From an uncultured Burkholderiales bacterium (GTDB taxonomy: Bacteria; Pseudomonadota; Gammaproteobacteria; Burkholderiales; Burkholderiaceae_C), in the NCBI GenBank assembly GCA_903820745.1, contig CAIJIT010000071.1, positions 1 through 43,881 on the forward strand: a DNA stretch of 43,881 bases. Reading direction: 5' to 3'. Below the pieces are notes generated by a model. It was not told the DNA's origin. It saw nothing but the letters and a program-made list of their open reading frames with translations, and made no database searches. This document shows positions 1 to 43,881 of the stretch, one piece after another; the stretch's first letter is position 1, and each line of letters opens with the position of its first letter. The translations under genes and the position numbers were made by a program.

Positions 1-286
1 AGGACGCGCTTTGCATCCTGTGTATTCATTGACTTTCGTCATCCATCCCGAATCAAGCGGGTGTGTAGAAATCCTGCCCAGAATGACCCAAACCAAGCTG
101 CACTTGGCGTTAGGTCACTGGCTCACAATGGATCAAAAGGCGGGCGAAGGGTACTTCAGCGGCCCTTCAAAAAACTTACCTGCCCAATGCAAGGCGGCAT
201 TGATGCTCGCTGCGATGAGCCAGGAATTCATCTTAAATCCCGCTCGATGCGCTGACTGTTCATTCATCGGAGGCCTATTGTAGCGC
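1..286. other. Left-edge stretch with no supportable gene
   Basis: This stretch lies downstream of rluD. On the + strand a reading frame is open from the window edge to a TAG at 281-283; its translation resembles no family I know and could be chance or the tail of a gene starting outside. On the - strand a TACAAT hexamer (277-282) follows the rluD stop and an ATG lies at 265-267, but that frame gives only 44 residues. Neither frame is convincing. The peptidoglycan-editing/laccase-like gene that often follows rluD in related bacteria is not visible here. Confidence 0.4.
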
Positions 287-1330
287 TCAGAGCTGTGATC
301 GCTGCAAGTTTGGCTCAGGCAAGTCAAGCAAGGCCCAGGCCGCAGCCAGATCTTGTGGCAAAGGCGCATCGAATTGCAGCGCCTGCCCGGTGATCGGATG
401 GGCAAAACTCAGTCGACTCGCATGTAGCGCCTGCCGAGTCAAACCCAGCGCCGGAGCGCCGCCGTAAAGCGCATCAGCCACCAGCGGGTGCCCCTTGAAA
501 GCCAGATGGACCCGGATCTGATGCGTGCGTCCGCTGTGCAAGACACAGTGAACCGCGCTGATGCTGCGCCGGTCCTCCTCGCCCTGCCCAAGCAAATAGA
601 CATCGGTACGAGACGGCTTGCCGGTCGCAAGCACCGCCATCTTGATGCGCGAAATCAGATCGCGCCGCAGCGGCACATCGACGACCATTTCCTCAGGCAC
701 CCGGCCATAGGCCAGCGCCACATATTCCCGGTGCACCTCGCGCGCAGCGATCATGCGCCCCAGCGAAGTCACCGCTTCGAGCGTCTTTCCGACGACCATC
801 ACGCCGGTCGTGTCCTTGTCCAGGCGGTGAACGATGCCAGCACGCGGCAAGGTGGCAGCCGCAGGATGGTGGGCCAGCAAACCATTCATCACCGTGCCCG
901 ACCAATTACCCGAAGCCGGATGGACGACCATCCCCGCCGCTTTGTTAAGCACCAGCAGATGGGCATCTTCATAGATGATATTCAGCGGCAGCCTTTCAGC
1001 ACGGAAAGCCTGACTTTCCTGCGTCGGCAGCAACTCGATTCGGACCACCTGGCCTGCCAGCAATTTTCGCGATGCGCTGCTGGCCGCCTGCCCGTCGATA
1101 CTGACACAACCGCGCTCGATCAGCGTTTGCAGATGATTGCGTGAAAACTCCGGTGCCAATTGCACCAGCCAGCGGTCGAGGCGCTGGCCATGCCAGTCCG
1201 CTTCGACCTGAGCGCCGCGGACATCAGGCAATTCGGCCATATCGCTGGCCGCGTCCTCAAGCACGCCGCTCCATTCTTCATCAATCGTCGCAAGGGAGAT
1301 GTCTTGTCCTGCAGGCTTTGCCTGAACCAT
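287..1330 (-). CDS. rluD: 23S rRNA pseudouridine synthase RluD
   Basis: This enzyme isomerises uridines in helix 69 of 23S rRNA (1911, 1915 and 1917 in E. coli numbering). An S4 RNA-binding domain covers about residues 45-100. The RluA-family catalytic core follows, with the signature HRLDKDTTG at 168-176, where Asp171 is the expected nucleophile. At 347 residues it is slightly longer than E. coli RluD because of an acidic N-terminal extension of about 40 residues. The ATG start is preceded by GGAG about ten bases upstream. It is divergent from bamD, an arrangement common in Betaproteobacteria. RluC is the main alternative, but the neighbour and the S4-plus-core layout favour RluD. Confidence 0.93.
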   Translation of the reverse strand: MVQAKPAGQDISLATIDEEWSGVLEDAASDMAELPDVRGAQVEADWHGQRLDRWLVQLAPEFSRNHLQTLIERGCVSIDGQAASSASRKLLAGQVVRIELLPTQESQAFRAERLPLNIIYEDAHLLVLNKAAGMVVHPASGNWSGTVMNGLLAHHPAAATLPRAGIVHRLDKDTTGVMVVGKTLEAVTSLGRMIAAREVHREYVALAYGRVPEEMVVDVPLRRDLISRIKMAVLATGKPSRTDVYLLGQGEEDRRSISAVHCVLHSGRTHQIRVHLAFKGHPLVADALYGGAPALGLTRQALHASRLSFAHPITGQALQFDAPLPQDLAAAWALLDLPEPNLQRSQL

Positions 1331-1477
1331 ATAATGAAAGCTCCGTCTTCAGCTGCGGGCCGGTGTGAGCACCGCCCGATTGGGATCATGATAGAAAATT
1401 GCGTGAAATGCCATCCGGCGAAGGCTATTTTGGCCTCGGAGTCGAACCGTCCCGAAAAGCCGACTGCAGAATATTCG

Positions 1478-2278
1478 TTGGGGCGGTTTGGTTGGCGTTC
1501 GGGCGCGACTTGCCTGCTTGCCTTGGTGCTTGGCGCTTGCTCGTCGACCGCCAAAGATGACCCGAATTCGCAGGCCAGCGTTGACAAATTGTACGCAGAG
1601 GCGAAAGACGACCTGGCTTCAGGCAGTTATGACCGCGCCATCAAGAGCCTTGAGCGCGTTGAAGGGCGCGCTGCAGGCACCTTGATGGCTCAACAGGCGC
1701 AACTCGATCTGGCCTGGGCTTACCATCGCAGCGGCGAGCGCGCACAGGCCGTCACTGCGCTTGATCGCTTCATCAAGCTCAACCCCTCCAGCCCGGCGCT
1801 GGACTATGCGATGTACATGAAAGGCCTGGTCAATTTCAATGAAGATCTGGGCCTGTTCGGCAGATTGGCATCACAGGACATTTCAGAACGCGATCAGCAG
1901 GCTTCGCGCGATGCCTTGCTGGCATTCAGGCAGGTCGTCGAACAATTCCCCGAGTCCTCCTACGCGCTCGACGCAGGCTTGAGGATTGACTACATCACCA
2001 ACACCTTGGCCATCTACGAAGTGCATGTAGCGCGCTACTACTTCAACCGCGGGGCCTTCCTGGCTGCCGCGAACCGCGCACAGCAGACAGCACAGGAATT
2101 CCAGCGCGCACCAGCAATCGAAGAAGCCTTGTTCATCCTCGCACAAAGTTATGACAAGCTCGGCCTGCAAGCGCTGCGTGACGACACCCAGCGCGTGCTG
2201 AAACAGACCTTCCCGAAAAGTGCCTACTTGGACGGGAACTACGCTGCCGCCAAGAAAGCCTGGTGGAAGATCTGGTGA
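1478..2278 (+). CDS. bamD: Outer membrane protein assembly factor BamD (lipoprotein)
   Basis: BamD is the essential lipoprotein of the BAM complex, which inserts beta-barrel proteins into the outer membrane. From the TTG at 1478 the protein is 266 residues. It has a short basic N-terminus, a hydrophobic stretch and the lipobox LVLGAC, so Cys21 would be lipidated. TPR-like helices follow, including paired 'YdrAIksLe' and 'AvtALDRFIKLNP' repeats. The frame stays open far upstream, with ATG codons at 1388 and 1334. Those starts would place 30-48 residues before the signal peptide, which is atypical, and none has a convincing ribosome binding site. It is divergent from rluD and ends ten bases from the convergent helicase gene. 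Function is secure; the start is not. Confidence 0.9.
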   Translation: MGRFGWRSGATCLLALVLGACSSTAKDDPNSQASVDKLYAEAKDDLASGSYDRAIKSLERVEGRAAGTLMAQQAQLDLAWAYHRSGERAQAVTALDRFIKLNPSSPALDYAMYMKGLVNFNEDLGLFGRLASQDISERDQQASRDALLAFRQVVEQFPESSYALDAGLRIDYITNTLAIYEVHVARYYFNRGAFLAAANRAQQTAQEFQRAPAIEEALFILAQSYDKLGLQALRDDTQRVLKQTFPKSAYLDGNYAAAKKAWWKIW

Positions 2279-2288
2279 GCCAACGGGC

Positions 2289-4379
2289 TCAGACCCGATC
2301 CTGAGCCAGTTCTGCCAGCCAATCGAGCGCCTGCCGCGTTTCAGCCAGCCTCGTCATTGGCGGCAGGGCTTCACGCAGACGGCGCCCATAACTCATGCTG
2401 GCCATGCGCGGGTCACAAACGATCAACAAGCCACGGTCCTGTTCGGTACGGATCAAACGACCGCCGCCCTGTTTCAAGGCAATCGCTGCTTCCGCGATGA
2501 AGTAATGCGCAAAGGCATTGCGTCCGGCAGCCTCCAGGCGCTGCACCCTTGCCTCGACCAGCGGGTCGTTGGGCGGCGGGAAAGGCAACTTGTCAATCAA
2601 TACACATTGCAAGCTGTCACCAGGCACATCGATGCCCTCCCAAAAGCTCGCTGATCCAACCAGCACGGCCCGCGGGTCGGTGATGAATTGCTGCAGCAAC
2701 ACGCGCTTTGGCGCTGCACCCTGCTGCAGCACGGTCAGCGCATCGCCGCCGGACTCGAACTCACTGCGTAACGCGTCGCCGATGCTTTGCAGCGCACGCA
2801 AGGTCGTGGTCAGCACAAAAGTGCGTCCACCCAGAGCCCTTGCGCAATCTGCCGCCAAGACCGCCACGGCCAGTGGGTGGCCGGGCTCATTCGGCTTGGG
2901 AAATTCGCGCGGAATGTAAAGCCTGGCGTTTTCTGCATAGTTGAACGGACTGCCAACGCGCAAAACGATTGCATCGTCGAGGCCGGCGGGTTCGGTGAAC
3001 CAACTCAGCTTGGCGTCATCCCCCAATGTCGCCGAGGTGAAAATCCAGGCCTTTGGCGCAGCGGCAAGCTGTTCCTGCATGGCGGCGCGAATATCCAGCG
3101 GCGACTCGACCAGCCTGGCCTGATTCGGACTCAGGTCGATCCAGCGCACATCGGCGGGCTCGGGTTCCTGGGCAAAGAGGTCGGCGAGTTGCTTCAATTC
3201 GACTGCACGCTCATGCAAGCGCAAAAAATCCGGTGAAGTTTCAATCACGGTTGTGAGCATCTCGATGGCTGAAGCCGCTGCCTCGGCAACTGCCGCCAGT
3301 CCGGTCATGAACTCGGGCCGACCAGCACGCTCCTTCCAGGCGAGCTTAACGATGCCGCGTGGATCGCGCCCGCCGCTGACAGTCGACCCAGCGCAAACCA
3401 GCCGCAACTCGCGTGCGGCGCGTTCAATCTGCGCTTGCAAGCCTTGCCAATCCTGCAGTCCGCGCGCCTGGGCCAGCCCCAGGCCCAGCACATCACGACC
3501 GAAATCGAGCAACTGCGAAGTTCCGAGCATCGTGCCGAGAAACTGCACGCCGGCCTCGGCCAGCTGGTGTGCCTCGTCGAACACCGCGATCTCGACGCTG
3601 GGCAGCAGTTCGGCCACGCCGCTGTCGCGCAAGCTCATGTCGGCAAAGAAAAGATGGTGGTTGACCACCACCACATCGGCATCCATCGCATCGCGACGCG
3701 CCTTGACCACATGGCAAGCCCTGTACTCCGGGCATTCGGCGCCCAGGCAGTTATCGCGGGTTGAGCTGACCAGCGCAAGCACCGGCGAGCGCTCGTCAAG
3801 CCCGTCGATCTCGGCAAGGTCGCCGGTCTGCGTTTGCAGCGCCCAGCGCTCGATGCGCGACAAGGCCAGCACAGCGCGGCGATCCGGCAACTCGGCGCTA
3901 TGTCGAGCCTGATCCAACCGGTGCAGACAGAGATAGCTGCTGCGGCCTTTCAGCAATGCGATCCGCACCGGCACCTGCAAAGCCTGGCAAAGCCGGGGCA
4001 GGTCGCGCATGAAGAGCTGGTCCTGCAGGTTCTTGGTCGCGGTACTGATCAAGGCGCGTCCGCCGGACAGCAGCGCCGGCACCAGATAGGCAAAGGTCTT
4101 GCCGACACCGGTGCCCGCTTCGACGACCAAAGTCTCGCGTCGCGCGATCGCCTTGGCCACCGCCTGGCTCATCGCCAATTGCTGCTCGCGTGGTTTGTAG
4201 CCCGCATCGCTGCGCGCCAGCGGCCCGCCAACGTCAAAGGCCGCAGCGACCCATTGCTCCAGCTCACTCGGGCCTTCAGGCAAGGCTTCAGGCTGCCATT
4301 GCAGCGCTTGGTCATTCGACAATCCGGAGTCGATCAAGGGGTTTGCTCTTTCATCTGCCTGCGCCAGCATGCATGGCAA
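2289..4379 (-). CDS. yoaA: ATP-dependent DNA helicase, YoaA/DinG family (iron-sulfur, XPD-like)
   Basis: This is a superfamily 2 helicase of the XPD/DinG group, acting in DNA repair or replication-conflict resolution. Walker A is at 89-95 (GTGVGKT). The four cysteines of the 4Fe-4S cluster are C151, C211, C216 and C222, and the DEAH box is at 268-271. Motif VI (QGGGRLIR) lies near the C-terminus. The phrases 'KPREQQ', 'NHHLFFADM' and 'DSGVAELLP' resemble E. coli YoaA more than DinG. It has 696 residues. A TATAAT hexamer (reverse complement at 427-432 of the 4-kb block, that is 4427-4432) lies about 50 bases upstream without a clear -35. The first ATG lacks a ribosome binding site; a TTG at residue 16 preceded by AAAGAG is an alternative. 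Confidence 0.88.
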   Translation of the reverse strand: MPCMLAQADERANPLIDSGLSNDQALQWQPEALPEGPSELEQWVAAAFDVGGPLARSDAGYKPREQQLAMSQAVAKAIARRETLVVEAGTGVGKTFAYLVPALLSGGRALISTATKNLQDQLFMRDLPRLCQALQVPVRIALLKGRSSYLCLHRLDQARHSAELPDRRAVLALSRIERWALQTQTGDLAEIDGLDERSPVLALVSSTRDNCLGAECPEYRACHVVKARRDAMDADVVVVNHHLFFADMSLRDSGVAELLPSVEIAVFDEAHQLAEAGVQFLGTMLGTSQLLDFGRDVLGLGLAQARGLQDWQGLQAQIERAARELRLVCAGSTVSGGRDPRGIVKLAWKERAGRPEFMTGLAAVAEAAASAIEMLTTVIETSPDFLRLHERAVELKQLADLFAQEPEPADVRWIDLSPNQARLVESPLDIRAAMQEQLAAAPKAWIFTSATLGDDAKLSWFTEPAGLDDAIVLRVGSPFNYAENARLYIPREFPKPNEPGHPLAVAVLAADCARALGGRTFVLTTTLRALQSIGDALRSEFESGGDALTVLQQGAAPKRVLLQQFITDPRAVLVGSASFWEGIDVPGDSLQCVLIDKLPFPPPNDPLVEARVQRLEAAGRNAFAHYFIAEAAIALKQGGGRLIRTEQDRGLLIVCDPRMASMSYGRRLREALPPMTRLAETRQALDWLAELAQDRV

Positions 4380-4436
4380 TTCAGCACGATCGCTGACAAC
4401 TTCGATGCGGGGGCAGGACTGGACTGATTATAGTTT

Positions 4437-5054
4437 TCAGCGAAGGCCTGGCGCTGCGCTGGCCGCCGCGGCGATGTCCGCCGGGTCGGGCAAAGGCAAA
4501 GGCGCCGCAGCCGATTTCCCTTCCCGCCGCCGCTGTTCACCGCGCTGTCTGGCAGCGCTCTGCTGCTCTTCAAGCTGATGTTGGCGAAGATTGAGCTGTT
4601 CCTTGCTGCGCAGCGCCTGCTGCTCCTGCTTGGCCGCCTTGGCATGCTGCTCCTGCCAGATCTGTTCAGCTGAACGAGGCAACTGCGGCGCCCTGGGGGC
4701 AGCCACCGGCGTTTGCATCGCGCTGCGGCGCGAGTCGACAGCAGTCAGTTCGCCTTTACGAACGGATGAACGATCGCGCTGCGCTTGCGCGCGAGTCTGG
4801 CGCAACTCATCGTCAAGCGCCTGAACGCGGACCTGCAAAGGCTTGATCCTGGCTTTGCGTCTGGCGCGCGCTTCCGCCAGGCAGGTGTTGACATCAAACC
4901 TGCTGGCGCAGACGAGGTTTTCGCTGGCAAAGTCAGCCTCGACCTGGCCGATCTGGCCGGCGATCTGACGGCGCAGATCCTGTGCCGGTTCGAGTTGCTG
5001 AGCAGCCAGCAAAGCAGGCAGCAACACGCAACAGGCAGTCAACAGGCTACGCAT
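4437..5054 (-). CDS. Predicted exported coiled-coil protein, function unknown
   Basis: The product has 205 residues. It has a signal peptide (MRSLLTACCVLLPALLAAQQ). The mature part is rich in Arg, Gln, Glu and Ala with heptad-like spacing, predicting coiled coil at about 65-100 and 130-180, and a Pro/Ala-rich tail. Two cysteines about nine residues apart near positions 49-58 could form a disulfide. The ATG at 5052-5054 lies two bases past the zapE stop, so it is probably coupled to zapE translation; a TTG at 5060 overlapping that stop is the alternative start. Position at the end of the suc-lpd-zapE block suggests an envelope protein co-expressed with ZapE, but I do not recognise the family. 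Confidence 0.72.
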   Translation of the reverse strand: MRSLLTACCVLLPALLAAQQLEPAQDLRRQIAGQIGQVEADFASENLVCASRFDVNTCLAEARARRKARIKPLQVRVQALDDELRQTRAQAQRDRSSVRKGELTAVDSRRSAMQTPVAAPRAPQLPRSAEQIWQEQHAKAAKQEQQALRSKEQLNLRQHQLEEQQSAARQRGEQRRREGKSAAAPLPLPDPADIAAAASAAPGLR

Positions 5055-5056
5055 CG

Positions 5057-6157
5057 TCAAGTCAGCGACGTATCGACATCACGACGCGAAAGCGCCAGGT
5101 ATTCGCTCGATTGCATTTCAGCCAGGCGCGAGACAGTCCGCTGGAACTCATGCGCCAGCGGCCCTTCGGTATAGAGCATGACTGCCGGCACTTCAGCCGA
5201 AAGCATCAGCTTGACGCGCCGGTCATACAGCACATCGATCAGCCAGGTAAAGCGTCTGGCCTGGCTGGCCAGTCTTGGCGGCATGGCGGGCACACCGGAC
5301 AGCAGCAAGGTATGAAATCGCGCAGCCAGTTCAAGGTAATCGTTTTGCGAGCGCGGGCCGCCACAGAGTGCCGCAAAGTCGAACCAGACCACACCGCCGG
5401 CACGTCTCCTGGCAAGGATTTCACGGTGTTCGATATGCAGCACAGGATCTTCATCGCGTGCCTCGGCCAACGAATCAAAAGCCGCAGTCAGCGCCAGTTC
5501 AGCTGCACCGCCGAGTGGTTGGTGGTAGAGCAACACCTGGTCCAAGGTCCGGCTTCGATAGTCAAAGCCGTTGTCGACATTGATCACTTGCAGCTTGTCT
5601 TTGAGCAGCTCGATAGCCGGCAGGACGCGGTCCCGGTGCAGCCCGTTCGGGTAAAGCCCATCGGGGTGGAAGTTCGAGGTCGTGACGATCGAGACCCGGT
5701 GCCTGAACATCGAGTCGAGCAGCCGGTGCAGGATCATCGCGTCGGTGACGTCAGAGACATGGAACTCGTCAAAGCAGATCAGTCGGAAGCGCTTGGCAAT
5801 GCGCTTGCCGAGTTCCTCGAGCGGATCGACGATGCCCCTGAGGTCCTGCAATTCGCGGTGCACTTCGCGCATGAACTCGTGGAAATGCAAGCGGGTCTTG
5901 CGAGTCAAAGGGACCGCCTGGAAGAAACAGTCCATCAAGAAGCTCTTGCCTCGGCCAACCCCGCCGAACATATAAACGCCGCGCGGCAGCGCTGGCCGGC
6001 GCAACAACTTGGTCACCGCATTGCTGCGCCGCGCCTTGTAGTCCGCCCATTCGTCCTGGCAACGCTGCAAGGCAGCGACCGCCTGCAGTTGCGCCGGGTC
6101 TGCCTTGTAGCCGCGCTCGGCGAGCGTTTGCTGATACAACTCGGTGACTGAAGTCAT
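5057..6157 (-). CDS. zapE: Cell division protein ZapE (AFG1-like ATPase)
   Basis: ZapE is an AFG1/LACE1-family P-loop ATPase that in E. coli acts on the Z-ring during constriction, notably under low oxygen or high temperature. From the ATG at 6157 the protein has 366 residues. It shows Walker A GGVGRGKS at 65-72, the Walker B segment LICFDEFHVSD, and a sensor-like SIVTTSN. The ATG is preceded by CAGGG at suitable spacing; a GTG six bases upstream is less likely. It sits 47 bases after lpdA on the same strand, an order seen in many Burkholderiales, so it is probably the distal part of the suc transcript. Confidence 0.93.
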   Translation of the reverse strand: MTSVTELYQQTLAERGYKADPAQLQAVAALQRCQDEWADYKARRSNAVTKLLRRPALPRGVYMFGGVGRGKSFLMDCFFQAVPLTRKTRLHFHEFMREVHRELQDLRGIVDPLEELGKRIAKRFRLICFDEFHVSDVTDAMILHRLLDSMFRHRVSIVTTSNFHPDGLYPNGLHRDRVLPAIELLKDKLQVINVDNGFDYRSRTLDQVLLYHQPLGGAAELALTAAFDSLAEARDEDPVLHIEHREILARRRAGGVVWFDFAALCGGPRSQNDYLELAARFHTLLLSGVPAMPPRLASQARRFTWLIDVLYDRRVKLMLSAEVPAVMLYTEGPLAHEFQRTVSRLAEMQSSEYLALSRRDVDTSLT

Positions 6158-6204
6158 AGGCACTGCCCTGACAAGCAGGAGTTTTCGCTGGCCATCAACA
6201 AGAT

Positions 6205-7626
6205 TCAGAAGTTCAGCGTGCGCTTGTCGACCGCCAAAGCGGCTTCCTTGGTCGCTTCACTCAGGCTCGGGTGGGCATGGCAGATGCGCGCGATGTCCTC
6301 GGCCGAGGCCCTGAACTCCATCGCCACCACCGCCTCCGCGATCAGCTCCGAAGCCGAAGGTCCGATGATGTGAACGCCGAGGATTTCGTCGGTCTTGGCA
6401 TCGGCCAGGAACTTGACGAAACCACTGGTATCACCCAGCGCGCGCGCGCGCCCGTTCGCCAGGAACGGGAACTGCCCGGCCTTGTAAGCCACGCCGTCGG
6501 CCTTCAGTTGCTGCTCGGTGCGGCCGACCCAGGCAATCTCAGGGCTGGTGTAGATGACCCAGGGAATGGTATTGAAGTTGACATGGCCATGTTGCCCTGC
6601 AATACGCTCGGCAACCGCAACGCCCTCCTCTTCGGCCTTGTGCGCCAGCATCGGTCCGCGCACCACATCGCCGACCGCCCAGACATTGGGCAGGTTGGTT
6701 TTGCAATCAGCGTCGACTTCAATCGCACCGCGTTCATCAAGTTTGAGTCCGACCGCAGCACCATTCAAACCGCTGGTGTTGGCGACCCGGCCGATCGAGA
6801 TGATCAGCTTGTCCACCGCTAAAGTCTGTGCTTCGCCCTTGGCGTCGGTATAGGCCACGCTGACGCCGTTCTTGCCCGACTTGACGCCGCCGATCTTCAC
6901 GCCGAGCTCGATCTTCAGGCCCTGCTTCTTGAACAGCTTCAACGCTTCCTTGGCCACCGATTCATCCACGGCACCGAGGAAAGTCGGCAGACCTTCGAGC
7001 ACCGTGACTTCGGCACCGAGGCGGCGCCAGACCGAGCCCATTTCCAGGCCGATCACGCCCGAGCCGATCACGCCGAGCGTTTTCGGCACCGCGCCTATGC
7101 GCAGCGCGCCGTCGTTGGACAGGATCATGTCCTCGTCGAATGCCGCGCCGGGCAATTCGCGCGCCACCGAACCGGTAGCCAGGATCACATGCTTGGCGAC
7201 GAGCAGTTCTTCACCGACCTGGATCTCGTAGCCGCCGTCCTTGGCAGCGGCAAAGGAACCCCGGCCGTGGAAAAATGCCACCTTGTTCTTCTTGAACAGG
7301 TAGAGGATGCCCTCGTTGTTCTGTTTGACCACATTGTCCTTGCGGCCGAGCATCCTGGCCACGTCGATCGTGACCTCGCCGGTGCTGATGCCATGCTCGG
7401 AAAAATGCTGCCTGGCATGGTCGAAATGCTCGCTCGACTGCAGCAAAGCCTTCGAAGGGATGCAGCCGACATTGGTGCAAGTGCCACCCGGCGCCGGGCC
7501 GCCCACAGCGTTCTTCCACTCGTCGATGCAGGCCACCGTGAAACCCAGTTGCGCCGCGCGGATCGCCGCGATATAGCCGCCAGGGCCACCGCCGATGACG
7601 ATGACGTCGAATTGTTTGGAGCTCAT
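6205..7626 (-). CDS. lpdA: Dihydrolipoyl dehydrogenase (E3 of 2-oxoglutarate dehydrogenase)
   Basis: This FAD enzyme re-oxidises dihydrolipoyl groups on E2 and passes electrons to NAD+. The FAD-binding GGGPGG is at 12-17. The redox-active disulfide cysteines are C50 and C55 in [10 protein letters not shown] second nucleotide-binding [11 protein letters not shown] lies in the middle, and the C-terminal catalytic pair is H452/E457 in HPSLSE. The length of 473 residues is normal. TTAGGAAAATC precedes the ATG as ribosome binding site. As the third gene of sucA-sucB-lpdA it is probably dedicated to the 2-oxoglutarate complex. A 118-base gap separates it from sucB. Confidence 0.96.
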
Positions 7627-7744
7627 GATTTTCCTAAATTGTTTTCAAAGCTCGCCCTGAGCGCAGCGAACGGCCAGATGGACCCAGCGTGCGGCCGACC
7701 CACCGGAGCGTCGACTCGCCACGCGAGCGTCTTTCAGCGGCCAA

Positions 7745-8971
7745 TTAAATGTCGAACAGCAAGCGCGATGGATCTTCCAGTGCTTCCTTCATCGTCACCA
7801 AGCCCAGTACCGCCTCGCGCCCGTCGATGATCCGGTGGTCATAGGACATTGCCAGATAGTTGATCGGTCGCACGACGACCTGGCCGTTTTCAACCACAGC
7901 GCGGTCCTTGGTCGCATGCACGCCGAGGATGGCCGACTGCGGCGGGTTGATGATCGGCGTCGACAGCATCGAACCGAAGGTGCCGCCGTTGGAGATCGAG
8001 AACGTGCCGCCGGTCAGATCGTCGAGCGAGATCTTGCCTTCCTTGGCTTTCTGGCCGAACTCGGCGATCTTCTTTTCGATCTCGGCAAAGCTCATCTGGT
8101 CGGCGTTACGGATGACCGGAACGACCAGGCCACGTGGACTGCCGACGGCAATGCCGATGTCGAAATAGCCGTGATAGACGATGTCATTGCCATCGACCGA
8201 AGCGTTCAACACCGGGAATTTCTTCAATGCAGCGACTGCGGCCTTGACGAAAAAGCTCATGAAACCGAGCTTGACGCCATGCTCCTTCTCGAACTTGTCC
8301 TGGAACCTTTTACGCATTTCCATCAACGGCGCCATATTGACCTCGTTGAAGGTCGTCAGGATGGCGTTGGTCGACTGCGATTGCAGCAGGCGCTCGGCGA
8401 CGCGAGCCCGCAAGCGGCTCATCGGCACGCGTTGCTCAGGACGATCGCCCAGGTCCTGCTGCACCGGTGCGGCCACTGCAGCCAACGCGCGAGCTGGTGC
8501 GGGCGCCGCTTTGACAGCCGGTGCAGGCTTGGCAGCCACCGCAGCCAGCACATCGCCCTTGGTGACGCGACCGTCCTTGCCGGTGCCGGCCACAGCGCCG
8601 GCACTGAGCTGGTTCTCGACCAGCATTTTGGCCGCTGCCGGCATCGCAATGTCGCCCTTGTTTGTCGAGGCAGCAGGTGCGGCGACAGCGGCAACGGCCG
8701 GCGCCGTAGCCGCAGCAGCGGCAGCCTTGCCTTCGGTGTCGATGCGGGCGATGACTTCTTCGCTGAGCACGCTCTCGCCGTCCTGTTTGACGATCTGCGC
8801 CATCACGCCGGCTGCCGGCGCGGGCACTTCCAGCACCACCTTGTCGGTTTCGATTTCAACCAGGATTTCGTCGATGGCGACGGCATCGCCAGGCTTCTTT
8901 TTCCATGTCAACAGGGTGCCGTCGGCGACTGACTCGGACAGCTGGGGAACTTTGACTTCTACGATTGCCAT
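7745..8971 (-). CDS. sucB: Dihydrolipoyllysine-residue succinyltransferase (E2 of 2-oxoglutarate dehydrogenase)
   Basis: This is the core of the 2-oxoglutarate dehydrogenase complex; it transfers the succinyl group from lipoamide to CoA. The lipoyl domain (1-75) carries the lipoylated lysine K44 in ETDKVVLEV. An Ala/Pro-rich linker, a peripheral-subunit-binding domain (about 105-145) and a second linker follow. The catalytic domain ends with DHRIIDG, giving active-site H379 and D383. The start [10 protein letters not shown] is chosen because it opens the lipoyl domain directly and has GAGAAAG about 11 bases upstream; the frame extends 16 codons further but to no purpose. It lies 58 bases downstream of sucA. 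Also named odhB. Confidence 0.96.
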
Positions 8972-9029
8972 GATCTGAATACTTTCTCTTTGAACCAAGG
9001 CATGGCACGAGCCATGCATGTCAGTGAAC

Positions 9030-11888
9030 TTATTTGGTGAGGACGAAGCCCTTGAGCTTGCCGAAAGCCTGGTCGAGCAGCGACTTCAGCTGCTCCTGAT
9101 GCAGGTGCGCATAACCACAAGCTGGCGAGGCTGAAGCCGGGCGCCCGGCATAGCCGAGCTTCTGGCCTTCAGCCATGTTCTCTTGCACATAGTGCTGGAC
9201 GAAGAACCAGGCGCCCTGGTTCTGCGGCTCGTCCTGGCACCAGACGATTTCGCCGAGATTGGGGTACTTCTTCATCTCGGTAGCGAAAGCCTTGTGCGGG
9301 AAGGGATAGAGCTGCTCGACCCGGAGGATAGCGACATCGCCGGCCTTCTTCTCGGTGCGCGCTTTGACCAGGTCGTAATAGACCTTGCCCGAGCAAGCCA
9401 CGATGCGCTTGACTTTGGCCGCGTCGATCGTGGCATCGCGTTCACCAATGACGGTGCGGAACTCGCCCTTGGTGAATTCGCTCAGTGGCGACGTGGCGTC
9501 CTTGTTGCGCAGCAGGGACTTGGGCGTCATGATGATCAGCGGCTTGCGGAACATGCGCAGCTGCTGGCGCCGCAAGAGGTGGAAGATCTGCGAGGCCGAA
9601 GTCGGCTGCACCACCTGCATATTGTTGTCAGCGGCGAGCTGCATGAAGCGCTCAAGGCGGGCCGATGAATGCTCAGGGCCCTGACCTTCATAGCCATGCG
9701 GCAACATCAGCGTCAGGCCGTTCGAGCGGCCCCATTTCACTTCACCCGAAGCGATGAATTGGTCAATCACCACCTGCGCGCCATTGACGAAGTCGCCGAA
9801 CTGGGCTTCCCAGATCGTCAAGGTCACCGGGTCGGCTGAGGCATAGCCATATTCGAAACCAAGCACGGCTTCTTCGGACAACAACGAATCGATGACGACA
9901 AATGGAGCCTGGCCGTCGGCGACGTTTTGCAGCGGCACATAGGTTCCGGTGTCCCATTTCTCGCGGTTCTGGTCATGCAGCACCGCGTGCCGGTGGACAA
10001 AGGTGCCGCGTCCGCAGTCTTCGCCCGACAGCCGAACCGGATAGCCACTCGCCACCAGCGAGGCGAAAGCCATATGTTCGCCCATACCCCAGTCGACATT
10101 GACCTCACCGCGACCCATCGCAGCGCGATCGGCAAGCACTTTTTCAACCAGCGAATGGACCTTGAAATTGCTTGGCACGGTCGTGATGCGTTGCGCCAAA
10201 CGCTTGAATTCGGCCAGTGGCAAGGCGGTGTCACAGCTGTCGGTCCACTTCTTGCCCAGGTAGGGCGCCCAGTCGGTCGCGTACTTGCTCTTGAAGTTGG
10301 TCAGCACCGGATCGACCGTATGGCGACCTTCGTCCATCGCCGCGCGGAAGGCCTTGAACATCAGGTCCGGGCCATCTGCGGGCAGCACGCCCTGAGCGAC
10401 CAGCTTGTCGCCGTAGAGCTTGCGCGTGCCTGGATGCTGGGCGATTTTTTTGTACATCAGCGGCTGGGTCAGCGCCGGTGTGTCCTGCTCGTTGTGGCCG
10501 AGCTTGCGGAAACAGATGATGTCGACGACGACATCCTTCTTGAACTGCTGCCGATACTCGAGCGCCAACTGCGTGCACAGCACGACCGCTTCAGGATCAT
10601 CACCGTTCACATGCAGCACCGGCGCTTCGATCATCTTGACCACGTCGGTGCAGTACAAGGTCGAGCGGGTATCGCGCGGGTCTGACGTGGTAAAGCCGAT
10701 CTGGTTGTTGATGACCAGATGCACCGTGCCACCGGTGTAATAGCCGCGGGTCTGGGCCAGCGCCAGCGTCTCCATCACCACACCCTGGCCGGCAAAGGCT
10801 GCATCGCCGTGCACTAGCACCGGCAGCACTTGCGCGCCGTCCTTGTCGCCGCGGCGATCCATGCGTGCCTTGACCGAACCTTCGACGACCGGGTTGACGA
10901 TCTCCAGGTGCGACGGATTGAAGGCCAGGCTCAAGTGCACCGGGCCGCCTGGGCTGGTGACATCGCTAGAAAACCCCTGGTGGTACTTGACGTCGCCAGC
11001 CGGCAGATCTTCCGGGCCCTTGTGCTCAAACTCGTTGAACAGGTCTTTGGGCATCTTGCCCAGCGTGTTGACCAGCACATTGAGGCGTCCGCGGTGGGCC
11101 ATGCCGATGATGATTTCTTGCACGCCGGTCTCGCCGCCGCGCTGCACCAACTCGTCCATCGAGGCGATGAAGCTCTCGCCACCCTCCAGCGAGAAGCGTT
11201 TCTGCCCGACATATTTCGTGTGCAGATAGCGCTCGAGACCTTCGGACGCAGTCAGGCGGTCGAGGATATGGATCTTCTTTTCAGCCGAGAAGTTCGGCTT
11301 CGAGCGGATCGCCTCCAGGCGCTCCTGCCACCAACGCTTTTCGCTCGGATCGGTGATGTGCATGTATTCGGCACCGACACTGCCGCAATAGGTTTCACGC
11401 AAGGCCTGCACGATCTGCCGCAGAGTCATATGCTCGGCAGTCGAGAAATAGGTGTTGGCCGAGCTGAACGAGATGTCCATGTCGGACTCGGTCAGGTCGT
11501 AGAACGCCGGTTCGAGCTCGGGGATTTTCGGTCGCTCGGTCCGCTGCAGTGGGTCGAGGTCGGCCCAGCGCGAACCGAGGAAGCGGTAGGCGGCAATCAA
11601 TGACTGCACATGCACCTGCTTGCGTGCGACAGCCAAATCCGCGCCCGATGCCTTGTTGCCGAATGCGTTCGCCTTGGCGCGCTGGGCAAAAGATTCGATC
11701 ACCGGCGCATGGGCCACGTCGCGTGCGTCGCTGCCGTCGGTTGCCGGCACATGCTGCAGTGCGTCGAAATAGGCGCGCCAGCTTTCAGCCACCGAGGCGG
11801 GGTTGTCGAGGTAAGCCTCGTACATATCTTCCACATAAGGGGCATTGCCCCCGAACAGGTATGAGCTGGCCCTGTATTGCTGCATCAT
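9030..11888 (-). CDS. sucA: 2-oxoglutarate dehydrogenase E1 component
   Basis: This thiamine-diphosphate enzyme decarboxylates 2-oxoglutarate in the TCA cycle and succinylates E2. The product has 952 residues, the family's usual length. The N-terminus ([18 protein letters not shown]) is the conserved E2-contacting segment. The E1 core includes '[10 protein letters not shown]' and the ThDP/Mg region GDAAFAGQG followed by NNQIGFTT. The C-terminal part contains '[21 protein letters not shown]'. AGAGG precedes the ATG-ATG start. It is the first gene of the sucA-sucB-lpdA-zapE block, and the 258-base region upstream must hold the promoter; I could not define a convincing -35/-10 pair there. Confidence 0.97.
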
Positions 11889-12146
11889 TTCGCTGACCTC
11901 TAACCCCGGCTTCCAGGGCGTTGGTTGGTTGACAAACCTTCCGCGACACGGCTCGACCGATTGGCGGATTGCGGACCTCCTTGACTGTTGCCAGCCAAAG
12001 GGACGGGAAGGACAAAATTCGGAAAACCCGCCACTGTAGCATCCGATCCTTGCGGGGGCTTACAAGCCAATTGCAATTCAGGCTGCGCAAAACGCCCTAG
12101 ACTCTGCGCCTTCAAGAGCTTTGTCTCAGCTTGGAAGAGGTCACCT

Positions 12147-12989
12147 ATGCAAGTTACCGTTGTTGACTACCGCGCGCCGGACGCGGCCGAAAAATTCACG
12201 CAGTCGCTGCACGAAACCGGCTTCGGCGTGCTCGTCAACCATCCCGTCAGCCAGGACCTGGTCGAGCGGATCTACGCTGAATGGCTGGCCTATTTCGCCA
12301 GCGACGACAAGCACGCATTCGCTTTCTCCAAAGTGACCCAGGACGGCTATTTTTCGACCGCAATTTCCGAGACCGCCAAGGGGGCGATGGAGCGCGACAT
12401 CAAGGAGTATTTCCACATCTACCCCTGGGGCCGCATTCCACCGACATTGAAAGCCGATGCGCTGCAGTATTACGACGAAGCGCGGCTGCTGGCGCAGGAG
12501 TTGCTTTCCTGGGTTGAACGCTACACACCGACACAGATTGCCGTGCATTACCGCGAACCGCTTTCGAACATGATCAAGGATAGCCAGCAGACCCTGCTGC
12601 GCGTGCTGCGCTACCCGCCGTTGACTGGCCAGGAGCCGGTCGGTGCGCTCAGGGCTGCGGCGCATGGCGACATCAATCTGCTCACTATCCTGCCTGCCGC
12701 CAATGAGCCCGGTTTGCAAGTCCAAGGTCGCGATGGCAACTGGTTCGATGTTCCCTGCGACTTCGGCATGCTGATCATCAATATCGGCGACATGCTGCAG
12801 GAAGCCTCGGATAGCTATTACCCATCGACCCAGCACCGGGTCGTCAATCCGGCCGGCGAAAGCGCAAAGCGCAGCCGGATCTCGCTGCCGCTGTTCCTGC
12901 ATCCACGCGCTGATGTCGTTCTCTCGGACAGGTATACCGCGCATGCTTACCTACAAGAACGACTGCGTGAGCTCGGTGTCAGTAGCTGA
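12147..12989 (+). CDS. Fe(II)-dependent oxygenase of the isopenicillin N synthase-like superfamily
   Basis: The 280-residue product has the C-terminal 2OG-Fe(II) oxygenase fold. The iron ligands are H173 and D175 (HGD) plus H230 (STQHR), and the co-substrate-binding R244/S246 lies in RIS. The N-terminal DIOX_N-type segment includes 'GFGVLVNHP'. Most relatives oxidise small molecules using 2-oxoglutarate; isopenicillin N synthase itself does not use it. The ATG is preceded by GGAAGAGG. It is divergent from sucA and 100 bases before a peptide-type binding protein gene, which hints at catabolism or modification of an imported compound. The substrate cannot be predicted from sequence. Confidence 0.85.
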   Translation: MQVTVVDYRAPDAAEKFTQSLHETGFGVLVNHPVSQDLVERIYAEWLAYFASDDKHAFAFSKVTQDGYFSTAISETAKGAMERDIKEYFHIYPWGRIPPTLKADALQYYDEARLLAQELLSWVERYTPTQIAVHYREPLSNMIKDSQQTLLRVLRYPPLTGQEPVGALRAAAHGDINLLTILPAANEPGLQVQGRDGNWFDVPCDFGMLIINIGDMLQEASDSYYPSTQHRVVNPAGESAKRSRISLPLFLHPRADVVLSDRYTAHAYLQERLRELGVSS

Positions 12990-13089
12990 TTACAGCAACG
13001 CCGACCTGCGAGGAAACAAAAAAACCAACCCCCAGCCTGACGTTGCGGCTAGCATGCACGATCATTTTTACTTGTGAAACGGGATAGCG

Positions 13090-14673
13090 ATGAAGCACAA
13101 ACTCTCCTCGATACTGCTCAGTTCAGCCGTTCTGGCGATCAGTCTGTTCGCCGCATCAGCGCAAGCCGCAGCGCTGCGCTGGGGTGCGCAGAACGACATC
13201 ATGACGCTCGACCCCCATTCGCAGAACCATGCAACCACCAATGCGATCCTGATGCATGCCTACGAAGGGCTGACCCGCTATAGCGACAAATATCAGGTCG
13301 AACCGGCGCTGGCAACCAAATGGACCTTCATCACCCCAACGCAAGTGCGTTTCGAGTTGCGCCGCGGTGTCAAGTTCCAGGACGGCTCGCCCTTCACCGC
13401 CGATGACGTGTTGTTCACCTTCGACCGGATCCGCCAACCCCAGGGTACGATGCAGATCTACGTCACCGGCATCAAGGACATCAAGAAGATCGATAACTAC
13501 ACGGTCGAGATGATGCTCGACGGACCCAGTCCGATCCTGCTGCGCAACATCATCGACTTCCGGATCATGAGTCGGGCCTGGGCCGAGAAGAACAAGGCCA
13601 CCAACACGCAGGACTACAAGGCCAAGGAAGACAGCTATGCCTCGCGCAATGCGATGGGTACCGGTCCATACAAAATCACCAGTTGGCAGCCTGACCAGAA
13701 AGTCACGATGGTGATCAACAAGGAATGGTGGGACGAGCGCAAGAACAATGTCACCGAAGTCACCTACCTGCCGATCAAGTCGGACCCGACCCGCGTGGCC
13801 GCCCTGCTTTCGGGAGACATCGATCTGCTCACCGATCTGCCGACACAGGACGTTGCCAAGCTGAAGGCAGACCCAAAACTGAAGGTCGTCGAAGGTCCCG
13901 AAGTCAGGACGATCTTCTTTGCCATGGACCAGGGCAGCGATGAACTTCGAGGCGCCAGCGTCAAGGGCAAGAACCCGTTCAAGGACAAGCGAGTACGCGA
14001 GGCCTTGAACCTGGCAATCGACCGCGAGGCCATCAAGCGCACGATCATGCGCGGCCTGTCGATCCCAGCCGGCATCATGGTGGCGCCCGGTGTCAATGGG
14101 AACACCGCTGACATCGACGTGCCGCTCAAGCCCGACCTCGACAAAGCGCGCAAACTGCTCGCCGAAGCGGGTTATCCCGATGGTTTTGAAGTGCCGATGA
14201 ATTGCCCGAACAACCGCTACGTGAACGACGAAGCCGTCTGCCAGGCTGTCGTCGCGATGTGGGCCAAGATCGGCATGAAAGCACGCTTGGTCGCTTTGCC
14301 GATGGCGCAGCATAGTCAGATCTTCCAGCGTTTCGAAGCGCCGCTCTACATGCTCGGCTGGGGCATCGCCACCTACGATGCGCAGTATTTCCTGCAGGCT
14401 GTAGCGCGCACCAAGACCACCGGCGCGGACGGTAACTTCAACTTCGCCAAGGTCAGCGACGCCAAGGTCGACCAACTGGTCGATGCGATCAAGGGTGAAA
14501 CCGATGTCGCCAAGCGCAACGCGATGTTGCGCGAAGCCCTGTTGCGGGTGCGTGATGAATCACTCTTCATCCCGCTGCACCATCAGATGCGGCCCTGGGC
14601 AATGCGCAGCAATGTCGAAACCGTGCACCGCTCGGACGACCGACCCGAAGCCCGCTTTGCCAACGTGAAGTAG
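13090..14673 (+). CDS. ABC transporter substrate-binding protein, family 5 (DppA/OppA-like)
   Basis: This periplasmic receptor is of the dipeptide/oligopeptide/nickel type. It begins with a signal peptide ending near ASAQA (about residue 26). The family 5 layout follows: 'LRWGAQNDIMTLDPHSQNH', 'GLTRYSDKYQVEPALATKW' and 'FELRRGVKFQDGSPFTADDV'. Its 527 residues are typical. GGGAT precedes the ATG. No permease or ATPase genes are next to it, so it either works with a transporter encoded elsewhere or is an orphan receptor. The gene runs in the same direction as the upstream oxygenase, but the 100-base gap leaves it open whether they share a transcript. The ligand is unknown. Confidence 0.9.
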   Translation: MKHKLSSILLSSAVLAISLFAASAQAAALRWGAQNDIMTLDPHSQNHATTNAILMHAYEGLTRYSDKYQVEPALATKWTFITPTQVRFELRRGVKFQDGSPFTADDVLFTFDRIRQPQGTMQIYVTGIKDIKKIDNYTVEMMLDGPSPILLRNIIDFRIMSRAWAEKNKATNTQDYKAKEDSYASRNAMGTGPYKITSWQPDQKVTMVINKEWWDERKNNVTEVTYLPIKSDPTRVAALLSGDIDLLTDLPTQDVAKLKADPKLKVVEGPEVRTIFFAMDQGSDELRGASVKGKNPFKDKRVREALNLAIDREAIKRTIMRGLSIPAGIMVAPGVNGNTADIDVPLKPDLDKARKLLAEAGYPDGFEVPMNCPNNRYVNDEAVCQAVVAMWAKIGMKARLVALPMAQHSQIFQRFEAPLYMLGWGIATYDAQYFLQAVARTKTTGADGNFNFAKVSDAKVDQLVDAIKGETDVAKRNAMLREALLRVRDESLFIPLHHQMRPWAMRSNVETVHRSDDRPEARFANVK

Positions 14674-14684
14674 TTGCCGATCAA

Positions 14685-14707
14685 CGGCCGGCGCGCACAG
14701 CCGGCCG
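14685..14707. terminator. Hairpin between convergent genes
   Basis: A perfect 8-bp stem CGGCCGGC/GCCGGCCG with a 7-base loop lies in the 42-base gap between the substrate-binding protein stop (+) and the NMO stop (-). There is no T-tract on either side, so it may stop transcripts weakly or only protect 3' ends. Confidence 0.45.
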
Positions 14708-14715
14708 GGTTCTGA

Positions 14716-15681
14716 TCAGGCCAGCGCCAGACGGTGGCGCGCCGCCAGATATTCATCCGCCAGTCGCTTGACCAACGCAGCAGCCGGCAGCACCTGATGC
14801 ACCGCCCCGATGCCCTGGCCGCTGCCCCAGATGTCCTTCCATGCCTTGGCCAAGCCGCTGCTGAAATTCATCTTGCTCGGATCGCTTTCGGGCAGATGCT
14901 CCGGATCCATGCCGGCATTGACGATCGAACCCCGCAGGTAATTGCCGTGAACGCCGGTGAACAGGTTGCTGTAGACGATGTCGTCTGAATTGCTGTCGAC
15001 GATCATCTGCTTGTAAGCGTCTTCAGCACGCGCCTCCTCGGTCGCGATAAACGCCGAGCCGATATAGGCGAAATCAGCCCCCATGGCCAGAGCCGCCAGC
15101 ACCGCATCACCGCTGGCAATCGCGCCGGAGAGCGCCACCGGACCGTCGAACCAAGCCCGAATTTCCTGCATCAACGCAAACGGGCTCTTCACGCCGGCAT
15201 GCCCGCCTGCACCAGCGGCCACCGCGATCAGGCCGTCAGCGCCCTTCTCGATAGCCTTGCGCGCAAACTTGTTGTTGATGATGTCGTGCAGCACGATGCC
15301 GCCCCAGGCATGCACCGCTTGGTTGAGATCCTCGCGCGCGCCCAGCGAAGTGATGATGATCGGCACTTTGTACTTGGCGCATACGGCCAGGTCATGCTCG
15401 AGCCGATCATTGCTCTTGTGCACGATCTGGTTGATCGCGAACGGCGCCGCCGGGCGGTCCGGATGGGCTAGATCATGGGCGGCCAGCGCTTCGGTGATTT
15501 CAGCCAGCCAATCGTCAAGCTGTGCGGCCGGGCGCGCGTTCAGCGCCGGCATCGAACCGATCACGCCGGCCTTGCATTGGGCAATCACCAGCTTGGGCGT
15601 GCTGATGATGAAGAGTGGCGAACCGATGATCGGCAGCGGCAGGTTCTGCAGCGCTATGGGCAGCCTATGGGGCAATGACAT
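14716..15681 (-). CDS. Nitronate monooxygenase-like FMN protein (2-nitropropane dioxygenase family)
   Basis: The protein is a TIM-barrel FMN enzyme of the NMO family, 321 residues. The FMN-binding and catalytic segment is AAGAGGHAG with H161 as the expected base. The phosphate-binding region includes 'GAIASGDAVLAALAMGADFAYIGSAF'. The N-terminus 'LPIIGSPLFIISTPKLVIAQCKAG' is typical of the group. GGAG lies seven bases before the ATG. It is 24 bases downstream of the acyl-CoA dehydrogenase, so it is probably the last gene of the etfB-etfA operon. Members of this family often carry annotations from related enoyl reductases, so the true substrate is uncertain. Confidence 0.85.
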   Translation of the reverse strand: MSLPHRLPIALQNLPLPIIGSPLFIISTPKLVIAQCKAGVIGSMPALNARPAAQLDDWLAEITEALAAHDLAHPDRPAAPFAINQIVHKSNDRLEHDLAVCAKYKVPIIITSLGAREDLNQAVHAWGGIVLHDIINNKFARKAIEKGADGLIAVAAGAGGHAGVKSPFALMQEIRAWFDGPVALSGAIASGDAVLAALAMGADFAYIGSAFIATEEARAEDAYKQMIVDSNSDDIVYSNLFTGVHGNYLRGSIVNAGMDPEHLPESDPSKMNFSSGLAKAWKDIWGSGQGIGAVHQVLPAAALVKRLADEYLAARHRLALA

Positions 15682-15705
15682 CCAGGACTCCAGAGAGGTT
15701 TGTAA

Positions 15706-17496
15706 TCAGAAAGCGTCGAGCGCCAGGGCCATGACGCTGTCAGCGCCCTCGACGATCGCGTCGCGCAAGCCACTGCTGCGCGGCAGCAGATGTTCGGCAT
15801 AAAACCGCGCGGTGGCGATCTTGGCCTTCATGAACGACTCATCCTGGCCTGCAGCGAGCAAGTCTTCGGCCGCAATCATTGCGCGCGCCATCTGCCAGCC
15901 CGCTACCAGATTGCCGGCCAGCATCAGATAAGGCACCGAACCCGCATAAGCGGCATTCGGGCTGCTCCTGGCATTGGCGACGATAAAGGTCAATACATCC
16001 AGAAAGGCCAACCTTGCTGCGCTCAGACGCTTCAGCACGGCCTTGGCTGCCAAGCTGTCGCGGCCAGCCAGCAGCGCTTCGGTCGACTCGATCTGCGCAG
16101 CGATGGCACGCGCCAGTTGACCGCCGTCGCGGCTCGACTTACGTCCGACCAGGTCATTGGCCTGGATCGCCGTTGTGCCCTCATAGATGGTCAGAATCTT
16201 GGCATCGCGATAATGCTGTGCAGCGCCGGTCTCTTCGATGAAGCCCATACCACCATGCACTTGCACGCCCAGGTTGGTCACCTCCAGGCTCATCTCTGTG
16301 CTGTAGCCCTTGACCAGCGGCACCATGAACTCGTAGAAAGCCTGATTCTGCTTGCGCGTCTCGGCATCCGGATGGTGATGGGCGGCATCAAAGGCCGCCG
16401 CAGCAACGCTCGACATCGCACGGCAACCCTCGGTCAACGCGCGCATCGTCATCAACATCCGGCGCACATCCGGGTGATGGATGATCGCGGCGCTGCCGGC
16501 CACCGAACCGTCGACCGGACGCGACTGCACCCGGTCCTGTGCAAATGCAGCAGCCTTCTGGTAAGCCCGTTCGGCCACCGCGATGCCCTGCACGCCAACG
16601 CCAAAACGCGCTGCATTCATCATGATGAACATGTACTCGAGACCGCGGTTTTCCTCGCCGATCAACTGACCCACAGCGCCGCCCTTGTCACCGAACTGCA
16701 GCACCGCAGTCGGGCTCGCCTTGATGCCCATCTTGTGTTCGATCGAGACGCAATGCACATCGTTGCGCGCACCATTGCTGCCATCGGCGTTGACATGAAA
16801 CTTCGGCACCAGGAACAGGCTGATGCCCTTCACGCCCTCGGGCGCTCCGACCACGCGCGCCAGCACCAGGTGGACGATGTTGTCAGCCATGTCGTGCTCG
16901 CCATAGGTGATGTAAATCTTCGTGCCGAAGATCCTGAAGCTGCCATCAGCCTGCGGCTCGGCACGCGTGCGCACCTGGGCCAGATCGGACCCCGCCTGCG
17001 GCTCGGTCAGATTCATCGTGCCGGTGCAACTGCCGTCGATCAGCTTGGGCAGATAGATTTGTTTTTGCTCATCGCTACCCGCCGTCAGCAAAGCCTCGAT
17101 CGCACCATCGGTCAACAGAGGACAAAGCGCAAAGCTGATGCTGGCACTGTTGATCATCTCGCCGCAGGCAGCACCTATCGTCTTGGGCAGGCCCTGCCCG
17201 CCGAACTCGACCGGATGCTGCAAACCCTGCCAGCCGCCGTCTACAAACTGCCTGAAAGCATCCTTGAAGCCGGGGGTGGTGAAGACCTCCCCGTCCTTGA
17301 AGGAGGAAGGATTCTTGTCGCCCTCCCAGTTCAGCGGCGCGACCACAGCCTCATTGAACTTGGCGCATTCCTCCAGCACCGCCTGCGCCGTCTCGAGGTC
17401 ATAGTCGGCAAATTCGGGAATCTCGTTCAGGCTGGACAGGCCGGCGAGTTCCTGCATATTGAACAGCATGTCTTTGACGGGGGCACGGTAAGGCAT
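15706..17496 (-). CDS. Acyl-CoA dehydrogenase with extended C-terminal domain (DmdC/AcdA-like)
   Basis: This flavoenzyme introduces a 2,3 double bond into an acyl-CoA and passes electrons to ETF. From MPYRAPVKDM it has 596 residues. That is much longer than short-chain dehydrogenases and matches the C-terminal-extended group that includes 3-methylmercaptopropionyl-CoA dehydrogenase. The FAD-contact segment is 'MNLTEPQAGSDL'. The catalytic glutamate lies in 'ILTIYEGTTAIQ', before 'NDLVGRK'. The start has GGAGC six bases upstream; the longer frame adds nine unneeded codons. It lies 64 bases after etfA, the electron acceptor, so this is one transcription unit. Substrate chain length is not readable. 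Confidence 0.93.
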   Translation of the reverse strand: MPYRAPVKDMLFNMQELAGLSSLNEIPEFADYDLETAQAVLEECAKFNEAVVAPLNWEGDKNPSSFKDGEVFTTPGFKDAFRQFVDGGWQGLQHPVEFGGQGLPKTIGAACGEMINSASISFALCPLLTDGAIEALLTAGSDEQKQIYLPKLIDGSCTGTMNLTEPQAGSDLAQVRTRAEPQADGSFRIFGTKIYITYGEHDMADNIVHLVLARVVGAPEGVKGISLFLVPKFHVNADGSNGARNDVHCVSIEHKMGIKASPTAVLQFGDKGGAVGQLIGEENRGLEYMFIMMNAARFGVGVQGIAVAERAYQKAAAFAQDRVQSRPVDGSVAGSAAIIHHPDVRRMLMTMRALTEGCRAMSSVAAAAFDAAHHHPDAETRKQNQAFYEFMVPLVKGYSTEMSLEVTNLGVQVHGGMGFIEETGAAQHYRDAKILTIYEGTTAIQANDLVGRKSSRDGGQLARAIAAQIESTEALLAGRDSLAAKAVLKRLSAARLAFLDVLTFIVANARSSPNAAYAGSVPYLMLAGNLVAGWQMARAMIAAEDLLAAGQDESFMKAKIATARFYAEHLLPRSSGLRDAIVEGADSVMALALDAF

Positions 17497-17560
17497 GGAA
17501 GCTCCAAAAAAAAGGCGCCACAACTGCGAAGTCAGGCGCCCAGGTTTATGCGAATAAAGC

Positions 17561-18499
17561 CTAGAGGCTGTTCACCAGCTCGGGTACGGCCGCGAACAGA
17601 TCGGCTTCAAGCCCGTAGTCGGCGACCGAAAAGATCGGCGCTTCAGCGTCCTTGTTGATCGCGACGATCACCTTGGAATCCTTCATGCCGGCCAGATGCT
17701 GGATCGCACCGCTGATACCGCAAGCGATATAGAGCTGGGGCGCGACGATCTTGCCGGTCTGGCCGACCTGCCAGTCGTTCGGTGCGTAACCAGCGTCGAC
17801 TGCGGCGCGGCTGGCGCCCAGTGCAGCATTGAGCTTGTCGGCCAGCGGAGTCAAAACCGCCATGAATTTTTCGCTCGAGCCGAGAGCGCGGCCTCCCGAC
17901 ACGATGATTTTCGCTGCGGTCAGCTCGGGTCGGTCGTTCTTGGTGACTTCACGGCCATTGAAGCTCGACTTGCCGCTGTCAGCCACGCCCGTCAGAACTT
18001 CCACGCTGGCGCTGCCACCAATCGCTGCTGCGGCGTCGAAACCGGTCGTGCGGATGGTCAACACCTTGATCGCATCGCTGCTCTGTACCGTGGCAATCGC
18101 ATTGCCAGCATAAATCGGGCGCTCGAAGGTATCGGCGCTGATGACCCGCGTGACGTCGGACAGTTGCGCCACATCGAGCAGCGCTGCCACTCGCGGCGCT
18201 ACATTCTTGCCACTGGCGGTGGCGGGAAACAGCACATGGCTGTAGCCGCCCGATTGCACGATGGCCAGCACCTGGGCGGCCATGTTTTCAGCCAAACCCT
18301 CGGCCAGCTGGGCTGCATCGACATGCAGCACCTTGGCCAGGCCGGTGATCTGCGTGGCAGCTGCAACTGCGGCGCCGGCGTTGTGGCCTGCGACCAGCAG
18401 ATGCACGGGGCCACCCAGGGCCAGCGCTGCGCTGACTGTATTCAGGGTTGCGCCTTTGATGGAGGCGTTGTCATGTTCGGCAATTACGATCGTTGTCAT
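17561..18499 (-). CDS. etfA: Electron transfer flavoprotein alpha subunit
   Basis: The FAD-binding subunit of ETF accepts electrons from acyl-CoA dehydrogenases and delivers them to ETF:quinone oxidoreductase. The product has 312 residues from [11 protein letters not shown]. The C-terminal FAD domain has 'VSGGRALGS', '[27 protein letters not shown]' (broken by the usual loop) and '[21 protein letters not shown]', all diagnostic for ETF-alpha. The start is chosen at the second possible ATG, where the family alignment begins. It follows etfB by 100 bases. Confidence 0.96.
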
Positions 18500-18599
18500 T
18501 GTTGAATTCTCAGGAATCATGCGCGCGGCTAGCGGCCGCAGCTGAGGGTCAATCGGGGACAGAACTAGCGGCTTCTCCGCTGCGTCTGCCGCGTCAAGA

Positions 18600-19349
18600 T
18601 CAGATAACCTTGGCTTCGTTTTTCAGTTTATCCACCAGGGCGGCGACATCGGCCACCTTGACGCCAGCGCTGCGCTTGGGCGGCTCTTCAACCTTCAGCG
18701 TCTTGATCCGCGGCGTCACGTCAACGCCCAGATCGGCTGGCTTGAAGACATCCATCTGCTTCTTCTTGGCCTTCATGATGTTGGGCAGCGTCACATAGCG
18801 CGGCTCGTTCAAACGCAGGTCGGTCGTGATCACGGCTGGCAGGCTCAGCGTCAGCGTTTCGGCACCGCCGTCGATCTCACGCGTCACACGCACATGACCG
18901 TCGACCAGTTCCACCTTGCTGGCAAAAGTACCCTGTGGCATCTGCGCCAGCGCAGCCAGCATCTGGCCGGTCTGGTTGCAATCGTCGTCGATCGCCTGCT
19001 TGCCCAGGATCACCAAGCCAGGTTGCTCCTTGTCGACCAAAGCCTTCAGCAACTTGGCCACTGCCAAGGGCTGCAACTCGGCATCGGTCTCGACCAGGAT
19101 CGCCCGGTCGGCTCCGATCGCCATCGCCGTGCGCAGCGTTTCCTGGCATTGCAGCACGCCGCAGGACACTGCGATCACCTCGGTGACGACGCCCTTTTCC
19201 CGCAGACGGACAGCCTCTTCGATCGCAATCTCATCGAAGGGATTCATCGACATCTTGACGTTGGCGATGTCAACGCCGCTGCCGTCGCTCTTGACGCGCA
19301 CCTTGACGTTGTAGTCGACCACTCGTTTGACAGGAACCAGGACTTTCAT
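18600..19349 (-). CDS. etfB: Electron transfer flavoprotein beta subunit
   Basis: The AMP-binding subunit of ETF pairs with EtfA. It has 249 residues with the family opening '[20 protein letters not shown]'. The internal stretch '[18 protein letters not shown]' and the AMP-region '[20 protein letters not shown]' are typical. GGAG lies seven bases before the ATG. It is the first gene of an etfB-etfA-acyl-CoA dehydrogenase-NMO operon. Two palindromic candidate operators lie upstream at 19368-19383 and 19436-19449, suggesting control by a fatty-acid or branched-chain-acid responsive repressor. Confidence 0.96.
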
Positions 19350-19367
19350 CGATTACTCCAGCTCTAA

Positions 19368-19383
19368 TTGACGTTTACGTTAA
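19368..19383. promoter_or_regulatory. Candidate LiuR-type operator upstream of etfB
   Basis: The 16-mer TTGACGTTTACGTTAA is an imperfect palindrome with two ACGT half-sites. It starts 19 bases before the etfB ATG. From memory it resembles operators of the MerR-family regulator LiuR, which controls branched-chain amino acid and acyl-CoA catabolism genes in Proteobacteria. A TTTAGAAT segment just upstream could be the -10. Regulator identity is inferred. Confidence 0.45.
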
Positions 19384-19435
19384 CCGCATTCTAAAGGCGC
19401 CGATCACATCGGCTTCAAGCCAAGCCGAATAAAAA

Positions 19436-19449
19436 AGCACGATCGTGCT
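19436..19449. promoter_or_regulatory. 14-bp perfect palindrome upstream of etfB
   Basis: AGCACGATCGTGCT is a perfect palindrome 87 bases before the etfB start and downstream of the tRNA terminator, so it lies in the etfB control region. TetR-type repressors of acyl-CoA genes often bind such sites. No regulator gene is adjacent. Confidence 0.35.
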
Positions 19450-19590
19450 ATTTAAACCACGCTACAGGTGCGCTGCTGTCAATTGTGCGGCGCAGTCGGC
19501 GTGATAACGGCAGCCCCGACGCCAAAGTCGGGCATCAATTCACGCTCAGCTCTTGGGGAGTCTGCTCGGCAGTGCCAGCAAGTCTCAGGC

Positions 19591-19630
19591 ATAAAAAAAG
19601 CTCCCTTGTCCTTGTTCGACCTGGAAGCTT
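19591..19630 (-). terminator. Rho-independent terminator of the tRNA-Gly/Gly/Leu cluster
   Basis: Read leftwards, arms AAGCTTCC and GGGAGCTT (one G-U pair, 17-base loop) run into a run of seven T. It lies 18 bases beyond the 3' end of tRNA-Leu and ends the tRNA transcript before the etfB control region. Confidence 0.72.
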
Positions 19631-19647
19631 CGTGACTGACTTTGACT

Positions 19648-19734
19648 TGGTGCCCAGGACGGGACTTGAACCCGTACGACCGCAAGGTCGGCGGATTTTA
19701 AGTCCGCTGCGTCTACCAATTTCACCACCCGGGC
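19648..19734 (-). tRNA. tRNA-Leu (UAA)
   Basis: Complement strand gene of 87 bases including an encoded CCA. The acceptor stem is GCCCGGG/CCUGGGC. The anticodon loop CUUAAAA gives UAA. The variable arm is long, as expected for a class II tRNA, and the T-arm carries GGGTTCAAGTCCC. It is the last gene of a Gly-Gly-Leu cluster. Confidence 0.95.
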
Positions 19735-19777
19735 AAGGCTTTAATAACCATCCATTATCACTGCGGGCTTTTGAATT

Positions 19778-19853
19778 TGGAGCGGGAAACGAGATTCGAA
19801 CTCGCGACCTCAACCTTGGCAAGGTTGCGCTCTACCAGCTGAGCTATTCCCGC
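19778..19853 (-). tRNA. tRNA-Gly (GCC), copy 1
   Basis: Complement strand gene of 76 bases including encoded CCA. Acceptor stem GCGGGAA/UUCCCGC; anticodon loop UUGCCAA (GCC). It is identical by eye to the copies at 19913-19988 and 25045-25120. Confidence 0.96.
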
Positions 19854-19912
19854 ATTGCCTGCCCTCTTCCGTGAAGAAATGCACCGGACTTGGTGTTTTT
19901 TCCAGATTACGC

Positions 19913-19988
19913 TGGAGCGGGAAACGAGATTCGAACTCGCGACCTCAACCTTGGCAAGGTTGCGCTCTACCAGCTGAGCTATTCCCGC
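19913..19988 (-). tRNA. tRNA-Gly (GCC), copy 2
   Basis: Same 76-base sequence as copy 1, including CCA. It is the first gene of the cluster, about 50 bases downstream of the promoter at 20037-20065. Confidence 0.96.
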
Positions 19989-20036
19989 ATTTTCTTCCAC
20001 TTTCAACTTGAAGCTCTCGCCTCAGTCAAGCCCGTG

Positions 20037-20065
20037 ATCATAGCATGGCCTGCTGCCGGACTGAA
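20037..20065 (-). promoter_or_regulatory. Promoter of the tRNA-Gly/Gly/Leu cluster
   Basis: Read leftwards: -35 TTCAGT (20060-20065), 17-base spacer, -10 TATGAT (20037-20042), then a C/G-rich discriminator. It lies 48 bases before the first tRNA-Gly and matches the sigma-70 pattern well. Confidence 0.62.
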
Positions 20066-20170
20066 TCTTGGACTGGCCCAAGACGCTCATGTCAAGTGAC
20101 GAAACTCAATCGCCATGATGTGGCTGATCCGAAACTGATTGGACTCTTCGATTGATCAGCGAAAGAGTTG

Positions 20171-20626
20171 ATGATGAAGTATCACTACGTTCGAAGCATC
20201 CGTCGATTCGTCGCCCCTTGGCTGCTCGCGATGTCAGCCTCCATCCTGAGCCAGCCCGCAGTGGCGCAAGCAGAACATCGGCGCGCACCGCCTCATCCAC
20301 AATGGCGGGGCGACATTTCGCGCTTTCACGAACATGACCTGAGTGTCTGGCGCGGCGGTCGCTGGACCCAAGGTCGCCACGATGGGCGGCTGGGCTGGTG
20401 GTGGGTCGTAGGTAATGCCTGGTATTTCTATCCGATGCCGGTCTATCCTTATCCGAACCCGTGGGAACCAACGCCAGCCATGTTGCCAACGCCTCAACTG
20501 CCGCCACCGCGGTATTGGTATTTCTGCGAAGCGGCCCAGGCCTATTACCCCTACATATCAACCTGCCCAGGAGGTTGGAGGCAAGTACCCGCAACACCCG
20601 GCGACTCGCCAGATCAAAGCAAGTAG
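20171..20626 (+). CDS. Small exported protein with a Tyr/Pro/Trp-rich mature region
   Basis: The product has 151 residues from the ATG at 20171 (20174 and a TTG at 20168 are equally possible; AAAGAG precedes them). A signal peptide ends near AVAQA. The mature part holds a 'HDLSVWRGGRWTQG...WWWVVGNAWYFYP' segment, a Pro-rich linker and a C-terminal 'YFCEAAQAYYPYISTC..GW..VP' motif. That C-terminal motif recurs in small secreted proteins of Proteobacteria whose function is unknown to me. The gene overlaps the ribosome-binding region of the next gene, so the two form an operon. Confidence 0.75.
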   Translation: MMKYHYVRSIRRFVAPWLLAMSASILSQPAVAQAEHRRAPPHPQWRGDISRFHEHDLSVWRGGRWTQGRHDGRLGWWWVVGNAWYFYPMPVYPYPNPWEPTPAMLPTPQLPPPRYWYFCEAAQAYYPYISTCPGGWRQVPATPGDSPDQSK

Positions 20627-20638
20627 GAGCAGCCCATC

Positions 20639-21142
20639 ATGAACAATCATTTCTATTTCCGCCTCTCAACAGTCGCATTGTTCTGGACCGGAGCGATGTG
20701 TCTGTCGGGCTGTGCCGAAATGCCCATCGGACCAACTGCGGCGGTGATGCCGGGCCCGAACAAGCCATTCGAGGTTTTTGTCCAGGAAGACCAACTATGC
20801 CGAGCTTGGGCAGGTCAGTCGGTCGGCAGCGGCGATGCAGCATCGCAACGCATGCTCGCCTCAACCGTAACCGGCACCGTCATCGGCGCAGTTGCCGGTG
20901 CCGTGCTTGGTGGCGATAGCAATTCCGCAGGAGCCGGGGCTGCGATGGGTACCCTGGTAGGCGCCGGTGCAGGCGCCAATCAGAGCGCAATGACCGTCTG
21001 GAGCGCCCAGCGCCGCTATGACATCGCCTACCAGCAATGCATGTATTCGAAGGGCAATCTGGTGCAGGCTTTTACCGACGGCTCGCGTCGCATTCCGGGC
21101 CCGGCCTTGCCAGCCCTGCCACCGCCACCAGCACCCCACTGA
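20639..21142 (+). CDS. Glycine-zipper lipoprotein
   Basis: The product has 167 residues with lipobox LSGC (Cys25). A glycine-zipper segment follows at about 75-115 (TGTVIGAVAGAVLGG and AGAAMGTLVGAGAGA), then 'YDIAYQQCMYSKGN' and a Pro-rich tail. This layout is common in small outer-membrane lipoproteins annotated as glycine zipper family. TAGGAG at the end of the preceding gene serves as ribosome binding site. Likely role: envelope-associated, perhaps stress-linked given the neighbouring accessory ftsH and uspA. It converges on ftsH. Confidence 0.8.
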   Translation: MNNHFYFRLSTVALFWTGAMCLSGCAEMPIGPTAAVMPGPNKPFEVFVQEDQLCRAWAGQSVGSGDAASQRMLASTVTGTVIGAVAGAVLGGDSNSAGAGAAMGTLVGAGAGANQSAMTVWSAQRRYDIAYQQCMYSKGNLVQAFTDGSRRIPGPALPALPPPPAPH

Positions 21143-21163
21143 AGCCTGCTTAGCCCTGTCTTT

Positions 21164-23026
21164 TTAACCCTTGTCAGCAGGCACAGACTGTGGGTGTAAC
21201 TCCTGGGTTAGTTCATTCAGGGCTGCCTCGTCCAGCGTTTCTTTTTCCAACAGCGCCCCTGCGGTACGTTCGAGCAAGGCGCGATGGCGGTGGAGCAAAG
21301 CGGTGGCCCGGTCAAAGCCGGCCATTACCAAGGTCAGCACTGCGGCATCAATGCGCGCCTGTGTTCCTGGCGCCAGTATCGGTGCACCAGAGACCCAGTC
21401 ATGCGGTACTCCGGGCGCGGTCGGGCGGGGTGGCTCGTAGGCCATGCAGCCCAATCCTTCGTCCATACCGTAGCGGGTCACCATGTCGCGAGCGATATCA
21501 GTAGCACGTGCCAAATCGTCAGCGGCCCCTGTGGAGACGTCATTGAAGACAAGTTTCTCGGCTGCACGGCCAGCCAGCAGTACGCTGATTTTCTGCTCAA
21601 GCTCATGCTTGGTCATCAGGTAGCGGTCCTCAGTCGGACGTTGAATGGTGTAGCCGAGCGAGCCGATACCGCGCGGGATGATCGACACCTTGTGCACCAC
21701 ATCCATACCCGGCAGCGCCAAGGCGACCAGCGCATGGCCCATTTCGTGAAAGGCCACAGCCTCGCGCTCTTTCGGGTTCAGCAGGCGGTTCTTTTTCTCG
21801 AGCCCGGCGACGATGCGTTCGACCGCCGCTGTGAAGTCGGCCAGCGTGACTTGCTCGGCCCGGCGCCTTGTCGCCAACAAGGTAGCTTCGTTGACCAGAT
21901 TGGCCAGATCAGCACCGCTGAAACCCGGCGTCAGAGCTGCAACTTCGTCAAGCGACACCTGCGGCGCCAGTGTGACCTTGCGCACATGCACTTGCAGAAT
22001 TTGCACCCTGCCGATGCGATCGGGCTTGTCCACCAAGACTTGCCGGTCGAAACGTCCGGCTCTCAGCAAGGCCGGATCGAGAATTTCGGGCCGGTTGGTC
22101 GCAGACAATATGATCAGCCCGACCGAAGGATCGAAGCCGTCCATTTCAACCAGCAACTGGTTCAACGTCTGCTCTTTTTCGTCATGCCCGCCCAGGCCTG
22201 GAAAAGCGCCGCGCGCCCGGCCCAGCGCGTCGAGTTCATCGATGAAAATAATGGCCGGGGCATGTGCCCTCGCCTGCTCAAACAGGTCGCGCACCCGAGC
22301 GGCGCCGACACCAACAAACATTTCGACAAACTCGCTGCCCGAAATGGAAAAGAAAGCCACACCCGCCTCGCCCGCCACCGCGCGCGCCAGCAACGTCTTG
22401 CCGGTCCCCGGCGGGCCGACCAGCAGCACCCCCTTGGGGATATGCGCACCCAGCCGCCCATAGTCCTGTGGGTGTTTAAGAAAATCGACAATCTCCTCGA
22501 GCTCCCCCTTGGCTTCATCAACGCCTGCGACATCGGCAAAGCTGACACCCGTCGCGGTTTCAACGTAAACCTTGGCGCGACTCTTGCCAATCGACATGAA
22601 ACTGCCCAGACCGCCCGAAGATTCGGTCATGCGGCGGATCAGGAAATACCAGAGCCCGAAGAAGACAGCGGCAGGCAGGATCCAGGAGAGGATTTCGCGC
22701 AGGAAGTTGCTTTCGACGACGCGCCGGTAAGGCACCCTGTAGGGGTCCAACCGGCTCGCCAGATCGGATTCGACACGTACGGCCACCAGGGTTGTCTTGG
22801 GACCATCGGGCGACTTCAAACGTCCGCTGATACTCCGATCGAAGACGGTGATCTCGGCGATCCGACCTTCAGCCAACGCCTGTTCGAACTCGCTGTAGGA
22901 CACCGTGGCAACTTCGCTGGCGCTACGCCAGACATCCTGCAGCAGCAGCATCAACAGCAAGGCAAGCAACCAATAGCCGATATTCCAGGCCTGCTTTTTA
23001 TTCACGCCACCGACTGGCTCAGCCAT
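21164..23026 (-). CDS. ftsH: Accessory FtsH-type membrane AAA+ zinc metalloprotease
   Basis: The 620-residue protein has two membrane segments (about 14-33 and 112-131) around a periplasmic domain. The AAA+ domain follows, with Walker A GPPGTGKT at 204-211, Walker [10 protein letters not shown] at 261-269 and arginine fingers R325/R328. The M41 peptidase domain has HEMGH at 427-431 and the third zinc ligand D504. Housekeeping FtsH has HEAGH; HEMGH with '[16 protein letters not shown]' marks a second FtsH group that I recall from Beta- and Gammaproteobacteria. It is not next to rlmE or folP, as the housekeeping gene usually is, but divergent from uspA. This supports a stress-related accessory protease. 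Confidence 0.9.
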
Positions 23027-23354
23027 GGAAGCCTGCGCACCTTAGAGGCCCTTGGATCGGGGGCGTCATGCTCGCCGCATCAGCGAGACGTTGGATCCTG
23101 GATACCTGGTGCTTGTCATGGGACTCCATCACTTCTGCCTTCGTCAACAGATTCTCCAAGCCGCTGAATCGCGCACTGAAACAAGCGAGTCGGCCTGAAG
23201 CCTTGCCCACCTGGATCAGCGAGTGCAACCCGGTGACAAGTCCTGAGCCCGATCTTGGCCGGGGCGGAATCCGATTGGATTGACCGATATCAAGCCGAGC
23301 AATCGGACGGGGGCGACACTCAGTTTTCTGTCCTTTTTTCCCGAGATCATCACC
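23027..23354. other. 328-base control region between ftsH and uspA
   Basis: I see no gene here. Frames exist on both strands but lack recognisable content and ribosome binding sites. The region holds an FNR-like box (23280-23293) and an 8-bp inverted repeat TCCGATTG/CAATCGGA (23270-23277 and 23300-23307) that encloses the box. It must contain the divergent promoters of ftsH and uspA. Confidence 0.6.
23280..23293 (+). promoter_or_regulatory. FNR/ANR-like box upstream of uspA
   Basis: TTGACCGATATCAA matches the FNR-type consensus TTGAT-N4-ATCAA at nine of ten defined positions. Its centre is 68 bases before the uspA ATG. A class II promoter with the box near -41.5 would place a -10 near GACACT (23315-23320), a modest match. 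This suggests induction of uspA under oxygen limitation. Confidence 0.5.
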
Positions 23355-23810
23355 ATGTATCAACGTATCCTTGTCCCCGTCGACGGCAGTTCGACTTCTA
23401 ACGCGGGTCTGGCCGAGGCGGTGAAACTGGCCAAGTTGACCGGCGCCAGGCTGCTTTTGCTGCATGTCGTCGACGACTTGCCGATACTGGTGAGTGCCGA
23501 AGGGATGAGTGCCATGTCGGGCGATATTTTTGCGTTGCTGAAGGAAGGCGGCGAAAAGGTTCTTGAACAAGCCCGGGCCAGCGTTGCTTCACAAGGGCTT
23601 GCTGTCGACATAAAGCTACTTGAAAGCCTGAACGGGCGGCTTTGCGACCATGTCAATCAGCAAGTCACCGCGTGGAAGGCCGATCTGATCGTGCTGGGCA
23701 CGCATGGCCGTCGCGGCGCAAGCCGCTGGCTGCTGGGCAGCGATGCCGAGCAGGTGCTGCGCAGCGCTGCAGTGCCAGTGCTGCTGGTGCGCTCTGACGC
23801 CAGCCAGTGA
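23355..23810 (+). CDS. Universal stress protein, UspA family
   Basis: The product has 151 residues, a single Usp domain starting at MYQRILVPVDGS. The ATP-binding pattern G-x2-G-x9-G-S is present in GTHGRRGASRWLLGS near residues 115-130, so it is probably an ATP-binding type. The longer upstream frame (from 23280) is rejected because the family begins at this methionine. It is divergent from the accessory ftsH and converges on the aldo/keto reductase. Related Usp genes in Pseudomonas and Burkholderia respond to low oxygen, which fits the FNR-like box upstream. Confidence 0.9.
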   Translation: MYQRILVPVDGSSTSNAGLAEAVKLAKLTGARLLLLHVVDDLPILVSAEGMSAMSGDIFALLKEGGEKVLEQARASVASQGLAVDIKLLESLNGRLCDHVNQQVTAWKADLIVLGTHGRRGASRWLLGSDAEQVLRSAAVPVLLVRSDASQ

Positions 23811-23830
23811 ACGGCCGCGACGAGAAGAGA

Positions 23831-24847
23831 TCAGGGCAAGTCGCCACCGCGCGCAGTCACGTAGAGGCGGTACCAGGCTTCACGGCTCAAATGTACTTTG
23901 GCAGCAGCAGCACAAGCGCGGATCCGAACAGGATCTGATGTGCCGATGACTGGCTGTATTCCTGCGGGATGCTTCATCAACCAGGCCAGCACGACGCTTT
24001 CGCGCGCGACTTGGTGGAGATCGGCGAGCTCCTGCACCAGGGCGGCCGTCTGTCGCTCAGCCGGCGCAGCGCCAACGGGCAAGGCGCCGCTGAACCAGCC
24101 TTTGGCCAATGATCCCCAGGCCTGGATTTGAACCTTGTGCTGCTGGCAATGATCAAGCGTGCCAGCCCAATCTGTACCAACAGCTAGGCCTTGCGAGTCA
24201 TTGAAACAGGTGCCGGAGTCCAGCCAATCGAGCTTGCGCAAGCTCATCTCAAGCTGATTGACGACCAGCGGCTCGCCGCCCAAGGCATGAGACAGGCTGC
24301 GCATATGCCCGGCATGCATATTGGAAACGCCCAGATGCCGCGCCTTGCCCGAGGATTTCAAGCGCGACCAGGCCTCGGCGACTTCATCCGCCTGCATGAG
24401 CGGATCTGGCCGATGCAGGAGCAGCAGATCGAGATAGTCGGTGTTCAGCCGCCGCAGACTGGCTTCGACGCTTCCGATGATATGTGCTGCAGACAAGTCA
24501 TAGCGCTTGGGACCCTGTGCGTCAGCAAAGCGAATGCCACATTTGGACTGCAGCAGCATACGCTCGCGCAAACCAGGCTGCTGCCTGAAAAGAGCGCCAA
24601 AACATTGCTCAGCCTTGCCCAGCGTATAGATGTCGGCATGGTCAAACAAGGTAATGCCGATCTCGAGCGCTGCCTCAACAGCAGCCTGCGCCCGGGAGAT
24701 GTCCTGCCCGGAAATCTCCTGGGCATTCCACCCGCCGCCCAAGCCCATACAACCGAAGACCAGCCGGCTCGCCTGCGGCAGACTGTCGTTGATGGCAATG
24801 CCCGATGACCCAGGCGCGACCGGAACTTGGCGGTTCGGCAAAATCAT
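23831..24847 (-). CDS. Aldo/keto reductase family oxidoreductase (YdhF-like)
   Basis: This is an NADPH-dependent TIM-barrel oxidoreductase of 338 residues. The catalytic tetrad is visible: D69 and Y74 in 'FDHADIY', K102 in 'SKCG', H145 in 'LLHRPDP'. The cofactor-binding end has 'GVSNM' and 'QPVIGTS'. The layout resembles E. coli YdhF. The ATG lies only a few bases after the T-tract of the tRNA-Cys terminator and has no spaced ribosome binding site; the start, or the way the gene is transcribed, is therefore unclear. Substrate unknown. Confidence 0.87.
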   Translation of the reverse strand: MILPNRQVPVAPGSSGIAINDSLPQASRLVFGCMGLGGGWNAQEISGQDISRAQAAVEAALEIGITLFDHADIYTLGKAEQCFGALFRQQPGLRERMLLQSKCGIRFADAQGPKRYDLSAAHIIGSVEASLRRLNTDYLDLLLLHRPDPLMQADEVAEAWSRLKSSGKARHLGVSNMHAGHMRSLSHALGGEPLVVNQLEMSLRKLDWLDSGTCFNDSQGLAVGTDWAGTLDHCQQHKVQIQAWGSLAKGWFSGALPVGAAPAERQTAALVQELADLHQVARESVVLAWLMKHPAGIQPVIGTSDPVRIRACAAAAKVHLSREAWYRLYVTARGGDLP

Positions 24848-24853
24848 CCTGAC

Positions 24854-24888
24854 AAAAAAAATGCGCTACCGTTCGAAACAGCAACGCA
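24854..24888 (-). terminator. Rho-independent terminator of tRNA-Cys
   Basis: Read leftwards: 10-bp stem TGCGTTGCTG/CGGTAGCGCA (three G-U pairs), 7-base loop TTTCGAA, then eight T. It begins 14 bases beyond the tRNA-Cys 3' end and ends six bases before the aldo/keto reductase ATG. Confidence 0.68.
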
Positions 24889-24901
24889 AGTCTAGGGTTT
24901 T

Positions 24902-24975
24902 TGGAGGCGCGATCCAGAGTCGAACTGGACTAACCGGATTTGCAATCCGGGGCATAACCGCTTTGCTATCGCGCC
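24902..24975 (-). tRNA. tRNA-Cys (GCA)
   Basis: Complement strand gene of 74 bases including CCA. Acceptor stem GGCGCGA/UCGCGCC; anticodon loop UUGCAAA (GCA); T-arm CCAGTTCGACTCTGG. It follows tRNA-Gly copy 3, but an intrinsic terminator lies between them. Confidence 0.95.
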
Positions 24976-25012
24976 GTTTGAAGACTCCACCCGGAATTGG
25001 CGGAACTCTGAC

Positions 25013-25038
25013 AAAAAAGGGAAGCCTGAGCTTCCCTT
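25013..25038 (-). terminator. Rho-independent terminator after tRNA-Gly copy 3
   Basis: Read leftwards: perfect 9-bp stem AAGGGAAGC/GCTTCCCTT with loop TCAG, followed by a T-run. It lies seven bases beyond the tRNA-Gly 3' end and before tRNA-Cys, so tRNA-Cys depends on read-through or its own promoter. Confidence 0.8.
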
Positions 25039-25044
25039 CAAAAC

Positions 25045-25120
25045 TGGAGCGGGAAACGAGATTCGAACTCGCGACCTCAACCTTGGCAAGGTTGCGCTCT
25101 ACCAGCTGAGCTATTCCCGC
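25045..25120 (-). tRNA. tRNA-Gly (GCC), copy 3
   Basis: Complement strand gene of 76 bases, the same sequence as the two copies near 19.8 kb, including CCA and the ATTGCC flank shared with copy 1. It lies downstream of lon. Confidence 0.96.
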
Positions 25121-25175
25121 ATTGCCTCGATTTTTTTGCTAATTCGTTTGAATCGGCACAAACATCGAAGGGCAG

Positions 25176-25205
25176 ATTCTACACTGGACCGACTGTTGAA
25201 CGCAA
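25176..25205 (-). promoter_or_regulatory. Candidate promoter of tRNA-Gly copy 3
   Basis: Read leftwards: -35 TTGCGT (25200-25205), 18-base spacer, -10 TAGAAT (25176-25181), about 55 bases before the tRNA 5' end and after the lon stop codon. Confidence 0.45.
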
Positions 25206-25242
25206 GCTCGAACGAACAAACCCGGTCTGACTCGCCCCGTTT

Positions 25243-27654
25243 TCAATGCGTGGCTATGGGCGTGACCGCTGCCACCGGTTCGGGCTTTGCCACCGCCACC
25301 GGCTCATCATCTGGCAATGCGACTGGCATTGATTCGAGCGCCACTTCAAGCACCCGGTCAATCCAGCGAACCGGCACGATTTCAAGATGGCTCTTGACGT
25401 TTTCCGGGATGTCCTGCAAGTCCTTGACGTTGTCCTCGGGAATCATCACGATCTTGATCCCGCCGCGATGCGCAGCCAGCAGCTTTTCCTTCAAACCGCC
25501 GATGGCTGTGACTTCACCGCGAAGGGTGATTTCACCAGTCATTGCCACATCAGCACGCACCGGAATACCCGTCAAAGCCGAGACAAATGCTGTGGTCATG
25601 GCAGCACCAGCGCTCGGACCATCCTTGGGCGTCGCACCGTCGGGCACATGGATATGCACGTCGCGCTTCTCGAACATTTCGTCCTTGATGCCCAGGCGCC
25701 TTGCTCGCGAACGCACCACGGTGCGCGCGGCTTCGACCGATTCCTTCATCACATCGCCGAGCGAACCAGTGCGGATGATATTGCCCTTGCCAGGCACCAC
25801 CATCGCTTCGATCGTCAGCAGATCGCCACCGACCTCGGTCCAGGCAAGGCCCACAACCTGCCCCACCTGGTTCATCTTCTCGGCGCGACCGAAGTCATAC
25901 TTGCGCACGCCCAGGAAATCATTCAGGTTGTCTTCCGTCACGATGGCCTGGCTCTCAAGCGTCTTCAATGCCGCGCCCTTGACCACCTTGCGGCAGATCT
26001 TGGACAACTCGCGCTCGAGCGCACGCACACCGGCTTCACGCGTGAAGTACCGGATGATGCCGCGGATCGCTGACTCGGTGACGTCGAGCTCTTCGTCCTT
26101 GACGCCGTTGTTCTTGCGCTGCTTGGGTAGCAAGTAACGCTGGGCGATATTGACCTTCTCGTCCTCGGTGTACCCCGACAACCGGATGACTTCCATCCGA
26201 TCCAGCAGAGCCGGTGGAATATTCATCGAATTCGATGTCGCCACGAACATCACATCCGACAAGTCGAAATCAACCTCGACGTAATGATCCCCAAAAGTGT
26301 GGTTCTGTTCAGGATCAAGCACTTCGAGCAAGGCCGACGAAGGGTCGCCGCGGAAATCCGTCCCAAGCTTGTCGATCTCATCGAGCAGGAAGAGCGGATT
26401 GCGCGTCCCGATCTTGGTCAGGCTCTGCAACACCTTGCCCGGCATCGAGCCAATATAGGTGCGGCGGTGGCCACGAATCTCAGCCTCATCACGCACACCA
26501 CCCAGGGCCATGCGAACGAACTTGCGACCTGTCGCCCTGGCAACCGACTGACCTAGCGAGGTCTTGCCCACACCCGGAGGGCCGACCAGGCAAAGAATCG
26601 GTGCCTTGAGTTTGTCCACGCGTTGCTGGACTGCGAGGTACTCGAGGATTCGATCCTTGACCTTGTCCAACCCGTAATGGTCCTCGTTCAGGACGCTTTC
26701 GGCGCTGGCCAGGTCGTACTTGATTTTGGTCTTCTTGCTCCAGGGCAAATTGACCAGGGTGTCGATGTAATTCCGCACCACGGTCGCCTCAGCCGACATC
26801 GGCGACATCAGCTTGAGCTTCTTGAGCTCACTATCGGCTTTCTTGCGGGCTTCCTTGGGCATGCGCGCAGCCTGGATTTTCTTGTCCAGGTCATCCAGAT
26901 CAGCACCTTCTTCCCCGTCGCCGAGTTCCTTCTGGATCGCCTTGACCTGTTCGTTCAGGTAATACTCGCGCTGGCTCTTTTCCATCTGGCGTTTGACGCG
27001 GCCACGGATGCGTTTTTCGACCTGCAAGATGTCGACCTCATGCTCGAGCAGATCGAGCAGCTTTTCGAGTCGTTTGCCGACTTCTGCCAGGTCCAGCACC
27101 GACTGCTTGGCATCGAGCTTCAACGGCAAATGTGCGGCGATGGTGTCAGCCAGACGACCGGCTTCGTCGATGCCGCTGATTGAAGCCAGAATCTCTGGCG
27201 GGATCTTCTTGTTCAGCTTGACATATTGGTCGAACTGCTGCGTCACCGCTCGGCGCAAGGCCTCAACCTCAGGTTTCGTATCCTGCTCGGGTGGAATCGG
27301 CACGACTTCGGCAACGAAATGCTCGGCGTTCTCGGTGATCGACTTCGTGCTTGCGCGCTGCAGGCCTTCAACCAGCACCTTGACCGTGCCATCGGGCAGC
27401 TTGAGCATTTGCAGGATGCTAGACACGCAGCCGACTTCAAACATGTCGTCGGACTGCGGTTCATCCTTGCCGGCCGCTTTTTGCGCGACCAGCATGATCT
27501 GCCGACCAGCTTCCATCGCGGCTTCCAGCGCTTTGATGGACTTCGGACGGCCGACAAACAAGGGAATCACCATGTGCGGAAACACAACCACGTCGCGCAA
27601 TGGCAACAATGGCAAAGTGATCAGCTCGGCAGGCAAAACGGGATGACCAGACAT
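25243..27654 (-). CDS. lon: ATP-dependent protease Lon
   Basis: Lon is the cytoplasmic AAA+ serine protease for misfolded and regulatory proteins. It has 803 residues from MSGHPVLPAEL. The order is an N-terminal substrate domain (PLLPLRDVVVFPHM), coiled coil, AAA+ module (Walker A GPPGVGKTS near residue 358, Walker B FLLDEIDK) and protease domain. The catalytic dyad is S681 in DGPSAG and K724 in GGLKEK, with the same spacing as E. coli S679/K722. An Ala/Val/Pro tail follows. The start has GAGG upstream; the longer frame is not supported. It is the last gene of tig-clpP-clpX-lon. The hupB gene often found after lon is absent here, replaced by tRNA genes. Confidence 0.97.
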   Translation of the reverse strand: MSGHPVLPAELITLPLLPLRDVVVFPHMVIPLFVGRPKSIKALEAAMEAGRQIMLVAQKAAGKDEPQSDDMFEVGCVSSILQMLKLPDGTVKVLVEGLQRASTKSITENAEHFVAEVVPIPPEQDTKPEVEALRRAVTQQFDQYVKLNKKIPPEILASISGIDEAGRLADTIAAHLPLKLDAKQSVLDLAEVGKRLEKLLDLLEHEVDILQVEKRIRGRVKRQMEKSQREYYLNEQVKAIQKELGDGEEGADLDDLDKKIQAARMPKEARKKADSELKKLKLMSPMSAEATVVRNYIDTLVNLPWSKKTKIKYDLASAESVLNEDHYGLDKVKDRILEYLAVQQRVDKLKAPILCLVGPPGVGKTSLGQSVARATGRKFVRMALGGVRDEAEIRGHRRTYIGSMPGKVLQSLTKIGTRNPLFLLDEIDKLGTDFRGDPSSALLEVLDPEQNHTFGDHYVEVDFDLSDVMFVATSNSMNIPPALLDRMEVIRLSGYTEDEKVNIAQRYLLPKQRKNNGVKDEELDVTESAIRGIIRYFTREAGVRALERELSKICRKVVKGAALKTLESQAIVTEDNLNDFLGVRKYDFGRAEKMNQVGQVVGLAWTEVGGDLLTIEAMVVPGKGNIIRTGSLGDVMKESVEAARTVVRSRARRLGIKDEMFEKRDVHIHVPDGATPKDGPSAGAAMTTAFVSALTGIPVRADVAMTGEITLRGEVTAIGGLKEKLLAAHRGGIKIVMIPEDNVKDLQDIPENVKSHLEIVPVRWIDRVLEVALESMPVALPDDEPVAVAKPEPVAAVTPIATH

Positions 27655-27678
27655 GAGGAACCTCTCTTTCTCAGACCC

Positions 27679-27706
27679 ATCTGCGGCCTGAGCTCTTAAA
27701 TGCAAG
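27679..27706 (-). promoter_or_regulatory. Possible heat-shock (sigma-32) promoter of lon
   Basis: Read leftwards: CTTGCAT (27700-27706), 13-base spacer, CCGCAGAT (27679-27686). This is a partial match to CTTGAAA / CCCCATNT. It lies in the 99-base clpX-lon gap, 25 bases before the lon start. lon is heat-shock controlled in many Proteobacteria, so the position is plausible, but the match is weak. Confidence 0.3.
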
Positions 27707-27753
27707 ACGAAAAATGAATCAATCAGCTGACCGTGCCAGCCGATCGAAGCAAA

Positions 27754-29022
27754 TCAAGCGCTGGCCTTGGCCGGTTCCCGGTACACCAACAGCGGTTTGG
27801 CACCGTCATTGATATTGTTCTCATCGAGCACCACTTTGGCTACGCCATCCAGCGCCGGCAGTTCGAACATCGTATCGATCAGCGACAGTTCCATGATCGA
27901 ACGCAGTCCACGAGCGCCGATCTTGCGCGCCAGGGCCTTGCGCGCGATCGCCACCAAGGCTGACGGCCGCACCTCCAGTTCAACACCATCCATGGCGAAC
28001 AACTGCTGATATTGCTTCAGCAAGGCGTTCTTTGGCTCGGTGAGGATCTGCACCAGGGCGTCTTCACTCAATTCGCCCAGGGTGGCGACAACGGGCAGAC
28101 GCCCAACCAGTTCAGGAATCAGCCCGAACTTGATCAAGTCATCGGGTTCGACTTCCCTGAACACCTCGGAAACGCGCTTTTCGCTCTTGCTCTTGACCGT
28201 CGCGCCAAAACCAATACCTGACTTCTCTGAACGGTTCTGGATGACTTTTTCAAGGCCGTCAAAGGCGCCGCCACAGATGAACAGGATGTTGGTCGTGTCA
28301 ATCTGGAGGAAATCCTGATTCGGATGCTTGCGGCCGCCCTGGGGCGGCACCGAAGCCATCGTGCCCTCAACCAACTTCAGCAGGGCTTGCTGCACGCCCT
28401 CGCCCGACACATCGCGGGTGATCGAGGGGTTGTCAGCCTTGCGCGAAATCTTGTCGATCTCGTCGATATAAACAATACCGCGCTGGGCGCGCTCGACATC
28501 GTAATTGCAGTTCTGCAGCAACTTCTGGATGATGTTCTCGACGTCTTCCCCCACATAACCGGCTTCAGTCAAGGTGGTGGCGTCGGCAATCACGAAGGGC
28601 ACATTGAGCAGGCGCGCCAGCGTTTGGGCCAGCAAGGTCTTGCCCGACCCGGTCGGCCCGATCAAGAGGATATTGCTCTTGGACAGTTCAACCGAATCCT
28701 TGTTGCCCGCCATATGGCGCAGCCGCTTGTAATGGTTGTAAACAGCGACGGCCAAAGTGCGCTTGGCCACGTCCTGTCCGATCACATATTGATCAAGACT
28801 GGCCTTGATCTCGCTCGGCACGGGCAGATCGGACTTGCTGGCACGCGACTGTGGCGTGTCAGCGGGGACTTCATCGCGGACGATGTCATTGCAAAGCTCG
28901 ATGCATTCATCACAAATGAACACCGACGGGCCAGCAATCAACTTCTTCACCTCATGCTGGCTTTTGCCGCAGAAGGAGCAGTAGAGGACTTTCTCGCTGG
29001 AGTTGCCTTTTTTCTCGGCCAT
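27754..29022 (-). CDS. clpX: ATP-dependent protease ATP-binding subunit ClpX
   Basis: ClpX is the AAA+ unfoldase that feeds tagged proteins to ClpP. It has 422 residues. The N-terminal zinc-binding domain has C15, C18, C37 and C40. Walker A GPTGSGKT is at 122-129, followed by '[21 protein letters not shown]' and Walker B 'VYIDEIDK'. The pore region and '[11 protein letters not shown]' (the ClpP-contact IGF loop) are present. It lies 108 bases after clpP; a 7-bp hairpin sits in the gap. Confidence 0.97.
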
Positions 29023-29079
29023 GGATCTGCTTGTTGGTTCAGGCGTTACTGCCTGATGGGATGATAGTTCAAACGCACC

Positions 29080-29097
29080 CTAGGCCTTCTGGCCTAG
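29080..29097. other. Hairpin in the clpP-clpX gap
   Basis: CTAGGCC/GGCCTAG is a perfect 7-bp stem with a 4-base loop. It has no T-tract, so it is more likely an mRNA stabilising or processing element, or a weak attenuator, than a terminator. Confidence 0.4.
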
Positions 29098-29130
29098 AAA
29101 GCCTCGGTTCGCCGTGCCTGGCGGAAAAAC

Positions 29131-29739
29131 TCAGGGGCGATGTTCCAGCACCTGGTCGATCAGCCCATAGGTCTGCGCCTCGGCGGCTGACATGTAATAG
29201 TCGCGCTCGGTATCAGTCTGGATTTTCTCCAGGCTCTGCCCACACCGGTCAGCCAGGATCCGGTTCAGCGACTCCCGGGTCTTGAGGATTTCGCGGGCAT
29301 TGATCTCAATGTCTGTCGCCTGGCCCTGGGTACCACCCGAGGGCTGGTGAATCATGATCTTCGAGTTGGGCAGCGAAAACCTCTTGCCCTTGGCCCCTGC
29401 CGCCATCAAGAACGCCCCCATGCTTGCGGCCATGCCCAGGCACAAAGTTGAAACTTCAGGCTTGATGAACTGCATCGTGTCGAACACCGACATGCCGGCT
29501 GAAACACTGCCGCCAGGTGAGTTGATATAGAGGGAAATGTCCTTGTCAGGATTTTCGCTCTCGAGAAACAGCAACTGCGCCACCACCACATTGGCAACGG
29601 CGTCATTGACCGGTCCGACGAGAAAAATGATGCGCTCGCGCAAGAGGCGACTGTAGATGTCATAGGCGCGCTCACCACGGCCCGACTGTTCGATAACGAT
29701 AGGCACCATGCCCAGATTGCTAATTTCAAGCGCGCTCAT
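29131..29739 (-). CDS. clpP: ATP-dependent Clp protease proteolytic subunit
   Basis: ClpP forms the tetradecameric serine protease chamber used with ClpX or ClpA. The product has 202 residues. The catalytic triad is S106 (GMAASMGAF), H131 (MIHQPSGG) and D180 (TERDYYMS). The N-terminal part '[23 protein letters not shown]' includes the processing region. GAGG lies seven bases before the ATG. It is followed by clpX and preceded by tig. Confidence 0.97.
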
Positions 29740-29798
29740 GTGATCCTCAAGGTCTTTACAAGACTAAATTATGTAGCGTAAGCAAAAAGACTGCCTTA

Positions 29799-29834
29799 AA
29801 CGACAAAGGCGCCAGCCTTCCGGCACGGCGCCCT
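29799..29834 (-). terminator. Candidate terminator/attenuator between tig and clpP
   Basis: Read leftwards: stem GGCGCC/GGCGCC (29827-29832 and 29808-29813) with an inner GCC-GGAA-GGC hairpin in the loop, followed by TTTGTCGTTT. It begins 25 bases after the tig stop. The imperfect T-tract suggests partial termination, so clpP may have its own promoter in the remaining 60 bases. Confidence 0.55.
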
Positions 29835-29857
29835 TGGCATCCAGCAGTATTGGACTA

Positions 29858-31171
29858 TCAGTTGGCCGTGGCCATCAATTCATCGAAAGGCAGGGACTTG
29901 TCGCTGATCCTGGCCTGGGCCAGCACAAAATCGGTGACGTTGTTCTCGATCACAACGGCTTCGACTTCGGACATGCGCTGACGGTCGCCAAGGTACCAGC
30001 GCATCACGTCGGCAGGCTTTTCATAGCTCTGTGCCATTTCTTCGATGTGGGCTTGCAATTGCTCGGGTTTGGCTTGCAGATTGTTGGATCGGACCAACTC
30101 AGCCACCACCAAGCCCAGGCGCACACGGCGCTCAGCCTGCGGCTTGAAGATGTCGGCCGGAATTGGCGCCTTGTCAGCGTCCTTGATTCCGCGTTTCTTC
30201 ATGTCCTCGCGGGCATTGGCGATCATGCGCTCTGACTCGTTTTCAACCAGAGAGTTCGGCACATCAAGCTCGGCTGATGCGACCAGAGCGTCCATCACGG
30301 CGCCCTTGTTGCGGGCCAGCACGCGGAATTTGACTTCACGCTCAAGATTTTTCTTGATGTCGGCGCGAAGCGCTTCCACCGAGGCATTGGCGATGCCCAG
30401 CGATTTGGCAAAAGCTTCGTTGACATCCGGCAGATGCTGAGCTTCGATTTTCTTGACCGTCACCAGGAAGTCAGCTTCCTTGCCTGCCACGTCCTTGCCG
30501 TGATAGCTGTCGGGGAAAGCCAGTGGGAAGGTCTTGGACTCGCCCGCCTTCATACCGCGCACGGCTTTTTCGAAAGCTTCGAGCATCTGCCCTTCACCGA
30601 TGAGGAACTGGAAGGCCTCAGCCTTGCCGCCCTCGAACGGTTCGCCATCGATCTTGCCTTCGAAATCGATCGTCACACGGTCGCCTTCGGCAGCCACATC
30701 CGCAGCAGCCCGTTGAGCGAAATTACGACGCTGCTTACGTAGAATTTCTACGGTCTTGTCGATCGCCTCGTCAGTCACCTCACTGGAGATACGCTCGACC
30801 TCGGCCGCAGTCAGATCGCCGAGCTTGATTTCAGGATAAACCTCGAAAACAGCCTCGAACGCCATTTGTCCCGCAGGAGACTCGTCTTTCTGGGAAATCC
30901 GGGGTGCTCCGGCAACGCGCAATTGAGCTTCGTTAGCAGCGCTCGAAAAGGCTTCGCCCAGTTTGTCGTTCATCACGTCGTACTGGACCGAATTGCCATA
31001 GCGCTGGGCCACAACGCTCATCGGCACCTTGCCAGGCCGAAAGCCATCAGCCTTGACGGTTTTGGACAGCTTCTTGAGTCGGTTTTCGACTTCGCTGTTG
31101 ATTTCAGTTGCCGCCAGCATCAGCGTGATGCGGCGTTCAAGTTTTTCGAGAGTTTCGACGTTAACGGCCAT
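29858..31171 (-). CDS. tig: Trigger factor (ribosome-associated chaperone)
   Basis: This ribosome-bound chaperone with peptidyl-prolyl isomerase activity meets nascent chains. It has 437 residues. The N-terminal ribosome-binding signature GFRPGKVP is at 43-50. An FKBP-type domain covers about 155-245 ('GDRVTIDFEGKIDGEPFEGG' and 'FPDSYHGKDVAGKEADFLVTVKKIE'). The C-terminal helical chaperone domain follows. GAG precedes the ATG by nine bases. The start is only 23 bases from the 3' end of tRNA-Leu(UAG), so the mRNA is probably made as a tRNA-tig transcript. Confidence 0.97.
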   Translation of the reverse strand: MAVNVETLEKLERRITLMLAATEINSEVENRLKKLSKTVKADGFRPGKVPMSVVAQRYGNSVQYDVMNDKLGEAFSSAANEAQLRVAGAPRISQKDESPAGQMAFEAVFEVYPEIKLGDLTAAEVERISSEVTDEAIDKTVEILRKQRRNFAQRAAADVAAEGDRVTIDFEGKIDGEPFEGGKAEAFQFLIGEGQMLEAFEKAVRGMKAGESKTFPLAFPDSYHGKDVAGKEADFLVTVKKIEAQHLPDVNEAFAKSLGIANASVEALRADIKKNLEREVKFRVLARNKGAVMDALVASAELDVPNSLVENESERMIANAREDMKKRGIKDADKAPIPADIFKPQAERRVRLGLVVAELVRSNNLQAKPEQLQAHIEEMAQSYEKPADVMRWYLGDRQRMSEVEAVVIENNVTDFVLAQARISDKSLPFDELMATAN

Positions 31172-31194
31172 GTTTGACTCAATACAAAGTTATC

Positions 31195-31281
31195 TGGTGC
31201 GCGGGGCCGGACTCGAACCGGCACGCCGGTGAAGGCGTCAGGACCTAAACCTGGTGCGTCTACCAATTTCGCCACCCGCGC
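31195..31281 (-). tRNA. tRNA-Leu (UAG)
   Basis: Complement strand gene of 87 bases with encoded CCA. Acceptor stem GCGCGGG/CCCGCGC; anticodon loop UUUAGGU (UAG); long variable arm; T-arm GCCGGTTCGAGTCCGGC. A TACAAT -10-like hexamer (31359-31364 on the complement) lies about 80 bases upstream, with only a poor -35. Confidence 0.95.
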
Positions 31282-31379
31282 TGATGAGCCAGCCCCACCC
31301 GCTTGCGCTTTCGATCAAAAATCGGGCGAGAAGACTGTGGCTATCCGGCAAACCGAAGATTGTAGCGGCTTGTCTTCCC

Positions 31380-31410
31380 AAAAAAGCGGCAAGCCGAATT
31401 CGAGGCCGCT
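31380..31410 (-). terminator. Rho-independent terminator of the RND operon
   Basis: Read leftwards: AGCGGC stem (31405-31410), 14-base loop, GCCGCT (31385-31390) running into six T. It lies 20 bases after the RND pump stop codon and before the tRNA-Leu promoter region. Confidence 0.68.
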
Positions 31411-31429
31411 CGGTCTCGTGCCGAATTCA

Positions 31430-34400
31430 TCAGGCGGCCTCTTCGACTGGCCTTTGCACGCGGAACCAGGCTGCATACATGGCGGGCAAAGCCAGCAAGG
31501 TCAGCGCGGTGGCAACGATCAAGCCGCCCATGATGGCGACCGCCATCGGTCCCCAGAATAGGCTGCGCGACAAGGGCACCATTGCCAGAACAGCCGCCGC
31601 AGCCGTCAGTACGATCGGCCGGAAACGTCTCACCGCGGCCTCGACGATGGCGGACCAGGCAGGCACACCGCGCAGGCGATCCTGCTCGATCTGATCAATC
31701 AGAATGACCGAATTCCTCATGATCATCCCCATCAAGGCAATCACGCCGAGCAGCGCGACAAAGCCGAAGGGCTTGCCGAACAGCAGTAGCGCGGCTGCCA
31801 CGCCGGCAATCCCCAGGGGGCCGGTCAAGAACACCAGCATGGCACGCGAAAAACTCTGTAATTGCAGCATCAGCAGCGTGAACGTAATGAACAGCATGAC
31901 CGGCACACCGGCTGCGATCGAGCCTTGCCCCTTGCTGCTTTCCTCTACTGCGCCGGCGATCTCGATACGGTAACCGGGCGGCATCTTTGCCTGCATGGCG
32001 CGGACTTCAGGCCAAACCTGTGCCGTCACGGTCGCGCCCTGTAGCCCTTCGACCACATCGCCCTGCACGGTCATCGCATAGCTGCGACCTTCACGCCAGA
32101 TCACGCCAGGTTCCCAATCGAAGCGAATTCTGGCGACTTGCGTCAATGGAATCGAACGTCCGCTGTTGGTCGGCAGATAGGCATTGCCGATGTCGGAAAT
32201 AACATTGCGCTCGTCCAGCGGTTGACGCAGGACGATGTCGATCAGCTTGTCAGCCTCGCGATATTGGCCGACGGAACTGCCCGACAGCAGCGTCCGCGAA
32301 GCTTGCGCCAAACTCTGACTGCTCACGCCCAGCGCGCGCGCCTTGTCCTGATCGACATCGAGCTTGATGACCTTGATCTGCTCGTTCCAGTTGTCGTTGA
32401 CGCCGCGCATATTCGGGTTGGTGCGCAGGATCTCCTTGGCCTGATCACCCCAGCGACGGACCTCATCGGCGCGCTCGCCAACGATCCGGAACTGCACCGG
32501 ATAGGCCACCGGCGGCCCATTCGGCAAGAGCTTGATGCGGGTGCGCAATTCCGGAAACTCAGCGGCCAAGATTGCGGGCAGGCGTCGCAGCAAGGCTTCG
32601 CGCTCCTCCATGCTCTTGCTCAGCAAAATCGCCTGGCTGACATTCGACTGGGCAAATATCTGCTCCAGTGGCAGGTAAAAATGCGGGACTCCGCTGCCGA
32701 TCCAGGTACTGACCGTGGCGACACCGCCCTCCTTGAGCATGCGAGCCTCGAACCGTTTGGCAGACTGCAGGCTCTGCTCAATCGTCGAGCCTTCAGGCAA
32801 CCAAAGGTCGACCATGATCTCAGGCCGACTGGAATCAGGAAAGAACTGCTGCTGCACCTTACCCATGCCTACCAATCCAAGGCAAAAAAGCAGCAAGGTA
32901 GCGCCTATCGTCTTCCAGCGATTTTCCACACACCAGTTCACCAGAGCTCGGAAGCGGATATAGAACGCGGTGTCGAAAAGTTCATGAGCCTCCCCGTCGT
33001 TGGCGGCATGGGTGCGCAGCAGCAGCGAGCCCAGGTAGGGTACGAAAAAGACCGACACCACCCACGAAATCATCAAGGCGGCAGCGGTGACAGCAAAAAT
33101 CGCGAATGTGTATTCGCCGGTCACCGACTTGGCCATGCCGATCGGCAAAAATCCGACCGCCGTGATCAGCGTACCGGTCAACATCGGCATCGCGGTCGCG
33201 TCATAGGCAAAGGTGGCCGCGTGCATCAGGTCGTAGCCCTCCTCCAGCTTTCGCACCATCATCTCAACCGAAATAATCGCGTCGTCGACCAGCAGTCCCA
33301 AGGCAATGATCAAGGAGCCCAGAGAGATCTTGTGCAGCCCCACCCCCCAGTAAAACATCGCGATGAAGGTGACGCCCAAGACCAACGGAATCGTGATCGC
33401 AACGACCAACCCGGGCCAGACGTCAATCCGCAGCGGCCGGGAGTGCAGACCCAAGGCGATGAAACTGACGGCCAGCACGATCGCCACAGCCTCGATCAAG
33501 ACATGGACAAATTCATTGACCGAGCGTGCCACCGACTCAGGTTGATTCTGGATCTGCACCAGTTCGATGCCGGCCGGCAGATTCGCCCTGATCTGCGTCG
33601 CCGCCTTCTGTAATGAGCGCCCCAGGGCAATGATTTCGCCACCTTTGGACATCGAAACACCCAGCGCAATCACCGACTTGCCCTGATGGCGGACCATTAC
33701 AGATGGAGGATCGAGATAGCCCCGCTTGATCTCGGCAATATCAGACAAGCGCAGGTTGCTCGCCTGCCCTGTTACAGGGTTGACGGCACGGATGGAAAAA
33801 TCCTTCAAGGCTTGAACCGAATTGAACTGCCCTTGCACCCGCACCTGCAGGTTGCCGCTGTCGGTCTTCAATACGCCCGCGCCCTCGACGGCATTCTGTG
33901 CGCCAAGCTGGTTGATGACCTGGCCGAAATCAAGCCCAAGGCTTGCCAGCCGTTTTTGGGAAATTTCTATGAAGATCTTCTCTGCCTGCGCGCCAAAGAC
34001 CTCGACCTTGGCCACATCCGGCACGGTCAGCAGCCTTGAACGCACGCGTTCCGCATGCTCGCGCAGTTCCTCAGCACTGAATCCATCCGCTGACAGCGCA
34101 AAGATCGAGCCGTAGACATCGCCGAAATCATCGTTGAAGAACGGACCGACCGTGCCTTGCGGCAAGTTTCCACGCTGGTCGCTGACGCGTTTACGCACCT
34201 GGTACCAGACATCGGCAACTTCCTTGGCCGGAGTGCTGTCCTTAACCTGGAAAAACGTCAACGACTCACCCGGCTTGGTATAGCTGCGAATCTTGTCGGC
34301 ATAGGGAACTTCCTGCAGGGTACGCTCGATCTTGTCGGTCACCTGCTCGGCCATTTGCTGGGCGGTGGCGCCCGGCCAAAAGGCTTGCACGACCATCGCC

Positions 34401-34552
34401 CGGAAAGTGAACGGCGGATCTTCATCCTGAGCCAACTGGAAATAGGTCGCGAAACCGACCACCATCAGCACGATCATCAGGTAGCGGGTCAATGCCGGGT
34501 GCTCCAGCGCCCAACGCGAGATATTGAAGCGGCTTTGCATATCGACGTTCAT
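31430..34552 (-). CDS. RND-type multidrug efflux permease (AcrB/HAE1 family)
   Basis: This is a proton-driven inner-membrane pump that works with a fusion protein and an outer-membrane channel. At 1040 residues it has the AcrB layout: one N-terminal membrane helix, a porter domain, five helices, then the repeat. The proton-relay aspartate pair lies in TM4, 'ALGLLVDDAIISVEMM' (about residue 410). The family phrase 'PDSSRPEIMVDLWLPEGST' starts the second half. It resembles the TriC/VexB group more than AcrB proper. The start lies 13 bases after the fusion-protein stop. No outer-membrane channel gene is next to it. Substrates cannot be predicted. Confidence 0.92.
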   Translation of the reverse strand: MNVDMQSRFNISRWALEHPALTRYLMIVLMVVGFATYFQLAQDEDPPFTFRAMVVQAFWPGATAQQMAEQVTDKIERTLQEVPYADKIRSYTKPGESLTFFQVKDSTPAKEVADVWYQVRKRVSDQRGNLPQGTVGPFFNDDFGDVYGSIFALSADGFSAEELREHAERVRSRLLTVPDVAKVEVFGAQAEKIFIEISQKRLASLGLDFGQVINQLGAQNAVEGAGVLKTDSGNLQVRVQGQFNSVQALKDFSIRAVNPVTGQASNLRLSDIAEIKRGYLDPPSVMVRHQGKSVIALGVSMSKGGEIIALGRSLQKAATQIRANLPAGIELVQIQNQPESVARSVNEFVHVLIEAVAIVLAVSFIALGLHSRPLRIDVWPGLVVAITIPLVLGVTFIAMFYWGVGLHKISLGSLIIALGLLVDDAIISVEMMVRKLEEGYDLMHAATFAYDATAMPMLTGTLITAVGFLPIGMAKSVTGEYTFAIFAVTAAALMISWVVSVFFVPYLGSLLLRTHAANDGEAHELFDTAFYIRFRALVNWCVENRWKTIGATLLLFCLGLVGMGKVQQQFFPDSSRPEIMVDLWLPEGSTIEQSLQSAKRFEARMLKEGGVATVSTWIGSGVPHFYLPLEQIFAQSNVSQAILLSKSMEEREALLRRLPAILAAEFPELRTRIKLLPNGPPVAYPVQFRIVGERADEVRRWGDQAKEILRTNPNMRGVNDNWNEQIKVIKLDVDQDKARALGVSSQSLAQASRTLLSGSSVGQYREADKLIDIVLRQPLDERNVISDIGNAYLPTNSGRSIPLTQVARIRFDWEPGVIWREGRSYAMTVQGDVVEGLQGATVTAQVWPEVRAMQAKMPPGYRIEIAGAVEESSKGQGSIAAGVPVMLFITFTLLMLQLQSFSRAMLVFLTGPLGIAGVAAALLLFGKPFGFVALLGVIALMGMIMRNSVILIDQIEQDRLRGVPAWSAIVEAAVRRFRPIVLTAAAAVLAMVPLSRSLFWGPMAVAIMGGLIVATALTLLALPAMYAAWFRVQRPVEEAA

Positions 34553-34565
34553 GGTTGTACGCGAT

Positions 34566-35675
34566 TCAATTTGTTGCCGCCACGGCGGGCGCTTGGTAGC
34601 GCTTGACCTTTTGGCCCGTGGTCAATGTGTGCACGCCAGCCACCACCAGTTCCTGGCCCGGCAACAAGCCAGCAGCGATCACCACTTCGTTGCCGTCAGC
34701 TGCACCGACCTGAACGACCTGCTGCTTCACGGTCATCGACGCGGGATCCAGCAGCCACACCAAGGTCTGACCTTTTTGTTGCATCAACGCTGTCAAAGGC
34801 AATTTGATCAAGGAATCAATGTCTGGCAATCGCAAGATCACCGTCGCCGATTGCCCCAACTTGACATCAGCGCGACCGACATCGGCCTTGACAAGAAAGG
34901 TGCGGGTGACAGGGTCTGCTGCAGCAGAAACTTCGCGCAAGGTCACCCTGCGCGCTGTCTGAGCAGGTGGATCGTTCCAGAGTTTGAGCTGCATGCCCTC
35001 CGGCCGGTTGGTCGCGGCGCGCAAGACGGGCAGCTGATCCTCGGGCACAGAGAACACCACGTCGCGAGATCCATCCTGAGCCAATCGCACAATGCTCGCG
35101 CCAGCCGGCACCACCATGCCGGGTTCGGCATCGACACCGGTCACCAGGCCCGCCACATCGGCCAGCAAACGCGCATAGCCGGTCTGGTTAGCCTGTGCGC
35201 TGGCCTGCGCCTGCGCCTGGTCAAGTTGCGCCTGGGCTGCCTTCAATGCGACATCTCGCCGCTCGAGCTCGGCCGCGCTGATGAAACCTTGTTCACGCAG
35301 TTCGACATAGCGCTTGTAATCGGCCCGCAGCAGGTCGCGGTTGATCGTTGCGGCCTGCAATCCAGCTCGCGCAGCGTCCTGAGCCAACAATAGATCCTGT
35401 GCGTCGAGCCGGGCCAGAAGCTGTCCTGCCTGGACCTGATCGCCGAGGCTGACCTTGCGCTCTAGCAGTTTGCCTGGGACCCGGAAGGACAAGCGTGACT
35501 CGATCCTGGCGCGAATCTCCGCTGCATATTCCCGACTCGAACCGGCGGATTCTGCTTTTACCACCAGGGTACGTACGGCCCGTTCGGGTTCAGGTCCCGC
35601 AGCCTGCTGACTGCAACCATTGAACAAAAGCAGCGATGCAATCAATGGCAAGATTTTGGGGGAGAGTTGAGACAT
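34566..35675 (-). CDS. RND efflux membrane-fusion lipoprotein (periplasmic adaptor)
   Basis: The adaptor links the RND pump to an outer-membrane channel. It has 369 residues with lipobox LLFNGC near residue 21. The order is half lipoyl domain (VPGKLLERKVSLGDQVQAGQLLARLD), alpha-helical hairpin (about 95-165), second lipoyl half, beta-barrel and membrane-proximal domain. The ATG has GAGG at good spacing. It is first of a two-gene operon with the RND pump, divergent from hpnC; the shared control region carries repeated GGACC-type motifs. Confidence 0.92.
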   Translation of the reverse strand: MSQLSPKILPLIASLLLFNGCSQQAAGPEPERAVRTLVVKAESAGSSREYAAEIRARIESRLSFRVPGKLLERKVSLGDQVQAGQLLARLDAQDLLLAQDAARAGLQAATINRDLLRADYKRYVELREQGFISAAELERRDVALKAAQAQLDQAQAQASAQANQTGYARLLADVAGLVTGVDAEPGMVVPAGASIVRLAQDGSRDVVFSVPEDQLPVLRAATNRPEGMQLKLWNDPPAQTARRVTLREVSAAADPVTRTFLVKADVGRADVKLGQSATVILRLPDIDSLIKLPLTALMQQKGQTLVWLLDPASMTVKQQVVQVGAADGNEVVIAAGLLPGQELVVAGVHTLTTGQKVKRYQAPAVAATN

Positions 35676-35724
35676 GAGGAACCTCGACAAGGACAGCCTG
35701 GATCAGAGCATCCAAACTCGATTT

Positions 35725-35781
35725 GGACCAAGGACCGAAGGACCGAGGGTGTAAAAAGGATTACTACTGACCGAAGGGTCA
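35725..35781. promoter_or_regulatory. Repeat-rich control region between RND operon and hpnCDE
   Basis: Three head-to-tail copies GGACCAA, GGACCGAA and GGACCGA lie at 35725-35746. An inverted repeat TGACC-GAAG-GGTCA lies at 35768-35781. All share the core GACCGAAGG or a close form. The spacing suggests binding sites for a regulator of the efflux operon or of hpnC. No regulator gene is adjacent. Confidence 0.35.
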
Positions 35782-35859
35782 TTAATATACGCAAACCCTC
35801 GTCAATTGTCAAATGAAGACTGTCACCGCAGCAGACCTAAAACACCCACAATCCTGCCC

Positions 35860-36711
35860 GTGAGCCAACAACATTACGAAAATTTCCCGGTAGCCTCCTG
35901 GCTTTGCCCAAAGGCCCTGCGTCCTGCCGTGGCAGCCATCTATCAATTTGCCCGCACGGCCGATGACTTGGCCGACGAAGGCGAGGCCAGTCCGGCGCAA
36001 CGCAGCGCCGATTTGCGAGCCTACCGGTGCGATCTGCAGGCAGTTGCACAGGCCCTGGAGCCCTCAGCCCGCTGGGCATCAAACGTGTTCCGTCCGTTGG
36101 CTGAAGTACGGCAGCAATTTCGCTTGCCGTTGCCCTTGCTGCATGACCTGCTCAACGCATTCGAACAGGATCTATACAAGTCTGCATATATCGACCGCAA
36201 CGATCTGCTGGGCTATTGCCGCCTCTCGGCCAATCCGGTCGGGCGTCTGTTGCTGCACCTTTATGGCGTCAGCGATGCCGCAGCGCTCAAGCGCTCGGAT
36301 GCGATTTGCAGCAGCCTGCAGTTGATCAACTTCTGGCAGGATTTCAGCCGTGATGGTCCTCAAGGTCGTGTCTACGCCCCCCAGACCGATCTGGACCGAC
36401 ATGGCCTCAGCCGCGGTGATCTACTGGCTTGCCGCGACAGTCCGGCAGCCCGTGCAATGACCCGGGAGCTCTGCGAATGGGCCAGGCAACTGATGCTGGA
36501 GGGCGCGCCTTTGGTTCATCAGATCAAGGGACGTGCAGGCTGGGAGTTGCGACTGGTCGTACAAGGCGGTCTGCGAATTCTTGAGAAAATCAAGGCCATG
36601 CACTACGCCAGTCTGACTCAACGCCCTGTGCTGACCGCAATGGATGCCCCCACAATGCTGTGGCAAGCCATGCGGATGCGCGCACCGATCAACCCCGAGG
36701 AGGTTTCTTGA
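35860..36711 (+). CDS. hpnC: Squalene synthase HpnC (presqualene/hydroxysqualene step)
   Basis: In the three-enzyme route, HpnD makes presqualene diphosphate from farnesyl diphosphate, HpnC converts it to hydroxysqualene and HpnE reduces that to squalene. From the GTG at 35860 the product is 283 residues and opens with 'MSQQHYENFPVASWL', the usual HpnC start. The frame extends upstream to a TTG at 35806, but the extra 18 residues look unlike the family. The aspartate motifs are D35-D39 (DDLAD) and D161-D165 (QDFSRD). Its TGA overlaps the hpnD start (TTGA). First gene of hpnCDE. Confidence 0.92.
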   Translation: MSQQHYENFPVASWLCPKALRPAVAAIYQFARTADDLADEGEASPAQRSADLRAYRCDLQAVAQALEPSARWASNVFRPLAEVRQQFRLPLPLLHDLLNAFEQDLYKSAYIDRNDLLGYCRLSANPVGRLLLHLYGVSDAAALKRSDAICSSLQLINFWQDFSRDGPQGRVYAPQTDLDRHGLSRGDLLACRDSPAARAMTRELCEWARQLMLEGAPLVHQIKGRAGWELRLVVQGGLRILEKIKAMHYASLTQRPVLTAMDAPTMLWQAMRMRAPINPEEVS

Positions 36712-37556
36712 CGCCCGAGCAATATGTGCAGGAGAAGACTGCCAAGAGCGGTTCGAGCTTCTATTACGCCTTCCTGTTTCTGCCACCGGCCCGCCGCGCA
36801 GGCATCACTGCCTTCTATGCCTTTTGCCGCGAAATCGATGATGTCGTCGATGAGACACAGGATGCCGGTATTGCCGCCACCAAGCTGGCCTGGTGGCGCA
36901 AGGAAACTGCCAACTCATTTGCAGGAGCACCCCAGCACCCGGTCATGCGCGCGCTGTTGCCGCATTGCGCCAGGTACGACATCAGGCTCGAGCATCTGCA
37001 TGCGGTCATCGAAGGTTGCCAGATGGATCTGGACCAAAACCGCTTTCTGGACTACGCAGGCCTGCAGCGCTATTGCCATCTGGTAGCCGGCGTTGTCGGC
37101 GAAGTCGCAGCTGGCATTTTTGGCAGCACCGAGGCAGGAACCAAAGCCTATGCCCACAAGCTCGGCCTGGCCATGCAACTGACCAACATCATCCGCGACG
37201 TTGGCGACGATGCCAGGCGCGGCCGAATCTACCTGCCCATTTCTGAGCTCCAGCAATTTGACGTCAAGGCCCATGAAATTCTGCAGCGCAGCAGCCCCTG
37301 GGGATACAGCGAGCGCTTCACCGCCTTGATGCATTTCCAGGCCAGCCGTGCGCATCAACTTTATGACGAAGCTTTCGCTTTGCTGCCCAAGGCTGATCGC
37401 CGCGCGCAAAAGCCCGGGTTGATGATGGCAAACATCTACCGGACCTTGTTGCGAGAAATTGAACTCGAGAACTTCCAGATCCTGCAGCAGCGCATTTCGC
37501 TGACGCCGCTGCGCAAGGTCTGGATCGCAGTTCGCACCAACTTGTACGGCCGTTGA
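36708..37556 (+). CDS. hpnD: Presqualene diphosphate synthase HpnD
   Basis: HpnD condenses two farnesyl diphosphates into presqualene diphosphate. The start is the TTG at 36708: a strong GAGGAGG lies five bases before it and it overlaps the hpnC stop. The product is 282 residues (MTPEQYVQEKTAKSGSSFYY). The two metal-binding aspartate motifs are D44-D48 (DDVVD) and D164-D168 (DVGDD), the second within 'NIIRDVGDDARRGR'. The TGA overlaps the hpnE start by one base. Confidence 0.94.
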   Translation: MTPEQYVQEKTAKSGSSFYYAFLFLPPARRAGITAFYAFCREIDDVVDETQDAGIAATKLAWWRKETANSFAGAPQHPVMRALLPHCARYDIRLEHLHAVIEGCQMDLDQNRFLDYAGLQRYCHLVAGVVGEVAAGIFGSTEAGTKAYAHKLGLAMQLTNIIRDVGDDARRGRIYLPISELQQFDVKAHEILQRSSPWGYSERFTALMHFQASRAHQLYDEAFALLPKADRRAQKPGLMMANIYRTLLREIELENFQILQQRISLTPLRKVWIAVRTNLYGR

Positions 37557-38869
37557 TGCCAAATCGAGCCTCGCCCGCGCGACGCGTGGCAGTGATCGGC
37601 GGCGGTTGGGCCGGCATTTCAGCGGCAGTGCATGCATGCCAACGAGGGCAAGCGGTCACGCTGTTTGAGATGACCCTGCGGCTGGGCGGCAGAGCGCGCA
37701 GCCTGCACGACACCACAGCGGTTCCGTCGGATCTTGACGAAGCGCCGCTGGACAACGGCCAGCATATTTTGATCGGCGCTTATCGGCATTGCCTGGAGTT
37801 GCTGGCAACCGTTGGCGTCGATCATTCTGAGGCCCTTCTGCGGCTGCCACTGCGTCTGCGCTACCCTCGCCATGAAGGCTTGAGCCTGCCCCCGGGCCGG
37901 CCATTGCCGAGCTTTGTGAGAGGCATCCTCGCCTATCAAGCCTGGCCGCTGGCAGCGCGGGCGCGTCTGCTGATGACGGCAGCCGGATGGTTGCTGCGGC
38001 GTTTCACATGTGCGGCCGAGCTGACCGTCGACCAACTCTGCGCTGATTTGCCCGCCATCGTCAAGCAAGAACTGATCGCTCCGCTGTGCATTGCGGCCAT
38101 GAACACGCCCTCCGGTCAAGCCAGCGCAAGGGTGTTCCTGCGCGTCTTGCAAGATTCGCTATTTGGCGGAAGTGGCAGTTCCGACCTGCTGCTGCCGCGA
38201 GTCCCACTCTCGGGCCTGCTGGCCGACCCGGCCCAAACCTGGCTTCAGGTCCAAGGGACCGACCTGCGCCTGGGGCAGCGTCTGCAAAGCCTGGCGCAGC
38301 AAGGAAATCAATGGCTGGCCGACGGCGAACCGTTTGATGCCGTGATCCTCGCCTGCACCTCGGCAGAAGCAGCAAGGCTTTGCGATGACATTGCACCGGA
38401 CTGGGCATTCAAAGCAAGGACGCTGCGATACGAGCCGATCATCACCGTCTATCTACAAAGCCCGGGCTCAGTCCTGCCTGCACCGATGCTTGCCTTGCAG
38501 GACGGCGCGCAAGAGCCAGCCCAATTTGCCTTCGATCTGGGTCAATTGGGTCACGCGCCTGGACGTTTTGCCCTCGTCATCAGTGGCGCGGCACCCTGGG
38601 TCGAACGCGGTTTGGTCAAAACAGGCCTGGCTGCGCTGAAACAGGCTGAACGTGAAATCACTTGGCACAGCCCGCCAAAGGTCCTCAAAGTCCTGGCGGA
38701 AAAGCGCGCAACTTTCTCCTGTACGCCGGGCTTGCAGCGCCCGCCAGCACAAATCAGCGATGGACTTTTCGCCGCCGGAGACTATGTTGCAGGACCCTAT
38801 CCGGCCACTTTGGAGGGCGCGGTCAGGTCAGGGCGGACAGCGGCAATCAAAGCGGCAACCGGGCTTTGA
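37556..38869 (+). CDS. hpnE: Hydroxysqualene dehydroxylase HpnE
   Basis: This FAD-dependent amine-oxidase-fold enzyme reduces hydroxysqualene to squalene. It has 437 residues from the ATG at 37556, which shares a base with the hpnD stop (TGATG). The dinucleotide-binding GGGWAGISAA lies near residue 16, then 'LDNGQHILIGAY', a family hallmark. The C-terminal FAD segment is 'LFAAGDYVAGPYPATLEGAVRSG'. The last gene of the operon; no squalene-hopene cyclase follows, so the end use of squalene is encoded elsewhere if at all. Confidence 0.93.
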   Translation: MPNRASPARRVAVIGGGWAGISAAVHACQRGQAVTLFEMTLRLGGRARSLHDTTAVPSDLDEAPLDNGQHILIGAYRHCLELLATVGVDHSEALLRLPLRLRYPRHEGLSLPPGRPLPSFVRGILAYQAWPLAARARLLMTAAGWLLRRFTCAAELTVDQLCADLPAIVKQELIAPLCIAAMNTPSGQASARVFLRVLQDSLFGGSGSSDLLLPRVPLSGLLADPAQTWLQVQGTDLRLGQRLQSLAQQGNQWLADGEPFDAVILACTSAEAARLCDDIAPDWAFKARTLRYEPIITVYLQSPGSVLPAPMLALQDGAQEPAQFAFDLGQLGHAPGRFALVISGAAPWVERGLVKTGLAALKQAEREITWHSPPKVLKVLAEKRATFSCTPGLQRPPAQISDGLFAAGDYVAGPYPATLEGAVRSGRTAAIKAATGL

Positions 38870-38949
38870 TAACAGCGTAAAAATTCAGCCGTCTTTCAGT
38901 TGACGTTATGAGTTCAGTGGGGTTTTGCGATACATATTTTCAACACTCA

Positions 38950-38966
38950 AGTACGGCAACCGTACT
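38950..38966. promoter_or_regulatory. Inverted repeat upstream of the IclR gene
   Basis: AGTACGG-CAA-CCGTACT is a perfect 7-bp inverted repeat with a 3-base spacer. It is followed by TACTAT (38963-38968), which could be a -10 overlapping the right arm. It may be an autoregulatory operator for the IclR-type gene 62 bases downstream, or a weak hairpin after hpnE. Confidence 0.4.
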
Positions 38967-39027
38967 ATCATTTTATGAAATCTACTTTCGTAATGCAAAA
39001 ATTTGATTTCTCCCGCACAATCCAGGT

Positions 39028-39795
39028 ATGAAAAACGATGAGGTCAAGTCACCCGCTATCCAGGTGCTGGAACGCACTTTTGCCTTGCTTGATGTGCTGG
39101 CAAGTCACCAAGATCCGGTCTCCTTGAAACAGATCAGCGCGACAACCGGCTTGCATCCATCGACTGCGCACCGGATTCTCAATGATCTGGCCTTGGGGAG
39201 ATTCGTCGACCGTCCTGAGGCGGGAAGCTACCGACTCGGCATGCGGATGCTGGAACTCGGCAACCTAGTCAAAGCCAGGCTTGATGTCCGTGAGGCTGCC
39301 TTGGGACCGATGCGCGAGTTACACAAGTTCACCCACCAACCCGTCAATCTATCGGTACGCCAAGGCGATGAAATCGTCTACATCGAGCGCACCTACAGCG
39401 AACGATCGGGTATGCAAGTCGTACGTGCGATCGGCGGACGAGCACCACTGCACCTGACTTCGGTTGGAAAATTATTCCTGGCCAGTGACGAACCATTGAG
39501 AGTACGTAGCTACGCGACGCGTACCGGTCTGGCCGGGCATACCCACAACAGCATTACCGACGTCAATGCGCTGGAGCGCGAAATGGCTTTCGTACGCCAG
39601 CGTGGTGTCGCCCGTGATGACGAAGAACTGGAACTTGGCGTGCGTTGTATGGCTGCAGGCATTTACGATGACCAGTCCAAATTGATCGCCGGGCTGTCGA
39701 TTTCGGCACCTGCTGATCGGCTCGAAGAATCCTGGTTGCTCAAGTTGAAGCAGACTGCTGCGGAAATTTCGTCGGCGCTGGGTTACCGTGGTTGA
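39028..39795 (+). CDS. IclR-family transcriptional regulator
   Basis: The 255-residue protein has an N-terminal winged helix-turn-helix (about 10-70: 'IQVLERTFALLDVLA', 'LKQISATTGLHPSTAHRILNDL') and an IclR effector domain ('LSVRQGDEIVYIERTYS', 'APLHLTSVGKLFLA', 'GVRCMAAGIYDD'). Members repress or activate catabolic genes in response to small carboxylates or aromatics. No catabolic operon is next to it, so the target is unclear; autoregulation through the inverted repeat upstream is possible. AGG lies four bases before the ATG. It ends in a shared strong terminator. Confidence 0.9.
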   Translation: MKNDEVKSPAIQVLERTFALLDVLASHQDPVSLKQISATTGLHPSTAHRILNDLALGRFVDRPEAGSYRLGMRMLELGNLVKARLDVREAALGPMRELHKFTHQPVNLSVRQGDEIVYIERTYSERSGMQVVRAIGGRAPLHLTSVGKLFLASDEPLRVRSYATRTGLAGHTHNSITDVNALEREMAFVRQRGVARDDEELELGVRCMAAGIYDDQSKLIAGLSISAPADRLEESWLLKLKQTAAEISSALGYRG

Positions 39796-39805
39796 AAGCG
39801 TTCAC

Positions 39806-39841
39806 GCATAAAAATGCGCTCAAATGAGCGCATTTTTATGC
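39806..39841. terminator. Bidirectional Rho-independent terminator
   Basis: A perfect 16-bp stem, GCATAAAAATGCGCTC with its complement, with loop AAAT, lies between the convergent IclR and pbpG genes. The A/T blocks in both arms give T-tracts in both directions, so it should end both transcripts. Confidence 0.9.
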
Positions 39842-39853
39842 CGGGGAGCCATG

Positions 39854-40879
39854 TCAGATAGCGATCTTCGCTTCTTTCAATAATGCTGACGGATTGCTGT
39901 TGATCCACTTGCGAACGCGTTCCGCATCACCGATTCTGGTGTTCTTGCCGGTCGAGTCCAGGAAAACCATGATCAACTTGCGTCCAGCCATGCGGGCCTG
40001 CATCACCAAGCAACGTCCAGCCTCGTTGATGAAACCGGTCTTTTGCAAGCCAATGTCCCACGCCGGACTGCTGACAAGTCGATTGGTATTGTGGAACTGC
40101 AACTGTCTGCGTCCTAACGCCACCTGAAATTCACGGGAGGTCGAAAATTCGCGCAACAACGGGACTTCATGCGCGACCTTCACCAGAGCGGCCAGGTCCA
40201 TGGCGGTCGATTGATTGCGACTCGACAATCCGCTCGGCTCGACATATTGAGTGCCGCTCATGCCAAGAGCTTGGGCCTTGTAATTCATCGCAGCCACGAA
40301 TACCTGCAATCCCCCCGGATAGTTGCGCCCGAGCGCAGCTGCGGCCCTATTCTCGGATGCCATCAAAGCCAGATGCAACAGTTCTCCGCGCGACAAAGTA
40401 GTGCCGACAGGCAAACGCGAGCTTGAGCGTTTTTCGGTATTGATGTCCTCATCAGTGATGGTCAGCTTTTCGTCCAGGGACTGCCCGGCTTCCACGACGA
40501 CGAGTGCTGTCATCAACTTGGTGATCGAAGCAATCGGCAAAACAGCTTGCGAATTTTTCGCAAACAGGACTTCATTGGTGTCCTGATCCAGCACCAGCGC
40601 CACGCCAGACTTCAAATCAAGTGCATCTCCGACCGAATGCAGGCCATGAAGCTGTCCGATCGAAGGCACCGCAACCGCAGCAACGCCGGCAATGACAGCG
40701 GTTTTGCGCAAGCGCAAGCCAGTCGACTTGGCAGGTTTGGCCTTGTGCAGATTTTTGACAACCTTGTCCGGTACGGGTGTTGACTCGTTTACTGCCGCAT
40801 GGGCAGGCAGCGCCAATCCTGCCAACAGTACTGAAAAGCCCAGGGCCATGGCCGAGAAATTTGATGCGAACGACTTCAA
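39854..40879 (-). CDS. pbpG: D-alanyl-D-alanine endopeptidase (penicillin-binding protein 7 family)
   Basis: This S11-family periplasmic peptidase cleaves or trims peptidoglycan cross-links. It has 341 residues with a signal peptide ending at AHA (residue 28). The active-site motifs are S118-I-T-K121, S175-E-N177 and K280-T-G282. The C-terminal PBP5-type beta domain is absent, as in PBP7. The TTG start is supported by GGGAG five bases upstream and because it gives the signal peptide its basic residue; the ATG ten codons later would not. Its promoter overlaps the leuA terminator (40912-40939). Confidence 0.9.
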   Translation of the reverse strand: MKSFASNFSAMALGFSVLLAGLALPAHAAVNESTPVPDKVVKNLHKAKPAKSTGLRLRKTAVIAGVAAVAVPSIGQLHGLHSVGDALDLKSGVALVLDQDTNEVLFAKNSQAVLPIASITKLMTALVVVEAGQSLDEKLTITDEDINTEKRSSSRLPVGTTLSRGELLHLALMASENRAAAALGRNYPGGLQVFVAAMNYKAQALGMSGTQYVEPSGLSSRNQSTAMDLAALVKVAHEVPLLREFSTSREFQVALGRRQLQFHNTNRLVSSPAWDIGLQKTGFINEAGRCLVMQARMAGRKLIMVFLDSTGKNTRIGDAERVRKWINSNPSALLKEAKIAI

Positions 40880-40911
40880 CCTGACTCCCAGTAACTTGCA
40901 ATTGCCGACAG

Positions 40912-40939
40912 GTTATACGAAAAATGCCCTCAAGATCAA
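40912..40939 (-). promoter_or_regulatory. Promoter of pbpG inside the leuA terminator
   Basis: Read leftwards: -35 TTGATC (40934-40939), 16-base spacer, -10 TATAAC (40912-40917). The start of transcription would be near 40905, giving a leader of about 25 bases. Confidence 0.55.
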
Positions 40940-40955
40940 AAACTTGACGGCATTT
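40920..40955 (-). terminator. Rho-independent terminator of leuA
   Basis: Read leftwards: AAATGCC then TCAAG, loop TTTTTGAT, CTTGA then GGCATTT, with one internal mismatch, followed by TTT and CG. The stem of 12 pairs is strong. It lies about 100 bases after the leuA stop. Confidence 0.72.
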
Positions 40956-41002
40956 CTTCAAGTTGGATATTGCCCTGGCTGACTTTAGACTCGACGATTG
41001 AG

Positions 41003-41044
41003 CCAAACCTGTCCGCAAGACGATCGAGAAACGGCAAGGTTTGG
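41003..41044. other. Long-loop inverted repeat downstream of leuA
   Basis: CCAAACCT and AGGTTTGG are perfect 8-bp arms 26 bases apart, with a short CCG/CGG pairing inside. There is no T-tract. It could protect the leuA 3' end or be a binding site; function unknown. Confidence 0.3.
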
Positions 41045-41057
41045 TCTCATTCGGCTC

Positions 41058-42599
41058 TCATCCCTGTGCAGAGACGCGTTCAATTTTGCTATGCAATTTG
41101 TTCAATGCACTCAAATAGGCCTTGGCTGAAGCCACGACGATGTCCGGATCGGCACCGACGCCGTTCACCACGCGACCGCCATGCTGCAACCGGACAGTCA
41201 CTTCGCCTTGAGATTCAGTATTGCCGCTGGTGATCGCGTTGACCGAATAAAGAAGCAACTCTGCTCCGCTCTTGACGGTCGACTCAATCGCGCGAACGGT
41301 CGCGTCGACGGGTCCGTTGCCATCACTCTCGGCACGATGTTCGACCTGCCCGATAGAAAATACCACGCTGGCATGCGGCCGCTCGCCGGTTTCCGAGCGC
41401 TGCGAGAGTGCGACCAGCCGGTAATGCTCCTGTTCGGAGCTGACACCTTCGTCCATCACCAGCGCGATGATGTCCTCGTCAAAAATCTCGTTCTTGCGGT
41501 CAGCCAGATCCTTGAACCGGACGAAGGCATTGTTGATTTCCGCTTCGGACTCCAGCGCAATGCCAAGTTCATGCAGACGCTGCTTGAATGCATTGCGACC
41601 ACTGAGTTTGCCCAGAACGATCTTGTTGGCAGACCAGCCAACATCCTCGGCCCGCATGATTTCATAGGTGTCGCGAGCTTTGAGTACGCCATCCTGATGG
41701 ATACCTGAGGCATGTGCAAAGGCATTGGCCCCGACAACGGCCTTGTTCGGTTGAACGACAAACCCGGTCGTCTGCGATACCAAACGCGAGGCCGCGAGGA
41801 TCTGCGACGCATCGACATTCAGGTCCAGTCCGAAATAATCGCGCCGGGTCTTGAGCGCCATCACGACCTCTTCGAGCGAGCAGTTTCCAGCCCGCTCGCC
41901 CAGGCCATTGATCGTGCACTCGATCTGCCTGGCACCACCGATTTGCACACCGGCTAGGGAATTGGCAACCGCCATGCCGAGGTCATTGTGGCAATGTACC
42001 GACCAGATTGCCTGATCCGAATTGGGCACACGTTCGCGAAGGGTCTTGATGAAGTTGCCATACAACTCAGGAATCGCATAACCAACCGTATCGGGAATAT
42101 TGATAGTCCGCGCGCCTTCCTTGATGACAGCTTCAACCACTCGGCAGAGAAAGTCCATGTCGGAGCGGTAGCCGTCCTCAGGCGAAAACTCGACGTCGCC
42201 CGTCAGGTTGCGGGCAAAACGGACCGCCAACGTGGCTTGCTCGAGCACCTGCTCACGCGTCATACGAAGCTTTTTCTCCATATGGAGTTCGCTGGTGGCG
42301 ATAAAGGTGTGGATGCGCGAGCGCTCGGCCCCTTGCAAGGCCTCAGCAGCCCGGGCAATATCGCGATCATTGGCTCGTGCCAGCGAACATATGATGCTCT
42401 CGCGCACCGCACCGGCAATCGCCTTGACAGCCTCGAAATCACCGTTCGATGAGGCGGCAAAGCCGGCCTCGATCACATCGACGCGCAAGCGTTCGAGTTG
42501 ACGCGCAATGCGCAGTTTTTCGTCCTTGGTCATCGAAGCGCCGGGCGACTGCTCGCCATCGCGCAAAGTCGTATCGAAGATGATCAATTGATCTGCCAT
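41058..42599 (-). CDS. leuA: 2-isopropylmalate synthase
   Basis: LeuA condenses 2-oxoisovalerate with acetyl-CoA, the first committed step of leucine synthesis. It has 513 residues from [17 protein letters not shown], with AGGAG at good spacing; the longer frame is not needed. The catalytic TIM barrel has the metal-binding D in '[12 protein letters not shown]' and the 'HCHNDLGMA' histidines. The 'GIHQDGVLK' segment and the C-terminal leucine-sensing domain (about 390-513) are intact, so feedback inhibition is expected. The upstream leader peptide and attenuator add transcriptional control by leucine supply. Confidence 0.96.
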
Positions 42600-42625
42600 G
42601 AGGGTCTCCTGAAGCGCCAAATTGA

Positions 42626-42664
42626 AAAACAAAACGGCCCGCGAAGCTGCTGCTTGGCGGGCCG
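42626..42664 (-). terminator. leu attenuator terminator
   Basis: Read leftwards: CGGCCCGC (42664-42657), then an inner stem AAGC/GCTT around AGCA, then GCGGGCCG (42642-42635) and TTTTGTTTTT. It lies between the leader peptide and leuA. A GGGCC segment in the leader coding region (complement of 42709-42713) can pair with the first arm to form an antiterminator. Confidence 0.85.
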
Positions 42665-42695
42665 GGGATGCAAAGAAATCTTGTGACGTTTGCGA

Positions 42696-42752
42696 TCAGC
42701 GTGCCCGAGGCCCGTTGGATAGCATTAGCAGCAGTGAATGCAAATTCGTCAT
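42696..42752 (-). CDS. leuL: leu operon leader peptide
   Basis: The 18-residue frame reads MTNLHSLLLMLSNGPRAR and stops with TGA. Five of 18 residues are leucine, including a Leu-Leu-Leu run (CTG CTG CTA) and another CTA codon. It lies between pssA and leuA and is followed by a strong intrinsic terminator. Slow translation of the leucine codons when charged tRNA-Leu is scarce would favour the antiterminator and leuA expression. The start has only a weak GATGG before it and lies 20 bases after the pssA stop, so coupling is possible. Too short for coding statistics; the leucine run plus terminator is the evidence. Confidence 0.75.
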   Translation of the reverse strand: MTNLHSLLLMLSNGPRAR

Positions 42753-42772
42753 ACCATCAATATAGCACGGCC

Positions 42773-43609
42773 TCATTGGTGAAGGCCTTTTTCATCAGGC
42801 TCGTCCGTTGAAATCGCGATCAGACTGACCGGCCGGCCCTTCACACGCTTGTAGATATAGATCGCATAGCCCGATACACCATAGCCACAAAACAGGCTGA
42901 AAAGAACGATCGGGGGATCAATATTGATGACCGCTATGCCCAAGGCAATCGCCACAATCACGACAAACGGCACTGAGCGTTTGAAGCTGACATCCTTGAA
43001 ACTGAAAAAGGGAATGTTGGTCACCATGGTCAAGCCAGCATAAAGCGTGAACGCGAACGCTACCCAGGCCAACGTCGGATTACTATGAATCGACTTGAAT
43101 CCAGCATCATCCAAGGTCCAGACCAGGCCGGCGAGCAAGGCTGCAGCAGCCGGACTTGGCAGACCCTGGAAAAAGCGCTTGTCGACGACAGCCAAGTTGG
43201 TATTGAAGCGCGCAAGTCGCAGCGCGGCGGCGGCACAATAGATGAAAGAGGCGAGCCAACCCATCTTGCCCAGGCCCTGCAAGGCCCAGATATACATGAT
43301 CAGCGCAGGGGCGGCGCCGAATGACACCATGTCTGAAAGACTGTCCATCTGCTCGCCAAATGTGCTTTGCGTATTGGTCATCCGAGCCACACGCCCATCC
43401 AGGCTATCCAGCACCATCGCACAAAAAATACCATAAGCCGATTGTTCGAAACGGCCATTCATCGCCATCACGATGGCGTAAAAGCCACCGAACAGGGCCG
43501 CCAGCGTAAACAGGTTGGGAAGAATGTAGATGCCCTTGCGGCGCGGCCGAACCGGTGCCACCAAGTCATCATCATCATTCAGTTCGGAAGGGTTCTTGGA
43601 ATCAGTCAT
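42773..43609 (-). CDS. pssA: CDP-diacylglycerol--serine O-phosphatidyltransferase
   Basis: This membrane enzyme makes phosphatidylserine, the precursor of phosphatidylethanolamine. It has 278 residues. The CDP-alcohol phosphatidyltransferase motif spans 68-93: D68, D71-G72, A75-R76, G85, D89 and D93. Several hydrophobic membrane segments surround it. This is the type II (integral membrane) enzyme, not the E. coli peripheral type. Linkage pssA-leuA is common in Betaproteobacteria, where the pair is often the end of an ilv-psd-pssA-leuA cluster. Here a transposon end lies about 27 bases before the start, and no good ribosome binding site is seen. Confidence 0.94.
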   Translation of the reverse strand: MTDSKNPSELNDDDDLVAPVRPRRKGIYILPNLFTLAALFGGFYAIVMAMNGRFEQSAYGIFCAMVLDSLDGRVARMTNTQSTFGEQMDSLSDMVSFGAAPALIMYIWALQGLGKMGWLASFIYCAAAALRLARFNTNLAVVDKRFFQGLPSPAAAALLAGLVWTLDDAGFKSIHSNPTLAWVAFAFTLYAGLTMVTNIPFFSFKDVSFKRSVPFVVIVAIALGIAVINIDPPIVLFSLFCGYGVSGYAIYIYKRVKGRPVSLIAISTDEPDEKGLHQ

Positions 43610-43636
43610 GGAGCCAGAGGATACAGCAGAGGAAAC

Positions 43637-43881
43637 TTGACATCCTACCCGCCCTAAAAGGCGGGGATTCCCTCTGCAGGGGCTGCATGTCCGCAGCCGG
43701 CTCTGAACTTTGACAGGATATTGCGAGCAGCGTTCACATCACGATCATGCAAACCCTCACACCCCCAGCTGGTCCATGGCCTTATTGCAAGACCTTCGAG
43801 CCCTTTGGGTCCCCCGACCCAACCACAGTCGGAACAGGTCTGCGTGGAAAAATTCTCACTCACTTCTTCAAACCATGCGCC
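43637..43881 (-). mobile_element. Right end of an IS200/IS605-type (tnpB) element
   Basis: The element runs off the window. Its 3' part holds tnpB. Its right end carries the hairpin CCCGCC-CTAAAA-GGCGGG (43648-43665), overlapping the tnpB stop, and the sequence TTGACATCC at the outer side. This layout is typical of IS605-group right ends. The boundary at 43637 assumes a TCAA terminus (read leftwards), by analogy to IS608; it is inferred. Confidence 0.7.
43654..43881 (-). CDS. tnpB: TnpB, RNA-guided nuclease of IS200/IS605 element (C-terminal part, runs off window)
   Basis: Only the last 75 residues are in the window. They hold the zinc-ribbon and last RuvC segment: 'TQTCSDCGWVGG' and 'HDRDVNAARNIL', whose second Asp is the third RuvC carboxylate. 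The end 'APAEGIPAF' is a common TnpB terminus encoded by the right-end hairpin. In the usual pattern W-T-C-x-x-C the first Cys is replaced by Ser ('WTSWGC'), so the four-Cys ribbon is incomplete. TnpB is an RNA-guided DNA nuclease and ancestor of Cas12; whether this copy is active cannot be told from this part. Confidence 0.88.
   Translation of the reverse strand, partial: GAWFEEVSENFSTQTCSDCGWVGGPKGLEGLAIRPWTSWGCEGLHDRDVNAARNILSKFRAGCGHAAPAEGIPAF

Follow-up and report, generated by a model that had tools for sequence, protein, structure and literature searches.

A predicted leucine attenuator, probably with a leaderless leader, between pssA and leuA of Burkholderiales

The gap between pssA and leuA in the window (by which we mean the whole 43,881-nucleotide stretch of DNA that was analysed) very probably contains a ribosome-mediated leucine attenuator that controls leuA. 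On nearly all testable features of its sequence, the protecting 1:2 stem excepted, the element reads as a leucine attenuator that is ordinary in principle. The analysis establishes its anatomy, its conservation, the rare-codon bias of its leader and its covarying terminator, and the results of folding agree with the order of events proposed below. Switches of this kind are well known; this one occurs in a group without a described case in the literature searched, and its leader is probably leaderless. Among the open-literature matches listed, judged by title and start of abstract, none concerned a leucine attenuator in Betaproteobacteria or Burkholderiales, and an earlier mention is possible. 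A 2004 survey of attenuators in Proteobacteria (Vitreschak et al.) reportedly covered gamma- and alphaproteobacteria. If the prediction is true, leuA of a large environmental group is subject to leucine attenuation, and the leader responsible has no match in Rfam.

We propose the following order of events. RNA polymerase would start at an extended −10 promoter within the pssA–leuA gap, at or beside the leader AUG, and ribosomes would load on this 5' AUG of the leaderless RNA. When charged tRNA-Leu is ample, the ribosome would run on to the stop codon and sit over segment 2 (CGGG), so that the terminator (3:4) would form and transcription would end at the U-tract near 42625. When charged tRNA-Leu is scarce, above all the isoacceptor reading CTA, the ribosome would stall in the leucine run and leave segment 2 free. 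The 2:3 stem would then form as segment 3 emerges, no terminator would arise, and leuA would be transcribed. In many relatives, readthrough would take in a second 2-isopropylmalate synthase gene that lies ahead of leuA, as well as leuA itself. The leuL attenuator of Salmonella and E. coli uses a 2:3 and 3:4 stem scheme. The features of the window are collected in Table 1; leuA would be the gene under control of the switch.

Table 1. Features of the pssA–leuA region, in order of transcription (coordinates are those of the window).
Feature	Coordinates	Strand	Basis or remark
pssA, CDP-diacylglycerol--serine O-phosphatidyltransferase	42773..43609	-	NCBIfam TIGR00473, 114.4 bits (cut-off 107); upstream gene
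Extended −10-like element TGC-TATATT, TGCTATATT	42759..42767	-	Ends 6 nt before ATG; sequence and column profile
Leader ORF, 18 codons, MTNLHSLLLMLSNGPRAR	42696..42752	-	Probably leaderless; predicted +1 at or beside A of ATG
Extra Leu codon TTG	42743-42741	-	Leader frame
Main leucine control codons CTG CTG CTA (ATG) CTA, codons 7-11	42720..42734	-	CTA enrichment in relatives' leaders
Segment 2: CGGGCC (42714-42709) and CGGGC (42707-42703)	42703..42714	-	Each can pair with terminator 5' arm (antiterminator)
Segment 3, terminator 5' arm, CGGCCCGC	42657..42664	-	Sequence, terminator parse, covariation
Segment 4, terminator 3' arm, GCGGGCCG	42635..42642	-	Sequence, terminator parse, covariation
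U-tract, TTTTGTTTTT, predicted end of attenuated RNA	42625..42634	-	Sequence
AGGAG, likely leuA Shine-Dalgarno	42606..42610	-	Sequence, by inspection
leuA, 2-isopropylmalate synthase, 513 aa	41058..42599	-	NCBIfam NF002087 (897 bits) and TIGR00973 (699 bits), above cut-offs

The gap is 173 nt long on the minus strand and contains both the leader frame and the terminator. The original prediction had described an 18-codon frame with five leucine codons and a Leu-Leu-Leu run, and this was confirmed: the frame reads ATG ACG AAT TTG CAT TCA CTG CTG CTA ATG CTA TCC AAC GGG CCT CGG GCA CGC TGA, with leucine at codons 4, 7, 8, 9 and 11. The strong terminator that it had placed before leuA was likewise found. 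This intrinsic terminator (42664-42625) has perfect 8-bp arms followed by a U-tract, and it lies 31 nt beyond the leader stop. When the 173-nt gap was shuffled with dinucleotide composition kept (n = 20,000), a comparable leucine-rich frame arose in 134 shuffles and a comparable terminator in 55, and both arose together in 1.

We surveyed 109 loci in which leuA lay downstream of a detected pssA. Removal of repeats (L050, L051 and L068, which repeated other loci, and L041 and L042, which repeated a genome) left 104 distinct loci. Loci without a detected pssA were left out (L029/L043, L040, L049, L067, L071, L100, L110, L122, L126, and the short loci L016-L021 and L025, in whose place L034-L040 were used). 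Leader and intrinsic terminator were both present in 89 of 92 loci of the same-family type, a class assigned by family code or by the place of named records among the nearest leuA matches and not locus by locus; they were present together in 0 of the 12 loci (of 104) from other families of the order. The three loci of the same-family type that had no leader (L063, L087 and L105, with pssA–leuA gaps of 81, 110 and 39 nt) are apparent losses of the attenuator. The 89 leader loci comprised 87 distinct sequences, and among the named loci with it are Roseateles, Rubrivivax, Acidovorax, Polaromonas, Hydrogenophaga and Limnohabitans; Polaromonas sp. JS666 (L117) is one of these loci. Alignment of relatives had been named in advance as a check on the prediction; the alignments revealed conserved leucine codons and mutually exclusive stems, as expected of an attenuator.

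A covariance model built from 23 leader-terminator sequences found one copy in the window's own genome. Under stricter filters, which lose weak matches, the model matched 113 of 150 family genomes (107 of 141 genera); a search of 200 genomes from the order gave matches in 4, including the own genome and two of the same family. Twenty of the family matches, hand-picked down the match list and not a random sample, were inspected: 19 lay between pssA and leuA or a second leuA-type gene, and the remaining one was a partial second match of one genome with neither gene beside it. In G200, a genome of a different family, the element precedes a leuA-type gene, and no pssA match was found on the 5-kb stretch. 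A search of positions 42500-42900 with the Rfam covariance models gave no match at E up to 10 and none at the gathering score. The Rfam family of the leuL attenuator is Leu_leader.

The choice of leucine codons in the leaders was strongly biased. The leaders (89 loci) were 15-32 codons long with 3-7 leucines each, and CTA accounted for 211 of their 402 leucine codons, as against 0.44% of the 3,406 leucine codons of leuA at the same loci. In PMC1183508, the leu attenuator of S. typhimurium is said to have three CUA control codons, and a change from CUA to CUG to lower its sensitivity (Carter et al., cited there); the same text states that rare codons are not universal in attenuators.

The terminator was supported by covariation. 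In alignment A1 (23 sequences), 100% of 163 cells of the terminator pairs were paired, with 6 two-sided changes, and in alignment A2 (31 sequences) 98.7% of 310 cells were paired, with 19 two-sided changes. RNAalifold recovered the terminator from both A1 and A2; upstream of the terminator its only structure was a weak stem (3 pairs in A1, 5 in A2) made from the CGGG segment and the bases following it.

The leader probably begins as a leaderless RNA from its own promoter, with a start site predicted from the sequence upstream of the frame. A −10-like TA...T ended 6-9 nt before the leader ATG at all 89 loci, although part of the agreement among loci, in leucine content and in the −10 element, comes from selection, since the leader parser favoured leucine-rich starts with TA...T 4-9 nt upstream (at L072 and L075 an inner ATG beside the −10 was taken as the leader start, and not the upstream start). 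The extended form TGnTAnnnT preceded 87 of the 89 leaders. In the −10 profile the T, A and last T were fixed by the search pattern, with a preceding TG preferred; the fourth position was not so fixed and was A in 86 of 87. No Shine-Dalgarno-like motif preceded the leader ATG at any of the 89 loci, and no −35 was conserved in the column profile, whose information stayed at or below 0.22 bit between −32 and −6. The usual spacing of a −10 element would place +1 at or beside the leader AUG. The extended −10-like element had been missed by the original prediction.

A separate start bears on how leuA relates to pssA. The original prediction had placed the attenuator inside a pssA–leuA transcription unit, so that leucine would act on leuA and spare phospholipid synthesis by pssA. 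The second part of this claim would hold, for a different reason: leucine would spare pssA because the transcript that leucine controls starts downstream of that gene, and not because of attenuation inside a common unit. The leuA gene would have its own transcript and would not simply be the tail of the pssA transcript. RNA entering from pssA would stop at the terminator whatever the leucine supply, because the leader frame in such RNA lacks a Shine-Dalgarno sequence. The leaderless layout predicts that transcripts entering from pssA are stopped in this manner, and it offers a natural test of attenuation without a Shine-Dalgarno sequence.

The most serious rival treats the hairpin as simply the unconditional terminator of a transcript arriving from pssA, with the small frame there by chance. 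We consider this improbable. The terminator does follow pssA, itself located after ilv genes in the two relatives examined (ilv names by inspection), and an unconditional terminator would indeed stop readthrough from upstream, in which the internal frame has no Shine-Dalgarno sequence. However, such a terminator leaves unexplained the leucine-rich frame at 89 of 92 loci, the CTA bias, the −10-like element before the leader ATG and the retention of segment 2 across reading frames. The hairpin may play the unconditional and the attenuator role at once.

Segment 2 also called for a correction of the original prediction. The GGGCC that it had located at the end of the frame is present, but sits at codons 14-15 and not at the very end; it can pair with the first arm of the terminator as claimed, but the segment that relatives share is the CGGG 7 nt downstream. 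This second CGGG copy of the window begins at leader nt 46 (42707) and aligns with the relatives' segment. The window's two CGGG copies correspond to one per reading-frame register of the two main groups of relatives. Segments 2 and 3 paired in 97.8% of the 138 cells of the 23-sequence alignment and in 96.8% of the 186 cells of the 31-sequence alignment, and slid controls were paired in at most 52%. No two-sided changes in 2:3 were found in either alignment (23 and 31 sequences). The terminator thus covaries, whereas the antiterminator is invariant, and the support for 2:3 consists of invariance and register shifts without covariation.

Other measures of the 2:3 pairing weigh against the model. 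Compared with shuffled versions of segment 2, the real one paired above the 95th percentile in only 45 of 87 leaders, and own-species pairing hardly differed from cross-species pairing (16.6 versus 15.9), because the core is invariant. Eight leaders had no CGGG; 3 of these pair as GCGCTG:CAGCGC in another register, and 2 as GCGCGCG:CGCGCGC. Pairing and folding both point to an antiterminator that cannot coexist with the terminator and that a ribosome standing on the stop codon would hide. Conservation, CTA bias and pairing together argue for the layout of a classical attenuator that had been proposed.

The position of the CGGG also speaks to what is being conserved. Across the 87 leaders, the last CGGG was in frame 0 in 38, in frame 2 in 40 and in frame 1 in 1, and the peptide tails vary by lineage (PRAR, RVR, GRRR, GRDV, HGQVW). 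Because CGGG is kept across different reading frames, selection seems to act on the leader RNA and not on the tail of the peptide. This matters for a second rival, that the leader peptide acts by its own sequence or that the terminated transcript is itself a trans-acting small RNA. The precedent is rnTrpL/peTrpL of S. meliloti, a leaderless leader RNA described as acting in trans (PMC7298713). Nevertheless, the RNA segment persists across lineages whose peptide tails differ, which makes a conserved peptide function unlikely, and we regard this rival as very improbable as a replacement for attenuation. A role of the leader RNA in trans could exist beside attenuation.

We folded the leaders in silico with and without a ribosome, using a transcript that ended just past segment 3 and counting 2:3 as formed if at least 4 of its 5 core bases were paired. 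With a ribosome at the first leucine of the main run, 2:3 formed in 81 of 87 leaders; at the last leucine of the run it formed fully in 47 of 87 (81 of 87 with at least 3 of 5 bases); and with a ribosome at the stop codon it formed in 26 of 87. When the free region was shuffled, a stalled ribosome gave 2:3 in a mean of 24.6 of 87. Without a ribosome the antiterminator formed in 27 of 87, the window included, and did not form in the other 60, the count being of the 2:3 stem. For the window, 2:3 was fully formed with a stalled ribosome and absent once the ribosome stood on the stop codon; it also formed by default when no ribosome was present, which speaks against a clear protecting 1:2 stem there. 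In full-length minimum-energy folds the terminator won in 86 of 87 leaders even with a stalled ribosome; therefore the model depends on the order of synthesis and not on equilibrium. The overall fold of the leader was not unusual by itself (minimum-energy folding, z = −1.31). It is conservation, and not the leader fold, that carries the case for the attenuator.

Some leaders have a further element, which we call segment 5. Located after the U-tract (8-32 nt past the terminator in L023, L053, L081, L103, L113 and others), it is present in 48 of 87 leaders, where it forms strong pairing with the loop and the 3' arm of the terminator (score at least 18), for example as CCAGCAAC/GTTGCTGG, CCCGCAAC/GTTGCGGG and CCAGCGAC/GTCGCTGG. 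No such segment was apparent in the window or in its closest kin (L001, L005-L015). Over all 87 unselected leaders, a shuffle P of 0.05 or lower was reached by 44 and one of 0.01 or lower by 29, and mean pairing was 18.5 for own and 15.0 for cross-species combinations. In alignment A3, whose 36 rows were picked from the 48 best-pairing of the 87 leaders and whose pair counts consequently lean towards the helix, 5 of 9 pairs had two-sided changes and 93.2% of 322 cells paired, with slid controls at or below 46.6%. On A3, RNAalifold folded the terminator in preference to 4':5. Two functions were considered for segment 5 and neither was adopted. The idea of a lock on the antiterminated fold drew little support: with segment 5 included and the ribosome stalled, 10 of 48 leaders had 2:3 in their minimum-energy fold (at most 1 of 87 without segment 5). 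The idea of a second terminator fits only some leaders, 15 of 48 having at least 4 T in the next 7 nt (background 6.7%).

Leaders of another kind were found in other families of the order. Among 42 such loci, 36 had a leaderless candidate, and 34 of these contained LLR (upstream of leuA at L028-L033, L046, L047, L130-L135, L137, L140, L159-L171, L173, L174, L176 and L179). These 34 include many close relatives (L029/L043 being one genome) and comprise 33 distinct leaders. Thirty-one of the 34 end in LLR(P/L/V)AR with at most 2 more residues, and all 34 have CTGCTGCGY. Their leucine codons are mostly CTG, with CTA in only 5 of 267. A search of the same kind as for the window's family found an intrinsic terminator in 0 of the 34. 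The 20 nt after the stop codon are 46% C and 11% G. In these families the LLR leaders may constitute a leucine switch of another kind; that the LLR(P/L/V)AR leaders work through Rho or on translation is our guess. Leucine control of leuA translation or mRNA stability, and not of termination, is the least probable rival for the window itself: other outputs seem possible where Burkholderiales families have a leucine leader and no intrinsic terminator was found, but in the window's family a covarying terminator with U-tract is present at 89 of 92 loci.

We offer one broader reading, possible rather than probable: that Burkholderiales share one old leaderless leucine sensor before leuA, the output of which was rebuilt several times. 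Under this shared-sensor reading, the output in the window's family would be the intrinsic terminator. The segment 5 hairpin would fit the antiterminated state and might lock it, act as a second, weak terminator or serve as a target for released leader RNA. In the other families, the arrangement would be an LLR(P/L/V)AR leader with a GC-rich RNA hairpin at its end and a C-rich stretch after the stop codon. Segment 5 and the terminator-less LLR(P/L/V)AR leaders are leads on how one sensor changes its output.

The predicted attenuator can be set beside known systems. Like the window, leuL of Salmonella and E. coli has a leucine leader frame whose control codons are CUA, together with an attenuator ahead of the leu genes (for S. 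typhimurium, PMC1183508). The window's leader is shorter (18 codons versus 28 in E. coli leuL; PMC6123439) and, unlike leuL, it lies between pssA and leuA, is apparently without a Shine-Dalgarno sequence, has its AUG at or beside the 5' end, and lacks an Rfam match at E up to 10. The trpL/rnTrpL leader RNA of S. meliloti resembles it in having a 5' end at the leader ATG, making it a possible leaderless mRNA (PMC7298713); it differs in responding to tryptophan, in its 14-residue leader and in belonging to Alphaproteobacteria, and its 5' end is reported whereas that of the window is predicted. In Campylobacter and other Epsilonproteobacteria, LeuL is, like the window's leader, a small frame with rare leucine codons, there upstream of leuABCD; the LeuL RNA ends shortly past the stop codon, and the C. 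jejuni peptide differs in having 28 residues (PMC3847290). The LEU element of Actinobacteria likewise has a leader frame with a leucine run upstream of leuA, but it forms a pseudoknot whose base stem includes the leuA Shine-Dalgarno box, and it is not classical attenuation (PMC1262725).

The surroundings of the attenuator vary among relatives. Directly upstream of pssA, at the contig end, the window has the 3' end of a TnpB-like (IS200/IS605-type) gene (43881-43657, minus strand), a partial match of 38 bits that is below the cut-off. The same place is occupied by ilvC in the close relative L005, where the gene order is ilvC-pssA-leader-leuA; in L034 the order is ilv genes-pssA-leader-second leuA-leuA (ilv names by inspection of translations in both). 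The second leuA-type gene of L034 (5984-7675) is a 2-isopropylmalate synthase of the other type (NF002991, 870 bits). Other loci with a pssA–leuA gap of about 1.9-2.2 kb also have a second 2-isopropylmalate synthase gene between attenuator and leuA. Where such a gene intervenes, the attenuator would control both genes. The nearest named leuA matches of the window include Roseateles, Methylibium, Ideonella, Rubrivivax and Piscinibacter, which are all members of Burkholderiales. Elsewhere in the window, the Rfam sucA RNA motif was matched at 11974-11891 on the minus strand (80.2 bits).
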